From Nocardioides anomalus (lineage in GTDB: Bacteria > Actinomycetota > Actinomycetes > Propionibacteriales > Nocardioidaceae), in contig NZ_CP049257.1 of the NCBI RefSeq assembly GCF_011046535.1, positions 1 to 64,000 on the forward strand: a stretch of 64,000 nucleotides of DNA. The letters run 5' to 3'. Both the position numbers and the translations under genes were made by a program. Position 1 is the stretch's first letter; every line of letters starts with the position of its first letter. The notes below the pieces were generated by a model. It searched no databases. It saw only the letters and a program-made list of their open reading frames with translations, and was not told the DNA's origin. This document shows, piece by piece, positions 1-64,000 of the stretch.

Positions 1-425
1 AGGACCGCGCCGAAGACCAGGAAGACCCAGTCGAAGGCCGACAGCGCGGCGGCGCCGAGGGCGATGAAGATCCCGCGCAGCACCAGCGCACCGACGATGC
101 CGTAGAGCAGCACCCGTTGCTGGAGCGCGGCCGGCACGGCGAACGCGGCCAGCAGCAGCATGAAGACGAACAGGTTGTCGACGCTGAGCGACTTCTCGAC
201 CAGGTAGCCGGTGTAGTACTCCACGCCCCGCTCGCCGCCGTGCTGGGACCAGACGTAGAGGCCGAAGGCCAGGGGGATGGCGACGTAGAACGCCGACCAG
301 GCCACGGCCTCGCGCATCGAGACCTCGTGCGGCTTGCGGGTGGCGATGAAGTCCACGACCAGCAGGGCCAGGACGCCGGCGATGGTCACGGCCCAGAGGG
401 TGGGAGTGCCGATGGTGTCGATCAT
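1..425 (-). CDS. TerC-family integral membrane protein (partial, C-terminus outside window)
   Basis: The reverse strand encodes the first 141 or so residues of a polytopic membrane protein that runs off the left edge. It opens with a hydrophobic helix (residues about 10-22), then a second helix, then the signature EKSLSVDNLFVF followed by further helices, which is the TerC/Alx pattern. Members of this family export Mn2+ or are linked to tellurite and pH stress. The ATG at 425 is chosen because GAGGAG lies 7 nt upstream. The leader carries a probable yybP-ykoY riboswitch, which supports a manganese-export role rather than tellurite resistance. Family assignment is firm; substrate is inferred. 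Confidence 0.85.
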   Translation of the reverse strand, partial: MIDTIGTPTLWAVTIAGVLALLVVDFIATRKPHEVSMREAVAWSAFYVAIPLAFGLYVWSQHGGERGVEYYTGYLVEKSLSVDNLFVFMLLLAAFAVPAALQQRVLLYGIVGALVLRGIFIALGAAALSAFDWVFLVFGAV

Positions 426-454
426 GGTGGGGCTCCTCGAGTCATGTGGAACGG

Positions 455-566
455 CTCGAGGTCTCCCTCACCCGGCTCGGTCGCTGCGCGGGCGGCCACC
501 GGGACTCCGGAACGGATCCGTCGTCGTACTGACCGGTGACGCTTGGTGAGGTACTCCCCTCACTGC
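455..566 (-). promoter_or_regulatory. Probable yybP-ykoY (Mn2+-sensing) riboswitch in terC leader
   Basis: Read on the reverse strand, the leader has the 5' block GTGAGGGGAGTACCTCAC (546-563), containing the hallmark GGGGAGTA loop closed by a GTGAGG/CCTCAC helix. A central GTCAGTACGACGAC segment follows, then the 3' block GGGTGAGGGAGACCTCGA (456-473). These two loops dock to form the metal site in the known yybP-ykoY class, and the class is often found before TerC/Alx genes. The distance to the ATG (about 30 nt) suits translational or attenuation control. Assigned from remembered consensus, not from a covariance search. Confidence 0.72.
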
Positions 567-569
567 GGA

Positions 570-575
570 ATTGTA
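570..575 (-). promoter_or_regulatory. Candidate -10 box for the terC transcript
   Basis: Reverse-strand TACAAT lies just before the riboswitch core, so transcription would begin at its 5' edge. No convincing -35 is visible. It overlaps the region immediately after the fahA stop. Confidence 0.35.
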
Positions 576-585
576 ATAGGGCCTT

Positions 586-1677
586 TCAAGGACGCGACCC
601 GACGACGCGACCGGCCACCTCGCCGAGGGTGATCCGTCCGCCGCCGGTGCCGGGCGCGGACGCCCGCAGGACCACCTCGTCGCCGTCCTCGAGGAACCGC
701 TCGTTCCACCACAGCTCGAGCAGGGAGCCGCGCTGGTCAGGCTCCGCCCCGCTGATGGTCCCCGACGCGAACAGGTCGCCCGTGCGCAGCGAGGCGCCGT
801 TGACGGTCAGGTGGGCGAGCATCTGGGCCGGTGACCAGTACTGCGTGCGGTACGGCGGCCGGGAGACGACCTCGCCGTTGAGGACGACCTCGACGGCGAT
901 GTCCAGGCCGTGCGTCGCGCCCGGGCCGAGGTACGCCGCGGGCTCGGGCTCCTGGGCGGGCAGGTCGACCCAGGCCGCGTCGAGCGCGGCGAGCGGCGTC
1001 ACCCACGGCGAGATCGACGTCGCGAAGGACTTGCCCAGGAACGGGCCGAGGGGGACGTACTCGAAGGCCTGCACGTCGCGCGCGGACCAGTCGTTGAGCG
1101 CGGTGACGCCGAAGACGTGGTCGCCCAGCCCGGTGAACGGCACCGACGAGCCGAGCTCGGACGGCGCGCCCACCACGAAGCCGAGCTCGGCCTCGATGTC
1201 CAGGCGCTGCGAGGGGCCGTAGCCGTCCCGAGTGAGCCCGTGCGGACGGGTGATCGGCGTACCTGACACGACGACCGTGCCGGCCCGGCCGTGGTAGCCG
1301 ATCGGCAGGTGCCGCCACGCGGCCGGCAGGGAGGGCGCGTCGGGTCGGAAGATCTGGCCCACGTTGGTGGCGTGGTCGAGCGAGGCGTAGAAGTCGACGT
1401 AGTCGGCCACCTCGACGGGCAGGTGCAGCACCGCGTCGTCCAGCGCCACCAGGTCGGCGCCGTCGACCAGGCCGGCCACCTCCTCGCGGGTCTGGCGCCA
1501 CACCTCGGCGCCGAGCGCCATGAACGCGTTGAGCGACGGCTGCGCGAACTCGGGGCGCCCGGTCGCGGCGTGCAGGTCGAGCACGCCGTCGCCGTAGCGC
1601 ACCCCGACGCGGCGCTCGCCGCCCGCGACGGAGAACACGCCGTAGGGCAGGTGGTCGAGGCCGAAGCCGTCACTCAT
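586..1677 (-). CDS. fahA: Fumarylacetoacetase (fumarylacetoacetate hydrolase)
   Basis: Cleaves fumarylacetoacetate to fumarate and acetoacetate, the last step of tyrosine/homogentisate degradation in the cytosol. The 363-residue protein carries a short N-terminal SH3-like part, then the FAH catalytic fold with YASLDHATNVGQIFRP, LPIGYHGRAG, the metal-binding DIEAELGF acidic cluster, and NDWSARDVQ...GPFLGKSFATS. It is somewhat shorter than the 400-430 residues common in the family, the N-terminal domain being compact. The ATG at 1677 overlaps the stop of the preceding gene by 8 bp, showing operon coupling. Together with hmgA across the divergent promoter it completes the two ring-cleavage-side steps; a maleylacetoacetate isomerase is not seen in the window. 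Confidence 0.93.
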   Translation of the reverse strand: MSDGFGLDHLPYGVFSVAGGERRVGVRYGDGVLDLHAATGRPEFAQPSLNAFMALGAEVWRQTREEVAGLVDGADLVALDDAVLHLPVEVADYVDFYASLDHATNVGQIFRPDAPSLPAAWRHLPIGYHGRAGTVVVSGTPITRPHGLTRDGYGPSQRLDIEAELGFVVGAPSELGSSVPFTGLGDHVFGVTALNDWSARDVQAFEYVPLGPFLGKSFATSISPWVTPLAALDAAWVDLPAQEPEPAAYLGPGATHGLDIAVEVVLNGEVVSRPPYRTQYWSPAQMLAHLTVNGASLRTGDLFASGTISGAEPDQRGSLLELWWNERFLEDGDEVVLRASAPGTGGGRITLGEVAGRVVGSRP

Positions 1678-2428
1678 CGAGCAGTCCCATCGTCCGGAGG
1701 TCGTCGTAGGGCTCGGTGATCGAGCAGGAGCCGAAGGAGGTGAACCAGCGTCGCGCGCGAGCGTCCGGGACGGGCGGCTCGGGGGAGTCCAGCACCGCGA
1801 CCGCGTCGTCGACGGAGCCGCCGTCCCACAGCGCGGCCGTGGCGGCCAGAACGTTGAGGAACCCGTGCCCCTGCGCGTGCCGGACGGCGTGGTGCAGCCC
1901 GGCCGTGGCCTTGAACGGCGTCTCGCGGTCCAGGGCCGCGTCGATCCAGCCGGCCAGCACGGGGGTGGGGAGGTCGAGGGTGCGGAACTTCAGCCGGTGA
2001 CCGGCGCCGGCCACCTCGTCGGCCGCGGCCAGCCACGAGGCCTCGCCGGGGCCGCGCGGCAGCTCCACGAAGAGGGGCACGTCGCCCAGGTCGGCCGCGG
2101 CGGTGGTGACCCGCCGGGCGTTGCCGCCCAGGTCGTCGAGGTCACGCAGCGCGATCTCGACCCCGGCGAGCGCCAGGCCCAGCCGCTCGCACAGCGCGAC
2201 CGGCCCGGCCAGCTGACCCGCCCCGCCGGTGACGACGACCGAGACCGGCCCCGCGAAGCCGCGGAGCAGCGGCAGGTCGGTGTCGCGGACCACCAGGCTG
2301 CCGACCAGGTCGCGCTGGTCGCCGCGGCGCTCGGCGTACGCCGCGAGCGCGTCGGGCAGCGGCGCGTCGCCCGGCGGGAAGACCGCCGCGTCGTCGACGA
2401 GCCGGCGGAACAGGTCGGGAACGGTCAC
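1670..2428 (-). CDS. Conserved protein of unknown function in the homogentisate operon
   Basis: A 252-residue soluble protein whose GTG start at 2428 overlaps the stop of the upstream IclR gene (GTGA), and whose stop overlaps the fahA ATG. No enzyme family is certain. Visible features are an N-terminal DDAAVFPPGDAPLPDAL segment, a central VEIALRD region, KFRTLDLPTPV, and a conserved-looking block PFKATAGLHHAVR near residue 180 followed by HGFLNVLAA. I recall similar FKATAGLHH proteins beside homogentisate genes in other actinobacteria but know of no assigned role. The alternating pattern with several short predicted strands and helices would suit a TIM-barrel-like enzyme, perhaps filling the missing maleylacetoacetate isomerisation step; that is speculation. 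Confidence 0.8.
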   Translation of the reverse strand: MTVPDLFRRLVDDAAVFPPGDAPLPDALAAYAERRGDQRDLVGSLVVRDTDLPLLRGFAGPVSVVVTGGAGQLAGPVALCERLGLALAGVEIALRDLDDLGGNARRVTTAAADLGDVPLFVELPRGPGEASWLAAADEVAGAGHRLKFRTLDLPTPVLAGWIDAALDRETPFKATAGLHHAVRHAQGHGFLNVLAATAALWDGGSVDDAVAVLDSPEPPVPDARARRWFTSFGSCSITEPYDDLRTMGLLDE

Positions 2429-3099
2429 GGGGCCAGCCTGCCGATCTCGGCCGCGGTCTCGAGCAGCGGGGTGCGGACGCGCTCGACCACCGCCGGGTCG
2501 TAGCTGACCACGGTCGCGGCCGCCGGCGCCGCCCACCCGGGCAGGGGTACGGCGAGCCCGTGGGCGCCGGGGTTGAGCTCGCCGTGGGTCACCGCGACGC
2601 CGGCGTAGCGGGCCAGGGTGACCGCCACGGGCTCGTCGTCGACCGCCGGGGCGGAGGCCACGGCCGCGATCCCGCCGGCGCCCCGGTCCAGCGGCTCGCG
2701 GTGCCCGAGCCGGTAGGCGAACTGCGGTCCCTCGGCGGCAGGGTGCGCGACCAGCGTGGTGACCGCGGCGCCCTCCTCGACCTCGACCAGGCTGACGGCC
2801 AGCCCGATCCGGTCGGCCAGGTCCTGGAGCAACGGCGCGGCGAGGTCGCGCAGCGCCAGCGGCGCGCTCGCCGCCAGGGCGGTGACGGCCGGGCCGACGT
2901 GGTGGCGCCCGCGCGCGTCGCGGCGGGCGAAGCCGGTGCCGACCAGCGAGACCAGCAGCCGGTGCACGACCGTGCGGTGCAGCCCGGTCACCTCGGCCAC
3001 CTGGGCCGTGCTCAGCCCGTCGGTGTGCCGGCCCAGCTCGCGCAGGACGGCCAGACCGCGCTCCAGGGTCTGGGCGCCGGAGGGGGTTCCGGTGGGCAC
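2425..3099 (-). CDS. IclR-family transcriptional regulator, likely of homogentisate catabolism
   Basis: A 224-residue regulator with an N-terminal winged helix-turn-helix (residues about 8-60; QTLERGLAVL, LSTAQVAEVTGLHRTVVHRLL) and an IclR-type effector domain. The effector domain is somewhat shorter than usual (families average about 250 residues), with the C-terminal lobe abbreviated. The GTG start at 3099 is the first plausible one. It is first in a leftward operon with the unknown protein and fahA and diverges from hmgA with only 66 bp between starts, so the likely ligand is homogentisate or an upstream aromatic acid. A palindrome in the shared promoter is a good operator candidate. Confidence 0.88.
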   Translation of the reverse strand: MPTGTPSGAQTLERGLAVLRELGRHTDGLSTAQVAEVTGLHRTVVHRLLVSLVGTGFARRDARGRHHVGPAVTALAASAPLALRDLAAPLLQDLADRIGLAVSLVEVEEGAAVTTLVAHPAAEGPQFAYRLGHREPLDRGAGGIAAVASAPAVDDEPVAVTLARYAGVAVTHGELNPGAHGLAVPLPGWAAPAAATVVSYDPAVVERVRTPLLETAAEIGRLAP

Positions 3100-3116
3100 G
3101 GGCTCACGCTAGCGTG

Positions 3117-3135
3117 CTGTGCGTTCTCCGCACAG
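3117..3135. promoter_or_regulatory. Perfect inverted repeat, candidate IclR operator between iclR and hmgA
   Basis: CTGTGCG-TTCTC-CGCACAG, a perfect 7-bp inverted repeat with a 5-nt spacer, lies in the 66-bp divergent intergenic region, where binding could control both directions. It is not a terminator because no U-tract follows on either strand. Confidence 0.5.
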
Positions 3136-3165
3136 TGGCGTGCGGATATAGGACAGGGAGCGAGC

Positions 3166-4350
3166 ATGGCGCACTACCGGTCGATCGGTGAGGTCCCGCC
3201 GAAGCGGCACACCCAGCACCGCGACAGCCAGGGACGGCTCTACCGCGAGGAGCTGATGGGCGAGGAGGGGTTCTCCTCGGACTCCGCGCTGCTCTACCAC
3301 CGCGGGGTGCCGTCGGCGATCACCGCGAGCGAGGTCTGGGAGCTGCCCGACCAGACCCGGGTGCCCAACCACCCGCTCAAGCCCCGCCACCTGAGGCTGC
3401 ACGAGCTGGCCACGGACCCGTCCTCCGGGGGCGACCCGGTCACCGGTCGCCGCCTGGTGCTCGGCAACCACGACGTCCGCATCGGCTACGTGCAGACCGG
3501 GGTCGACCCGTCGGCGTACTACCGCAACGCGATCGGCGACGAGTGCGTGTACGTCGAGCAGGGCAGCGGCAGCGTCGAGACCGTCCTCGGCGTGGTGGGC
3601 TACCGCACCGGCGACTACGTCGTGGTCCCGCGGGCCACCACGCACCGGTGGGTGCCCGCCGAGCCGAGCCGGCTCTACGCCATCGAGGCCAACAGCCACA
3701 TCGCGCCGCCCAAGCGCTACCTGTCGCGCTACGGCCAGCTGCTCGAGCACGCGCCGTACTGCGAGCGCGACCTGCACGGCCCGACCGAGCCGTTCCTGGT
3801 CGAGGGCGCCGACGTCGAGGTGCTGGTCAAGCACCGCACGTCGGCCGGGATCGTGGGCACGCGGATGACGTACGCGACGCACCCGTTCGACGTGGTCGGG
3901 TGGGACGGCTGCCTCTACCCCTACACGTTCAACGTCGAGGACTACATGCCGATCACCGGCAAGGTCCACCAGCCGCCGCCGGTGCACCAGGTCTTCGAGG
4001 GCCAGAACTTCGTCATCTGCAACTTCCTGCCCCGCAAGGTGGACTACCACCCGCTCGCGATCCCGGTGCCGTACTACCACTCGAACGTCGACAGCGACGA
4101 GGTCATGTTCTACGTCGGCGGCGACTACGAGGCGCGCAAGGGGTCGGGCATCGGCCTGGGGTCGATCTCGCTGCACCCGGGCGGCTACGCCCACGGGCCG
4201 CAGCCGAGCGCCATCGAGGCCTCGCTGGGCGCGGAGTGCTTCGAGGAGTCCGCGGTCATGGTCGACACCTTCGCGCCGCTCGACCTCGGCGAGGGCGGGC
4301 TGGCGGTCGAGGACCCGGCGTACGCCTGGACCTGGGCGAAGGACTCCTGA
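3166..4350 (+). CDS. hmgA: Homogentisate 1,2-dioxygenase
   Basis: Opens the aromatic ring of homogentisate with O2 and Fe2+ to give maleylacetoacetate. The 394-residue cupin protein has HPLKPRHLRLHEL near residue 69, a cupin strand set with HRWVP and HIAPPKRY, and C-terminal iron-ligand candidates H305 (in PYYHSN), E312 (DSDEVMF) and H343 (GYAHGP), matching the His-Glu-His triad of the family. It is shorter than the 430-445 residues of human or Pseudomonas enzymes, as for many actinobacterial forms. The ATG at 3166 follows a GGGAG ribosome site. An open frame continues upstream to 2560 but runs through the divergent regulator and is not used. A strong hairpin ends the gene. Confidence 0.95.
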   Translation: MAHYRSIGEVPPKRHTQHRDSQGRLYREELMGEEGFSSDSALLYHRGVPSAITASEVWELPDQTRVPNHPLKPRHLRLHELATDPSSGGDPVTGRRLVLGNHDVRIGYVQTGVDPSAYYRNAIGDECVYVEQGSGSVETVLGVVGYRTGDYVVVPRATTHRWVPAEPSRLYAIEANSHIAPPKRYLSRYGQLLEHAPYCERDLHGPTEPFLVEGADVEVLVKHRTSAGIVGTRMTYATHPFDVVGWDGCLYPYTFNVEDYMPITGKVHQPPPVHQVFEGQNFVICNFLPRKVDYHPLAIPVPYYHSNVDSDEVMFYVGGDYEARKGSGIGLGSISLHPGGYAHGPQPSAIEASLGAECFEESAVMVDTFAPLDLGEGGLAVEDPAYAWTWAKDS

Positions 4351-4353
4351 CGC

Positions 4354-4391
4354 CGACGACGGCCCGGCGCGTGCGCGCCGGGCCGTCGTCG
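4354..4391. terminator. Bidirectional terminator hairpin between hmgA and the RDD gene
   Basis: Arms 4354-4371 and 4374-4391 are perfectly complementary over 18 bp with a 2-nt centre. The hairpin lies 3 bp after the hmgA stop and just before the end of the convergent RDD gene, so it can serve both. There is no poly-U, as is usual in high-GC actinobacteria. Confidence 0.8.
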
Positions 4392-4405
4392 AGGTGCAGC
4401 GTGGG

Positions 4406-5030
4406 TCAGCCGATCTTGATGACCTGGGTGCCGCCCGCGAACTTGTCGAACCAGTGCTGGCGCCGCGGGTCGCTGTTGATGTTGACCGCGATGAGGATGA
4501 TCGACGCGATCTCGGCCAGCGCGCCGAGGCACGGCACGATGCCGAAGGCGTACCAGATGTTGCGCTTGATCGACTCGTTCATGGTCGGGTTGCTGTGCCC
4601 GTCGGGGCCGACGACCTTGAGCTTGAGCACCTGCTTGCCGACGGTCTGGCCGCGGTTGGAGTCGAGGTAGCCGAAGTAGCCCAGGGCCAGGACCGCGGTG
4701 ATGACGCCGCCGATGAACAGTCCGGCCCAGTAGCCGACGGCCGCCTGGAAGATGAACTGCAGGATCGCCGCCGGGATGCCGACGATGAGGCCGTCGATGA
4801 GGCGGGCCAGGAAGCGGTCCAGCAGGCTGCCGGGGGCGCCGACGCCGGAGGCGGGAGCGCCCGGGGCGCCGTAGGCCGGCGGGGGCGGGGGCGGCGGGGT
4901 GCCGTAGTTCGCCGCCGGGGGCGGCGGGACCGCTCCACCCGCCGGGGGCGGCGGCGGGGGCGGCGTCGCGCCCGGGGTCGGGTCGCCCGGCTCGGGCGTC
5001 GACCCGGCGGGGGGGCTCGCTGCTGCTCAT
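4406..5030 (-). pseudogene. RDD-family membrane protein, frameshifted in a C7 run near the N-terminus
   Basis: The reading frame from the best start, ATG at 5030 with GGAG upstream, does not stay in the frame of the recognisable RDD domain. If the run of seven C (reverse strand, about 5010-5016) had six, translation would give MSSSEPPAGSTPEPG, then a proline/glycine-rich cytoplasmic tail of about 60 residues, then the RDD domain with LLDRFLARLIDGLIVG, three to four membrane helices, and a C-terminal WFDKFAGGTQVI. In the as-read sequence the RDD frame has a TGA immediately upstream and no ATG, GTG or TTG before the domain. This is either a real phase-variable or inactivating indel or a homopolymer sequencing error. 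RDD proteins are small transporters or antiporters of uncertain substrate. Confidence 0.75.
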
Positions 5031-5204
5031 GGTGGTGCTCCGTTCTCGTGTGGGTGCGACGCAGGTCCGACGTACGACGGGGCTCCGGCGTTGCGAACGG
5101 GGCCGAAGATAGCGGCTCCGGTGGCCCAGCGGCAGGACCCAGGCGGGCCATTGCCAGCGCGTCGGCCCGGGACGGTTGTCCCCGCCCGTGGGCACACTGG
5201 TCCC

Positions 5205-6170
5205 GTGAGCAACCTCGAGGACCGACCCGACGAGCTCGTGTGCGCGGCGGCGCGCGGCGGGGTCGAGGTGATGACCCCGCGCGACGTGCCGCTGGGTGGG
5301 CCGCGGGCGATGACCGTGCGCCGCACCCTGCCGCAGCGCGAGCGCTCGCTGATCGGCGCGTGGTGCTTCCTGGACCACTACGGCCCCGACGACGTCGCCG
5401 ACACCGGCGGCATGACGGTCGCCCCGCACCCGCACACCGGGCTGCAGACCGTCTCGTGGCTGTTCACGGGCGAGGTCGAGCACCGCGACTCGGCCGGGCA
5501 CCACGCCGTGGTCCGACCCGGCGAGCTCAACCTGATGACCGCGGGCCACGGCATCTCCCACTCCGAGGTCTCGCCTGCCTCGGTCCGCACGCTGCACGGC
5601 GCCCAGCTGTGGGTGGCCCTGCCCGCCGACGCCCGCGACGGCGCCCCGCGCTTCGACCACTACGCGCCGCCCGCCGTCCAGGGCGAGGGCTGGACCGCGC
5701 GCGTCTTCCTCGGCTCGCTGCTCGGCTCGACCTCACCGGTGCCGACCGCGACGCCGCTGCTCGGCGCCGAGCTGGTCCTCACCGCCGGGACCGAGGTGCA
5801 CCTCGACGTCGACGCCTCCTACGAACACGGCGTCCTGGTCGACACCGGTGTGGTCTCGCTCGGCGAGGTCGAGGTGGAGGAGCACGAGCTGGCCTACCTG
5901 CCGCCCGGCTCGCAGCGGCTCTCGGTCGACGCCCACGAGGACGCCCGGGTGCTGCTGCTCGGCGGACCGCCGTTCGGCGAGCCCATCGTCATGTGGTGGA
6001 ACTTCGTCGGTCGCAGCCACGAGGAGGTCGTCGCCTTCCGCGAGGACTGGATGGCCCAGCTCGAGGCAGGGGCGTACGCCGACGGGCGCTTCGGCGTGCC
6101 GACCGGCAACACGCTCGCGCCGATCCCGGCCCCGGCGCTGCCCAACGCCCGGCTGCGCGAGCGCCGCTGA
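5205..6170 (+). CDS. Pirin-family bicupin protein
   Basis: A 321-residue bicupin. The N-terminal cupin has PHPHTGLQTVSWL and GHGISHSE, which provide the His-His-His-Glu metal site of pirins; the C-terminal half contains the second cupin ending in GGPPFGEPIVMWWNFVGR. Pirins range from quercetinases to redox-responsive cofactors, so the activity cannot be read from sequence. The GTG at 5205 is chosen because a CACACT-GGTCCC-GTG arrangement suggests a leaderless transcript; a longer frame upstream has no conserved sequence. The stop overlaps the start of tag by one base, so the two genes are co-transcribed. Confidence 0.88.
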   Translation: MSNLEDRPDELVCAAARGGVEVMTPRDVPLGGPRAMTVRRTLPQRERSLIGAWCFLDHYGPDDVADTGGMTVAPHPHTGLQTVSWLFTGEVEHRDSAGHHAVVRPGELNLMTAGHGISHSEVSPASVRTLHGAQLWVALPADARDGAPRFDHYAPPAVQGEGWTARVFLGSLLGSTSPVPTATPLLGAELVLTAGTEVHLDVDASYEHGVLVDTGVVSLGEVEVEEHELAYLPPGSQRLSVDAHEDARVLLLGGPPFGEPIVMWWNFVGRSHEEVVAFREDWMAQLEAGAYADGRFGVPTGNTLAPIPAPALPNARLRERR

Positions 6171-6748
6171 TGGCCGGCCCGATCCTCGGCGAGGACGGCG
6201 TCGCGCGCTGCCCGTGGGCCGGCGGGCCCGGCGTGATGCGCGACTACCACGACACCGAGTGGGGCACCCACGTGTCGGGGGAGGCGGCCTACCTCGAGCG
6301 GCTCACCCTCGAGGCGTTCCAGTCCGGGCTGTCCTGGTCCACGATCCTCAACAAGCGCGAGGCCCTCCGCGAGGTGTTCCACCACTTCGACGCCGACCGG
6401 ATCGCGGCCTTCGACGAGGCCGACGAGGCCCGGCTCATGGCCGACGCGCGGATCGTGCGCAACCGGGCCAAGATCAGCGCCGCGGTGGTCAACGCGCGCG
6501 CGACCGTCGCGCTGCGCGACGCCGAGGGGCTCGAGGCGCTGGTGCTGTCCTTCGCCCCCGCGTCGCCGCCCGCCCCGCGGACCACCGAGGAGATGGAGAC
6601 CACGTCGCCGGAGTCCAAGGCGTTGTCCAAGGAGCTGAAGAGGCGCGGCTTCGCCTTCGTCGGGCCGACCACGATGTTCGCGCTCATGGAGGCGCTCGGG
6701 ATCTTCGACCCGCACCTGGTCGGCTGCTTCCGCCGCGCTACCGCCTGA
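6170..6748 (+). CDS. tag: DNA-3-methyladenine glycosylase I
   Basis: Excises 3-methyladenine from alkylated DNA in base-excision repair. The 192-residue length matches the family (187 in E. coli). The four zinc ligands are present: C14 (RCPW), H27 (YHDTEWG), H182 and C186 (HLVGCF). The catalytic/recognition region LTLEAFQSGLSWSTILNKRE and the helix-hairpin-helix-like KRRGFAFVGPTTMFALMEA are also intact. The start overlaps the pirin stop (TGATG), and the C-terminus overlaps the convergent methyltransferase-like gene by 11 bp. Confidence 0.95.
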   Translation: MAGPILGEDGVARCPWAGGPGVMRDYHDTEWGTHVSGEAAYLERLTLEAFQSGLSWSTILNKREALREVFHHFDADRIAAFDEADEARLMADARIVRNRAKISAAVVNARATVALRDAEGLEALVLSFAPASPPAPRTTEEMETTSPESKALSKELKRRGFAFVGPTTMFALMEALGIFDPHLVGCFRRATA

Positions 6749-7445
6749 GGCCGGGCACCAGTGCGGGCACCCGCGCGGCGTAGTCGTCGTACGCCGCGCC
6801 GAAGCTGCGGCGCAGGTCGCGCTCCTCGAAGCGCGTGCCGAGGACGACGTACGCCGTGGCCGCGCCGGCGAACAGCAGGTGCGAGGCGCTCATCGTGGGC
6901 GTGGCCCAGAAGACGACGATCAGCCCGGTCATGAGCGGGTGCCGGACCACGGCGTACAGGCCGGTGGTCTGCAGGCCGCCGTCCGGCTCGACCGGGCGGC
7001 CCCACCCGGCCTGGCGCAGGCCCGTCAGCTCAAGCTGGTCGATGGCGTGGGTGGAGACCACGGCCAGGACCCAGCCGGCGCCGTAGACCACCCAGAGCAC
7101 CCAGCCGAACGACGGCACGGCCCACACCCGACCGCCGAACGGCTCCCACAGCGAGAAGAGCAGCGCGAGCACCAGGTCGGTGGCCAGCACGTACGCCGTG
7201 CGCTCGAGCGCGGCCGGCACCCACGCGCGCAGCCGGGCCTTGACCGACCGGCGGGCCAGCACCGAGTGCTGGAGCGCGAAGAGGCCGAGCAGGGCGAGGT
7301 CGACGACGACGGCCGGGAGGGTGCCGACCCGGTGCGGGCCGTCGACGGTCCGCGGGACGACGACGCCGGCCAGGAACAGCAGGGCCCAGAGCATGACCAG
7401 GTTGAACCCGGCCCAGCCGAGCGCGGAGAGCAGACGAGGAGCCAT
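6738..7445 (-). CDS. Membrane methyltransferase-like protein (NnrU / methanethiol S-methyltransferase family)
   Basis: A 235-residue membrane protein with about six hydrophobic helices. Family marks are LFALQHSVLARRSVK near residue 60, then GLYAVVRHPLMTGLIVVFW near residue 165 and the C-terminal FEERDLRRSFGAAYDDYAARVPALVP, a pattern shared by NnrU, isoprenylcysteine methyltransferase-like proteins and the MddA methanethiol S-methyltransferases. MddA makes dimethyl sulfide from methanethiol using S-adenosylmethionine; this protein fits in length and motif order, but the exact substrate is uncertain. The ATG at 7445 is the only good start. It is transcribed leftward, convergent on tag. Confidence 0.75.
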   Translation of the reverse strand: MAPRLLSALGWAGFNLVMLWALLFLAGVVVPRTVDGPHRVGTLPAVVVDLALLGLFALQHSVLARRSVKARLRAWVPAALERTAYVLATDLVLALLFSLWEPFGGRVWAVPSFGWVLWVVYGAGWVLAVVSTHAIDQLELTGLRQAGWGRPVEPDGGLQTTGLYAVVRHPLMTGLIVVFWATPTMSASHLLFAGAATAYVVLGTRFEERDLRRSFGAAYDDYAARVPALVPGLRR

Positions 7446-7488
7446 GCCACGATCCTGCGGCCGGGCCGGGTCGCGGGCAGCCGGGGAA

Positions 7489-8469
7489 CTACGGCACTTC
7501 GTGCGCCGCGGACCACGCGGCCAGCTGGGCCCGGGAGCGCAGCCCGAGCCGGAGCCGGATCCGCTCCACGTGCGACTCCGCGGTCCGCTCGGTGACGTGG
7601 AGCCGCACGGCGATCTCGCGGTTGGTCAGTCCCTCGGCCACCAGCGCGGCGACCTCCCGCTGGCGGCGGGTCAGCCCGGTCCCCGCCTCCGAGCGCAGCC
7701 GGGGCAGCCCGAGGAAGGCCCGTACCTCGGCCACCAGTGCGTCGGCGTCGCCGATGGCCGGCAGGTGCGAGCGGCCCTCGAGCTCGACCAGCCGGGCGCC
7801 GGGGATGGCCGCGGCGAGCGCGCGGCCCTGCTCGACCGGGGCGGCACGGTCACCGCGGCGGTGCAGGACCAGCGTCGGCGCGGTGACGCGGGGGAGCGCG
7901 TCGCGCACGTCGAGGGAGTAGGCCAGCTCGAGCAGCGCGGCCGCGGTCTCCGCGGACGACGCGGCGCGCTGGTAGTCGGCCACCGCGCGCCGGGTGGCCT
8001 GGTCGGCGTCGGGGCCGAAGACCTCGGTGAGCAGGTCCGAGCCGAGTCCCCAGTGGGTGCGGACCAGACCGAGCACGTGGTGGCGGCTGTCCGCGTCACC
8101 GAGCGCGGCGCCGTCGGCCCAGCCGCCGTAGAGCACCAGCCGGTCGACGCTCTCCGGGTGGTCGGCCGCCCACCGGGCCGCGACCGGCGCGCCGAGGGAG
8201 GTGCCGAGCAGGTCGAAGCGCTCCAGCCCGAGGTCGTCCACCACCTGCGCAAGAGTGGCCAGCTCGAGGTCGAGGGTCCGCGGGCCGTCGTACGCCGCGG
8301 AGAGGCCACAGCCCGGGCGGTCGTAGCGGACCAGCGTGCGGCCGGTCGAGAGCGCCTGGTGGAACCGGCGCTCGACCGGGAGCTCCCAGCCCAGCTCGAG
8401 GTGGCTCAGCCAGCCCGGCACCAGCAGCAGCGGTGGACCGGACCCGGTGGTGGCGTGGGCGATCTCCAC
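7489..8469 (-). CDS. Alpha/beta hydrolase fused to a LuxR-type DNA-binding domain
   Basis: A 326-residue fusion. Residues 1-250 form an alpha/beta hydrolase with oxyanion segment LLLVPGW, nucleophile elbow GTSLG, acid in HRRGD and catalytic His in GRSHLP, so the triad appears intact. Residues about 262-325 form a LuxR/GerE helix-turn-helix ([25 protein letters not shown], shown here only as its key residues L-T-x-R-Q-x-E-V and N-x-E-I-A). The GTG at 8469 sits one base after the stop of the GlcG-like gene, implying translational coupling; a longer frame overlaps that gene and lacks conserved sequence. Probably a transcription factor whose hydrolase domain senses or turns over a small ester-like ligand; target genes unknown. 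Confidence 0.82.
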
Positions 8470-8470
8470 C

Positions 8471-8902
8471 TCAGTCGGGCTGACCCACCAGCCCGGCGCT
8501 CTCGATGCCGGCCAGGGCGGCCGCCTCGTCGTTGTCGGAGTTGTCGCCGGAGACGCCGACCGCACCGAGCAGCGTGCCCTCGGCGTCGCGGACGAGCACG
8601 CCGCCGGGGACCGGCACGAGCGGACCGATCGCGGTGCCGGCGCCGGTGACGAACGGCGCGAAGTCCTCGGCCCGGCCCATGGTGCGCCGCGAGCCCCAGC
8701 CGAAGGCGACCGCGCCGTGGGCCTTGCCGTGGGCGATCTCGAAGCGCTTGGCCGACGAGCCGTCCTGCCGCTCGACGGCGGTGACGTGGCCGCCGGCGTC
8801 GAGGACGACGACGGTGAGCGGGTTGAAGCCGCGCTCGCCGCCCGCGGCGAGGGTGCCCGCGACGATCGCGCGGGCCTGGTCGAGGGTGAGTCCCAGGGTC
8901 AC
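8471..8902 (-). CDS. GlcG/HbpS-family (heme-binding-like) protein
   Basis: A 143-residue protein of the GlcG/HbpS fold, recognised from [10 protein letters not shown] at the N-terminus, [22 protein letters not shown], the central [19 protein letters not shown] and the C-terminal [17 protein letters not shown]. Relatives include HbpS (heme binding in Streptomyces), propanediol/ethanolamine cluster proteins and E. coli GlcG of the glycolate operon. Its ATG overlaps the stop of malate synthase G (ATGA), so here the glycolate/glyoxylate context is the best guide. Biochemical function of GlcG itself is not established. Confidence 0.85.
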
Positions 8903-11040
8903 AGTTCAGCCTTCCTGGCGCGGCGGCGCCGGTGCAGGATCGGTTCGGTGTAGCCCGAGGGCTGCGCGAGCCCCTCGAAGACCAGGTCGTGGGCGGCGCC
9001 GAACGCCTGCCCGTCGTACGCCGGGGCCATGGGGACGTAGCCGTCGCCGCCCTGCTGCTCGTCCACGACGTCGGCCATCCGGCGGAAGGCGGCCTCGACC
9101 TCCTCGGCACTGACCACGCCGTGGCGCAGCCAGTTGGCGACGTGCTGGGAGGAGATGCGGCAGGTGGCGCGGTCCTCCATGAGCGCGGTGCCGTGGATGT
9201 CGGGGACCTTGGAGCAGCCCACGCCGTCGTCGACCCAGCGCTTCACGTAGCCGAGGATGCCCTGGAGGTTGTTCTCGATCTCGGCCGTCCGGTCCTCGTT
9301 GGACCAGTCGGGCGCGTCGGCGATCGGGACGGTGAGCAGCTGCTCGAGCGTGGTGCGGCGCCCGCCCGCGGCGAGCTCCTGCTGCCGGGCGGCCACGTCG
9401 ACCTGGTGGTAGTGCAGGGCGTGCAGGGTCGCGGCCGTCGGTGACGGCACCCAGGCGCACGAGGCGCCGGCCTGCGGGTGACCGACCTTCTGCTCGAGCA
9501 TCGCGGCCATCTCGTCGGGCATGGCCCACATGCCCTTGCCGATCTGGGCCTTGCCACGGAAGCCGCAGGCCAGGCCGATGTCGACGTTCTGGTCCTCGTA
9601 GGCCTGGATCCAGGCGGTCGACTTCATGTCGCCCTTGCGGATCATCGCGCCGCCCAGCATCGAGGTGTGCAGCTCGTCGCCGGTGCGGTCGAGGAAGCCG
9701 GTGTTGATGAACGCGACCCGGCCGCGGGCCGCGTGGATGCAGGCCTTGAGGTTGGCCGAGGTCCTCCGCTCCTCGTCCATGATCCCGAGCTTGATCGCGC
9801 CCCGGCCGAGCCCGAGGAGGTCCTCGACCGCCGCGAACAGGTCGTCGGTGAAGCGGACCTCGTCGGGGCCGTGCATCTTCGGCTTCACGGCGTACATCGA
9901 GCCGGTGCGGCTGTTGGCCAGCTCGCTGCGGCCCTGGATGTCGACCAGCGCGCACAGCGCGGTGACCACGGCGTCGAGGACGCCCTCCGGGATCTCCTGG
10001 CCCTCGTGGAGGACGGCGTCGGTGGTCATCAGGTGACCGACCTGGCGCACGAAGAGCAGCGACCGCCCGGGCAGCACGACCTGACCGCGCGGGCCGTCGT
10101 ACAGCCGGTCCTCCTCCAGGTGGCGGGTGAACGTCTCGCCGCCCTTGCTCACGTCGGCGGTGAGCGTGCCCTGGTTGAGGCGCAGCCAGTTGCGGTACGC
10201 CGCCACCTTGTCCTCGGCGTCCACCGTGGCGATGGAGTCCTCGAGGTCCATGATCGTGGACACGGCGGACTCCAGGAGCAGGTCCTTCACCCCGGCCGGG
10301 TCGTCCCGGCCGATGCGGTCCTCGCGGTCGACCTGGATCTCCACGTGCAGCCCGTGGTGGACGAGGAGCACGCCCTCGGGTGCGTCCGGGTCGCCGCGCC
10401 AGCCCACCAGCTGGGCCGGGTCGGCCAGGGCGGGCGCCAGCGCGCCGTCCTCGACGGCGTAGCCCGTCACGTCGGCGTGCGAGCCCTCGGCCAGCGCGAA
10501 GTGCTCGTCCAGGAAGGCCCGGGCCCGGCGGATGACCTCGGCGCCGCGGGTGGCGTTGTAGGAGCTCCCCTTCTCCTTGCCGTCGGCCTCGTCGATGGCG
10601 TCGGTGCCGTAGAGCGCGTCGTAGAGCGAGCCCCACCGCGCGTTGGCGGCGTTGGCCGCGAACCGCGCGTTGAGCACGGGCACCACCAGCTGCGGCCCGG
10701 CCTGCAGCGCCACGGCGTCGTCGACACCCTCGGTGGTGATCTCGAAGTCCTCGGGCTCCTCGACCAGGTAGCCGAGCTCGCGCAGCAGGGAGACGTAGGA
10801 GTCCTGGTCGGTGACCGGTCCGGGGTGGGCGGTGTGCCACTCGTCCAGGGCCGTCTGGAGCTCGTCGCGACGGGCCAGCAGCTCCCGGTTGCGCGGCGCG
10901 AACTCGGCCACCAGCGCCTCGAACCCGCTCCAGAACGCCGCCTCGTCCAGCCCCGAGTCCGGCAGCGCCTCGTCGCGGACGAACGCGTGGAGCTCGGGTG
11001 CGACCTCGAGGCCGCCGACCGTGATCCGCTCAGTGCTCAT
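8899..11040 (-). CDS. glcB: Malate synthase G
   Basis: Condenses glyoxylate with acetyl-CoA to give malate; single-chain cytosolic enzyme. The 713 residues match the roughly 720 of the G isoform. Diagnostic parts are the TIM-barrel segment [35 protein letters not shown], the catalytic-region arginine in [17 protein letters not shown] (residues SRTGS context), [15 protein letters not shown], and C-terminal [20 protein letters not shown]. It is divergent from the GlcD-like oxidase gene with 22 bp between start codons, which supports co-regulation on glycolate. It is first in a leftward unit with the GlcG-like gene and the hydrolase-LuxR regulator. Confidence 0.95.
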
Positions 11041-11050
11041 GGCTCAGTTC

Positions 11051-11062
11051 TATCGTGCAGTC
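11051..11062 (+). promoter_or_regulatory. Leaderless promoter of the GlcD-like gene (TATCGT, 6 nt to ATG)
   Basis: TATCGT at 11051-11056 is a TANNNT -10 box with 6 nt to the ATG at 11063. No Shine-Dalgarno sequence precedes that ATG, so the mRNA probably starts at or next to the start codon. Confidence 0.5.
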
Positions 11063-12424
11063 ATGGTGGACGTCGGCGCGCTGGTGGCGGAGCTCGGGGA
11101 CGACGTGGTCGTCACCGATGCCGAGCGGACCGAGAAGTACCGCTGGGACCGGGCCAACGACCCCGACGCGGGCGTCCCGCTGGCCGTGGTCCGGGCCCGG
11201 TCCACCGAGGACGTGCAGACCGCCGTGCGCTTCGCCGCGGCCCACGGCCTCCCCGTGGTGCCGCGCGGCGCCGGCTCGGGTCTGTCGGGCGGCGCCTCGG
11301 CCGTGGACGGCTGCCTGGTCATCAGCACCGAGCGGATGACCGGCATCGAGATCGACCCGGTGACGCGCACGGCCGTGGTGCAGCCCGGGCTGATGAACGC
11401 CCAGGTCAAGGCGGCGGCGGCCGAGCACGACCTGTGGTACCCGCCCGACCCCTCGTCGTACGAGATCTGCTCGATCGGGGGCAACATCGCCACCAACGCC
11501 GGCGGCCTGTGCTGCGTGAAGTACGGCGTCACGACCGACTACGTCCTCGGGATGACCGTGGTGCTGGCCGACGGCACCGCCGTGCAGCTGGGCGGCGCGC
11601 GGCTCAAGGACGTGGCCGGGCTGTCGCTGACCAAGCTGTTCGTCGGCTCGGAGGGCACGCTCGGGGTCATCACCGAGGTCGTGCTCCGCCTGGTGCCCAA
11701 GCAGCGACCGCCGGCCACCCTCGTGGCGACGTTCCCGACCCTGGACTCCGCGACCGCCGCCGTGCTCGCCATCAGCAGCCGGCTCCGGCCGTCGATGCTG
11801 GAGTTCATGGACGGCCCGACCATCCGCGCGGTCGAGGACATGACGCACATGGGGCTCGACCGCGAGGCCGCCGCGATGCTGGTCATCCAGTCCGACGAGC
11901 CGGCCGGGCACGCGGCCACGGAGTGCGAGCTCATCGAGGGGCTGTGCGAGGAGAACGGCGCCAGCGAGGTCTTCCGCACCGACGACCCGGACGAGGGCGA
12001 GGCGTTCGTGGTCGCCCGCCGCAACGCCATCCCCGCCGTCGAGCGCACCGGCACGCTGCTGCTCGAGGACGTCGGCGTGCCCCTGCCGCAGCTCGGCACC
12101 CTGGTCGACGGCATCGCCGACATCTCCGCGAAGCGCGAGGTCACCATCGCCGTCATCGCGCACGCCGGCGACGGCAACACCCACCCGCTCATCGTCTTCG
12201 ACCCCGCCGACACCGACATGGCCGAGCGCGCCCAGACGGCGTACGGCGAGGTGATGGAGCTGGCCATGTCCCTCGGCGGGACCATCACCGGCGAGCACGG
12301 CGTCGGGCGGCTCAAGCGGCCGTGGCTGGGCGACTACCTCGGCCCCGACGTGCTCGCCCTCAACCAGCGGATCAAGGACGCCCTCGACCCGCAGGGCATC
12401 CTGAACCCCGGCGCGGTCTTCTGA
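11063..12424 (+). CDS. FAD-linked oxidase, glycolate/D-lactate dehydrogenase (GlcD-like)
   Basis: A 453-residue VAO/PCMH-type flavoprotein. The FAD-binding N-terminal domain shows VPRGAGSGLSGGASAVDG, PPDPSSYEICSIGGNIATNAGG and FVGSEGTLGVITEVVLRLVP; the C-terminal FAD-oxidase domain has AHAGDGNTHPLIVFDP and ITGEHGVGRLKR. It oxidises a 2-hydroxyacid, most likely glycolate to glyoxylate given the divergent malate synthase G, or D-lactate. The ATG at 11063 is preferred over an in-frame ATG at 11039 that overlaps the divergent start codon, because a -10 box lies 6 nt before 11063. GlcE and GlcF partners are not adjacent, so this would be a stand-alone oxidase type. Confidence 0.9.
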   Translation: MVDVGALVAELGDDVVVTDAERTEKYRWDRANDPDAGVPLAVVRARSTEDVQTAVRFAAAHGLPVVPRGAGSGLSGGASAVDGCLVISTERMTGIEIDPVTRTAVVQPGLMNAQVKAAAAEHDLWYPPDPSSYEICSIGGNIATNAGGLCCVKYGVTTDYVLGMTVVLADGTAVQLGGARLKDVAGLSLTKLFVGSEGTLGVITEVVLRLVPKQRPPATLVATFPTLDSATAAVLAISSRLRPSMLEFMDGPTIRAVEDMTHMGLDREAAAMLVIQSDEPAGHAATECELIEGLCEENGASEVFRTDDPDEGEAFVVARRNAIPAVERTGTLLLEDVGVPLPQLGTLVDGIADISAKREVTIAVIAHAGDGNTHPLIVFDPADTDMAERAQTAYGEVMELAMSLGGTITGEHGVGRLKRPWLGDYLGPDVLALNQRIKDALDPQGILNPGAVF

Positions 12425-12446
12425 GCCGGCCGGGACGGGGGACCAC

Positions 12447-13139
12447 GTGAGGCTTGTCGCTGTCGGGTTGGTGGCGCTGACCGCGCTCGTGGCCGGTGGG
12501 GTGGACGCCCCGGGCCGGGCCGCCGGGCCGCTGGTCCCGCGGGCCCGGGCCATCGAGCTGACCAAGGCGGAGCGGGGCGTTCAGCCGACCCAGAGCCAGC
12601 GCATCACGGCCAAGGTCGGCGGGGGCGGCAAGGTCCGCTTCGTGCTCAAGGGCGCGGGCGTGCGCCAGGAGGCTGTGGTCAAGGCGGCCAAGCGGCGCGC
12701 GGTCTACGACGTGCCCCTGCTCGCGCCGGGCCGCTACACGGTCAAGGCGAGCTACCGCGGCGCCAAGGCCCGGACCCGCTTCGAGGTCTACGACTCCGCG
12801 ATCACGGTCAGCCAGACGGCGTTCACGGTCTCGGCCGGCGACCCGTACGCCGGCAGCACCGCGCTCACCGGCGCGGTGCGCTACCGCGGCAAGCCCGGCG
12901 CCGGCGGCTACGTCGACGTCTACCTCGACGGCAACCGGACCGGCGGGGTCGCGTCGCCCGATCTGCTCGGCTTCGCCGCGGTCGCCGCGGACGGGACGTT
13001 CAGCTACCCGCAGTTCGCCTCGCGGGTCGCGCTGCGCTACGGCGTCGGGACCTGGGCCTTCCAGGGCTTCTACACCTCCCGGAAGGACTCGAGCAGCGTC
13101 GTGGCCTCGCCGCGGGTGGTCGTCACCGTGACTCCCTGA
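12447..13139 (+). CDS. Secreted protein of unknown function with Ig-like fold
   Basis: A 230-residue protein beginning with a signal peptide (MRLVAVGLVALTALVAGG) and a likely cleavage after an AxA-type APGRAAG site. The mature part is beta-rich and lysine/arginine-rich: KVRFVLKGAGVRQEAVVK, a RYTVKASYRGAKARTRFEV strand pair typical of bacterial Ig-like domains, and a second sandwich with GGYVDVYLDGNRTGG and AFQGFYTSRKDSS. No enzymatic motif. The GTG at 12447 is preceded by GGGGGA. A secreted Ig-like protein at 30226 has a comparable KxKKV/RGxAKV style, suggesting a shared class of surface or exported beta-proteins. Confidence 0.75.
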   Translation: MRLVAVGLVALTALVAGGVDAPGRAAGPLVPRARAIELTKAERGVQPTQSQRITAKVGGGGKVRFVLKGAGVRQEAVVKAAKRRAVYDVPLLAPGRYTVKASYRGAKARTRFEVYDSAITVSQTAFTVSAGDPYAGSTALTGAVRYRGKPGAGGYVDVYLDGNRTGGVASPDLLGFAAVAADGTFSYPQFASRVALRYGVGTWAFQGFYTSRKDSSSVVASPRVVVTVTP

Positions 13140-13163
13140 CCCGTGACCCCCTGACCCGAGGGA

Positions 13164-13176
13164 TAGGTTCCCGGCT
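13164..13176 (+). promoter_or_regulatory. Leaderless promoter of the amidase gene (TAGGTT, 7 nt to GTG)
   Basis: TAGGTT at 13164-13169 is followed by 7 nt and the GTG start. No ribosome-binding site is present. Confidence 0.5.
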
Positions 13177-14586
13177 GTGAGCCAGCGCCTGCACGCCTTC
13201 GGTGACGACGCCCTCGGGGACCGCGACGCGGTCGGACTGGTCGCCGCGCTGCACGCCGGTGAGGTCTGCGTGCCCGAGGTCGTCGAGGCCGCCATCGCCC
13301 GGGCCGAGCGGGTCCAGCCGACCCTGAACGGCATCGCCTTCGAGGGCTACGACCGCGCCCGCGAGGAGGCCCGGGACCCGCGGCCGGGCTTCTTCGCCGG
13401 CGTACCGACCTGGGTCAAGGACAACGTCGACGTGGCCGGCTGGCCGACCCTGGCCGGCACCGACGCCTGGACGCCCGTGCCGGCCAGGCGCGACGGCGAC
13501 TTCGCCCGGATGCACCTGGCCACCGGGCTGCTCCCGCTGGGCAAGAGCCGGCTGAGCGAGTTCGGCTTCCTGCCCAGCGCCGAGCACCCGCGGCTCGGCC
13601 CGGTCCGCAGCCCCTGGGACACCAGCCGGACGGCCGGCGCCAGCTCGGCCGGCTCCTCGGCCATGGTCGCCGCGGGCGTCGTGCCGATCGCGCACGCCAA
13701 CGACGGCGGCGGCAGCATCCGCATCCCGGCGAGCGTCAACGGCCTCGTCGGGCTCAAGCCGACCCGCGACCGGTTCGCCCAGGACGCGTCGTTCCGCCAG
13801 ATGCCGCTGCGCATCGTCTCCGACGGCGTGGTCACCCGCTCTGTCCGCGACACCGCCGCCTGGGTCCGCGAGGCCGAGAAGGTCTACCGCGCCTTGCACC
13901 TGCCGCCGATCGGCGACCTGACCCGCCCCGGCCGCGGCCGGCTGCGCATCGGCGTCAACACCACCGGCCTGGGCCACGGCGCCGACGCCGAGACGTCCGA
14001 GCTCACCCACGCGGTCGCCCGCCGACTCGAGGAGCTCGGCCACCGCGTCGAGGAGATCGAGGTCCCCGTCCCCGACAGCTTCGCCGAGGACTTCCTCCTC
14101 TACTGGTCGTTCCTGGCCCTCGTGCTGGTCCGCACCGGCCGCCGGGTGCACGGCCGCTCGTGGGACCCCACCCACCTCGACGACGTCACCCGCGGCCTGG
14201 CCCGCTCCTCCGCCCGCGGCCTGCCCCGCCTCCCTCGCGCCATCCGCCGGCTGCGCCGGACCACAGCCATGGCGCGCGAGCTCTACGCGTCGTACGACGT
14301 GACGCTGACGCCCACGCTGGCCCACGAGACCCCGCACCTCGGCCACCTCGATCCCACGCTCGGCCACGACGTGGTCATGGAGCGCGTCCTGGACTGGGTG
14401 ACGTTCACGCCCTGGCAGAACGCCACCGGCGACCCGGCCCTCTCGCTGCCGCTCGCGAGCACCTCCGGCGGTGTGCCCCTCGGCATGCACTTCGGCGCCG
14501 CGGCCGGCCGGGAAGCCACCCTGATCGAGCTGGCCTACGAGCTGGAGGAGGCCTTCCCGTTCGCCCGCATCCAGGACCCCGCGTAG
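13177..14586 (+). CDS. Amidase (amidase signature family)
   Basis: A 469-residue amidase-signature enzyme that hydrolyses a carboxamide bond through a Ser-cisSer-Lys triad. The lysine is K81 (WVKDNVDV), the serine-rich block AGASSAGSSAMVAAG spans about 153-167 and carries the cis-serine, and the nucleophile is S180 in GGGSIRIPAS. Substrate cannot be assigned; the sequence has no GatB partner nearby, so it is not GatA of tRNA amidation. The GTG at 13177 is supported by the TAGGTT box just upstream. Single-gene unit upstream of the tRNA block. Confidence 0.9.
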   Translation: MSQRLHAFGDDALGDRDAVGLVAALHAGEVCVPEVVEAAIARAERVQPTLNGIAFEGYDRAREEARDPRPGFFAGVPTWVKDNVDVAGWPTLAGTDAWTPVPARRDGDFARMHLATGLLPLGKSRLSEFGFLPSAEHPRLGPVRSPWDTSRTAGASSAGSSAMVAAGVVPIAHANDGGGSIRIPASVNGLVGLKPTRDRFAQDASFRQMPLRIVSDGVVTRSVRDTAAWVREAEKVYRALHLPPIGDLTRPGRGRLRIGVNTTGLGHGADAETSELTHAVARRLEELGHRVEEIEVPVPDSFAEDFLLYWSFLALVLVRTGRRVHGRSWDPTHLDDVTRGLARSSARGLPRLPRAIRRLRRTTAMARELYASYDVTLTPTLAHETPHLGHLDPTLGHDVVMERVLDWVTFTPWQNATGDPALSLPLASTSGGVPLGMHFGAAAGREATLIELAYELEEAFPFARIQDPA

Positions 14587-14589
14587 CGA

Positions 14590-14619
14590 TTTCGGGTCCG
14601 CTCGGGGCGTGTGTAGAGT
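14590..14619 (+). promoter_or_regulatory. Promoter of the tRNA-Thr/tRNA-Met/rpmG unit
   Basis: TTTCGG (14590-14595), an 18-bp spacer and TAGAGT (14614-14619) form a plausible housekeeping promoter about 28 bp before tRNA-Thr. Confidence 0.45.
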
Positions 14620-14647
14620 TCTCCGTCGGTGTGAGTCACCGACACCG

Positions 14648-14720
14648 GCCCCTTTAGCTCAGTCGGCAGAGCGTCTCCATGGTAAGGAGAAGGTCTACGG
14701 TTCGATTCCGTAAAGGGGCT
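14648..14720 (+). tRNA. tRNA-Thr (anticodon GGT)
   Basis: A 73-nt cloverleaf: acceptor GCCCCTT/AAGGGGC, D-arm GCTC..GAGC, anticodon stem TCTCC/GGAGA with loop ATGGTAA giving GGT, and T-arm TACGG-TTCGATT-CCGTA. CCA is not encoded. Confidence 0.95.
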
Positions 14721-14757
14721 CTGGCACAGCCACGCACCCGCGTGGAGGTGCCCCCGT

Positions 14758-14831
14758 GGCGGGGTAGCTCAGGTGGTTAGAGCACACGGCTCATAATCGT
14801 GGTGTCGCGGGTTCGAATCCCGCCCCCGCTA
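14758..14831 (+). tRNA. tRNA-Met, elongator (anticodon CAT)
   Basis: A 74-nt cloverleaf: acceptor GGCGGGG/CCCCGCT, anticodon stem CACGG/TCGTG with loop CTCATAA giving CAT, T-arm GCGGG-TTCGAAT-CCCGC. It lies 37 bp after tRNA-Thr and 36 bp before rpmG. The acceptor is fully paired with a G-U end, so it is the elongator rather than the initiator form. Confidence 0.93.
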
Positions 14832-14867
14832 CTGCGCAACAAGACGTAACCAATCAGAGGACTTCCC

Positions 14868-15038
14868 GTGGCCAGCAAGAGCAGCGACGTTCGCCCCAAG
14901 ATCACGCTCGCGTGCACCGAGTGCAAGGAGCGCAACTACATCACCAAGAAGAACCGGCGCAACGACCCGGACCGCTTGGAGATGAAGAAGTTCTGCCCGC
15001 GCGACCGGCGCCACACGCTGCACCGCGAGACCCGCTGA
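14868..15038 (+). CDS. rpmG: 50S ribosomal protein L33
   Basis: A 56-residue ribosomal protein with [22 protein letters not shown], then [15 protein letters not shown] and the HTLHRETR terminus of actinobacterial L33. GTG start at 14868 with AGAGGA 6 nt upstream. The zinc ribbon has C-x-x-C in CTEC, but the second pair, usually CPxC, reads CPRD: the fourth cysteine is replaced by aspartate. It sits directly after two tRNAs, as in mycobacteria. A strong hairpin follows. Too short to appear among long open frames but clear by similarity. Confidence 0.95.
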
Positions 15039-15054
15039 TCTGAGCTCCACCGAC

Positions 15055-15081
15055 GACCCGGCAGACGACGTCTGCCGGGTC
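15055..15081 (+). terminator. Terminator after rpmG
   Basis: Arms GACCCGGCAGAC and GTCTGCCGGGTC (12 bp, perfect) with a 3-nt loop, followed by TTG, 16 bp after the rpmG stop. Confidence 0.8.
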
Positions 15082-15226
15082 TTGTCGCGTCCGGACCTGC
15101 TCACGCTGCGCGTTCGCCGTCCGGCGTCACCAGGCCGCGGCCGACGCCGATCTCACGCGCGCACCAGGACCCGGAGGGGTTGGCCAGCGAGCACCCCTCG
15201 GCCAGCGGACGCGGGACCGGACGCAC

Positions 15227-16273
15227 CTAGAGCCCACACCCCGGCGCGGCCCAGGCCTTGAGGTCGCTGGTGTCGAAGCGGGCCAGCGACGGCGTCATGG
15301 GGCGCCCCTTCTTCTGGTAGAGCCGCGAGCCGGACTCGCTGACCACCCAGAGCTCGTCGTCGCCGACCAGCGCCATGCTCTCCGCGCCGGGCAGGAAGGC
15401 CCGGCTGCGGCCGTCGGGGCCGACGAGCACGCCGCAGGAGGCGTTCGAGGTGGCGACCCAGAGGCCGGGGCCGATGCCGCCGAGCTCGCCCCAGACGGCG
15501 CCCTGGGCGCCGGCGGGCACGGGGACGGCGCGCACGGCGTCGCCCGCGCCGATCTCGTACGAGGAGGAGGTGAGCAGCGCGTCGACGTCGTACCACCACA
15601 GGCGGGCGGGGTTGGCGGGCCGGAAGCGGCCGAGGCCGAGCTCGCCGTGCCGGCCCCAGACGGCGAAGGAGCCGCGGACGGGCTCGTCGATCGCCCACAC
15701 GCGGAGCGGAGCGAGGGTGCCGGGGTCGAGGAGCCAGAGGCGTTGGGTCTCGGCCACCCAGACGCCGTGCTCGTCGACCAGGACACCGCCGCCGTGTCGG
15801 CACTCGGTGGGCTCGCGGGGGCCGACCTGGCCGGTGAGGGGGTAACGCTGCGCCACGAGCCTGCCGGTGCGCAGCGACACCGACTCGACCGTGCACAGCC
15901 GCCGGCTGCCGACCTGGGTGCCGTCGAAGCCCGCGACGTAGGCCGTGCCGTCGGCGATGGCCATGCCCTGCGGCACCAGCCAGCGGTCGAGCCCGGGCAG
16001 CCACACGCCGGCGCACAGGGCGTGGTCGTTGCCGAAGCGGTCCAGCTGGGGTGCGCCGTACGACGGAGCGCGGCCGCGCACGTCGGCGTACGCCACCGGC
16101 CCGCAGCCGTCGACCGGGTCGGGGTCGGCCGACGCGGACGACGCGGACGAGGGCCGCGAGGAGGAGTCGGAGGTGCAGGCGGCGACCAGGAGCAGGGGCA
16201 GGAGCAGGACCACGAGGGCACTAGGTTGGAGCCATGCCCGTGGACCCGTCGCTCGTCGGCCGGACCTTCCCAC
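15227..16273 (-). CDS. Putative lipoprotein, beta-propeller-like, unknown function
   Basis: A 348-residue exported protein with a basic n-region, hydrophobic core VVLLLPLLL and lipobox LVAAC, cysteine at about residue 33, then a Ser/Asp-rich linker. The mature part has repeated W-containing strands (GVWVAETQRLWLLD, GLWVATSNASCGV, DELWVVSESGSRLYQ), spaced as in a beta-propeller, and four or more cysteines that may form disulfides. No known enzyme motif. The ATG at 16273 gives a proper signal peptide but overlaps the divergent dehydratase gene by 40 bp; a GTG at 16213 would remove the overlap at the cost of the basic n-region. Confidence 0.7.
   Translation of the reverse strand: MGRSGRRATGPRAWLQPSALVVLLLPLLLVAACTSDSSSRPSSASSASADPDPVDGCGPVAYADVRGRAPSYGAPQLDRFGNDHALCAGVWLPGLDRWLVPQGMAIADGTAYVAGFDGTQVGSRRLCTVESVSLRTGRLVAQRYPLTGQVGPREPTECRHGGGVLVDEHGVWVAETQRLWLLDPGTLAPLRVWAIDEPVRGSFAVWGRHGELGLGRFRPANPARLWWYDVDALLTSSSYEIGAGDAVRAVPVPAGAQGAVWGELGGIGPGLWVATSNASCGVLVGPDGRSRAFLPGAESMALVGDDELWVVSESGSRLYQKKGRPMTPSLARFDTSDLKAWAAPGCGL
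16222..16233 (+). promoter_or_regulatory. Leaderless promoter of hadA (TAGGTT, 6 nt to ATG)
   Basis: TAGGTT at 16222-16227 plus 6 nt precede the ATG at 16234. It drives hadA-hadB-murB. Confidence 0.5.
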
Positions 16274-16632
16274 CCACCAGACCGTACGACGTGACCGAGG
16301 AGCGGGTGCGCACCTTCGCCGCGGCGACCGGCGCGGCCTACGACGGGGGACCGGCGCCGGCCACCTTCCCGATCGTGCTGGCCTTCGAGGCGATGCACGC
16401 GTTCCTGGAGGCCGAGGCGCTCGACCTGTTCCGCATCGTCCACGGCGAGCAGCGCTTCGCCTACGAGCGGCCGGTCGTGCCCGGCGACGTGCTCACCGCG
16501 ACCCTGAGCGTCGCGACGCTGCGCCAGATCGGCGGCAACGACATCATCGGCACCACCAGCGAGATCACCGACGGCTCGGGCACGCTGGTGTGCACCGGCA
16601 CCGCGACGCTGGTCCACCGGGGTGGCGAGTGA
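16234..16632 (+). CDS. hadA: HadA-like (3R)-hydroxyacyl-ACP dehydratase subunit
   Basis: A 132-residue FAS1-like dehydratase/hot-dog domain protein: GRTFPPTRPYDVTEERV, the GPAPATFPIVLAFEA substrate-channel segment and HGEQRFAYERPVVPGD. It lacks the catalytic Asp/His pair, as the HadA/HadC subunits do, and would pair with the next gene product, which carries the active site. In mycobacteria HadAB dehydrates beta-hydroxyacyl chains in fatty-acid elongation; without mycolates here the role is probably ordinary fatty-acid dehydration or a related acyl-CoA hydratase. The stop overlaps the hadB ATG. Confidence 0.85.
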   Translation: MPVDPSLVGRTFPPTRPYDVTEERVRTFAAATGAAYDGGPAPATFPIVLAFEAMHAFLEAEALDLFRIVHGEQRFAYERPVVPGDVLTATLSVATLRQIGGNDIIGTTSEITDGSGTLVCTGTATLVHRGGE

Positions 16633-16988
16633 TGGAGCCGAGGACCTTCCGGGTCACCCGCGCGGACCTCGTGGCCTACGCCGAGGCCAGCGGCGACCAC
16701 AACCCGATCCACCAGGACGAGGACGTCGCGCGCAGCGTCGGCCTGCCCGGCGTGATCGCGCACGGGATGTACACCCTCGCCCTCGCCGCGCGGTACGTCG
16801 AGGAGCAGGTCGGACCGGGCCGGGTGGCGACCTTCGGGGCCAAGTTCACCAAGCCCGTCGTCGTGCCCGCCGAGGGCACCGACGTCGAGATCGAGGGCAC
16901 CCGCGACGGCGACACGGTGACGCTCAAGGTCACCTGCGCGGGCGTCGAGGTGCTGCGGGGCGCCAAGGCCACCCTCCGCGATGGCTGA
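16632..16988 (+). CDS. hadB: HadB-like MaoC dehydratase subunit
   Basis: A 118-residue MaoC protein with the hydratase-2 signature YAEASGDHNPIHQDED (catalytic D and H near residues 24-29) and PGVIAHGMYTLALAARYV. It supplies the active site of a heterodimer with the preceding product. Overlaps hadA at its start and murB by 8 bp at its end, so the three genes are translated together. No hadC copy follows. Confidence 0.9.
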   Translation: MEPRTFRVTRADLVAYAEASGDHNPIHQDEDVARSVGLPGVIAHGMYTLALAARYVEEQVGPGRVATFGAKFTKPVVVPAEGTDVEIEGTRDGDTVTLKVTCAGVEVLRGAKATLRDG

Positions 16989-18000
16989 GCGGCTCGCCGA
17001 CCACACCACGCTCCGGCTCGGCGGCCCGGCGCGCGCCTGGGTGCGCGCGACCACCGAGGCCGAGCTGACCGAGGCGCTGGCCGCGGCCGCGCCGCCGGTG
17101 CTGGTCCTCGGGGGCGGCAGCAACCTGGTGGTGGCCGACGCGGGCTTCGACGGCACCGTGGTCGAGGTCGCGACGAGCGGCGTGCACGCCGACCACGAGG
17201 GCGACGACCCGACCTGCGGCGGCGTCCTGGTCACGGTGGCGGCGGGGGAGTCGTGGGACGGCTTCGTGGCCACCGCGGTCGAGCGCGGCTGGGTCGGCGT
17301 CGAGGCGCTGGCCGGCATCCCCGGCTCGGTCGGCGCGACCCCGGTGCAGAACGTCGGCGCCTACGGCCAGGAGGTCTCGCAGACCGTGGCGCGGGTCCGG
17401 GTCTGGGACCGGGTGCTGCAGGGCGTGCGGACCTTCACGAACGCCGACTGCCGCTTCGGCTACCGCACCTCGCGCTTCAAGGCCGAGCCCGAGCGCCACG
17501 TCGTCCTCGACGTGACCTTCCAGCTCACGATCGGCTCGCTCGGCACCTCGGTCCAGTACGCCGAGCTGGCCCGCGCCCTGGGCGTCGAGCTCGGCACCCG
17601 GGCCCCGCTGGCCGACGTCCGCGCGGCCGTGCTCGGGCTGCGGCGCGGCAAGGGCATGGTCCTCGACCCGGCCGACCACGACACGTGGAGCGCGGGCTCG
17701 TTCTTCACCAACCCGGTGGTCGACGCGGCCGACGTGCCGCCGGACGCGCCGGCCTGGCCGCAGCCCGACGGCCGGGTCAAGACCAGCGCCGCGTGGCTGA
17801 TCGAGCACGCCGGCTTCGCGCGCGGCCACGGCCGCGGCGCGGTCTCGCTGTCGACCAAGCACACGCTGGCCCTCACCAACCGCGGCGGCGCCACCACCGA
17901 GGAGCTGCTGGGCCTGGCCCGCGAGGTGCGTGACGGCGTCGAGGAGGCGTACGGCATCCGGCTGGTCAACGAGCCCGTGCTCGTGGGCGTCGAGCTCTGA
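16981..18000 (+). CDS. murB: UDP-N-acetylenolpyruvoylglucosamine reductase
   Basis: Reduces UDP-GlcNAc-enolpyruvate to UDP-MurNAc with NADPH in the cytosol, an essential peptidoglycan step. The 339 residues show the FAD-binding HTTLRLGGPA and LGGGSNLVVADAGF segments, GIPGSVGATPVQNVGAYGQE, GYRTSRFK, the proton-donor serine region SAGSFFTNPVV, and the C-terminal glutamate region LVNEPVL. The serine donor is typical of class I MurB. ATG at 16981 overlaps hadB. Confidence 0.96.
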   Translation: MAERLADHTTLRLGGPARAWVRATTEAELTEALAAAAPPVLVLGGGSNLVVADAGFDGTVVEVATSGVHADHEGDDPTCGGVLVTVAAGESWDGFVATAVERGWVGVEALAGIPGSVGATPVQNVGAYGQEVSQTVARVRVWDRVLQGVRTFTNADCRFGYRTSRFKAEPERHVVLDVTFQLTIGSLGTSVQYAELARALGVELGTRAPLADVRAAVLGLRRGKGMVLDPADHDTWSAGSFFTNPVVDAADVPPDAPAWPQPDGRVKTSAAWLIEHAGFARGHGRGAVSLSTKHTLALTNRGGATTEELLGLAREVRDGVEEAYGIRLVNEPVLVGVEL

Positions 18001-18009
18001 GCCGACGGC

Positions 18010-18438
18010 TCAGACCATCGAGTAGTCGGTGGTGCCGAACCACACCACGATCGCCACCACCGCCGCGATGAGCAGCGCTCCGAGCACGGTCATCACCGCG
18101 CCCATCCACAGCCCGGCGGTCGCGGAGCCGGCGTTGCCGTAGACCCCCGGCTGGCGCTCGATGTCGCGCTTGGCCCGGACGCCGAGGAACCACGCGAACG
18201 GCGCGCACAGCACGCCCGGCAGGGTCAGGCAGCACAGGAAGGTCAGCACGAAGCACGCGATCGAGATGATCCCGAGCACCAGCGCGGTCGTGGCGCCCGA
18301 GTGGTCCCGCGAGCCCACGTAGGGCACGCCGTACGCCGGCGCCCACCCGCCCGGCGGCCACGGCTGCGGCGGAGGCGGGGGCTGAGGCGCCTGAGGCGGC
18401 GGCGGGGTGATCGGCGCCGTCTCCTCCGGGTCGCTCAC
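18010..18438 (-). CDS. DUF4190-type membrane protein
   Basis: A 142-residue protein: a cytoplasmic proline-rich tail (residues 8-45, about half proline), then two membrane helices SGATTALVLGIISIACFVL and a C-terminal one around VMTVLGALLIAAVVAIVVW, with the linker WFLGVRAKRDIERQPGVYGNAG. This is the DUF4190 arrangement, common in actinobacteria, of unknown function. The GTG at 18438 overlaps the stop of the adenosine deaminase gene (GTGA). The poly-proline N-terminus resembles that of the RDD protein at 4406-5030. Confidence 0.82.
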   Translation of the reverse strand: MSDPEETAPITPPPPQAPQPPPPPQPWPPGGWAPAYGVPYVGSRDHSGATTALVLGIISIACFVLTFLCCLTLPGVLCAPFAWFLGVRAKRDIERQPGVYGNAGSATAGLWMGAVMTVLGALLIAAVVAIVVWFGTTDYSMV

Positions 18439-19478
18439 GCGCCCGGCTCCGCCCGCAGCCAGGCGTCGACGTCGGCCAGCACCGCGGCCCGGACGTCGGA
18501 GGGGGCGCACGAGGCGCGCACCGACATGCGGGCCAGCTCGGCCAGCTGCTCGTCGGCGAGGTCGTGGGCGGCCCGCATGGCGGCGTACTGCCCGTGCAGG
18601 CGCGAGCCGAAGAGCAGCGGGTCGTCGGCGCCGAGCGCGACGGTGGCGCCGGCCTCGAGCAGCGTGGGAAGCGGGACCGAGGTCAGGTCGGAGTAGACGC
18701 CCAGCGCGACGTTGGAGGTCGGGCAGACCTCGAGGGCGACCCCGGCCTCGACGATGCGCTCGAGCAGCGCCGGGTCCTCGGCCGAGCGGACGCCGTGGCC
18801 GAGCCGCTGGGCGTGGAGCGCGTCCAGGCACTGCGCGACGTGGTCCGGGCCGCGGAGCTCGCCGCCGTGCGGGACCAGCAGCAGCCCGGCGCGCTCGGCG
18901 ATGCCGAAGGCCCCGGCGAAGGCCGTCGTCTGCCCGCGGCGCTCGTCGTTGGACAGCCCGAAGCCGACCACCCCGCGCCCGGCGTACTGCGCGGCCAGGC
19001 GGGCGAGGGTCCGGGCGTCGAGCGGGTGGCGGATCCGGTTGGCCGCGATGACCACGGCCATGCCGAGACCGGTCGCACGCGAGGCGTCGGCGACGGCGTC
19101 GAGGACCAGGTCGGTGAAGGCGGTGATGCCGTCGAAGCGCGCGGCGTACCCGCTCGGGTCGACCTGGATCTCCAGCCACCGCCCGCCGTCGCGGACGTCG
19201 TCCTCGGCGGCCTCCAGGACCAGGCGGCGCACGTCGGCCTCGGTCCGCAGCACCGACCGCGCAACGTCGTAGAGCCGCTGGAAGCGGAACCAGCCCTTCT
19301 CGTCGGCCGCGGACAGCTCCGGCGGCCACTGCGAGACCAGCTGGTCGGGCAGCCGGATGCCGTCGCGCTCGGCCAGCTCGAGCAGTGTGGCGTGGCGCAT
19401 CGAGCCCGTGAAGTGCAGGTGCAGGTGCGCCTTGGGCAGGGCGCGGAGGTCGCGTTGACCGGTGCTGTGCTCAGCCAA
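18435..19478 (-). CDS. add: Adenosine deaminase
   Basis: Deaminates adenosine to inosine in purine salvage. The 347 residues contain the zinc-binding PKAHLHLHFTGSM (HxH near residue 18), the substrate loop, the catalytic HGGEL segment (LVPHGGELRGP), H in RLGHGVRS, and the second-metal-site SNVALGVY and ADDPLLFGS. Start is TTG at 19478, overlapping the aminotransferase stop by 8 bp; the only alternative downstream would cut into the HxH motif. Cotranscribed with the aminotransferase and DUF4190 gene. Confidence 0.92.
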   Translation of the reverse strand: MAEHSTGQRDLRALPKAHLHLHFTGSMRHATLLELAERDGIRLPDQLVSQWPPELSAADEKGWFRFQRLYDVARSVLRTEADVRRLVLEAAEDDVRDGGRWLEIQVDPSGYAARFDGITAFTDLVLDAVADASRATGLGMAVVIAANRIRHPLDARTLARLAAQYAGRGVVGFGLSNDERRGQTTAFAGAFGIAERAGLLLVPHGGELRGPDHVAQCLDALHAQRLGHGVRSAEDPALLERIVEAGVALEVCPTSNVALGVYSDLTSVPLPTLLEAGATVALGADDPLLFGSRLHGQYAAMRAAHDLADEQLAELARMSVRASCAPSDVRAAVLADVDAWLRAEPGA

Positions 19479-20763
19479 CCAGCTGCTCCGCCGCGGCCAG
19501 CCGGGCGCAGGTGGCCACGACGCGCGTGGCCTTCTCGACCTCGGCCGGCTCGGGGAACGTCGGCGCGAGCCGGATGTTGCGGTCGTGCGGGTCGCGGCCG
19601 TAGGGGAACGACGAGCCGGCCTGGGTCAGCGCCACCCCGGCGCCCTTGGCCAGCTCGATGACGCGGGCGGCGGTGCCGTCCTGGACGTCGAGGCTGATGA
19701 AGTAGCCGCCGGTCGGCTCGGTCCACGACGCGATGCCGAGCCCGCCGAGCTGCTCCTCGAGCACCGACAGCACCGAGTCGAACTTGGGCCGGATGATCTC
19801 GGCGTGGCGGCGCATGTGGTCGCGCACCCCGTCCGCGGAGCCGAAGAACTGCACGTGGCGCAGCTGGTTGAGCTTGTCCGGGCCGATCGCGCCCTTGCCG
19901 AGGTGGCCGGTGTACCACTTCACGGTCTCCACCGACCCGCCCAGGAAGGCCACACCGGCGCCGGCGTAGGTGATCTTGGAGGTCGAGGCGAACATGACCG
20001 GCCGGTGGGGGTGGCCCGCCGCCGAGGCCAGCGACAAGATGTCGGCGCTCTTGGCCTCCTCCTCGGTGAGGTGGTGGAAGGCGTAGGCGTTGTCCCACAG
20101 GATCTTGAAGTCCGGGGCCGCGGTGCTCATCGACGCCAGCCGCTCCGCCACCTCCTGGGTGACGATCGAGCCGCTCGGGTTGGCGTAGGTCGGGACGATC
20201 CAGATCCCCTTGATCGAGGGGTCGTGGCCCGCCAGCTCGGCCACCGCGTCGGGGTCCGGGCCGTTCTCGTCGGTCGGGACGGTCACCATCTCGATGCCGA
20301 ACCAGTCCGTGAGCGTGAAGTGGCGGTCGTAGCCCGGCACCGGGCAGATGAACTTGACGCTCTCCTCCTGGCTCCACGGGCGCTCGGAGTCCACGCCACC
20401 GTGCAGCCACAGGTCGACCAGGACCTCGCGCATCATCACCAGGCTGGAGTTGCCACCGGCCACGACCTGCTCGGGCTCGATCCACAGCAGCTCCGCGAAC
20501 ATCTCGCGCAGCTCCTTGATCCCCTCCAGCCCGCCGTAGTTGCGGGTGTCGACCCCGTCGCGGTCGACGGCCGTGGTCGGCAGCGAGAGCAGCCGGTCCG
20601 AGAGGTCGAGCTGGGCCGACGCGGGCTTGCCGCGGGTCAGGTCCAGCACGAGTCCGGCCGCCACCAGCTCGTCGTACGCCGCCTTCTCGCCGGCGAGGAA
20701 CTGCGCGAGCTCCTCCCGGGAACGTCCGGCCAGCGGCGCGCGTTCAAGGCTCTGCGAGGTCAC
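19471..20763 (-). CDS. Aminotransferase class I/II, aspartate aminotransferase-like (subgroup Ic)
   Basis: A 430-residue PLP enzyme. Recognised parts are LDLTRGKPASAQLDLS near the N-terminus, NYGGLEGIKELREMFAELL, CPVPGYDRHFTLTDWFG, IVPTYANPSGSIVTQE, WDNAYAFHHL and the PLP lysine in ASTSKITYAGAG. The pattern matches the actinobacterial group Ic aspartate aminotransferases, such as AspT of Corynebacterium, rather than classical AspC. It interconverts aspartate and 2-oxoglutarate with oxaloacetate and glutamate. GTG start at 20763, 118 bp upstream of tRNA-Trp on the other strand. Confidence 0.88.
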   Translation of the reverse strand: MTSQSLERAPLAGRSREELAQFLAGEKAAYDELVAAGLVLDLTRGKPASAQLDLSDRLLSLPTTAVDRDGVDTRNYGGLEGIKELREMFAELLWIEPEQVVAGGNSSLVMMREVLVDLWLHGGVDSERPWSQEESVKFICPVPGYDRHFTLTDWFGIEMVTVPTDENGPDPDAVAELAGHDPSIKGIWIVPTYANPSGSIVTQEVAERLASMSTAAPDFKILWDNAYAFHHLTEEEAKSADILSLASAAGHPHRPVMFASTSKITYAGAGVAFLGGSVETVKWYTGHLGKGAIGPDKLNQLRHVQFFGSADGVRDHMRRHAEIIRPKFDSVLSVLEEQLGGLGIASWTEPTGGYFISLDVQDGTAARVIELAKGAGVALTQAGSSFPYGRDPHDRNIRLAPTFPEPAEVEKATRVVATCARLAAAEQLVG

Positions 20764-20816
20764 GGCTCCGATCCTCGCAGACCGGTGCGAGTTCGACTCC
20801 GCTCGGGCTCTCCCCG

Positions 20817-20822
20817 TAGACT
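20817..20822 (+). promoter_or_regulatory. Candidate -10 box for tRNA-Trp/secE
   Basis: TAGACT at 20817-20822, about 60 bp before tRNA-Trp; TTCGAC at 20792-20797 could be a -35 with a long 19-bp spacer. Confidence 0.35.
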
Positions 20823-20881
20823 CACCGTTTGGTGGTTTCCCACAGGCTCAGCCATGCCCCGAGCACGTCGGCGACCACCGG

Positions 20882-20954
20882 AGGGCACTAGCTCAACTGG
20901 CAGAGCATCGGTCTCCAAAACCGAAGGTTGGGGGTTCAAGTCCCTCGTGCCCTG
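20882..20954 (+). tRNA. tRNA-Trp (anticodon CCA)
   Basis: A 73-nt cloverleaf: acceptor AGGGCAC/GTGCCCT, anticodon stem TCGGT/ACCGA with loop CTCCAAA giving CCA, T-arm TTGGGGG..CCCTC region GGGGG-TTCAAGT-CCCTC. It stands directly before secE, as in mycobacteria. Confidence 0.95.
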
Positions 20955-21014
20955 CAAGCAGCACCAGCCAGAAGAACAGCCACACCACGAGCAGAGAAGA
21001 TTGAGGCGAGCAGC

Positions 21015-21278
21015 GTGACGGACAGCAAGGCGGTCCCCGGGCCGCGCGAGCGCGGTTCACGTGACAGCGGAGGCGACAAGCGCACCAGCCTGCCCGTCTT
21101 CTACCGCCAGGTGGTCGCCGAGCTGCGCAAGGTGGTCTACCCGACCCGCGACCAGCTCGTCACCTACTTCATCGTGGTGATGGTCTTCGTGCTGATCATG
21201 ATGGCGATCGTGTCGCTGCTGGACCTGGGTCTCGGCAAGCTCGCGTTCGAGGTCTTCAACGGCCGCAGCGCCGGCTGA
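21015..21278 (+). CDS. secE: Preprotein translocase subunit SecE
   Basis: An 87-residue SecE with a cytoplasmic tail (SKAVPGPRERGSRDSGGDK), the amphipathic helix FYRQVVAELRKVVYPTRDQLVTY and one membrane helix FIVVMVFVLIMMAIVSLL. Stabilises SecY in the membrane. GTG at 21015 with GAGGCG upstream; longer frame to 20928 runs through tRNA-Trp and is not used. Confidence 0.95.
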   Translation: MTDSKAVPGPRERGSRDSGGDKRTSLPVFYRQVVAELRKVVYPTRDQLVTYFIVVMVFVLIMMAIVSLLDLGLGKLAFEVFNGRSAG

Positions 21279-21353
21279 CCCCTCCAGCAGCCCGCCACCA
21301 CCCCGCCACCACCCAGCACCCCACCCGACGATCTTCGACTGATGGAGCAGCAC

Positions 21354-22352
21354 GTGTCGCAGTACGACGAGCAGGACGAGCTCACCGCGGAGGAGTCCGC
21401 CGCGGACGAGAGCGCGGACGAGCCCACCGGCGACGAGGGGCTGCAGCCCGGCGAGCAGCCCGACCCGGAGCTCGAGGACCAGTACGGCGAGCCCGACGAC
21501 GGCGAGGACGTCCTCGACGACCCGCGCCTGGACACCGAGGTCACCGACGAGGACACCGACCGCGAGATGGGCCTCGACGACACCGAGGACGACGGCGCCA
21601 CGTCCTACGACCTCTCCGAGGCCGAGGGCGACGAGGAGCCGCTGAGCGCCGACAGCGCCGAGGTCGGGAGCGACGAGGACGCCGACGACCTCGACGAGGC
21701 CGTCAGCTCCGACGTGGACGAGGCCTCCGACCCGCTCGAGCAGTTCCGGCGCGAGCTGTGGGCCAAGCCCGGTGACTGGTTCGTCGTGCACACCTACTCC
21801 GGCATGGAGAACCGGGTGAAGTCGAACCTCGAGAACCGCATCATCAGCCTCAACATGGAGGACTACATCCACGAGATCGTGGTCCCCACCGAGGAGGTCG
21901 CGGAGATCAAGAACGGCCAGCGCAAGATGGTCAAGCGGACCGTCCTGCCCGGCTACGTCCTGGTCCGCATGGACCTCACCGACGAGTCCTGGGCCGCCGT
22001 GCGGCACACCCCGTCGGTGACCGGCTTCGTCGGCCACAGCCACCAGCCGGTGCCGCTGAGCATGACCGAGGTCGAGAACATGCTGGCCCCGGCCGTCGTG
22101 GCCCGCGCCGAGGCCGAGGCCGCTGCCGCCGGCACCTCCACCCCGGGTGCCGCCGCCGCGGCCAAGAAGCCGGTCGAGGTCGCCGACTTCGACGTCCAGG
22201 ACTCCGTCATGGTCGTCGACGGCCCGTTCGCCACGCTGCACGCGACGATCACCGAGATCAACCCCGAGTCCCAGCGCGTCAAGGCGCTGGTCGAGATCTT
22301 CGGCCGGGAGACCCCGGTCGAGCTGAGCTTCAGCCAGATCCAGAAGGTCTGA
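21354..22352 (+). CDS. nusG: Transcription termination/antitermination protein NusG
   Basis: A 332-residue NusG. Residues about 1-135 are a strongly acidic, low-complexity tail (ASP/GLU-rich with A, S, P); then the NGN domain ([64 protein letters not shown]), an alanine-rich linker, and the KOW domain ([31 protein letters not shown] region). NusG couples RNA polymerase to Rho and ribosomes. GTG at 21354 is preferred because GGAG lies 6-7 nt upstream; an in-frame ATG at 21342 lacks one. The acidic extension is longer than in E. coli (181 residues in all) but such tails occur in actinobacteria. Confidence 0.93.
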
Positions 22353-22447
22353 GGCTCCCGCACCACCCCGCACCACCCAGCACCACCCGCAACACCCGTG
22401 GCAGGGGCCGCCTGGCCCCGCTCTGACCACACGAGAGAAGAGAGAGC

Positions 22448-22882
22448 ATGCCTCCCAAGAAGAAGATCGCTGCCCTGGTCAAGGTGCAGCTCCAGGCCGG
22501 TGGCGCCACCCCGGCCCCGCCCGTCGGTACCGCCCTCGGTCCGCACGGCGTCAACATCATGGACTTCTGCAAGGCCTACAACGCCCAGACCGAGTCCATG
22601 CGCGGCAACGTCGTCCCCGTCGAGATCACCATCTACGAGGACCGCTCGTTCACGTTCATCACCAAGACCCCGCCGGCCGCCGAGCTGATCAAGAAGGCCG
22701 CCGGGCTGAGCAAGGGCTCCTCGGTCCCGCACAAGGACAAGGTCGGCAAGCTGACCAAGGACCAGGTGCGCGAGATCGCCCAGACCAAGCTCCCGGACCT
22801 GAACGCCAACGACATCGACGCCGCGATGAAGATCGTGGAGGGCACCGCCCGCTCCATGGGTGTCACCACGGAGGGGAACTGA
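22448..22882 (+). CDS. rplK: 50S ribosomal protein L11
   Basis: A 144-residue L11: [28 protein letters not shown], the [15 protein letters not shown] motif and the C-terminal RNA-binding domain [38 protein letters not shown] region. Part of the GTPase-associated centre. ATG at 22448 with AGAGAGA upstream. Followed after 1 bp by rplA, a standard L11-L1 operon. Confidence 0.98.
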
Positions 22883-22883
22883 C

Positions 22884-23606
22884 ATGCAGCGCAGCAAGAC
22901 CTACCGCGCGGCGGCCGAGACGTTCGACAAGGACGAGCTCTACGCCCCGCTCGCGGCGATCAAGATCGCCAAGACCACCAGCAAGAAGAAGTTCGACGAG
23001 ACCGTCGACGTCGTCATGCGGCTCGGGGTCGACCCCCGCAAGGCCGACCAGATGGTGCGCGGCACCGTCAACCTGCCCCACGGCACCGGCAAGACCGCCC
23101 GCGTCCTGGTCTTCGCCAACGGCGACAAGGCCGAGGCCGCCCGTGAGGCCGGCGCCGACATGGTCGGCGGCGACGAGCTCATCGACCGCGTCGCCGGTGG
23201 CTGGCTGGACTTCGACGCCGTGGTCGCCACGCCCGACATGATGGGCAAGGTCGGCCGCCTCGGCCGCGTGCTCGGCCCCCGCGGCCTGATGCCGAACCCG
23301 AAGACCGGCACCGTGACGCCCGACCCGGCCAAGGCCGTGACGGACATCAAGGGCGGCAAGATCGAGTTCCGCGTCGACCGCCACGCCAACCTGCACTTCA
23401 TCATCGGCAAGGCGTCCTTCGGCGAGGCCCAGCTGGCGGAGAACTACGCCGCCGCCCTCGAGGAGGTGCTCCGGCTCAAGCCGGCCAGCTCCAAGGGCCG
23501 CTACATCAAGAAGGTCACGGTCTCGACCACCATGGGCCCCGGCGTCCAGGTCGACCCGAACCGCACCAAGAACGTCGCTGACGAGGACGCTGACGCGACC
23601 GAGTGA
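22884..23606 (+). CDS. rplA: 50S ribosomal protein L1
   Basis: A 240-residue L1 with [75 protein letters not shown] and [16 protein letters not shown] at 22884 follows GAGGGGAAC. Forms the L1 stalk and probably represses its own operon mRNA. A hairpin terminator follows. Confidence 0.98.
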
Positions 23607-23621
23607 CACCGACGCACGACC

Positions 23622-23657
23622 GACGGCCCGCTGCACCTCACGGTGCGGCGGGCCGTC
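23622..23657 (+). terminator. Terminator after rplA
   Basis: Arms 23622-23637 and 23642-23657 pair over 16 bp with one mismatch and a 4-nt loop (TCAC), 15 bp after the rplA stop. Confidence 0.78.
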
Positions 23658-23776
23658 GCCGTTCGCCGGCGTCGCTGCGCCGCGTCCGCGTCCTCGTCGG
23701 CGGCGCTCTTGCTGCGGCCGGGGCGCCGGGGGTGTGGCTCCGGGTGGGGCGGGGACGGCGCGTGGGGGAGCGGGAT

Positions 23777-23806
23777 TTGGCGGACGCCACACGCCGCGCC
23801 TACTCT
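23777..23806 (+). promoter_or_regulatory. Promoter of rplJ-rplL
   Basis: TTGGCG (23777-23782), an 18-bp spacer and TACTCT (23801-23806) give a good housekeeping promoter that starts transcription near 23813. The downstream leader is about 175 nt. Confidence 0.55.
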
Positions 23807-23812
23807 GGACGC

Positions 23813-23985
23813 CGTAACCAGAGACCGCCGGTCATCTGTCCGCTCGCGCGGGCAGACCGAAGGTTCCGCGAGAGCGGACGGCCTGCGCAGGGGACAGAGC
23901 AGCAACTCGTGAGAGTGACGCCCTGAGCCGCCTGCGGCCAGGGCGTTCGTCATCCCGGGGCCTGGTCTCACCTCAGAGAGAAGGA
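23813..23985 (+). promoter_or_regulatory. rplJ leader, candidate L10(L12) autoregulatory element
   Basis: The 384-bp gap between rplA and rplJ holds no gene after the rplA terminator. Its second half is a structured leader: complementary segments CCGCTCGCGCGGG..CCGCGAGAGCGG and a late hairpin GACGCCCTG..CAGGGCGTTC (about 23920-23950) just before the ribosome site GAGAAGGAG. L10-L12 binds such leaders to control rplJL in other bacteria; the specific consensus was not tested here. Confidence 0.5.
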
Positions 23986-23990
23986 GACCG

Positions 23991-24656
23991 ATGGCGCGGG
24001 CAGACAAGCAGGCCGCCGTCGCGGAGATCGTCGACTCGTTCAACGATGCCGCGGGTGCCGTGCTGACCGAGTACCGCGGGCTCACCGTGAAGGAGCTGCA
24101 GACGCTGCGCCGCTCCCTGGGTGAGAACGCCGACTACGCCGTGGTCAAGAACACGCTGGCGAAGCTGGCCGCCGAGCAGGCGGGCATCCAGGGCTTCGAC
24201 GAGCTGCTGAACGGTCCGACCGCGATCGCCTTCATCAAGGGCGACGTCGTCGAGGCCGCGAAGGGGCTGCGTGACTTCGCCAAGGCCAACCCCGCCCTCG
24301 TGATCAAGGGCGGCTACCTGGACGGCAACGCCCTCGACGCTTCCGAGGTGGCCAAGCTGGCCGACCTCGAGTCGCGTGAGGTCCTGCTGGGCAAGCTCGC
24401 GGGCGCGATGCTCGCCTCGCTCAGCCAGGCCGTCTACCTGCTCAACGCGCCGCTGGCCCAGGCCGCCCGTCTCGCGGGTGCGCTCCAGGCCAAGGCCGAG
24501 CAGGACCCCTCGATCCTCGCTGGTGGAGCTGGCAGTGCGCCGGCAGAGCCCGCCGCGGAGGAGGCCGCCCCGGAGGCTGCTGCCGAGGAGGAGGCCCCGG
24601 CTGAGCCGGAGGCCGCCGCCGAGGAGCCCGCCGCCGAGGCGACCGACGAAGCCTGA
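23991..24656 (+). CDS. rplJ: 50S ribosomal protein L10
   Basis: A 221-residue L10, base of the L7/L12 stalk. Core residues 1-170 contain [46 protein letters not shown] and [11 protein letters not shown]. The last 45 residues form an Ala/Glu/Pro-rich low-complexity tail longer than usual. ATG at 23991 with GAAGGAG 6 nt upstream. Cotranscribed with rplL. Confidence 0.97.
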
Positions 24657-24739
24657 CCAGGGCTGAAGAACCAACCACCACCACTGGAATCCCGGCTCCC
24701 GGCGCACGCCGCGGGCCACCACAGGAAGGAACCGCCACC

Positions 24740-25135
24740 ATGGCGAAGCTCAGCACCGACGAGCTGCTCGACGCGTTCAAGGAGATGACGCTGATCGAGC
24801 TGTCCGAGTTCGTGAAGCAGTTCGAGGACACCTTCGGCGTGACCGCCGCCGCCCCGGTCGCCGTCGCCGCGGCCCCGGCCGCGGGTGGCGCTGCCGCCGG
24901 TGGCGACGACGCCGCCGCCGAGCAGGACCAGTTCGACGTCATCCTCGAGGCCGCTGGTGACAAGAAGATCAACGTCATCAAGGAGGTGCGCGCCCTGACC
25001 TCCCTCGGTCTGAAGGAGGCCAAGGACCTCGTCGAGGCCGCCCCGAAGCCGGTCCTGGAGGGCGTCGACAAGGCCGCCGCGGACAAGGCCAAGGAGACGC
25101 TCGAGGGCGCCGGCGCCACCGTCACCGTCAAGTGA
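24740..25135 (+). CDS. rplL: 50S ribosomal protein L7/L12
   Basis: A 131-residue L7/L12 with the dimerising N-domain ([19 protein letters not shown]), an Ala/Gly-rich hinge and the C-domain ([38 protein letters not shown]). Recruits translational GTPases. Preceded by AGGAAGGA. A strong terminator follows at 25161-25193. Confidence 0.98.
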
Positions 25136-25160
25136 CGCTGTCCCACCGCTGAACACCGCC

Positions 25161-25193
25161 GAGGGCGGCCACCCCACCGGGGTGGCCGCCCTC
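25161..25193 (+). terminator. Terminator after rplL
   Basis: Perfect 15-bp stem GAGGGCGGCCACCCC/GGGGTGGCCGCCCTC with a 3-nt loop, 25 bp after the rplL stop. Confidence 0.85.
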
Positions 25194-25225
25194 GTCGCGT
25201 CCGCACGGTGAGCACCGCGCTTCCG

Positions 25226-25237
25226 TAGGGTGTCCCG
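25226..25237 (+). promoter_or_regulatory. Leaderless promoter of the BTAD-ATPase regulator (TAGGGT, 6 nt to GTG)
   Basis: TAGGGT at 25226-25231 followed by 6 nt and the GTG start; no ribosome-binding site. Confidence 0.5.
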
Positions 25238-28200
25238 GTGCAGATCGACGTCCTCGGCCCGGTGCGCGCACGCCGCGGCAGCGAGCCGGTCGACCTCGGC
25301 ACCCCGCGGCAGCGGGCGATCGTCGCGGCCCTCGCGCTCTCCGGCGGCCGTGCCCTCGGCACCGACACCCTGATCGGCCGGGTGTGGGGTGCCGACGCGC
25401 CGTCGGGGGCCCTGGCCACGCTCCACGGGTACGTCGCGGCGCTGCGTCGCGCCCTCGAGCCCGACCGGGCGCCGCGGGCCGAGCCCCGCGTGCTCGTCAC
25501 CGAGGGCGACGGCTACGCCCTGCGCGGGTGCGAGGTGGCGGCGGACGCCGTCGAGCTCGAGACCGCGGTCGCCGCGGCCCGCTCCGCGCTGACCGTCGTC
25601 CCCGACCACCTCCGTCCCGCGGTCGAGCCCGCCCGCCGTCTCGAGGCCGAGGCGGTCGTGCTCCGGCTCGAGGCGGCGCTGGCCGGCTGGCGCGGCGAGC
25701 CGTACGCCGACCTGCGCGACGACGCCGACGCCCAGGCCGAGCGCGTCCGGCTGACCGGGCTGCGCACCGCCGCGCAGGAGCTGCGGGTCGTCGCGCTGCT
25801 GGCCCTCGGACGTCACGGCGAGGTGCTGCCCGGGCTCGAGCAGCTCACCGCCGAGCACCCGCTGCACGAGCGCTGGTGGGCGCTGTACGCCGTGGCGCTG
25901 ACCCGCAGCCACCGCCAGGCCGATGCCCTCGCCGCGCTCCAGTCGCTGCGCAACCTGCTGGCCGACGAGCTCGGCGTCGACCCGAGCCCCGCGGTCCGCG
26001 ACCTCCAGACCGCGATCCTGCGCCAGGACCCGACCGTGGCGGGCACGGCGGCGCCCGCACCGCCACCGGTCGACGACCTCGGCCAGGAGCCGGTGCCGCG
26101 GCGCGAGCACTTCCGCGAGTCCCCGCCGTTGCCCCGGTGGCGGCTGGCCGGACGTCGGGCCGAGCTGGCCCGGCTCGGTCAGCAGCTGGACGAGGCGGAG
26201 GCGGGCCGGCCGCGCGCGGTCCTGGTGACCGGGGAGGCCGGGATCGGCAAGTCCCGGCTCGTCCACGAGCTGGCCCTCACGGCGTTCGAGCGGGGCTTCA
26301 CCGTGGCCCTGGGCCAGTGCTCGGCCGAGGGGCCGCCGCCGCTCTGGCCGTTCCGGGCCATCGCGCGGTCGCTGGAGGAGCAGCTCGACCTGTTCCACAC
26401 CTCGGTCGAGCAGGCCCTGCTGACCGCTCCGCCGGACGACTTCGCCACCCTCGACCTCCTCGCCCACCACGCCTGCCTGGCCGCGGCCGGCCACCCGCTG
26501 CTGCTGGTGGTCGAGGACGTCCAGTGGGCCGACCCGGCGTCGCTGCGGCTGCTGCTGCGCATCCTGGAGAAGGCCAAGGACGAGCGGCTCCTCGTGGTGA
26601 CCACGTGGCGGCGCACCGCCTCCACCCCGGAGGTCGAGGAGTTCGCGGCCGCGAGCTCGCGCCACGAGGGCGTGCGGCTCGACCTCGCGGGCCTCCCGCC
26701 CGAGGACGCGGAGACGCTCGTGACCGAGGTGGTCGGGGCCCCGGCGGACGCAGACCTGTGGGAGCGCACCTCGGGCAACCCCTTCTTCCTCATCGAGCTC
26801 GCCCGCTCCGCCGGGTCGGTCAGCGGCTCTCTCACCGACGTCGTGCTCAGCCGCGTCCGCCAGCTGCCGGAGCCGACCGTGCGCTTCCTCGAGGCCGCCG
26901 CGGTGGTCGACCTCGAGTTCGACCTGGACCTGGTCTCGTTCATGACCGGCCGCGACACCACCGAGGGCGCCGCGGTCCTGCAGCCGGCGCTCCACGCCGG
27001 CCTGGTCGTGGACGCCGGGCACCCGGCGCCGGTCTACCGGTTCTCCCACGGCGTGGTGCGCGAGGTCGTGCACGACTCCATCGGCCACACCGAGCGGGCG
27101 CGGCTGCACCGGGCGGTGTCCACGGTCCTGGCCGAGCGCTCCCAGCTGCGCCGGGTGGTGCAGCGCGCGGCGCTGGTCCACCACTGGCAGCTCACCGGCG
27201 GCGTCTACCGGCGCGAGGCCTGGCGCGGCGTGCTGCTGGCGGCCGACGCGGCCCGGCGCGAGGGGGCGTACGCCGAGGAGGCCGCGCACCTCGCGGCCGC
27301 CCTCGAGCTGCAGTGGAGTGACCACGAGCACGACCTCCGTGAGCGCTTCGAGCTGCTGATGCTCCGGGTCGAGGCCTGCCGTTGGCAGGGCGACTGGGCC
27401 GGGGTCTCCGACGCCGTGGACGAGGCGGTCCGGGTGGCCGAGCAGCTCGAGGACACCGAGCTCGCGACCCGCGCCGCGATCTCCACCATGGAGGGCGCGC
27501 TGTGGCAGGTGCGACCGTTCGGCCACGTCCACGCGCCGATCGTCGAGGCCCTGCAGCGTGCCCTCGAGCGGCTCGGCCCGGACCAGGCGGCGCTGCGGGC
27601 GCGGGCCCAGCTGGCCCTGGCCATGGAGCTCTACTACGGCGACGACACCCAGACCATCGACGCGCTCGTGGCCGAGGCCCTGGCGGTGACCGAGGCGTCG
27701 CCGGACCTGCGGCTGCGCGCGACGGCGTACCTCGGCGCGTTCGCGGCGCAGTCGCGGCCCGAGACGCTCGAGGCCCGGCGCCGCTACGCCGCCGAGGCGG
27801 TCGTGCTCGCCGGGCGCATCGACGACGTCCGCCTGCGGCTGGCCGCCGAGGCCCTGGCCACCAGCGCGGCGGCCGAGGCCGGCGACTACGCGACCGTGCG
27901 GCGAGACCTCCCGCGCGTGGTCGAGCTCTGCCGCGGCCGCGGCCTGGGGACGGCCGAGGCGATCCTGCGCGTGGTGCAGGTCCCGTGGCTGGTCATGGAC
28001 GGCCGCGGCGACGAGGCGGCCGAGCCGCTGGCCCGGCTGGAGGAGCTCTCGCGCGAGCTGCGGATGCCCAACATCGAGAACGCCGTGCTGGCCACGGGCC
28101 TGGTCCGCTCCTTCCTCGACGGCGAGTACGCCGCGCTGGCCGCCTTCCTCAGCTCCTTCGTCGACGCCTCCGCGATCCCGGCCGGGCCGGTCGCCACGGT

Positions 28201-28576
28201 GATCGCGCTGCGGGCCGGCCACGACGAGCTGGCGCGCGCGCTGCACGACGCCGTCGGCGTCGACCTTGAGACCCGCTCCTTCATGAGCCTCATGAACGCG
28301 GCGCTGGCGCTGGAGATCGCGCTCGGGCTGGGCGACCGGGAGCTGGCGGCGCGGGTCTACCCCCGCGTACTGCCCTTCGCCGGGCGGATGTGCTCGGCCG
28401 GGACGGCGACGCCGGTGGGGCCGGTCGACGCCTACCTCGCGCTCGGCGCGGCGGCCCTCGGCGACCGCGCTGCCGCCGAGCGGCACGCCGCGCGGGCGCG
28501 GGAACTGGTCGAGGAGTGGGGCCTGCCCGTGCTCCGGCAGCGGTGGGCCGAGCTGGAGGAGCGCTACCTGGCCTGA
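25238..28576 (+). CDS. AfsR/SARP-type regulator with BTAD and AAA ATPase domains
   Basis: A 1112-residue regulator. Residues 1-95 are an OmpR-like winged helix (MQIDVLGPVRARRGSEPVDLG region, LHGYVAALRRALEP); 100-260 are the BTAD bacterial transcriptional activation domain (ERWWALYAVALTRSHRQADAL, LADELGVDPSPAVRDL). From about 305 an AAA/NB-ARC ATPase begins with WRLAGRRAEL, Walker A GEAGIGKSRL and Walker B LLLVVEDVQWAD. The final 450 residues are helical repeats of TPR type. Such proteins activate secondary-metabolite or stress genes. GTG at 25238. No biosynthetic cluster lies nearby, so the target is unknown. Long antisense open frames here are codon-bias shadows. Confidence 0.9.
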   Translation: MQIDVLGPVRARRGSEPVDLGTPRQRAIVAALALSGGRALGTDTLIGRVWGADAPSGALATLHGYVAALRRALEPDRAPRAEPRVLVTEGDGYALRGCEVAADAVELETAVAAARSALTVVPDHLRPAVEPARRLEAEAVVLRLEAALAGWRGEPYADLRDDADAQAERVRLTGLRTAAQELRVVALLALGRHGEVLPGLEQLTAEHPLHERWWALYAVALTRSHRQADALAALQSLRNLLADELGVDPSPAVRDLQTAILRQDPTVAGTAAPAPPPVDDLGQEPVPRREHFRESPPLPRWRLAGRRAELARLGQQLDEAEAGRPRAVLVTGEAGIGKSRLVHELALTAFERGFTVALGQCSAEGPPPLWPFRAIARSLEEQLDLFHTSVEQALLTAPPDDFATLDLLAHHACLAAAGHPLLLVVEDVQWADPASLRLLLRILEKAKDERLLVVTTWRRTASTPEVEEFAAASSRHEGVRLDLAGLPPEDAETLVTEVVGAPADADLWERTSGNPFFLIELARSAGSVSGSLTDVVLSRVRQLPEPTVRFLEAAAVVDLEFDLDLVSFMTGRDTTEGAAVLQPALHAGLVVDAGHPAPVYRFSHGVVREVVHDSIGHTERARLHRAVSTVLAERSQLRRVVQRAALVHHWQLTGGVYRREAWRGVLLAADAARREGAYAEEAAHLAAALELQWSDHEHDLRERFELLMLRVEACRWQGDWAGVSDAVDEAVRVAEQLEDTELATRAAISTMEGALWQVRPFGHVHAPIVEALQRALERLGPDQAALRARAQLALAMELYYGDDTQTIDALVAEALAVTEASPDLRLRATAYLGAFAAQSRPETLEARRRYAAEAVVLAGRIDDVRLRLAAEALATSAAAEAGDYATVRRDLPRVVELCRGRGLGTAEAILRVVQVPWLVMDGRGDEAAEPLARLEELSRELRMPNIENAVLATGLVRSFLDGEYAALAAFLSSFVDASAIPAGPVATVIALRAGHDELARALHDAVGVDLETRSFMSLMNAALALEIALGLGDRELAARVYPRVLPFAGRMCSAGTATPVGPVDAYLALGAAALGDRAAAERHAARARELVEEWGLPVLRQRWAELEERYLA

Positions 28577-28899
28577 CCGGCCAGCGCCGCGAGGAGCAGC
28601 TCGCGCACGACGCTCTTGGGGCGGGCGCCCACGATCGAGAGCACCGACTGCCCCTCGAGGAACAGCAGCAGCGTCGGCAGTCCCGTCACGCCGTACGCCG
28701 ACGCGGTCACTGGGTGCGCCCCCACGTCGAGTCGGGTGAAGGTGAGGTCGGGGAGGTCGACGGCGAGCTCCTCGAGCATCGCGCCGACCTGTCGGCACGG
28801 GCCGGAGCCGGCGCTTCCGAACTGCACGAGCACGGGCGCCACCGCGCCCAGCACCACGTCGCCGAAGTCGGCGTCGCCGACCGCGCGGAGGGTGCTCAC
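28564..28899 (-). CDS. Thioredoxin-like protein with SGPC active site
   Basis: A 111-residue thioredoxin fold: beta strand VAPVLVQFGSAGSGPC, helix RQVGAMLEELA, strand TFTRLDVGAHP, cis-proline region YGVTGLPTLLLF and GQSVLSIVGARPK. The canonical WCGPC is replaced by G-S-G-P-C (S32-G33-P34-C35), so only the second cysteine remains and the tryptophan is lost. It therefore cannot act as a dithiol reductase; a monothiol, chaperone or peroxide-linked role is possible. The GTG at 28899 overlaps the stop of the hemerythrin gene (GTGA), making it third in an operon. Confidence 0.85.
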   Translation of the reverse strand: MSTLRAVGDADFGDVVLGAVAPVLVQFGSAGSGPCRQVGAMLEELAVDLPDLTFTRLDVGAHPVTASAYGVTGLPTLLLFLEGQSVLSIVGARPKSVVRELLLAALAGQAR

Positions 28900-29612
28900 G
28901 CCCCGACCCCGGCGCCCACGTGGCGGAAGGCGGCCAGCTCGAGGCGCCGGAACCGCGGCCGGCCCAGCCGCAGCAGCACCCGGAAGCCGAACCCGGCCCG
29001 ACGCAGCGGCTCGGCGGTGATCTCCGGGTGCAGCCCCTGCACGGCCCACGGCACCAGCTGGAGCAGCTGGCGGGGAGCGAGGCCGCCGCGCAGGTGCTCG
29101 CGGTCCAGGCGCGCCCAGTCGTCCTCGGACACGTAGCGCTGGAGCAACGGCACCGCCGACCGCTCCTCGTGCGCGAGGTGCTGGTCCACGACCTCCCGCG
29201 CGGCGGTGACGGCGTCGACCAGCGCGGACCGGGTCACCGCGTCGGGCCGCGCGGCCATCCGGGCCAGCCGCTCCCGGGCGGTCGCCAGCACGGGGTCGAT
29301 GGCACCGTGCTCGGTGGCCATCTCCTCCAGCACCCGCAGGCCACCCCGGTCGTCGGCCTCGCGCAGCGCGGCGTCGAGCAGCGGCCACACGTGGTCGTCC
29401 TCCTTGGTGTGGTGGTCCTCGAGCAGCAGGGCGAACAGGTCCCACCGCTCGAGCAGCGCGTGCCACGTCGCACCCTCCGCCACCGGCGTGCGGCGCGCGG
29501 CGTCGGCGAAGCGGGCCAGGTCGCGCCGGAAGCCGTGGTGGAGCAGGTACATCATCGTCAGGTCGATGGGCCCGTCGGGCGCCGCGGCCTGGCCCGGCAG
29601 CAGCGCGCTCAC
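28896..29612 (-). CDS. Hemerythrin (HHE) domain protein
   Basis: A 238-residue helical protein with the metal-binding HHE pattern: MMYLLHHGFRRDL near residue 22, LEDHHTKEDDHVWPLL, ATEHGAIDPVL and DQHLAHEERSAVPLL, giving the His/Glu ligands of a di-iron centre. The C-terminal 90 residues form an extra helical part. Related proteins bind O2, NO or act in stress sensing. GTG at 29612 overlaps the SRPBCC gene stop; the gene is the middle of a three-gene operon. Confidence 0.86.
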   Translation of the reverse strand: MSALLPGQAAAPDGPIDLTMMYLLHHGFRRDLARFADAARRTPVAEGATWHALLERWDLFALLLEDHHTKEDDHVWPLLDAALREADDRGGLRVLEEMATEHGAIDPVLATARERLARMAARPDAVTRSALVDAVTAAREVVDQHLAHEERSAVPLLQRYVSEDDWARLDREHLRGGLAPRQLLQLVPWAVQGLHPEITAEPLRRAGFGFRVLLRLGRPRFRRLELAAFRHVGAGVGA

Positions 29613-30085
29613 GCGGTCACCGCCTGCGGTCCGTGCAGGGTCCCGACCAGCCAGCGCAGCCGCTCGAGGTCGCCGTGCTGGGCCCGCCGGTACGCCGGCA
29701 CCAGGACCGGTCCGAGGAGCCGCAGCCAGCCCCCGAGTCGCAGCACGGTCGTGACGTCCACGACGCAGCCGTCCTCGGTGGGCCGGACGACCCGGCCGCC
29801 GCGGACCCGGACGAGCGGGCCGCCGCCGGCGTACGTCGCACTGCGGTCCCCGGCGGCGCCGACCCGGGTCGGCGTCACGAAGGTGAGCCCGGCGAACCCG
29901 AGCTCCTCGACCAGCCCCTGACCGGCGTGGGCCCGACCGCGGGGCGTGCAGGTGACGGCTCGCACGTGGCCGCGCCACAGGTCGTCGTGGCCCCAGTCGA
30001 GGACGAGCCCGACCACGGCGTCCGCCGGGTGGTCGAGGGCGATCGAGGAGCGGACGGCGATCTCGCGTCCGAAGCGGGTGCTCAT
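29609..30085 (-). CDS. SRPBCC (START/polyketide-cyclase-like) protein
   Basis: A 158-residue SRPBCC-type protein: REIAVRSSIALDHPADAVVGLVLDWGHDDLWRG is the characteristic opening strand-helix, followed by beta strands and a C-terminal helix (RRAQHGDLERLRWLVGTL). Binds a hydrophobic ligand; enzymatic role not evident. ATG at 30085 is first of the operon with the hemerythrin and thioredoxin-like genes. A 40-bp perfect palindrome lies 34 bp upstream, in the divergent region shared with the Ig-like protein gene. Confidence 0.78.
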   Translation of the reverse strand: MSTRFGREIAVRSSIALDHPADAVVGLVLDWGHDDLWRGHVRAVTCTPRGRAHAGQGLVEELGFAGLTFVTPTRVGAAGDRSATYAGGGPLVRVRGGRVVRPTEDGCVVDVTTVLRLGGWLRLLGPVLVPAYRRAQHGDLERLRWLVGTLHGPQAVTA

Positions 30086-30119
30086 GACCCCGAGCCTGAG
30101 CCGCACCGCTGGACTGCCG

Positions 30120-30159
30120 CTGGGACGGCGCTGGGAGCCGGCTCCCAGCGCCGTCCCAG
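30120..30159. repeat. Perfect 40-bp palindrome in a divergent promoter region
   Basis: Arms 30120-30139 and 30140-30159 are exactly complementary with no spacer. The motif CTGGGA recurs inside the arms and again at 30164-30169. It lies between the divergent SRPBCC and Ig-like genes, so it could be an operator, or a terminator/insulator forming a cruciform. Confidence 0.9.
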
Positions 30160-30225
30160 GCCGGTCCCAGGGACGGCGACCAACGTGCCGGTCGTCCACA
30201 GATCCGAGCACAGGAAGCAGACGTC

Positions 30226-32142
30226 ATGACTCCCACCCTCACGGGCCGCAGCGCCCGCCTGGGTCTCCTCCTCGCCGCGGCGCTGCCCGTCGGCCTGCTG
30301 ACCGGCACGGCCGGCAGCGCCTCCGCCGTCGACGGCGGCGACGGCGGCGGCGGCGATCCCACCCAGACCGTCAAGATCGTGAGCGGACCGCAGAAGCCCC
30401 TCTTCGTCGGCGACGAGATCAAGATCAGCGTCACCGCCAGCGCCAGCGACAACGCGGTCGTGGTGAAGGAGGGAGACCGCGAGATCTTCGACGGGGGTGC
30501 GATGAACCCCTCGGGACCCACCGCGCTGTCCATCCCCACGGCGGGGGTGTTCCGGGCCGGCACCCACCACCTGCTGACCGTCTTCGTCAGCAACGGCGAC
30601 GTCAGCGGGTCCGCCCAGTTCACGGTCGACCCGCAGTTCATCCCCAGCGACCTCGACCCCGCCGGGTTCCAGCCGGAGTACGGGCTGCCGCTCTACGGCC
30701 GCCTCGACGCCACCGTCCCCACCACGGTGGTGCCGACCGGCACCATGGCCCTGGAGCGCGGCGGTGTGGTCAAGGCCCGCTACCCGATCCGCACCGACGG
30801 CACCTACGCGCTCTACGACCCCACGATGACCCCGGGCGTGCACGAGGACGTCACGATCTACTACGAGGGCGACGCCAACTACGCCCCGCAGGAGATCGGC
30901 ACCGGGGCCGTGGTCGCCGACGTCACCGTCACCCGCCAGCACACGACGACCACCTCGTCGCTCAGCGCCACCAAGATCCGCCAAGGTGACCCGGTGACGG
31001 TGCTGGCCACCACGAGGTCCAGCAACACCGAGTCCGTGGTCGACCCGCAGGGCCGGATGCAGATCCACGCCAGCCCCGACGGCGTCCACTTCGAGCAGAT
31101 CGCCGAGGTGGCCTACCCCGGGGGCAAGCAGACCGTCGAGGTCCCGGTCACCGACTGGGCCGCGACCCACCCCGGCTTCTGGACGATCCGCGCCGTGTAC
31201 GCCGGTGACGGGGTCTCCTTCGCCTCGGCCTCGGTCCGCGACAACACCCTCCAGGTCGTCGAGCCCGGCCAACCCGTCACCGACACCGCGACGGCCCTCA
31301 CCCTCAGCTCGGCCACGACCACGGTCAAGAGCACCAGCCCGGTCACCGCGACCGCGAAGGTCACTGCGGCCGGCGGTCCCGTCGCGGCCGGCGAGGTGCG
31401 CTTCAGCGTCCGCGGTCAGGCGGTCGCCACCGTCCCCGTCGGCGCCGACGGCACGGCCTCGACCCCGCTCACCGTGGCGGAGGCGGGCGAGCCCCAGGTC
31501 GTCGCGACCTACCTGGGCACCTCGGAACACGTCGGGTCGGCGAGCCCGCCGGAGGTCCTCACCGTCGCCAAGGCGGCGACCACGACCACCGCCGCGGTCC
31601 CCGCCCAGCCGGCCGCGCCGGGCAGCGTGCTGCCCATCCAGGTCCGCCCGACCGGGTCCACGGTCGCGCCGACCGGCTCGGTCGTGGTGTCCGAGGGCGC
31701 CACGGTCCTCGGGTCGGTCAGCGCGAACGGCGGCCAGACCCAGCTGCGGCTGCCCCAGCTCAGTCCGGGCACGCACCAGCTGACGATCGCCTACGGAGGT
31801 GACCTCAACACCGAGGGCTCCCGGTCCACCCTCACCTACCCGGTGGGCTCCGGGACCACCCCGGGCACGCAGGTGGCCTCGACGACCGCGCTCAAGGTCA
31901 AGAAGGTCGTGCGCGGCAAGGCCAAGGTCGTGATCACGGTCAGCTCGTCGGCCCCGGTCACCGGCACCGTCGTGGTGCTGCGCGGGGCCAAGGTCGTGGC
32001 CAGCGGGACCGTCCAGGACGGCAGGCTGGTCCTCACGACCAAGAAGCTGAAGAGGGGCAAGCACCAGCTCGTCGCCCGCTTCACCGGCTCCGCCACCGTG
32101 CTGGCCTCGACCAGCAGGGCGGTCCCGGTCCGGGTGCGCTGA
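30226..32142 (+). CDS. Secreted protein with repeated bacterial Ig-like (Big_3) domains
   Basis: A 638-residue exported protein. Signal peptide residues 1-34 (basic start, then LGLLLAAALPVGLLTGTAG, cleavage near ASA-V). The mature part opens with a Gly/Asp-rich stretch and contains about five beta-sandwich domains separated by Pro/Thr linkers; strands of the type VTATAKVTAAGGPVAAGEVRF, TGSVVVSEGATVLGSVSA and LTIAYGGDLN repeat, typical of Ig-like group 3 repeats. The C-terminal domain is lysine-rich (KVKKVVRGKAKVVITV). Probably a surface or matrix protein; no anchor motif seen. ATG at 30226 with AGGAAG upstream. Confidence 0.87.
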   Translation: MTPTLTGRSARLGLLLAAALPVGLLTGTAGSASAVDGGDGGGGDPTQTVKIVSGPQKPLFVGDEIKISVTASASDNAVVVKEGDREIFDGGAMNPSGPTALSIPTAGVFRAGTHHLLTVFVSNGDVSGSAQFTVDPQFIPSDLDPAGFQPEYGLPLYGRLDATVPTTVVPTGTMALERGGVVKARYPIRTDGTYALYDPTMTPGVHEDVTIYYEGDANYAPQEIGTGAVVADVTVTRQHTTTTSSLSATKIRQGDPVTVLATTRSSNTESVVDPQGRMQIHASPDGVHFEQIAEVAYPGGKQTVEVPVTDWAATHPGFWTIRAVYAGDGVSFASASVRDNTLQVVEPGQPVTDTATALTLSSATTTVKSTSPVTATAKVTAAGGPVAAGEVRFSVRGQAVATVPVGADGTASTPLTVAEAGEPQVVATYLGTSEHVGSASPPEVLTVAKAATTTTAAVPAQPAAPGSVLPIQVRPTGSTVAPTGSVVVSEGATVLGSVSANGGQTQLRLPQLSPGTHQLTIAYGGDLNTEGSRSTLTYPVGSGTTPGTQVASTTALKVKKVVRGKAKVVITVSSSAPVTGTVVVLRGAKVVASGTVQDGRLVLTTKKLKRGKHQLVARFTGSATVLASTSRAVPVRVR

Positions 32143-32163
32143 GGCGACCCGGATCCACCAGCC

Positions 32164-32196
32164 GAGCGGCCGCCCTACCCCCAGGGGCGGCCGCTC
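32164..32196 (+). terminator. Terminator after the Ig-like gene
   Basis: Stem GAGCGGCCGCCC/GGGCGGCCGCTC (12 bp) with a 9-nt loop, 21 bp after the stop. Confidence 0.75.
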
Positions 32197-32324
32197 TCGC
32201 TGTGTCAGGTTTCACAACGGCCGGCACCGGGTAACCCACCCTCGCACTCGGGGGCACCCACGGGGGTGAACTTGTGACGGCGGTCATGACCAGCGCGTAA
32301 CCTCGCCACGACACCACCGTTGTT

Positions 32325-32338
32325 ACTGACGGGTCAGT
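32325..32338. promoter_or_regulatory. Candidate TetR-type operator upstream of the mce operon
   Basis: ACTGAC-GG-GTCAGT is a perfect inverted repeat, 65 bp before the mceG start, in a 208-bp promoter region with no other gene. TetR-family regulators often bind such short-spacer repeats, and mce operons are commonly under TetR/FadR control. No regulator gene is adjacent. Confidence 0.45.
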
Positions 32339-32403
32339 CCTGTCGCGGGCAGGGCGACTGGGAGGGCCCGCCAGCGGTTGCCGGGTGAAGGGGAGAGCGC
32401 TCA

Positions 32404-33360
32404 ATGGGTGTGGAGATCCAGATCGAGGGACTGACCAAGTCCTTCGGCAAGCAGCTCATCTGGGGCGACGTGACCCTCACCGTGCCCGCGGGTGAGATCT
32501 GCGTGATGCTCGGCCCGTCCGGCACCGGCAAGTCCGTGCTGCTCAAGACCATCATCGGCCTGCTCAAGCCCGACCGGGGCTCGGTCGTCATCGAGGGCAC
32601 CGACATCGCCAGCTGTCCCGAGCGCGAGCTCTACGAGATCCGCAAGCTGTTCGGCGTGCTGTTCCAGGACGGCGCGATGTTCGGCTCGATGAACCTCTAC
32701 GACAACGTCGCCTTCCCGCTGCGCGAGCACACCAAGAAGTCCGAGTCCGAGATCCGCGACGTGGTCATGGAGAAGATGGACCTCGTCGGCCTGCTCGGCG
32801 CCGAGGACAAGCTCCCCGGCGAGATCTCCGGCGGCATGCGCAAGCGCGCCGGCCTGGCCCGGGCCCTGGTCCTCGACCCCGAGATCGTGCTCTTCGACGA
32901 GCCGGACTCGGGCCTGGACCCGGTGCGCACGGCGTTCCTCAACCAGCTGATCGTCGACCTCAACGCCCAGATCGACGCGACGTTCCTCATCGTCACCCAC
33001 GACATCAACACCGCGCGGACCGTGCCCGACAACATCGGGCTGCTCTACCACCGGCACCTGGCCATGTTCGGGCCCCGCGAGATGCTGCTGTCCTCCGAGG
33101 AGCCGGTGGTGCGCCAGTTCCTCAACGCCCAGCGCGTCGGCCCGATCGGCATGTCGGAGGAGAAGGACGCCGACGAGCTCGCGGCCGAGAAGGACCAGGA
33201 CCTGCCGCCGCTGCCGCCGATCCCCATGCAGCTCGAGCCGTCCAACGGCATCCCGCGCCGCAGCCAGCGCGAGCCGGGCTCGTGGTGCAAGGAGAACGGC
33301 GTCACGCCGCCGCCGGGCTCCTTCGAGGAGAACATGTCCATGACCACCGGCGCGAGCTGA
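32404..33360 (+). CDS. mceG: Mce transport ATP-binding protein (MceG/Mkl-like)
   Basis: A 318-residue ABC ATPase energising the Mce lipid importer. Walker A at residues 37-44 (GPSGTGKS), signature ISGGMRKRAGLARAL, Walker B IVLFDEPDSGLDP, and H-loop THDINTA. The signature reads SGGM rather than SGGQ, as in the MlaF/MceG group. The last 60 residues form a Gly/Pro-rich C-tail. ATG at 32404 with GGGGAG 8 nt upstream; first gene of a ten-gene operon. In M. tuberculosis mkl also lies between rplL and rpoB, but alone. Confidence 0.94.
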   Translation: MGVEIQIEGLTKSFGKQLIWGDVTLTVPAGEICVMLGPSGTGKSVLLKTIIGLLKPDRGSVVIEGTDIASCPERELYEIRKLFGVLFQDGAMFGSMNLYDNVAFPLREHTKKSESEIRDVVMEKMDLVGLLGAEDKLPGEISGGMRKRAGLARALVLDPEIVLFDEPDSGLDPVRTAFLNQLIVDLNAQIDATFLIVTHDINTARTVPDNIGLLYHRHLAMFGPREMLLSSEEPVVRQFLNAQRVGPIGMSEEKDADELAAEKDQDLPPLPPIPMQLEPSNGIPRRSQREPGSWCKENGVTPPPGSFEENMSMTTGAS

Positions 33361-33376
33361 GGCCGGGACTGCAGTC

Positions 33377-34162
33377 ATGGCCTCCCTCACCGCCACCCGG
33401 GTGCTGGCGCCGGTCGGCACCGCGGGCAAGCTCTTCGCCTTCGGTCTCGACGTCGGACGCGGCCTGTTCCGGCGACCCTTCCAGACCCGCGAGTTCCTCC
33501 AGCAGGCCTGGTTCATCGCCTCGGTGACGATCATCCCGACCGCCCTGGTCGCCATCCCCTTCGGCGCGGTCATCGCGCTCCAGGTCGGCGGGCTGATCAA
33601 GCAGTTCGGCGCCCAGTCCTTCACCGGCTCCGCCGCGGTGCTCGCGGTGGTCCGCGAGGCCGGCCCCATCGCGACGTCGCTGCTCATCGCCGGCGCCGGC
33701 GGCTCGGCCATCGCCGCCGACCTCGGCGCGCGCAAGATCCGCGAAGAGCTCGACGCGATGATGGTGCTCGGCATCGACCCGATCCAGCGGCTCGTGGTCC
33801 CGCGCGTGCTCGCCTGCATGCTCGTCTCGGTCTTCCTCAACGGCCTGGTCTCGGTCGTCGGCGTGGCCGGCGGCTACGTCTTCAACGTCGTCCTGCAGGA
33901 CGGCACGCCAGGGGCCTACCTGGCGAGCTTCACAGCGCTCGCCCAGCTGCCCGACCTGTGGCAGGGCATGGCCAAGGCCCTCATCTTCGGCCTCATCGCC
34001 GCCATCGTCGCCTGCTACAAGGGCATGAGCGCCGGCGGTGGTCCGAAGGGCGTCGGCGACGCGGTGAACGAGTCCGTCGTCATCACCTTCATGCTCCTGT
34101 TCGTCGTCAACTTCGTGATGAGCGCGATCTACTTCCAGCTCGTCCCACCGAAGACGGGTTAG
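33377..34162 (+). CDS. ABC permease, YrbE/MlaE family (Mce permease A)
   Basis: A 261-residue MlaE-type permease with about five hydrophobic helices and the family loop AGAGGSAIAADLGARKIREELDAMMVLGIDP. Forms the inner-membrane channel with the next gene product and MceG. ATG at 33377, 16 bp after mceG. Confidence 0.93.
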   Translation: MASLTATRVLAPVGTAGKLFAFGLDVGRGLFRRPFQTREFLQQAWFIASVTIIPTALVAIPFGAVIALQVGGLIKQFGAQSFTGSAAVLAVVREAGPIATSLLIAGAGGSAIAADLGARKIREELDAMMVLGIDPIQRLVVPRVLACMLVSVFLNGLVSVVGVAGGYVFNVVLQDGTPGAYLASFTALAQLPDLWQGMAKALIFGLIAAIVACYKGMSAGGGPKGVGDAVNESVVITFMLLFVVNFVMSAIYFQLVPPKTG

Positions 34163-34167
34163 CGGCC

Positions 34168-34995
34168 ATGGCGAACTTCAAGGCGATCTACACCAAGCCG
34201 GCCAGCGCCCTCGACGACCTCGGGGGCCAGCTGAGCTTCTACATCCGCGCGCTGGCGTGGACCCCGCGCACGATCACCCGCTACAAGAAGGAGATCCTGC
34301 GCATCCTGGCCGAGACCACCCTCGGCTCGGGCGCCCTCGCGGTCATCGGCGGCACCGTCGGCGTCATCCTCGCGATGTGCTTCTTCACCGGCACCGAGGT
34401 CGGCCTGCAGGGCTACGCCGCGCTCAACCAGATCGGCACCGCGGCGTTCTCCGGCTTCGTCTCGGCCTACTTCAACACCCGGGAGATCGCGCCGCTGGTC
34501 GCCTCGATCGCCCTGGCCGCCACCGTCGGCTGCGGCTTCACCGCCCAGCTCGGCGCGATGCGGATCTCCGAGGAGGTCGACGCCCTCGAGGTGATGGCCA
34601 TCCCCTCGCTGCCGTTCCTGGTCACCACGCGCATCATCGGCGGGCTCATCGCGATCATCCCGCTGTACGTCATCGGGCTGCTCTCGTCGTTCTTCGCGAC
34701 CCGGCTGGTCGTGACCTCGTTCTTCGGCCAGAGCACCGGCACCTACGACCACTACTTCCACCAGTTCCTGCCGCCCGGCGACGTGATGTGGTCCTTCGGC
34801 AAGGTCCTGGTCTTCGCGGTCGTCGTGATCCTCATCCACTGCTACTACGGCTACAACGCCAGCGGTGGCCCGGCCGGCGTGGGCGTGGCCGTCGGTCGCG
34901 CCGTGCGCACCAGCATCGTGGCCATCAACGTGCTCGACCTGCTCATGTCGATGGCGATCTGGGGCGCCAGCACCACGGTGAGGCTGGCCGGATGA
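34168..34995 (+). CDS. ABC permease, YrbE/MlaE family (Mce permease B)
   Basis: A 275-residue second permease: GGTVGVILAMCFFTGTEVGLQGYAAL near residue 62, then the conserved FTAQLGAMRISEEVDALEVMAIPSLPF loop, and C-terminal helices ending GASTTVRLAG. ATG at 34168; overlaps mceA start (ATGA). Confidence 0.93.
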   Translation: MANFKAIYTKPASALDDLGGQLSFYIRALAWTPRTITRYKKEILRILAETTLGSGALAVIGGTVGVILAMCFFTGTEVGLQGYAALNQIGTAAFSGFVSAYFNTREIAPLVASIALAATVGCGFTAQLGAMRISEEVDALEVMAIPSLPFLVTTRIIGGLIAIIPLYVIGLLSSFFATRLVVTSFFGQSTGTYDHYFHQFLPPGDVMWSFGKVLVFAVVVILIHCYYGYNASGGPAGVGVAVGRAVRTSIVAINVLDLLMSMAIWGASTTVRLAG

Positions 34996-36320
34996 GCTTC
35001 GTCCTGCGCCAGCGCAAGGCCCTCGGCGTCATCTTCATGGCGATGGTGGTCGCGGCCGTCTACCTCACCTACGCGACGTTCACCAAGAAGTTCGCCGACT
35101 ACGACGAGGTCACCGTCGAGACCTCGACGATCGGCCTGCAGCTCCCCTCCCGTGCGGACGTCAAGATCCGCGGCGTCCTGGTCGGCGAGGTGCTCGCCAC
35201 CAGCGCCACCGCCGATGGCGCCAAGATCACCCTGGGCCTCTACCCCGACCAGGTGAAGACGATCCCGAGCAACGTCACCGCCTCGATCGTGCCCAAGACG
35301 CTCTTCGGCGAGAAGTACGTCTCCCTCATCGTCCCCGACCAGCCGGCGGACTCCTCGATCCAGGCCGGGGAGACGATCAAGCGCACCCAGGTCGCCACCG
35401 AGGTCGAGAAGGTGCTCTCCGACCTCTACCCGCTGCTGCGCACGGTCGAGCCGGGCGAGCTCAACATGACGCTCAACGCCCTGGCCACCGCGCTCGAGGG
35501 CCGCGGTGACCAGATCGGGGAGAACCTCGAGACCGTCAACAGCTACCTCACCCGGCTCAACCCGCAGATCCCGGCGCTGGTCGAGGACCTCAAGCTGACC
35601 GCGCAGGTCTCCGACACCTACGCCGACGTGCTGCCCCAGATCGGCGACATCCTGCACAACACCGTCACCACGACGACCACCCTCGAGGACCGCGAGGCCA
35701 AGCTCAACGCGCTGCTCAACGACGTGACGGCGTTCTCCGGGACCGCCCAGACCTTCCTCGAGGACAACGGCGACAACATCATCCGGCTCGGCGACGTCAG
35801 CCAGGCCCAGCTCGAGGTGCTCGCGCGCTACTCCACCGAGTTCCCGTGCCTGCTCGGCGGCGTGGTGAACGCCGGCAAGCGGCAGGCCGAGGCCTTCCGC
35901 GGCTTCACGCTGCACATCGTGCTGGAGACGCTGCCCAACCAGCCGCGCGCCTACAACGCCGACGACACCCCGGTGCTCGGCGACGACCGCGGCCCGACGT
36001 GCCTGCACCTGCCCAACCCCCCGTGGAACCAGGACAACCCCGTGCGCCGCCAGCCCGACTTCGTCGACGGCGTGGACTCGCCGCTCGGCAAGGGCACCCA
36101 GCGGGTCGGGGCGTCGTACGACGGGAGTGCGGGCCAGCTCGGCGGCTTCGGGGTCGGTGGCTACGCCGGCTCGCCGCAGGAGTCCGACCTGATCAAGCAG
36201 CTGCTGGCGCCGGGCCTGGGCACCTCGGCCGCCGCCGTCCCGGACCTCGGGGGGCTGCTGCTCGGCCCGATGGTCCGCGGCGCCACCGTCTCGTTCGGTG
36301 AGCCGGGGGGTGGGCAGTGA
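34992..36320 (+). CDS. MCE-family protein A (MceA-type)
   Basis: A 442-residue MCE protein: one N-terminal membrane helix (residues 10-27), the MCE/MlaD domain (EVTVETSTIGLQLPSRADVKIRGVLVGEVL, LFGEKYVSLI) and a long helical C-part with CLLGGVV and CLHLPNPP, containing two cysteines. Mce subunits A-F build the periplasmic lipid tunnel. Starts at 34992 overlapping the permease stop. Confidence 0.93.
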   Translation: MSFVLRQRKALGVIFMAMVVAAVYLTYATFTKKFADYDEVTVETSTIGLQLPSRADVKIRGVLVGEVLATSATADGAKITLGLYPDQVKTIPSNVTASIVPKTLFGEKYVSLIVPDQPADSSIQAGETIKRTQVATEVEKVLSDLYPLLRTVEPGELNMTLNALATALEGRGDQIGENLETVNSYLTRLNPQIPALVEDLKLTAQVSDTYADVLPQIGDILHNTVTTTTTLEDREAKLNALLNDVTAFSGTAQTFLEDNGDNIIRLGDVSQAQLEVLARYSTEFPCLLGGVVNAGKRQAEAFRGFTLHIVLETLPNQPRAYNADDTPVLGDDRGPTCLHLPNPPWNQDNPVRRQPDFVDGVDSPLGKGTQRVGASYDGSAGQLGGFGVGGYAGSPQESDLIKQLLAPGLGTSAAAVPDLGGLLLGPMVRGATVSFGEPGGGQ

Positions 36321-37348
36321 AGCTGCTGGACAAGAAGACGACGCTCGACCTGACCAAGCTGCTCATCTTCATCGTCGTCACCACGCTCTCGACCGCCGTC
36401 CTGGTCATCACCATCGGCAACCTGTCCTTCTCGGGCACCCAGAAGTACAAGGCGGTCTTCGCCGACGCCACCGGCCTGGTCAAGGGCGACGACATCCGGG
36501 TCGCGGGCGTCAAGGTCGGCACCGTCAAGGACGTCGCCATCACCGACCGCACGCGGGCCCTGGTGACCTTCTCCGTCGACGACGGCACCCAGGTCACCGG
36601 CGCCACGCACGCGACGATCAAGTACCGCAACCTGGTCGGCCAGCGCTACGTCGCGCTGACCCAGGAGGTCGGCTCCGCGAAGAAGCTCGACGACGGCGCG
36701 ACCATCCCGATCGCGCGCACGGCGCCGGCCCTCGACCTCACCGTGCTGTTCAACGGCTTCAAGCCGCTCTTCGAGGCGCTCAGCCCGGCCGACATCAACC
36801 AGCTGTCCTACGAGATCGTCCAGGTCTTCCAGGGCGAGGGCGGCACGCTGGAGAGCCTGCTCGGCCACACGGCGTCGGTCACGAGCACCCTGGCCGACCG
36901 TGACCAGGTGATCAGCGCGCTCATCGACAACCTCAACGAGGTGCTCGACCACGTCGCCGACCGCGACCAGCAGCTCAACCAGCTGATCACGACGTTCAAG
37001 ACCTTCGTCTCCGGCCTCAACAGCGACCGCGACGCCATCCTCGGCTCGCTCGACCAGATCTCCGACCTCTCGGTGCAGACCGCCGGGCTGGTCAAGGGGA
37101 TCCGCTCCCCGCTGGTCGACGACATCGCCAACCTGCGCCAGCTGACCGCCAACATCCAGCGCAACCGGGGCGAGCTCGACCGGGCGCTGCAGGTCATGCC
37201 CATCAAGCTGGAGAAGGTGGGCCGCACCGCGATCTACGGCTCCTGGTTCAACTTCTACCTGTGCTCGTTCCAGGGCACGGTCAAGCTGCCCGGGGTCACG
37301 GTCCCGGTGAAGTACAACACCGGCTCGGACAGGTGTGATCTCGGATGA
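36317..37348 (+). CDS. MCE-family protein B
   Basis: A 343-residue MCE protein: N-terminal helix LLIFIVVTTLSTAVLVITIG, MCE domain with YKAVFADATGLVKGDDIRVAGVKVG and RNLVGQRYVALTQ, then helical part. GTG at 36317 overlaps mceA. Confidence 0.93.
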   Translation: MKLLDKKTTLDLTKLLIFIVVTTLSTAVLVITIGNLSFSGTQKYKAVFADATGLVKGDDIRVAGVKVGTVKDVAITDRTRALVTFSVDDGTQVTGATHATIKYRNLVGQRYVALTQEVGSAKKLDDGATIPIARTAPALDLTVLFNGFKPLFEALSPADINQLSYEIVQVFQGEGGTLESLLGHTASVTSTLADRDQVISALIDNLNEVLDHVADRDQQLNQLITTFKTFVSGLNSDRDAILGSLDQISDLSVQTAGLVKGIRSPLVDDIANLRQLTANIQRNRGELDRALQVMPIKLEKVGRTAIYGSWFNFYLCSFQGTVKLPGVTVPVKYNTGSDRCDLG

Positions 37349-38325
37349 AGCCCTTCCGCGAGCGCAACCCCGTGATCATCGGGGCGATCAGCCTCGCCGT
37401 CATCGCGGCCTTCATCCTGGCCGCCTTCCGCGCGCAGGACCTGCCGCTCATCGGCGGCGGCGACACCTACACCGCGGCGTTCACCGAGGCCGGCGGGCTC
37501 AAGGCCGACGACCCGGTGCGCATCGCCGGCGTCCGAGTGGGCAAGGTCGAGAAGATCGAGCTCGAGGACGGCCACGTGAAGGTCACCTTCCGGGTCAAGA
37601 CCGACTCCGAGTTCGGTACCGAGACCGGCGCCGCCATCCGGGTCAACACCCTGCTCGGCGCGATGTACCTCGCCCTCGAGCCCAAGGGCTCCGGCCAGCT
37701 CCAGGCCGGCAAGGAGATCCCGGTCGAGCGCACCAGCTCGCCGTACGACGTGGTGCAGGCGTTCTCCGGCCTGGCCGACACCGCCGACGAGATCGACACC
37801 GACCAGCTCGCGACGTCGCTGACCACGCTGGCCGACCTGACCCGCAACACGCCCGAGGAGTTCCAGGCGGCGCTGTCCGGGGTCTCGCGGCTCTCGCAGA
37901 ACATCGCCGAGAAGAACGAGCGGATCACCACGCTGCTGACCAACCTGCAGCGGGTCTCCACCGTCCTCAACGACCGCGACCAGGACATCGTCGACCTGAT
38001 GCGGCAGTCCGACACGCTGTTCCAGGCCCTGGTCGCCCGGCGCGAGTCGGTGCACAACCTGCTGGTCTCCACCTCGACGCTGTCGGAGGAGCTGACCAAG
38101 CTGGTCCGGCAGAGCCGCGACGACCTCAAGCCGGCCCTGACCCAGCTCGACGACGTGGTCGGCATCCTCAACAAGAACGAGGACAACATCGACAACGGGC
38201 TGCGGCTGATGGCGCCGTTCTACCGCGTCTTCACCAACACCCTGGGCAGCGGCCCGTGGTTCGACACCTACATCCAGAACCTGCCGCCGGCTCCCGACCT
38301 GCTGAACGGAGGTGGGCTCGGGTGA
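37345..38325 (+). CDS. MCE-family protein C
   Basis: A 326-residue MCE protein: helix IIGAISLAVIAAFILAAF, MCE domain YTAAFTEAGGLKADDPVRIAGVRVG, NTLLGAMYLALEPKG, then a helical C-part. ATG at 37345 overlaps mceB by 4 bp. Confidence 0.93.
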   Translation: MKPFRERNPVIIGAISLAVIAAFILAAFRAQDLPLIGGGDTYTAAFTEAGGLKADDPVRIAGVRVGKVEKIELEDGHVKVTFRVKTDSEFGTETGAAIRVNTLLGAMYLALEPKGSGQLQAGKEIPVERTSSPYDVVQAFSGLADTADEIDTDQLATSLTTLADLTRNTPEEFQAALSGVSRLSQNIAEKNERITTLLTNLQRVSTVLNDRDQDIVDLMRQSDTLFQALVARRESVHNLLVSTSTLSEELTKLVRQSRDDLKPALTQLDDVVGILNKNEDNIDNGLRLMAPFYRVFTNTLGSGPWFDTYIQNLPPAPDLLNGGGLG

Positions 38326-39494
38326 GCATCCTCAAGAGGGCCCTCGTCCCGCTGGTGCTGGTCGCGCTGGTCGTGGCGTTCGCCATCACCATGTTCTTCG
38401 GTGGCGACCACACCAAGACCCTCACCGCGCACTTCCCGCGCACCATCTCGATCTACGAGGGCAGCGAGGTCAAGGTCCTCGGCGTGGCCGTGGGCCAGGT
38501 CGACACCGTCACCCCGTCGGGCACCGACGTCGTCGTCACGATGAGCTACGACGCCGACGTGGACGTGCCCGCCGACGCCAAGGCCGTCATCGTGGCGCCC
38601 TCGATCGTCGGCGACCGCTACGTCCAGCTGACCCCGGTCTACAAGAGCGGACCCAGGCTCAAGGACGGCGCCACCCTGGAGGGCCAGGACACCGGCGTGC
38701 CGCTGGAGCTCGACCAGATCTACAGCAGCCTGGACCGGCTGAACGTCGCGCTCGGCCCGGAGGGCGCCAACAAGAACGGCGCGCTGGCCGACCTGCTCGA
38801 CGTGACCGCCCAGAACTTCGGCGGTCAGGGCGCGGCGCTGCACCAGACCATCCAGGACTTCAGCAGCCTGAGCCAGACCCTGGACGACAACAAGGAGGAG
38901 CTCTTCGGCTCCGCCCGCGAGCTCGAGGGGTTCATCAACACCCTGGCCACCAACGACAAGACGGTGCGCCAGTTCAACCAGTCGCTCTCCGACGTCTCCG
39001 ACCTGCTGTCGGGGGAGAAGGAGGAGCTGGCCGCGGCCCTGCACAACCTGTCGGTCGGGCTCGGCGAGGTGGCGACGTTCGTCAAGGACAACCGCCAGAT
39101 CCTGGGGCAGAACATCGAGCACATCAACCGGGTGGCCAAGGTGCTGGTCAAGCAGCGCGACGCCCTCGACGAGACCCTCACCGACGCCCCGGTCGCGCTG
39201 AACAACCTGGCCCTGACCTACAACCCGCAGGCCGGCACGCTCGACACCAACGCCAACCTCGGCGAGCTGGTCAACCAGGTGACCGGGAACCCCGCCGAGT
39301 TCGTGTGCGCGATCCTCAGCCAGGCCGACAAGTCCGGTCAGCTGTGCAACGTCACCAACACGCTGCTCAAGCGCGCGGCGCCGTTCGGGGAGGCCGGCTC
39401 GCCGCTCGGCACCGGCACGTCGTACGGCCAGCACTTCGACCTCAGCCTGGGCGGCCTGGTCCAGGTGACCGACGACGAGGGGAGCCGGCAGTGA
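38322..39494 (+). CDS. MCE-family protein D
   Basis: A 390-residue MCE protein: helix ALVPLVLVALVVAFAITMFF, MCE domain LTAHFPRTISIYEGSEVKVLGVAVG and PSIVGDRYVQLTPVY, long coiled helical part, C-terminal cysteine pair (FVCAILSQADKSGQLC). GTG at 38322 overlaps mceC. Confidence 0.93.
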   Translation: MSILKRALVPLVLVALVVAFAITMFFGGDHTKTLTAHFPRTISIYEGSEVKVLGVAVGQVDTVTPSGTDVVVTMSYDADVDVPADAKAVIVAPSIVGDRYVQLTPVYKSGPRLKDGATLEGQDTGVPLELDQIYSSLDRLNVALGPEGANKNGALADLLDVTAQNFGGQGAALHQTIQDFSSLSQTLDDNKEELFGSARELEGFINTLATNDKTVRQFNQSLSDVSDLLSGEKEELAAALHNLSVGLGEVATFVKDNRQILGQNIEHINRVAKVLVKQRDALDETLTDAPVALNNLALTYNPQAGTLDTNANLGELVNQVTGNPAEFVCAILSQADKSGQLCNVTNTLLKRAAPFGEAGSPLGTGTSYGQHFDLSLGGLVQVTDDEGSRQ

Positions 39495-41041
39495 AGCGGA
39501 TGCGGCGCGCCGCCACGGCCCTGCTCGGCGTCCTCGTCGGCAGCGTGGCCCTCTCCGGCTGCGACTTCGACGTCTACTCCCTGCCGCTGCCCGGCGGCAC
39601 CGACGTCGGCGACCACCCCATCGAGGTGACGGTGCAGTTCCAGGACGTCCTGGACCTGGTGCCGAAGTCGACGGTCAAGGTCAACGACGTCAGCGTCGGG
39701 CAGGTGAAGTCGATCGACCTCGAGGGCTACCACGCCAACGTCGAGATCGAGCTGCGCGACGACACCAAGCTGCCCGAGAACACCGTGGCCGAGATCCGCC
39801 AGACCAGCCTCCTGGGTGAGAAGTTCGTGTCCCTGGCCGCGCCCGAGAGCGGCGCCGAGGGCTCGCTGGAGACCGGCGACGTGATCCCGCTGGAGCGGAC
39901 CGGGCGCAACCCGGAGGTCGAGGAGGTGCTGGGCGCGCTCAGCCTCATCCTCAACGGCGGCGGCGTGGCCCAGCTCAAGACCATCACCCAGGAGCTCAAC
40001 AAGGCGCTGAGCGGTCGTGAGGGCGACGTCCGGTCGGTGCTCGACCAGGTCAACACCTTCACCTCCACCCTGGACACCAACAAGGTCCAGATCGTCGACG
40101 CGCTCGAGGCCCTCAACCGGCTCTCGATCTCCGCGCGCCAGCAGGAGGACAACATCGACGAGGCGCTGGAGCAGCTGCCCAGCGCCCTGACCAGCATCGA
40201 CGGCCAGCGCCAGGACCTGGTCAAGATGCTCCAGGCCCTCGACGACCTCTCCGGGGTGGGGGTCCAGGTGATCTCGGCCTCCAAGGACGCCACCATCAAC
40301 TCGCTGCGCCAGCTCCAGCCGGTGCTCAACCAGCTCGCGGCCTCCGGCGACGACCTGGTCAACGCGGTCAACGTCTTCTACGCCTACCCCTTCGTCGACG
40401 AGGTGGTCGGCCGCGACCCGCAGGTGGCCCGCAACCTGCACATGGGCGACTACACCAACCTCTCGATCGAGCTCCAGCTCGACCTCACCAAGGGCCTGCC
40501 GACGGTGCCCGGCATCCCCACCGAGCTGGTGTGCACGCCGCTCTCGCAGATCCCCGACCTCGGACCGCTGCCGCCGCTCGACCAGCTGTGCGCCGACACG
40601 ATCGCGGCGATCAACAAGTGCACCCAGAGCCCGAGCCTGAAGAACTGCAAGGACCTGCCGGACTTCCTCATCAAGCAGGTCTGCCAGGCGCTCCCGGTGC
40701 CGATCCCGCTGCTGTGCAACGGCCTCGGCCTCAACCTCGGTGGTGGCGGCGGGGGCAGCGGTGTCCCGCTGCCGTCCCTGCCGACCCTGCCGTTGCCGAG
40801 CGTGTCCGGGCTGCCCGACCTCGGCGGTGTCGTCGGCGGCGTCCTGGGCGGGCTCGGGCGAGCCGGCACCGGCTGGAACGACGCCACGCACGGTGGCCCG
40901 ACCATGGCCCAGCTCCAGCAGGTCTACGACCCGGCCCTGGTCAACCTGCTCATCCCGCCCTCCGTCGTACCCACCCAGCAGCCTGCGGCCGAGCCCGCGG
41001 CTGACGGCTCGACCCAGGCGAAGGCAGGTGCGTCGCGGTGA
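39491..41041 (+). CDS. MCE-family lipoprotein E (LprK-type)
   Basis: A 516-residue MCE lipoprotein. Signal peptide with lipobox VALSGC (cysteine near residue 24), MCE domain VTVQFQDVLDLVPKSTVKVNDVSVG and TSLLGEKFVSLA, helical coiled part, a cysteine-containing segment (residues about 340-415) and a Gly/Pro/Leu-rich C-tail. As in mycobacteria, the E subunit is the lipid-anchored member. GTG at 39491. Confidence 0.93.
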   Translation: MKRMRRAATALLGVLVGSVALSGCDFDVYSLPLPGGTDVGDHPIEVTVQFQDVLDLVPKSTVKVNDVSVGQVKSIDLEGYHANVEIELRDDTKLPENTVAEIRQTSLLGEKFVSLAAPESGAEGSLETGDVIPLERTGRNPEVEEVLGALSLILNGGGVAQLKTITQELNKALSGREGDVRSVLDQVNTFTSTLDTNKVQIVDALEALNRLSISARQQEDNIDEALEQLPSALTSIDGQRQDLVKMLQALDDLSGVGVQVISASKDATINSLRQLQPVLNQLAASGDDLVNAVNVFYAYPFVDEVVGRDPQVARNLHMGDYTNLSIELQLDLTKGLPTVPGIPTELVCTPLSQIPDLGPLPPLDQLCADTIAAINKCTQSPSLKNCKDLPDFLIKQVCQALPVPIPLLCNGLGLNLGGGGGGSGVPLPSLPTLPLPSVSGLPDLGGVVGGVLGGLGRAGTGWNDATHGGPTMAQLQQVYDPALVNLLIPPSVVPTQQPAAEPAADGSTQAKAGASR

Positions 41042-42339
41042 TCACCACCCGCACCAAGGTGCAGCTGCTGGTCTTCGTGGCCATCACCCTGCTCGGCGTC
41101 ACGTTCGTCGGCGCGCGCTACGCCCAGCTGGACCGGCTGTTCTACGACGACAGCTACACCGTGACCGCGCACTTCCCCGACTCCGGCGGCATCTTCGCCG
41201 GCGGTGAGGTCACCTACCGCGGTGTCGGCGTGGGCCAGGTCTCGAAGATGGAGCTGACCGACCAGGGCGTCGACGTGGTCCTCGACATCGAGAAGTCCTA
41301 CGACGAGATCCCGGCCGACGCGCTCGCCGTGGTCGGCAACCGCTCGGCCGTCGGCGAGCAGTACGTCGAGCTGCAGCCGCAGCGCGACGACGGGCCCTAC
41401 CTCCACGACGGCTCGGTCATCAAGCAGGACGACACCCGCATCCCCATCGCGACCGACACCCTGCTCACCCACCTGTCCGAGACCGTGGAGTCGGTCGACA
41501 AGACCTCGCTCAAGACCACCGTCGACGAGCTCGGCGCGGCCTTCGGCGGCACCGGTGAGGACCTGCAGCGGATCATCGACAGCGGCAACTCCTTCATCAA
41601 CACCGCCAACGACAACTTCGACCTCACCACCGCGCTGATCAAGGACAGCAACACCGTCCTCAACGGTCAGATCGCCTCGGACTCCGCGATCCGCAACTTC
41701 TCCTCCCAGCTCCAGGCCTTCAGCACCGTCCTGGCCGGCTCGGACAAGGACCTGCGCACCCTCATCGACACCGGCGGCGTGGCCGCGACCCAGCTGCGGA
41801 CCTTCCTGGAGCAGAACCAGGTCGAGCTCGGCGACCTCATCAACAACCTGGTCACGACCGGCGACATCGTCGTCAAGCACCTCGACGGCATCAAGCAGCT
41901 GCTGGTGATCTACCCCTACGTCGTCGAGGGCGGCTTCACCGTCGTCTCGAAGACCCCCGAGACCGGGCTGTACGACGCCCACTTCGGACTGATCCTCACC
42001 AACCAGCCGGTGTGCCACCAGGGCTACGAGAGCACCGACACCCGGATCCCGCAGGACGGCAGCAACCGGCCGATGAACGTCAACGCGCACTGCGCGGAGC
42101 CGGCCACCACGACCAACGCCCGCGGCGCCCAGAACATCGCCAAGCGCGCCCCGGCCTCCTACGACGCGCCCGTCGTGGCGTCGTACGACCCGGGGACCGG
42201 CAAGCTGACCTGGGGCAGCACGGACCCGGACGACGGTTCCTCGCTGGCCGCCACCGGTAGCGTGGCCCCGCCGTCGACGCTCGGAGAGGAGTCCTGGAAG
42301 TGGCTGTTCCTCCAGCCCCTGACGACCGGTCAGGAGTGA
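41038..42339 (+). CDS. MCE-family protein F
   Basis: A 433-residue MCE protein: N-terminal helix VQLLVFVAITLLGVTFVGARY, MCE domain VTAHFPDSGGIFAGGEVTYRGVGVG and SAVGEQYVELQPQ, then helical part with VIYPYVVEGGF and CHQGYEST. GTG at 41038. The last of six Mce subunits. Confidence 0.93.
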   Translation: MITTRTKVQLLVFVAITLLGVTFVGARYAQLDRLFYDDSYTVTAHFPDSGGIFAGGEVTYRGVGVGQVSKMELTDQGVDVVLDIEKSYDEIPADALAVVGNRSAVGEQYVELQPQRDDGPYLHDGSVIKQDDTRIPIATDTLLTHLSETVESVDKTSLKTTVDELGAAFGGTGEDLQRIIDSGNSFINTANDNFDLTTALIKDSNTVLNGQIASDSAIRNFSSQLQAFSTVLAGSDKDLRTLIDTGGVAATQLRTFLEQNQVELGDLINNLVTTGDIVVKHLDGIKQLLVIYPYVVEGGFTVVSKTPETGLYDAHFGLILTNQPVCHQGYESTDTRIPQDGSNRPMNVNAHCAEPATTTNARGAQNIAKRAPASYDAPVVASYDPGTGKLTWGSTDPDDGSSLAATGSVAPPSTLGEESWKWLFLQPLTTGQE

Positions 42340-43019
42340 CCCCGGAGAGCAGCCCCGACGGACCCGCCCGCACGCCGGCGCGCTCCCTGCGGCTCGCCCT
42401 GCTCGTCGGTCTGCTCGTGCTCCTGGTGGCCTCGGTGGCCGCCGTCGGCTACCTCGGCGCCACCCGGCCCGTGCCGGCGCTGGGTCTCGACGGCGACCAG
42501 GCGCAGGTCCAGGACGAGCGCGAGGCCGTGATGGCCCAGGCCGAGCAGTTCATGCTGCGCATCAACACCTACGGCCCCGACCTGCTCGAGGGCGACACGA
42601 TGCCCAAGTACCGCTCGCAGGTCGAGGAGGTCATCACCCCCAAGTTCGCCGCGGACTTCGAGAAGAACGCGCCCCTGGCCGAGGCCACCGTCAAGCAGGC
42701 CGGCGTCGGCCGCTCGGCGCAGGTCTACAGCACCGGCGTCTCGGCCATCGACTCCGACTCCGCGACCGCTCTGGTCGCCGGCTCCTTCACCCAGTCCTAC
42801 CCGGCCACCGACGGCTCGGACCAGCGCGTCGAGACCGAGCCCGCGCCGTTCCGGGTCCAGGTCAGCCTGCGCAAGATCAAGGGCACCTGGCTCGTCGACG
42901 ACTTCACCGCACTGACCGGCGACGCCGACCAGAGCGGGGGCACGACCGGCGCGCCGAGCGAGGTCCCGTCGGTGGTGCCCACCGACTCGTCGGCACCGAG
43001 CGGGGGCGCGACGCCGTGA
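42336..43019 (+). CDS. Mce-associated membrane protein
   Basis: A 227-residue protein with one N-terminal membrane helix (LRLALLVGLLVLLVASVAAVGYL) and an extracytoplasmic NTF2-like domain (MPKYRSQVEEVITPKFAADFEKN, VSLRKIKGTWLVDDFTAL), followed by a Ser/Gly/Thr tail. This is the Mas/Mam type that stabilises Mce complexes. GTG at 42336 overlaps mceF by 4 bp. Confidence 0.88.
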   Translation: MTPESSPDGPARTPARSLRLALLVGLLVLLVASVAAVGYLGATRPVPALGLDGDQAQVQDEREAVMAQAEQFMLRINTYGPDLLEGDTMPKYRSQVEEVITPKFAADFEKNAPLAEATVKQAGVGRSAQVYSTGVSAIDSDSATALVAGSFTQSYPATDGSDQRVETEPAPFRVQVSLRKIKGTWLVDDFTALTGDADQSGGTTGAPSEVPSVVPTDSSAPSGGATP

Positions 43020-43789
43020 CCCCGACCTGGTACGACCTGCTCGGCGTGGACCGCGACGCCACGGCTGCCGAGATCCGCACGGCCTGGCGCGACGCGATCG
43101 CCGACCTCGATCCCGGCGACCGGCGCTTCCGCTCGCTCAACGAGGCCGCCGAGGTCCTGCTCGACCCGCAGCGCCGGGCGGCGTACGACGCGACGCTCGA
43201 GCCCGAGCCCGAGCCGGCCACCGCGCCGGAGCCCGAGCCGGCCGACGAGGAGACGGCGCGCCCGCTGACCCACGACGAGCCCGGTGGGCGGCGCCCGACG
43301 TGGGTGGTCCCGGCCTGGCTGCTCGCGGCCCTGGCCGTCCTGCTCGCGCTGGTGCTGGGCTGCGCGGCGTACCTGCTCACCCAGCCCTCCGACGACGACA
43401 TCGCCGAGGCCTCCAGCCAGGCCCAGGGCGCGGCCGAGACCGCGGTGACCACGATCCTGGCCTACGACTACCGCCACCTCGACGACGACCAGCAGGCCGC
43501 GGGCGAGCTGATGACGGCCTCCTACCGGGCGAAGTACGACGAGCTGTTCACCGTCATCAAGCAGAACGCCGCCGAGGTCAAGCCCGTGGTGACGGTCCAG
43601 GTGGTCGCCTCCGGGATCGTGCGGTCCGGCGACGACCGGGTGCAGGTGCTGGTCTTCGTCAACCGGCCGACCACCAACGCCAAGACCACCGAGCCCGTCG
43701 TGTCCCGCGACCAGGTCGTCATGACGATGGTCAAGCAGGGCGACGCCTGGCTCGTGGACGGTCTGGACACCAGCCAGCTCGCGGGCTGA
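43016..43789 (+). CDS. Mce-associated membrane protein with degenerate J-domain
   Basis: A 257-residue fusion. Residues 1-65 resemble a DnaJ J-domain (WYDLLGVDRDATAAEIRTAW, RFRSLNEAAEVLLDPQRRAAYD), but the HPD motif needed to stimulate DnaK reads D32-P33-G34, so it is probably not a functional co-chaperone. A Pro/Glu linker, one membrane helix (VPAWLLAALAVLLALVLGCAAYLL) and an extracytoplasmic NTF2-like Mas domain (MTASYRAKYDELFTVIKQNAAEV, VTVQVVASGIV) follow. GTG at 43016 overlaps the previous gene. Confidence 0.86.
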   Translation: MTPTWYDLLGVDRDATAAEIRTAWRDAIADLDPGDRRFRSLNEAAEVLLDPQRRAAYDATLEPEPEPATAPEPEPADEETARPLTHDEPGGRRPTWVVPAWLLAALAVLLALVLGCAAYLLTQPSDDDIAEASSQAQGAAETAVTTILAYDYRHLDDDQQAAGELMTASYRAKYDELFTVIKQNAAEVKPVVTVQVVASGIVRSGDDRVQVLVFVNRPTTNAKTTEPVVSRDQVVMTMVKQGDAWLVDGLDTSQLAG

Positions 43790-43792
43790 CGC

Positions 43793-43812
43793 CCGGGTGC
43801 CGGCGCACCCGG
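43793..43812 (+). terminator. Terminator at the end of the mce operon
   Basis: Stem CCGGGTGC/GCACCCGG with a 4-nt loop, 3 bp after the last stop. Modest in length, so it may be leaky. Confidence 0.5.
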
Positions 43813-43901
43813 AGGGGTACCGGATCGGCGCTGGTGCTTGACCTCGGCCCGGACAGCGCTCATCATCGTGGGACGCTGTGCGGTGCAGCCGAGGCGAGGG
43901 C

Positions 43902-43930
43902 TTGTCGGCTGCCTTGCCATCGGCTATCGT
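43902..43930 (+). promoter_or_regulatory. Promoter of rpoBC
   Basis: TTGTCG (43902-43907), a 17-bp spacer and TATCGT (43925-43930). It gives a 5' leader of about 95 nt before the rpoB TTG. The 244-bp gap between the mce operon and rpoB holds no other gene. Confidence 0.6.
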
Positions 43931-44033
43931 GGCTCTTTGCGCCTGCCCTCAGATGCTCACGCCCTGCCCGGAATGGGTGTTGATGTGGTCGGTCGGCGCG
44001 TCTCCGCTCACGAGCCCCGCATGAGGACAACTC

Positions 44034-47534
<3,501 letters not shown>

Positions 47535-47645
47535 CGGTCGGCCCCGGGGTTTCGAGACGGCGCTAGCGCGCCTCCTCAACCACCGGGGCCGGCCCCCCAC
47601 CCCCCATCACGCACCACCTAGAACAACGAGGGAAGCGAAGCCAAA
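47535..47645 (+). repeat. rpoB-rpoC spacer with GGTTTCGAGACG..CTCAACCACCGG repeat-like hairpin
   Basis: The 111-bp spacer is larger than usual. Outer arms GGCCCCGG (about 47543-47550) and CCGGGGCC (about 47582-47589) enclose GGTTTCGAGACGGCGCTAGC and CGCGCCTCCTCAACCACC, so a hairpin with an inner GGCGCTAGCGC palindrome forms. The wording resembles intergenic repeats I recall from other Nocardioides. A C-rich stretch and GAGGGAAG (ribosome site of rpoC) follow. Confidence 0.55.
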
Positions 47646-51536
<3,891 letters not shown>

Positions 51537-51545
51537 CGCCTTCCG

Positions 51546-51585
51546 CAACGGCCCCTGCTCCCTTCGTGGGGAGTGGGGGTCGTTG
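51546..51585 (+). terminator. Terminator after rpoC
   Basis: A 17-bp stem (51546-51562 with 51569-51585, three G-U pairs) and a 6-nt loop, 9 bp after the rpoC stop. Confidence 0.85.
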
Positions 51586-51629
51586 TGCTTGTCTGGGTGC
51601 TGCTTCTCGTGTTGCGGGCTCTCGGGTCC

Positions 51630-51813
51630 GGCCGCCTGTGGGCTGACCCGGCCACCGCCTGACCGCAGCCCCCTCACCGAACGCAACCGACGCCGTGTTG
51701 CACGCGGCTGCTTCCAGCGTGGTTGCGTCTCGTGTGCATGCCCCACGCCGCGGGTCTAGCGTTCGGCGAGGGGGCTGCGGTCCGGCGGGGGCCGGGTCAG
51801 CCCACAGGCGGCC
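51630..51813. repeat. Long inverted repeat, 55-bp arms, 74-nt interior
   Basis: Arms 51630-51684 and 51759-51813 match as reverse complements at 52 of 55 positions (mismatches at arm positions 25, 31 and 47). The interior holds a smaller stem, CGCAACC (51682-51688) with GGTTGCG (51721-51727), and a mini-hairpin CGTG-TTG-CACG. No convincing gene lies across it; a 103-codon frame (51695-52006) ends in a hairpin and has no homology that I recognise. Function unknown. Confidence 0.85.
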
Positions 51814-51898
51814 TGGTCTGGCGGCGGCACCGTCTCGTCTCCGCCTTCACGGGTGGGTGGGGGTGTGGTGCGGGTTGCCGCGGCCGGCGCCGCCGAGA

Positions 51899-51974
51899 AC
51901 TTGTAACGCGCAGTTATCGGATCTTCCGACCCGTTGCAACGGGTCGACAGTTCCCGTAACTGAGCGTTACAAGT
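51899..51974. repeat. Second inverted repeat with inner perfect palindrome
   Basis: Outer arms 51899-51916 and 51957-51974 match at 17 of 18 positions (ACTTGTAACGC..CAGTTA), unusually A/T-rich for this genome. A perfect 18-bp palindrome, GACCCGTTGCAACGGGTC, lies inside at 51928-51945. As RNA it would be a long two-level hairpin. It is followed 18 bp later by a terminator-like palindrome. Confidence 0.8.
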
Positions 51975-51991
51975 GCGTGGAGGCGGACCGC

Positions 51992-52017
51992 AGCGTGGCC
52001 GCCTAGGCGGCCGCGCT
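51992..52017. terminator. Terminator-like palindrome downstream of the second inverted repeat
   Basis: Arms AGCGTGGCCGCCT and AGGCGGCCGCGCT pair over 13 positions (one G-U as RNA), followed by TTCG. It could end a small untranslated RNA transcribed across 51814-52017. Confidence 0.55.
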
Positions 52018-52046
52018 TTCGTGGGCGGGGCGCAGCCTCGCCCTCA

Positions 52047-52168
52047 GCGCGCCCTCACCAGCCAGACCGGGTCCCGCTGTCAAGGACGGACCTGTCGCCG
52101 AAGGCCGCCGTCCGCCACGAAGTGGCGCGTAGCGTCCTTGACAGCGGGAGTCGGGCTGGTGAGCGCGC
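52047..52168. repeat. Third, nested inverted repeat
   Basis: Outer CTCACCAGCC (52054-52063) pairs with GGCTGGTGAG (52154-52163), and flanking GCGCGC copies extend it; inner TCCCGCTGTCAAGGAC (52072-52087) pairs perfectly over 16 bp with 52134-52149. The centre contains CGCCAC-GAA-GTGGCG. No gene seen. Confidence 0.8.
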
Positions 52169-52246
52169 GGCCGCTACGCAATTGGTCCCGCCGACCCACA
52201 GACACGGCGAAAGGCCAGCAGGAGCCCAGGTCGAGGAGGGCGACCG

Positions 52247-53170
52247 TCACAGTCCCGACGGTTCGTAGGAGAACGCGGCTGAGGCCTCCCGGATGAGCGA
52301 CGTCGCGGTCGCCAGGTTGGGGCTCGTGGACCGGCTCCGTGTGAGGTGGCGCAGGACGACCCGGCGCATGCCGAGGCCCGGGATGTCCAGGGTGTCGACG
52401 CCCTCGGCCGGGAGCGACTCCAGGGCCAGGGCGGGCGCGAGGGTGATGCCGGCTCCGGCGGCGACCAGCGCGAGGGCGTTCTGGTAGCTGAAGTAGATGT
52501 GCTGGTCCGACTCGTCGCCGCCGAGCTCGCGGCGGACGCGGCGCACGGCGGCGGCGTTGGCGGCGGAGGGGTCGAGGCCGAGCCAGGGGAGGCCGAGGCG
52601 GGTGAGGTCGACGACGTCGGCGCTGATCAGGGCACCGGTGGGGACGACGAGCTGCCAGGGCTCGTCGAGGAGGGGCACGTCGGTGGTGCCGCGCGGGGGC
52701 GTGTAGCTCTCGCCGGCGTCGAGCTCGACGATGGTGGCGTCCAGGGAGCCGGCGCGGAGCATGCGGAACAGGTCGGCGTCCTCGGCCTCGACGGTCTCGA
52801 AGCGCAGGGCGGGGTAGCGCTCGCGCCAGTCGGGGAGGGCAGGGGCGAGCACGGAGGCCAGGAACGACTGGAAGCCGCCGATGCGGATGGTGCCGGTGAC
52901 GTCGGCGTCCTCCTCGGCCAGGCGGGTGACGGCGACGGCGAGGGCGCGCTCGACGTCCTCGGCGGCCTCGGCCAGGGCCAGGCCGGCCGGGGTGAGGACG
53001 CTGCCGCTGGACGTGCGCTGCAGCAGGGTGTGGCCGGTCTCCTGCTCGAGCCGGGCCAGCTGCTGGGAGACGGCGGAGGCGGTGACGCTGAGCTCGTCGG
53101 CGGCCGCCAGCACGCCGCCGTAGCGGGCGACGGCGAGCAGGAAACGGAGCCGGCGGGGGTCGATCGTCAC
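52247..53170 (-). CDS. LysR-family transcriptional regulator
   Basis: A 307-residue LysR regulator: N-terminal helix-turn-helix (RRLRFLLAVARYGGVLAAADELSVTASAVSQQLARLEQ, key residues A-A-x-x-L-x-x-T-A-S-A-V-S-Q-Q) and a periplasmic-binding-like effector domain. GTG at 53170 is chosen because the helix-turn-helix then begins at the usual residue 5; a longer frame to 53371 crosses the divergent promoter. Its upstream region is A/T-rich and may hold the T-N11-A binding site. Divergent from the small membrane protein at 53291. Confidence 0.9.
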   Translation of the reverse strand: MTIDPRRLRFLLAVARYGGVLAAADELSVTASAVSQQLARLEQETGHTLLQRTSSGSVLTPAGLALAEAAEDVERALAVAVTRLAEEDADVTGTIRIGGFQSFLASVLAPALPDWRERYPALRFETVEAEDADLFRMLRAGSLDATIVELDAGESYTPPRGTTDVPLLDEPWQLVVPTGALISADVVDLTRLGLPWLGLDPSAANAAAVRRVRRELGGDESDQHIYFSYQNALALVAAGAGITLAPALALESLPAEGVDTLDIPGLGMRRVVLRHLTRSRSTSPNLATATSLIREASAAFSYEPSGL

Positions 53171-53290
53171 TTCAGCAACGCTAAATCCAGAGTGGAGCAG
53201 AGTGCAATTGTTCTTACTCCTCGAATACCCCACCATGGATCTCGTCGGGCCGGTGGTCGGCCACGTATGAGAGACACGAGGAACACGGAC

Positions 53291-53626
53291 ATGATCGCGG
53301 CAGCCATGGGGTGGATCGGGACCGTCGGGAGCATCAGCGCCTACGTCCTGCTGAGTCGTGGGCGCTGGCACGCCCAGTCGCTGCGCTACTCCGCCCTCAA
53401 CGGTGTCGCCGGTGTCCTGGCCGCCTCAGCCAGCGCGGTGTACGGCGCGTGGCCGAGCGTCACCTCCAACCTGCTCTGGTCGCTGATCGCCGCGCAGGCG
53501 GCGTACACCGAGCTGCGCCGCCGGCACGTGGCGCGGCTGGCCGCGGTGGTGACCCCGCTCCCGACCCTCCAGCACGACCCGGAGCCGCCGACCGGACCGC
53601 AGCCGGTCCTGGTCAGCGCCGCCTGA
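53291..53626 (+). CDS. Small membrane protein, CBU_0592-like, unknown function
   Basis: A 111-residue protein with about three membrane helices: MGWIGTVGSISAYVLLSRGRW, YSALNGVAGVLAASASAVYGAW and SNLLWSLIAAQAAYTELRRR, then a cytoplasmic Pro-rich tail. The SAYVLLSRGR...R-YxxLNxxG pattern resembles CBU_0592-type proteins. ATG at 53291 with GAGGAAC upstream; divergent LysR gene may control it. Confidence 0.75.
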   Translation: MIAAAMGWIGTVGSISAYVLLSRGRWHAQSLRYSALNGVAGVLAASASAVYGAWPSVTSNLLWSLIAAQAAYTELRRRHVARLAAVVTPLPTLQHDPEPPTGPQPVLVSAA

Positions 53627-53660
53627 GCGCTCCCCTCGCTCGCCCGCTCCGGGCCTCGAC

Positions 53661-53697
53661 ACGGCCCCCGCCAGCATCCCCCGCTGTCGGGGGCCGT
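53661..53697. terminator. Bidirectional terminator
   Basis: Perfect stem ACGGCCCCCG/CGGGGGCCGT with a 17-nt loop, between the convergent small membrane protein and marR genes. Confidence 0.7.
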
Positions 53698-53729
53698 CCT
53701 CTGTCCGCCTGGTGCGGAGACGGAGCGGG

Positions 53730-54173
53730 TCAGGCCCGCTCGCGCTGCTCCTCGTCGAGCTCGCGCAGCCGCCGGAGCGCGGGCAGGGCGGCCTCCAGGC
53801 TGGCCCGATCGTCGGGCGAGAGCTGGTCGACGAGCTCGGCCACGGACGCGGTGCCCAGCCGGCGCCGCTCGCGCAACGTGTCGGTGCCGGCGTCGGTGAG
53901 CGCCACCAGGGCGGCCCGCTTGTCGGTCGGGTCGTCGCGGCGCTCGACGTACCCCGCCCTCTCCAGCCCGGTGACCAGGGACGTCATGGACGGCTGCGAG
54001 ACGCCCTGGACTCCGGCCAGGTCGGTGACCCGGCGCGGGCCGGTCCGCTCGAGGGTGGCCAGGGTCGAGATCGCGGTGAGGCCGACCGCGCGGGGTGCGC
54101 GCCGCACCACGGTGGCGCCGAGGGCGTAGAGCGCCTCGGCGACCGGGCGGGTGGTGCGCGTCGTCGAGGTCAC
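53730..54173 (-). CDS. MarR-family transcriptional regulator
   Basis: A 147-residue winged-helix repressor: RRVTDLAGVQGVSQPSMTSLVTGLERAGYVERRDDPTDKRAALV region (helix-turn-helix with the DxRxxxV wing: DPTDKRAALVALT). GTG at 54173. Divergent from an MFS efflux gene with 58 bp between starts and a palindrome in the efflux promoter, so it probably represses the pump. Confidence 0.92.
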   Translation of the reverse strand: MTSTTRTTRPVAEALYALGATVVRRAPRAVGLTAISTLATLERTGPRRVTDLAGVQGVSQPSMTSLVTGLERAGYVERRDDPTDKRAALVALTDAGTDTLRERRRLGTASVAELVDQLSPDDRASLEAALPALRRLRELDEEQRERA

Positions 54174-54195
54174 ACCGATCAGCCTACCGGGTGCA

Positions 54196-54231
54196 TTGAG
54201 GCTCTATATAGATGACCTATACAATCGAGTC
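54196..54231 (+). promoter_or_regulatory. Promoter of the MFS gene with embedded MarR operator
   Basis: TTGAGG (54196-54201), an 18-bp spacer and TACAAT (54220-54225) with 6 nt to the ATG, so leaderless. The inverted repeat TATAG-ATGAC-CTATA (54207-54221) sits in the spacer and overlaps the -10 box, the ideal place for MarR repression. Confidence 0.65.
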
Positions 54232-55527
54232 ATGGCCGCGACCCACTCTCACCACGCGCACGTCCCCGAGGCGACCGGCGGAGCCTTCCGCCAGCCGAAG
54301 GCGGTCTGGGCCGTGGCGTTCGCCTGCGTCATCTCGTTCATGGGCATCGGCCTGGTCGACCCGATCCTGCCGTCGCTGGCCTCCTCGCTGCAGGCCACGC
54401 CGTCGCAGGTGACGCTGCTGTTCACCAGCTACCTCGTCGTCACCGCGGTGGCGATGCTGGTCACGGGCTGGGTCTCGAGCCGGATCGGGGCCAAGCGCAC
54501 GCTGCTCACCGGCCTGGTGCTCATCGTGGTCTTCTCCTTCATCGCCGGCGCGAGCGGCAGCATCGGCCAGATCGTCGGCTTCCGCGCCGGGTGGGGGCTG
54601 GGCAACGCGCTGTTCATCGCCACCTCGCTCGCGGTCATCGTCAGCTCGGCCAGCGGCGGGTTCGCCGGAGCGATCGTGCTCTACGAGACCGCGCTGGGCG
54701 TCGGCATCGCGACCGGCCCGCTCCTCGGCGGCCTGCTCGGGAACGTCAGCTGGCGCGGCCCGTTCTTCGGCGTCTCGGTCCTCATGCTCATCGCGCTCAT
54801 CGCCACCGCGGTGCTGGTGCCGAGCAGCCCCGCGCCCGAGCAGAAGTCGTCGATCAGCGAGCCCATCAAGGCGCTGCGGCACCGGGCGCTGGCGACGACC
54901 AGCGTCACCGGCCTGCTCTACAACTGGGCCTTCTTCACCATCCTCGGCTACGCGCCGTTCCTCATGGACCTCTCGCCGATCCAGCTGGGCTTCGTCTTCT
55001 TCGGCTGGGGCATCCTGGTCGCGCTGTTCGCGGTCTTCGGCGCCCCCTTCTTCAAGGCGCGGCTCGGCACGCCGGTCACGCTGTACGCCGCGTTCACGGT
55101 GATGGCCGCCGTCTCGCTGGTGATCGGGCTGTTCCCGGACCACCGCAACGTAGTGATCGTCGCGGTCATTGCCTCGGGCGTGGTCATCGGCCTCAACAAC
55201 ACCCTCGTCACCACCGCGGTCATGAGCATCGCCCCGGTCCCGCGCCCGGTGGCCTCGGCGACCTACGGCTTCGTGCGGTTCATCGGCGGCGGCCTCGCGC
55301 CGTACGCCGCGGGCAAGCTGGTCGAGCACTACAGCGCCCACGTGCCCTTCATCATCGGCGCGGCCGCCGTGCTCGTCGCCGGCCTGGTCCTCAGCACCGT
55401 GCACCGCACCCTGGTCGAGGCCGACGCGGCCGACGGCCACGGGGGCGAGGACGCGGTCGACGAGGTGCCGGCCGTCGAGGAGGAGGCGATCCTCGTCGAG
55501 GAGGAGCTCCAGCGTGACGCCCGGTAG
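54232..55527 (+). CDS. MFS efflux transporter
   Basis: A 431-residue transporter with about 12 membrane helices. VWAVAFACVISFMGIGLVDPILPSLASSLQA opens helix 1, GWVSSRIGAKRTLLTG is the A-motif between helices 2 and 3, and a motif-C-like GVGIATGPLLGGLLG lies in helix 5. Typical of drug/H+ antiporters. The C-terminal 40 residues form a Glu/Asp-rich cytoplasmic tail. ATG at 54232, supported by the -10 box; a longer frame has no conserved sequence. Confidence 0.93.
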   Translation: MAATHSHHAHVPEATGGAFRQPKAVWAVAFACVISFMGIGLVDPILPSLASSLQATPSQVTLLFTSYLVVTAVAMLVTGWVSSRIGAKRTLLTGLVLIVVFSFIAGASGSIGQIVGFRAGWGLGNALFIATSLAVIVSSASGGFAGAIVLYETALGVGIATGPLLGGLLGNVSWRGPFFGVSVLMLIALIATAVLVPSSPAPEQKSSISEPIKALRHRALATTSVTGLLYNWAFFTILGYAPFLMDLSPIQLGFVFFGWGILVALFAVFGAPFFKARLGTPVTLYAAFTVMAAVSLVIGLFPDHRNVVIVAVIASGVVIGLNNTLVTTAVMSIAPVPRPVASATYGFVRFIGGGLAPYAAGKLVEHYSAHVPFIIGAAAVLVAGLVLSTVHRTLVEADAADGHGGEDAVDEVPAVEEEAILVEEELQRDAR

Positions 55528-55596
55528 GCCCGGCAATTCTCAGCCAGAACTCAGCCCCGACGGCAACCCGGGCTCGTCCATGAGGGTCACACTTCC

Positions 55597-56091
55597 GTGA
55601 TGATCCTCAAGCTGATGGTGGCCGGCGCAGCCGTGGCCGGCGCCCTGACCACGGTGGCGCCCGCGCAGGCGGCGACCACCCCTGAGTGCGACAACGGCAA
55701 CGTGACCGCGTCCTACCGCGGCGGCGAGGGCGCGACCAGCCACGTCTACGGGCGCATCGTGCTCAAGAACACCTCCGATGAGACCTGCACGGTGCAGGGG
55801 TACGGCGGGCTCTCCTACGTCGGCGGCGGCAAGGGCAAGCAGGTCGGCGCCGCCGCCGACCGAACGCCGAGCCGTACCCCGAAGGTGACGCTCGCGCCGG
55901 GCGAGAAGGTGGCCCAGCAGGTCGTCGAGACCTCCACCGGCCCCTACTCCAAGAAGCAGTGCCGGCCCATGCCGGTGGACGGCTTCCGCGTCTACGTCCC
56001 CGACGAGACCCGCTCGCAGTTCATCGCGCACCCCACCACCGGCTGCGCGAACCCTGCGGTGCACCTGCTGGCGCACAAGGCGTTCCACTAG
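55597..56091 (+). CDS. Secreted DUF4232-type protein
   Basis: A 164-residue exported protein. Signal peptide residues 1-27 (LMVAGAAVAGALTTVAPAQA, cleavage after AQA). The mature beta-domain contains GRIVLKNTSDETCTVQGYGGLSYVGG and PKVTLAPGEKVAQQV, typical of DUF4232, with four cysteines likely in two disulfides. Function unknown. GTG at 55597; an ATG at 55600 is equally possible. Confidence 0.85.
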   Translation: MMILKLMVAGAAVAGALTTVAPAQAATTPECDNGNVTASYRGGEGATSHVYGRIVLKNTSDETCTVQGYGGLSYVGGGKGKQVGAAADRTPSRTPKVTLAPGEKVAQQVVETSTGPYSKKQCRPMPVDGFRVYVPDETRSQFIAHPTTGCANPAVHLLAHKAFH

Positions 56092-56128
56092 CCGATGAGT
56101 CCGGGCGTCGCGGGCGGTCGGGACGGTC

Positions 56129-56605
56129 ATGACCGACCTCGACCAGCAGGCCCGCGACGTCCTGGACTCGGTGCGCTACGTCGTGCTCGCCACCCTCGAC
56201 GAGGACGGTCGACCCCGCACGTCGCCGGTGTACTTCACCCCCGACCGCTACGCCCGCCTCTACTGGGTCTCCCACCCCGACACCCACCACTGCGCCAACC
56301 TGCGCCGTGACGCCAGGGCCAGCGGTGTCGTCTTCGACTCGACCCGGCCGCCCGGACAGGGCGAGGCCGTCTACGTCACCGGGACCGCGCGCGAGGTCGG
56401 CGCCGCCGAGCTCGACGCGCACGTGCCGGTCGCCTTCGACCCGGCCCGGGGCGCGCGCCGCTTCGAGCCCGAGGAGCTCTCCGGCGACGCGGACCTGCGG
56501 CTGTGGGTCCTCGAGCTGGAGGACGTCGAGGTCCACGTGCCGGCCGGCCACCCCGAGCTCGGCACCGGCCGGGACCGCCGGGTGCCGGTCGACCCACGGG
56601 TGTGA
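56129..56605 (+). CDS. PPOX/FMN- or F420-binding split-barrel oxidoreductase
   Basis: A 158-residue pyridoxamine-phosphate-oxidase-like barrel: VLDSVRYVVLATLDEDGRPRTSPVYF opens the flavin-binding barrel, followed by RLYWVSHPDTHHCANLRRD and GEAVYVTGTAREV. Actinobacterial members often use F420 and have unknown substrates. ATG at 56129. Confidence 0.85.
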   Translation: MTDLDQQARDVLDSVRYVVLATLDEDGRPRTSPVYFTPDRYARLYWVSHPDTHHCANLRRDARASGVVFDSTRPPGQGEAVYVTGTAREVGAAELDAHVPVAFDPARGARRFEPEELSGDADLRLWVLELEDVEVHVPAGHPELGTGRDRRVPVDPRV

Positions 56606-56636
56606 CTCGCCTCACCCCTCCGGGTACCGCCGCGCC

Positions 56637-56918
56637 ATGAGCGAGCAGCGCGGGGAGCGGGACGAGGAGTCCCGGGAGCAGGGCGAGGCCGAGGAGGCCG
56701 AGCAGGAAGGGGCCCGCCAGCCGGGCGCCGACCCCGAGGAGGCCGACGAGATCGCGGCGGACCGCGAGGAGCGCCTCGACCCCGACAACCGGCCGGAGAA
56801 CGTGGAGGTGGACAACACCGACCGCGACTTCGACGCGGAGAAGGGGATGTTCACCGATTCCGAGGGCTACGAGCAGGCCGAGGAGCGGTTCCCCCCGCCC
56901 GGCGAGCAGGGCGTCTGA
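56637..56918 (+). CDS. Small acidic hydrophilic protein, unknown function
   Basis: A 93-residue protein with about 40% Asp/Glu and no hydrophobic segment; likely disordered. Residues 1-40 are EQRGERDEESREQGEAEE-type repeats, then NRPENVEVDNTDRDFDAEKG and GYEQAEERFPPPGE. The C-terminal half looks conserved rather than random. ATG at 56637. Confidence 0.72.
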   Translation: MSEQRGERDEESREQGEAEEAEQEGARQPGADPEEADEIAADREERLDPDNRPENVEVDNTDRDFDAEKGMFTDSEGYEQAEERFPPPGEQGV

Positions 56919-56955
56919 TGCACGCCCGCTTCGGGTCGCCTGAGACACTGGAGGG

Positions 56956-58197
56956 GTGACCGACCCGCCCACCTCGACCGACGTCCTGGTCGTCGGCGCC
57001 GGCCCTGCGGGCAGTGCCGCGGCGGCGTGGGCGGCGCGCGGTGGGGCCGAGGTGGTCCTGGCCGACGCGGCGGTCTTCCCGCGCGACAAGACCTGCGGTG
57101 ACGGGCTCACCCCCCGTGCGGTGGGCGAGCTCCAGCGGCTCGGTCTCGAGGACTGGCTGCGCGCGCACACGGTCAACCAGGGGCTGCGCGCCCACGGCTT
57201 CGGCCAGACCCTGCTGCTGCCGTGGCCCGGCGGCGGCGAGCTGCCGGACTGGGGCTCCGCGGTGGCCCGCACCGAGCTCGACGACCACCTGCGCACCACC
57301 GCGATCAAGGCCGGCGCGACGGCGCTGGACGGCGCCCGCGCGGTCGACGTGCGCCGCTCGGGCGACCGGGTCGAGGCCGTGGTGTTCAAGACCGACGACG
57401 GCCCGGTCGAGATCGGCTGCCGCTCGCTCGTGGTGGCCGACGGGGTGCGCAGCCCGCTGGGCAAGGTGCTCGGCCGGGAGTGGCACCGCGACACCGTCTA
57501 CGGGGTGGCCGGTCGCTCCTACCTCACCAGCGCCATGAGCGACGACCCGTGGATCAGCAGCCACCTCGAGCTGCGCGACCAGGCCGGCACGGTGCTGTCG
57601 GGGTACGGCTGGATCTTCCCGCTCGGCACCGGCGAGGTGAACCTCGGCGTCGGCACCCTGGCCACCAGCAAGCGGCCGGCCGACCTGGCCATCAAGCCGC
57701 TCATGGGCCAGTACGCCGAGCTGCGCCGCGAGGAGTTCCAGCTCGACGGCGACCTCCGCGCGCCGACCAGCGCGCTGCTGCCCATGGGCGGTGCCGTGTC
57801 GGGCGTCGCCGGCCCCAACTGGGCGCTCATCGGCGATGCCGCCGGGTGCGTGAACCCGCTCAACGGCGAGGGCATCGACTACGGCCTGGAGACCGGTCGC
57901 CTGGTCGCCGACGTGATCGCCGCGGGTGGCTCGCTGGAGACGGCGTGGCCGGCGCTGCTGCGCGAGCACTACGGCGAGGCCTTCTCCATCGCCCGCCGCC
58001 TGGCCGGGCTGGTGACCGTCCCGGGCCTGCTCAAGACCCTCGGCCCGGCCGGCATGCGCAGCGACTGGCTGATGACGCTGGCCCTGCGCTGGATGGGCAA
58101 CCTGGTGACCGACGAGGACCGCGACCGCGCCGCGCGCGTGTGGCGCTGGGCCGGTCGCCGCTCGATCGCCCGGGACGCCCGCCCGCCGTTCAGCTGA
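56956..58197 (+). CDS. Geranylgeranyl-reductase-family FAD oxidoreductase (MenJ-like)
   Basis: A 413-residue flavoprotein: FAD-binding VLVVGAGPAGSAAAAWAARGG, TCGDGLTPRAVGELQRLG (the GGR CGDGLTPRA signature) and the second FAD site LIGDAAGCVNPLNGEGIDYGLETGR. In mycobacteria the close relative MenJ (Rv0561c) saturates one isoprene unit of menaquinone; this gene may do the same or act on carotenoid or archaeal-type lipids. GTG at 56956, with a GACACT-N6-GTG arrangement. Followed by an acyltransferase gene. Confidence 0.9.
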   Translation: MTDPPTSTDVLVVGAGPAGSAAAAWAARGGAEVVLADAAVFPRDKTCGDGLTPRAVGELQRLGLEDWLRAHTVNQGLRAHGFGQTLLLPWPGGGELPDWGSAVARTELDDHLRTTAIKAGATALDGARAVDVRRSGDRVEAVVFKTDDGPVEIGCRSLVVADGVRSPLGKVLGREWHRDTVYGVAGRSYLTSAMSDDPWISSHLELRDQAGTVLSGYGWIFPLGTGEVNLGVGTLATSKRPADLAIKPLMGQYAELRREEFQLDGDLRAPTSALLPMGGAVSGVAGPNWALIGDAAGCVNPLNGEGIDYGLETGRLVADVIAAGGSLETAWPALLREHYGEAFSIARRLAGLVTVPGLLKTLGPAGMRSDWLMTLALRWMGNLVTDEDRDRAARVWRWAGRRSIARDARPPFS

Positions 58198-58216
58198 GCG
58201 GCTCCGGACCACCACC

Positions 58217-58990
58217 GTGAGCGACCGGCTCTACCGCGGCGTCATCGCCGGCGGCCGTGGCCTGCTGCGGGCGCTCCGGCTCTCGGTGCGCAGCGCCGGC
58301 CAGGAGCACGTCCCGCTCGAGGGTCCCGTGGTGCTGGCCAGCAACCACGTGTCGTTCCCCGACTTCGTCTTCGTCCAGCAGGCGCTGCTGGGTCGCCGAC
58401 TCGTCCGTTTCCTGTGCCGCCACGAGATCTGGGACTCGCCCGTCGGCTGGGCCATGGACCGGATGCAGCACGTCCCGGTCGACCGCGAGGCCCCCGCCGC
58501 GGCGTACCTCCGCGCCCGGGCGTTGCTGCGGGCCGGCGAGCCGGTCTGCGTGTTCCCCGAGGGCGGCATCTCCGCGGCGTACGTCGTGCGCGCGCTCATG
58601 CCCGGCGCCGTCGCCCTGGCCGAGGAGACCGGCGCCCCGCTGGTGCCCGTCAGCGTCTGGGGCGGCCAGCGGCTGTGGCCGCAGCGGCGTGAGCTCGACG
58701 GTCCGTTCCCGCGCCCGACGATCACCCGCGGCCGGCTGGTGGACGTGCGCTTCCGCCCGCCCCTGGCGCTCACCGGCGACCGGGCCGAGGACGTGCGGCG
58801 GCTCGGCCGGACGCTGCAGGAGGGCCTCGAAGAGCTCCAGCGGCTGCCCGAGCACCGACCCCGGCCGGGGGAGTGGGCGCCGTGGCACCCCGCCCACCTC
58901 GGCGGCCACGCGGTCGAGCGCACCGCGTCGTTCGCGCTGGACGGGATGCCCCGCGCGGCCGTCGTCCCGGACTGGGGACCACCCCCTTAG
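58217..58990 (+). CDS. 1-acyl-glycerol-3-phosphate acyltransferase-like (PlsC family)
   Basis: A 257-residue acyltransferase. Motif I NHVSFPD (H and D catalytic, near residue 43), motif III FPEGGIS, and the motif IV-like PLVPVSVWG are intact. It transfers acyl chains to lysophosphatidate or a related acceptor at the membrane. GTG start at 58217, 19 bp after the GGR gene, so possibly cotranscribed. Confidence 0.9.
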   Translation: MSDRLYRGVIAGGRGLLRALRLSVRSAGQEHVPLEGPVVLASNHVSFPDFVFVQQALLGRRLVRFLCRHEIWDSPVGWAMDRMQHVPVDREAPAAAYLRARALLRAGEPVCVFPEGGISAAYVVRALMPGAVALAEETGAPLVPVSVWGGQRLWPQRRELDGPFPRPTITRGRLVDVRFRPPLALTGDRAEDVRRLGRTLQEGLEELQRLPEHRPRPGEWAPWHPAHLGGHAVERTASFALDGMPRAAVVPDWGPPP

Positions 58991-59000
58991 GTTGGACGCC
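58988..59000 (+). promoter_or_regulatory. Leaderless promoter of the Nudix gene (TAGGTT, 7 nt to GTG)
   Basis: TAGGTT at 58988-58993, then 7 nt and the GTG. It overlaps the PlsC stop codon. Confidence 0.55.
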
Positions 59001-59885
59001 GTGGCGGAGCGGCGACAGGTGCGGAAGGTGCAGCGGGTGGCGGCGTACGCCGTCATCATCCGCGACGACCGCATCCTGCTGTCCCGGCTGGCCAAGCGGC
59101 TGACCGCCAAGGAGCTGTGGACGCTGCCCGGCGGCGGGCTCGAGCACGGCGAGGACCCGCGCGACGCGGTGGTCCGCGAGGTGCACGAGGAGACCGGCCT
59201 GGACGTGCAGATCGGCGAGACCGCGCACGTCTACAGCTACCACCAGCGCAACACCTGGCGACAGGGCCGCCGGGCCGACGCCCACGCGCTGCGGATCGTC
59301 TACGACGGCTGGGTGCCGGTGGACAGCCCCGAGCCGCACGTGGTCGAGGTCGACGGCTCGACCATGGACGCGGCCTGGCAGCCGCTGGCCGGCGTCCTGG
59401 ACGGCTCGGTGCCGACGGTCGGGCTGGTCACCGAGGTGCTGGCCGAGCACCGGCCGTTCCGGCTGCAGCGCGTGGCGGCGTACGCCCTGGCCGTGCGCGA
59501 CGACCGCGTCCTGCTCACCCGCATCTCCGCCCGCGGCGCGCACCCCAGGCAGTGGACCCTGCCCGGCGGCGGCCTCGAGCACGGCGAGGACCCGCGCGCC
59601 GCCGTGGTGCGCGAGGTCCGGGAGGAGACCGGGCTGGCCTGCACCCCCGGCAACGTCCTCGACGTCGTCTCCACCCACTTCGAGGGCACCGCGCCCTCGG
59701 GCCGCCGCGAGGACTTCCACGCCCTCCAGGTGGTCTACGCCGCCGAGGTGGCCGACGGCGACCCGGAGGTCCAGGAGAGCGACGGCACCGCCGACGAAGC
59801 GGCCTGGGTCCCGCTGGCCGAGCTGGACGCGCTCGAGGTCCGACCGGTGGTCCGCGCCGCACTGGCGGCTAGGTTGCCCTCGTGA
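59001..59885 (+). CDS. Tandem Nudix hydrolase
   Basis: A 294-residue protein with two Nudix domains. The first (about 8-145) has GGGLEHGEDPRDAVVREVHEETG, and the second (about 155-290) has GGGLEHGEDPRAAVVREVREETG; the Nudix box G-x5-E-x7-R-E-x-x-E-E-x-G is complete in both. The two halves share VQRVAAYA/LQRVAAYA openings and nearly identical boxes, so they arose by internal duplication. They hydrolyse nucleoside diphosphates linked to another group. GTG at 59001 after a TAGGTT box. Confidence 0.92.
   Translation: MAERRQVRKVQRVAAYAVIIRDDRILLSRLAKRLTAKELWTLPGGGLEHGEDPRDAVVREVHEETGLDVQIGETAHVYSYHQRNTWRQGRRADAHALRIVYDGWVPVDSPEPHVVEVDGSTMDAAWQPLAGVLDGSVPTVGLVTEVLAEHRPFRLQRVAAYALAVRDDRVLLTRISARGAHPRQWTLPGGGLEHGEDPRAAVVREVREETGLACTPGNVLDVVSTHFEGTAPSGRREDFHALQVVYAAEVADGDPEVQESDGTADEAAWVPLAELDALEVRPVVRAALAARLPS
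59870..59881 (+). promoter_or_regulatory. Leaderless promoter of the transhydrogenase gene (TAGGTT, 6 nt to GTG)
   Basis: TAGGTT at 59870-59875 lies inside the end of the Nudix gene; 6 nt then the GTG at 59882. Confidence 0.55.
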
Positions 59886-61159
59886 GCCGCGAGACCGTCT
59901 TCACCTACGGCGCGCCGAACCTCAAGTTCGGCCGGGGCGCCTCCGCCGAGGTCGGCCACGACCTCGCGACGTACGGCGCGCGCCGGGTCCTGCTCGTCAC
60001 CGATCCCGGAGTGCACGCCACCGGCCACCCGACCCGGATCGCCGAGCAGATCTGGCAGCACGGCATCGAGACCGTGATCTTCGACCGCGCCCGCGTCGAG
60101 CCGACCGACGAGTCGCTCACCGAGGCGTTGGACTTCGCCTTCGACGCCGAGTCGACCGGCCGCCGCTTCGACGCGGTGCTCGCGGTCGGCGGCGGCTCGG
60201 CCATCGACACGGCCAAGGCCGTCAACCTGCTGCTCACCAACCCCGGTGAGCTCATGGACTACGTCAACGCACCCGTCGGCCGGGCCCGCCCGCCCGAGCA
60301 GCCGCTGCTGCCGCTGGTGGCCATCCCGACGACGACCGGCACGGGCAGCGAGAGCACGACCGTCTGCGTGCTCGACGTGCTGGCCCAGCACGTCAAGACC
60401 GGCATCAGCCACCCGGCGCTGCGACCCCGGCTGGCTGTCGTGGACCCGTCGCTGACCCTGACCCAGCCCGCCATGGTCACGGCCGCCTCGGGGATGGACA
60501 TCCTCTGCCACGCGCTGGAGAGCTACACCGCGCGCTGGTACGCCGACTTCGACCGCAAGCAGGCCGAGGAGCGGGTGCCCTACTGCGGTGCCAACCCGGT
60601 CGCGGACATGTGGGCCGAGAAGTCGATGAGCCTGCTGGCCGGCGCCTTCCGCACCGCGGTGCACCACGGCGACGACGAGGACGCGCGTGAGCAGATGGCG
60701 ATGGCGGCCACGTTCGCCGGCATGGGCTTCGGCAACGCCGGGGTGCACATCCCGCACGCCAACGCCTACCCGATCGCCGGCTGGGTCCGCGACTACGTGC
60801 CCGAGGGCTACCCCGAGGGCGATCCGATCGTGCCGCACGGCATGGCCGTCAGCCTGACCGCGCCCGCGGCGTTCCGCTTCACCTTCGAAGCCCACCCCGA
60901 GCGGCACCTGCGCGCCGCCCGGCTGCTCGACCCGGCCGCCGAGGGCGACGGGCCCGAGGTGCTGCCCGGCGTGGTGGCCGCCCTGATGCGGGACATCGGC
61001 ATCCCCAACGGCCTGGCCGAGGTGGGGTACGCCGACGCTGACGTCGACGCCCTGGTCGAGGGCGCGGCCAAGCAGCAGCGGCTGTTGGCCGTGTCACCGA
61101 AGGCGCCCACGGAGGAGGACCTGGCCGGGGTGTTCCGGGACTCGATGGAACACTGGTAG
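59882..61159 (+). CDS. Hydroxyacid-oxoacid transhydrogenase (iron-containing alcohol dehydrogenase family)
   Basis: A 425-residue iron-dependent alcohol dehydrogenase. Family features: NLKFGRGASAEVG, VGGGSAIDTAKAVN (nucleotide binding) and IPTTTGTGSESTT, then metal ligands D in GMDILCHALES with H of the same motif, H in GVHIPHANAYP and H in VPHGMAVS. The architecture matches HOT (human ADHFE1), which transfers hydride between gamma-hydroxybutyrate and 2-oxoglutarate, giving succinic semialdehyde and D-2-hydroxyglutarate. GTG at 59882, overlapping the Nudix stop (GTGA). Confidence 0.9.
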   Translation: MSRETVFTYGAPNLKFGRGASAEVGHDLATYGARRVLLVTDPGVHATGHPTRIAEQIWQHGIETVIFDRARVEPTDESLTEALDFAFDAESTGRRFDAVLAVGGGSAIDTAKAVNLLLTNPGELMDYVNAPVGRARPPEQPLLPLVAIPTTTGTGSESTTVCVLDVLAQHVKTGISHPALRPRLAVVDPSLTLTQPAMVTAASGMDILCHALESYTARWYADFDRKQAEERVPYCGANPVADMWAEKSMSLLAGAFRTAVHHGDDEDAREQMAMAATFAGMGFGNAGVHIPHANAYPIAGWVRDYVPEGYPEGDPIVPHGMAVSLTAPAAFRFTFEAHPERHLRAARLLDPAAEGDGPEVLPGVVAALMRDIGIPNGLAEVGYADADVDALVEGAAKQQRLLAVSPKAPTEEDLAGVFRDSMEHW

Positions 61160-61161
61160 CC

Positions 61162-63921
61162 GTGACCTCCGGCGCTCCCGACCTCGTCGCGGAGCTCCGG
61201 CGCCGGGGCGTCAGCGACGTCGACGACTCGACGCTCACGCGGGCGCTCTACTCCTCCGACGCCTCGCTCTACCGCGTGGTCCCGCGGGTCGTCGTGCGTC
61301 CGCGCGCGGCCGACGAGCTGGACGCGGTGCTGGACGTGGCGCGGGCGACCGGGGTGCCGGTGACCATGCGGGGCGCGGGCACGTCGATCGCCGGCAACGC
61401 GGTCGGACCGGGCATCGTGGTGGACACCCTCAAGCACCTCAACCGGGTGCTGGCGGTGGACCCGGAGGCGCGGACGGCCGTGGTGGAGCCCGGGGTGGTC
61501 CACGCCCAGCTGCAGCGGGCCGCGGCGCCGCACGGTCTGCGCTTCGGGCCGGACCCGTCGACCCACACGCGCTGCACGATCGGCGGGATGATCGGCAACA
61601 ACGCCTGCGGGTCGCGAGCGCTCGGCTACGGCCGGACCGTCGACAACGTCGTGGCGCTGGACGCGCTCTTCCCCGCGGCCGACGTCGAGGCGCGGCTGGC
61701 CGCGCTGGTGGACGAGCACCTGGCCCACGTGCGCACCGAGTTCGGGCGGTTCGGCCGGCAGGTGTCGGGCTACTCGTTGGAGCACCTGCTGCCGGAGCGC
61801 GGTCGCAGCGTGGACCGCTTCCTGGCCGGTTCGGAGGGCACGCTCGCGCTCATCCGCCAGGCCACGGTGCGGCTGGTCGACGACACCGCCGAGCGGCTGC
61901 TGGTGGTGCTGGGCTACCCGTCCATGGTCGAGGCCGCCGACGCGGTGCCGGCCCTGCTCGCGGCCACCAGCGGTGCTGGTTCCGGGCGCATGGTGGCCTG
62001 CGAGGGCCTGGACGCGCGGATCGTGGACCTGGTGCGCGCCAAGGGCGGCGCGGTGCCGGAGCTGCCGCCCGGTGCGGGCTGGCTGTTCGTGGAGCTGGTC
62101 GGCGCACCCGAGCTGGCCCCGAGCGTGGTCGCCGAGAGCGGTGCGCTCGGGCACCGGCTGGTCACCGACGCCGGTGAGGCCGCCGCCCTGTGGCGGATCC
62201 GCGAGGACGGCGCCGGCCTGGCCGCCCGCTCGCTCAAGACCCCGGCGTACTCCGGCTGGGAGGACTCCGCGGTCCCGCCCGACCGGCTGGGCGCCTGGCT
62301 GCGCGACTTCGACGAGCTGCTGCGCGAGCACGGGCTCGACGGGGTGCCCTACGGCCACTTCGGCGACGGCTGTGTGCACGTGCGCATCGACTTCCCGTTC
62401 CGGCCCGGCGACGCCGGCTCCGCCAGGGTGTTCCGCGACTTCCTCACCGCCTGCGCGGTCAAGCTGCGCGACCACCGCGGGTCGCTGTCCGGCGAGCACG
62501 GCGACGGACGGGCGCGCTCAGAGCTGCTGCCCCTGATGTACGACGCGCAGTCGCTGCGCCTCTTCGGCGCGGTCAAGGCGATCTGCGACCCCGACCACCT
62601 GCTCAACCCCGGCAACCTGGTCGACCCGGCGCCGCTCGACGCCGACCTGCGGCCGGTGCGCGGCCGCCGGCCCGTCGTACCCCTGCTCCGGCTGCCGCAC
62701 GACGGCGGCTCGCTCGGCGACGCGGTGCACCGCTGCACCGGCGTCGGCAAGTGCGTGGCGCCGACGACCGGCGGTGTGATGTGCCCGTCGTACCTCGCCA
62801 CCCGCGAGGAGAAGGACTCCACCCGCGGCCGCGCGCGGGTGCTCCAGGAGGCGGTGAACGGCGAGCTGGTCGGCGGGTTCGCCGACCCGGCCGTGACCGA
62901 GGCGCTGGACCTGTGCCTGGCCTGCAAGGGCTGCGCGTCGGACTGCCCGACCGGCGTGGACATGGCGACCTACAAGGCCGAGGCGCTGCACCAGAAGCAC
63001 GACGTCGAGGGCGTGCGCCGACCGCGCAGCCACCGGCTGCTGGGCCGGCTGCCACGGTGGGCCGACCGCGCCGCGCCGTTCGCGCCGGTCGTCAACCGGA
63101 TGACCAGGCTCGGGCCGGTGGCCCGGCTCGCGCGGGCCACCGCCGGCATCGACCAGCGGCGCTCCATCCCGGCGTTCGCCCCGAGGACCCTGCGCAGGTC
63201 GGCGCCCACCGGCTCCCCCGACGGCAGGGCCCCCGACGTGTGGCTGTGGGCGGACTCCTTCAGCGACCACTTCTTCCCGGTCAACGGGCACGCCGCGATC
63301 CGCTACCTCGAGTCCGTCGGCCTCACCGCCCGGGTCATCCCCGAGGACGCCTGCTGCGGCCTGACCTGGATCACCACCGGCCAGCTCGACCAGGCGCGGA
63401 CGATCATGCGGCGCACCGTCGAGCGGCTGCGGCCGTACGTCGACTCGGGCGTCCCCGTCGTCGGCCTCGAGCCGTCCTGTCTCGCCACGCTGCGCAGCGA
63501 CGCCGCCGAGCTCACCGGCCAGAGCGTCGAGATGCTGAGCCTGGCCGAGCTCGTCGAGCAGCGCGACCTCCCGCTGCCCGACCTCACCGGCGTCGAGGTC
63601 GTGGCCCAGCCGCACTGCCACCACCACGCCGTCATCGGCTGGGGCCCCGACCAGCGGCTGCTGGAGAGGGCCGGCGCCACCGTCGCCCGGGTGGCCGGCT
63701 GCTGCGGCCTGGCCGGCAACTTCGGCATGGAGCAGGGCCACTACGAGGTCTCGGTCGCGGTGGCCGAGACCCACCTGCTGCCCGCCGTGCGCGCCCACCC
63801 CGGTGCGGTCGTCCTCGCCGACGGCATGTCCTGCCGCGTCCAGCTCGACGACCTGGCCGGGGTCCGCGCGCTCCACCTCGCCGAGCTGCTCGCCCCGCCG
63901 GCTCCGACTACCGCAGGGTGA
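61162..63921 (+). CDS. FAD/(4Fe-4S) D-2-hydroxyacid dehydrogenase, YdiJ-like
   Basis: A 919-residue fusion. Residues 1-540: FAD-linked oxidase (VTMRGAGTSIAGNAVG, GGMIGNNACGSRA, AGSEGTLALIRQ, LSGEHGDGRARSELLP). Residues about 520-640: Fe-S ferredoxin-like region with RCTGVGKCVAP, VMCPSY and CLACKGCASDCPTG. Residues about 700-919: two CCG domains (EDACCGLTW, GCCGLAGNFGM). This matches YdiJ, a D-2-hydroxyglutarate dehydrogenase. Its position 2 bp after a HOT gene supports oxidation of the D-2-hydroxyglutarate made there. GTG at 61162 with an ACACTGG-type box upstream. Confidence 0.93.
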   Translation: MTSGAPDLVAELRRRGVSDVDDSTLTRALYSSDASLYRVVPRVVVRPRAADELDAVLDVARATGVPVTMRGAGTSIAGNAVGPGIVVDTLKHLNRVLAVDPEARTAVVEPGVVHAQLQRAAAPHGLRFGPDPSTHTRCTIGGMIGNNACGSRALGYGRTVDNVVALDALFPAADVEARLAALVDEHLAHVRTEFGRFGRQVSGYSLEHLLPERGRSVDRFLAGSEGTLALIRQATVRLVDDTAERLLVVLGYPSMVEAADAVPALLAATSGAGSGRMVACEGLDARIVDLVRAKGGAVPELPPGAGWLFVELVGAPELAPSVVAESGALGHRLVTDAGEAAALWRIREDGAGLAARSLKTPAYSGWEDSAVPPDRLGAWLRDFDELLREHGLDGVPYGHFGDGCVHVRIDFPFRPGDAGSARVFRDFLTACAVKLRDHRGSLSGEHGDGRARSELLPLMYDAQSLRLFGAVKAICDPDHLLNPGNLVDPAPLDADLRPVRGRRPVVPLLRLPHDGGSLGDAVHRCTGVGKCVAPTTGGVMCPSYLATREEKDSTRGRARVLQEAVNGELVGGFADPAVTEALDLCLACKGCASDCPTGVDMATYKAEALHQKHDVEGVRRPRSHRLLGRLPRWADRAAPFAPVVNRMTRLGPVARLARATAGIDQRRSIPAFAPRTLRRSAPTGSPDGRAPDVWLWADSFSDHFFPVNGHAAIRYLESVGLTARVIPEDACCGLTWITTGQLDQARTIMRRTVERLRPYVDSGVPVVGLEPSCLATLRSDAAELTGQSVEMLSLAELVEQRDLPLPDLTGVEVVAQPHCHHHAVIGWGPDQRLLERAGATVARVAGCCGLAGNFGMEQGHYEVSVAVAETHLLPAVRAHPGAVVLADGMSCRVQLDDLAGVRALHLAELLAPPAPTTAG

Positions 63922-64000
63922 GGGTCACCTCGCCGCTCCAGGTCTTCCACTCGGGCACGCTCTCCGCGCCGACCGCGGTGGTCACGCGGTAGGTGATCCG
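63908..64000 (-). CDS. C-terminal fragment of an unidentified protein (partial)
   Basis: The reverse strand has an open frame running off the right edge and ending at TAG (63908-63910). The last 30 residues, ending in WKTWSGEVTLTLR, look like a beta-strand end of a secreted or Ig-like protein. It overlaps the convergent dehydrogenase stop by 14 bp. Too short to identify. Confidence 0.5.
   Translation of the reverse strand, partial: RITYRVTTAVGAESVPEWKTWSGEVTLTLR

Follow-up and report, generated by a model that had tools for sequence, protein, structure and literature searches.

The window, a stretch of 64,000 nucleotides at the start of Nocardioides anomalus contig NZ_CP049257.1, carries on its + strand an open reading frame at 47646..51536 that we take to be rpoC, from the name given by the sequence-only reading and from the look of its sequence; it was taken from the list of open reading frames, and its C-terminus aligns with those of relatives. 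It is aimed into an intergenic stretch that opens with a terminator-like hairpin (51550-51581) and a G/T-rich tail (51582-51592), both recognised by eye on the + strand (51550..51592), and that closes at a convergent gene on the − strand (52247..53236; stop codon 52247-52249, TCA on the + strand), which by reading appears to be LysR-like. Between the two lies the inverted repeat that the sequence-only reading had reported, and an inverted-repeat search with a recount confirmed it: the arms at 51630-51684 and 51759-51813 are complementary at 52 of 55 positions (95%) and enclose 74 nt (51685-51758) that form stems of their own. As RNA, positions 51600-51850 folded to -182.7 kcal/mol, compared to a mean of -126.1 (sd 5.3) for shuffled sequences (z -10.7, with 0 of 200 shuffles equal), and the opposite strand of the same stretch folded as DNA gave z -11.9, again equalled by 0 of 200 shuffles. 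That reading had also judged the repeat to be far longer than any terminator. It has a 55-bp stem whose right arm is followed by TGGTCTGGCGGCGGC, and in most copies of the element described below by TGGT(C/T).GGCGGC, rather than the short GC stem and U tract of an intrinsic terminator.

The 55-bp arms are the inner part (module A, 51630..51813, + strand) of a longer element that spans ~51593-52240. Its left end, CTGGGTGCT..CTCGTG.. (51593..51629, +), is a sharp limit of homology, set at 51593 both by alignment of 33 copies with their flanks and by a left-end pattern search. Module A is followed by a spacer (51814..51887, +) with the G/T-rich stretch GGGTGGGTGGGGGTGTGGTG in the rpoC copy; a canonical four-run G-quadruplex was sought here, and a conserved quadruplex was discarded since only some copies carry the pattern. 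Next come module B, a palindrome CTTGTAACGC..GCGTTACAAG without strand (51888..51985), a small hairpin GTGGCCGCCTAGGCGGCCGC on the + strand at the base of C/D, visible as an overlapping palindrome at 51992-52017, and module C/D, an inverted repeat with TGTCAAGGACG..CGTCCTTGACA (52048..52169, +). The right end (52170..52246, +; terminus approximate) consists of GCTACGCAATTGGTCCC and a T-poor, partly conserved tail. The right tails, at 52188-52246 in the window and in 28 copies, are A-rich and almost devoid of T, the opposite of the G/T-rich left tail.

The sequence-only reading had listed the lack of a second copy among the findings that would refute it, and that lack is contradicted here: a 251-bp query around the inverted repeat yielded at least 33 direct copies in the 5.12-Mb chromosome, at 77-100% identity, a lower bound for which 40 of 136 first-look candidates were scored. 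Independently, the left-end pattern search returned the identical 33 places together with chance-like matches, and all 33 left ends so located belong to copies with module A, right ends not being fixed. A right end, GCGGCCGC(T)ACGCAATTGATC followed by a partly conserved tail of ~65 nt, was recognisable in 28 of the 33, and these measure ~497-655 bp. By a census with simple motifs, 15 copies have A, B and C/D, 11 have A and C/D, six have A and B and one has A only, so that A occurs in 33/33, B in 21/33 and C/D in 26/33. Palindrome B is also found solo, near-perfect and ~72-80 bp long, at eight further places (L163-L170, at 4197619, 3999423, 1217337, 2749590, 835676, 2806996, 2825505 and 1855619). 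No gene was called within the element at the threshold used, with calls made by a home-made hexamer score rather than a standard annotator, and raw open reading frames do overlap it. With 33 such places the family fits a MITE in the broad sense, defined by several nearly identical copies that are dispersed and contain no gene for a protein, and no autonomous relative was seen.

Comparison of the module A stem across 32 copies (31 distinct rows; L019, whose motif was missed, was left out) revealed a few clearly distinct versions, for example CAGCCCCCTCACCGAACGC / GCGTTCGGCGAGGGGGCTG and GGTGTTCACCGCCGAAGGC / GCCTTCGACGGCGAACCCC. In the RNAalifold structure 97.7% of cells were paired, versus 92.2% when shuffled, and 81 cells were changed on both sides of the stem, versus 31.9; neither value was reached in any of 500 shuffles, and pairing fell to 30-57% when the partner was shifted by 1-3 columns. 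Further pair types were not above expectation (19 versus 20.2, reached by 500 of 500 shuffles), and the covariation rests on few stem versions common to many copies, so that many cells correspond to few events. On these counts the stem is maintained by paired changes, and the other two earlier guesses, a structured RNA or a DNA secondary-structure site, may yet apply. The interior is mostly invariant save for two short variable blocks. Found in columns ~54-70 of alignment A1, the two blocks (GTGG/CCCT/CCCC/CCCG.. and CTCG/TGCG/CCGG/TGGG..) are freely recombined from one copy to the next. Copy L026 combines the left arm of one stem version with the right arm of another and has lost pairing, which looks like the outcome of gene conversion or of recombination between copies.

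Related elements were sought in 215 Nocardioides genomes. With a 656-bp query, and the best two candidates taken per genome, some match occurred in 43 of them (own genome included), many of these weak. A covariance model of the A core, run on 17 candidates per genome, matched three of the 215: N. anomalus itself, N. halotolerans (E 3e-8), where the match is a single copy with a different stem, and Nocardioides sp. RYN_209 (E 3e-4). A loop pattern picked out 38 genome stretches, 11 of them in Nocardioides (eight in RYN_209, two in N. rubriscoriae and one in N. halotolerans), the other 27 being taken as chance matches, of which one was inspected (L108, coding-like). Two of the stretches, L103 and L140, lie behind a common gene and could be a single place that was assembled twice. 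The elements in these three genomes share the loop GCCGTGTYGC..GCSCCACGCCGCG with that of N. anomalus, and their left end, GGTTGGTC(C/T)G, resembles its TTGGTCTGGG; several lie directly behind a stop codon. Those of RYN_209 and N. rubriscoriae have two facing loops in one element and long terminal inverted repeats, whereas that of N. halotolerans has a single loop; in L107, L113, L117 and L128 the two facing loops have a long inverted repeat, GGTTGGTC(C/T)GCGCGCC, on either side. In the same four, a mid-loop stretch of 28-36 nt is highly variable between copies within an almost constant frame.

These data bear on whether the element is a structured non-coding RNA that has its own function, with the conserved 74-nt loop as its active part, and was multiplied in N. 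anomalus. Conservation of the interior in all aligned copies while the stem covaries would be expected of such an RNA, as would the lone match in N. halotolerans, whose stem is different. Against it, Rfam gives no match, the two short loop blocks vary freely among copies, and the mid-loop is not constant among the copies of RYN_209 and N. rubriscoriae, so that we regard this explanation as improbable. The remaining modules also have counterparts in the genus. Palindromes resembling B are present in other Nocardioides, and a C/D-like hairpin unit, GTCAAGGACG..CGTCCTTGAC, occurs at intergenic places in several (L055, L060, L061, L063, L064 and L067). Some C/D-like units lie at contig ends, as repeats do. 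Since B- and C/D-like units recur in other genomes, the element is composed of hairpin units that are spread more widely through the genus Nocardioides.

Empty sites were examined at two of the 33 places, the rpoC junction and the gap between gpsA and metC. In the 260 nt 3' of the rpoC stop the element was absent from all 20 relatives read, many of which have an ordinary GC hairpin there. The end of gpsA was found in 15 of 18 relative loci, none of which carries the element; metC lies downstream in 12 of these 15, at a gap of 9-158 nt in nine and of 356, 386 and 1217 nt in the other three, compared to 673 nt in N. anomalus. The 251-bp query had no match among 24 genomes of the same genus. A profile scan of 20 proteins encoded beside the element indicated that gpsA, PaaZ, HemB and NusB are full-length, their ends and those of the profiles differing by 0-3 positions, the other 16 being of a kind that does not decide; the idea that genes are cut short by the element, or generally owe their stops to it, was set aside, as the gpsA terminus is the same as in relatives. 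Hypermutation was weighed as the origin of the G/T-rich tract at rpoC and set aside as well, with a single example to go by. With 33 dispersed copies, and with the rpoC and gpsA junctions empty in those relatives that were readable there, the guess of a miniature mobile element has the best support among the three made earlier.

The copies are placed in a characteristic way relative to genes. The left gene is aimed into the element in 22 of the 33, and in 19 of these 22 its stop lies 0-11 nt before the element; over all of them the distance spans 0-56 nt, a spread that is odd for a precise target and counts against a mobile element. The stop of the left gene is TAG in 18/22, versus 157 of 708 sampled genes (p 1e-8). 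Immediately 5' of TAG stands a G or a T in 15 of the 18, versus 51 of 157 in the background. GTAG accounts for 12 of the 18 and precedes 12 of the 33 copies, at variable distance. The 8 nt 5' of the element contain on average 6.8 G/T in the 33 copies, versus 3.7 of 8 after 708 stop codons. Right-hand genes that end at the element also stop at TAG in 10 of 20 cases (p 0.007). Neighbours are convergent at 15/33 copies, versus 119 of 699 (p 2e-4), and the other copies run along both neighbours (seven), against both (five) or lie between divergent genes (six); the left gene is aimed away in 11 of the 33, including these six. Convergent genes are tightly packed in the sampled stretches of this genome, the 119 pairs having a median gap of a few nt and, most commonly, a 4-nt overlap.

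Placement of this kind is also what one would predict of a 3'-end element useful to the host: where genes converge, a long hairpin could terminate transcription or shield the mRNA, and would have spread by duplication since it was helpful. The 15 convergent sites, the 19 of 22 left genes that stop 0-11 nt before the element, the 55-bp stem maintained by paired changes and the four of eight solo B palindromes that lie between convergent genes all speak for it. Several other observations do not fit: six of the 33 copies have divergent neighbours and five more run against both of theirs; the 12 co-directional sites divide into seven copies along the genes and five against, so that transcription direction does not set orientation; relatives manage at rpoC with short gaps and ordinary terminators; and three copies (rpoC, L012 and L022) still keep, by eye, a terminator-like hairpin 5' of the element. 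An origin as a host 3'-end device is accordingly doubtful to us, and the element may have a role as a functional 3'-end RNA or insulator.

Orientation was analysed with dnaA at 4,596,918 and its antipode taken as the terminus; the arms rest on these two points, the GC skew of the samples being too flat for a clear origin or terminus. So defined, 29 of the 33 copies point with replication (p 5e-6 against one half; p 3e-4 against the 59% of sampled genes, 433 of 732, that lie on the leading strand). The alignment holds in every class of site, with 13/15 at convergent sites, 7/7 and 4/5 at co-directional sites and 5/6 at divergent ones, the 4/5 being copies whose neighbour genes both run opposite. 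The + strand of the element would then be the lagging-strand template, and fixed orientation to that template, known from IS200/IS605 derivatives and not unique to that family, applies to 29/33 copies. A polar chromosome marker, that is, a hairpin used in replication or segregation and for that reason directed along the replication arms, would account for the 29 copies, and for the 4 of 5 that follow replication even between genes of opposite direction. It is hard to reconcile with a family of just 33 copies that is absent from 24 genomes of the same genus and whose loop relatives were found by the covariance model in two others of 215; orientation bias is moreover known for ordinary transposable elements, reportedly the subject, by its title, of Gomez et al. 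in 2014. We therefore give a chromosome marker very little credence.

For an element that moves, a mobiliser would be expected, and two families were searched for, Y1 transposases and reverse transcriptases. Neither was found: Y1 (PF01797) had no match in the N. anomalus genome, in a search whose control was positive in five of 14 genomes, and RVT_1 detected no reverse transcriptase there. Y1 transposases of high-GC Gram-positives are reported to be almost confined to one subclass (PMC6006769). Target duplications, which the sequence-only reading had proposed to look for, were not detected: in 28 copies the two flanks of a copy had no more direct words in common than expected, although a short duplication could escape as the right terminus is unfixed. 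Phage and plasmid collections had no match to the element, and two stretches in viral contigs have flanks that, by eye, are unlike it. In Rfam the query gave two miRNA matches far below the cut-offs, and none of eight loci had a match at E 0.05. An outer stem, in which the left tail of a copy would pair with the right tail of the same copy, was tried and rejected (permutation p 0.33-0.48).

Searches of the open-licence literature listed no description of such an element in Nocardioides, and the earlier remark that no element of this form has been described is fair for the exact element, not for its kind, as BOX and REP/REPIN are close analogues. BOX elements are built modularly as A-B-C. Compared by form only, a kinship in sequence not being expected, they and the N. 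anomalus element are both species-limited, interspersed, highly structured and modular, but the N. anomalus units are long GC-rich hairpins directly behind stops and aligned with replication. For the pneumococcal BOX elements, one account describes species-limited interspersed repeats with extensive secondary structure and past spread, deemed parasitic by its authors (PMC3049150). GTAG REPs and REPINs, as two accounts describe them, are hairpins mostly 3' of genes whose GTAG ends often give a TAG stop, with paired changes in REPIN stems (PMC3733652, PMC3116915). The left stops described above (TAG in 18 of 22, GTAG in 12 of those 18) recall them, but REPs measure 20-40 bp, versus 500-655 bp here, their GTAG stands at the hairpin foot, versus a TAG 0-56 nt away from the element, and their RAYT transposase, a Y1 enzyme, had no match in the N. 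anomalus genome.

Group IIC introns insert behind terminator-like sites and are biased to one replication strand. The N. anomalus element is like them in gene-end position and strand bias, but no Rfam intron model matched it and no reverse transcriptase was found, which leaves no sign of a group II intron in these searches. IS200/IS605 elements and their non-autonomous derivatives have subterminal hairpins, insert into the lagging-strand template and take a fixed orientation to replication (PMC6006769). The ends of such elements are recognised and cut as single strands by TnpA. In contrast to these, N. anomalus yielded no TnpA or other Y1 gene, and no fixed short target is definable at the left end of its element.

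Altogether, we consider it likely that the element is non-autonomous and interspersed, a repeat akin to MITE, BOX and REP. It has the look of a small selfish element, though no mobiliser came to light in the Y1 and reverse transcriptase searches, and its spread, position and orientation fit insertion coupled to replication. Such a repeat would have multiplied by inserting into the G/T-rich DNA where genes end, mobilised in trans by a protein that has since been lost or that belongs outside the families searched; the folded + strand, as the lagging-strand template, would be the likely recognised form, and B and C/D would have been lost from single copies, probably by slippage across hairpins. 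More speculatively, and as a proposal that we hold tentatively, it may belong to a Nocardioides hairpin family that travels in the form of folded single-stranded DNA and enters the lagging-strand template where gene ends carry TAG and are rich in G/T, by means of a recombinase that is neither a Y1 enzyme nor a reverse transcriptase, with the largely conserved loop and its few variable blocks as recognition site and with stems, B and C/D exchangeable. Small hairpin repeats shape many bacterial gene ends, and the best understood of them need Y1 transposases; a family of 33 copies, aligned with replication and adjacent to stops, in a genome that yielded no Y1 gene raises the question of what moves it. 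Its copies are natural test sites for the effect of a 55-bp hairpin behind rpoC and other housekeeping genes.
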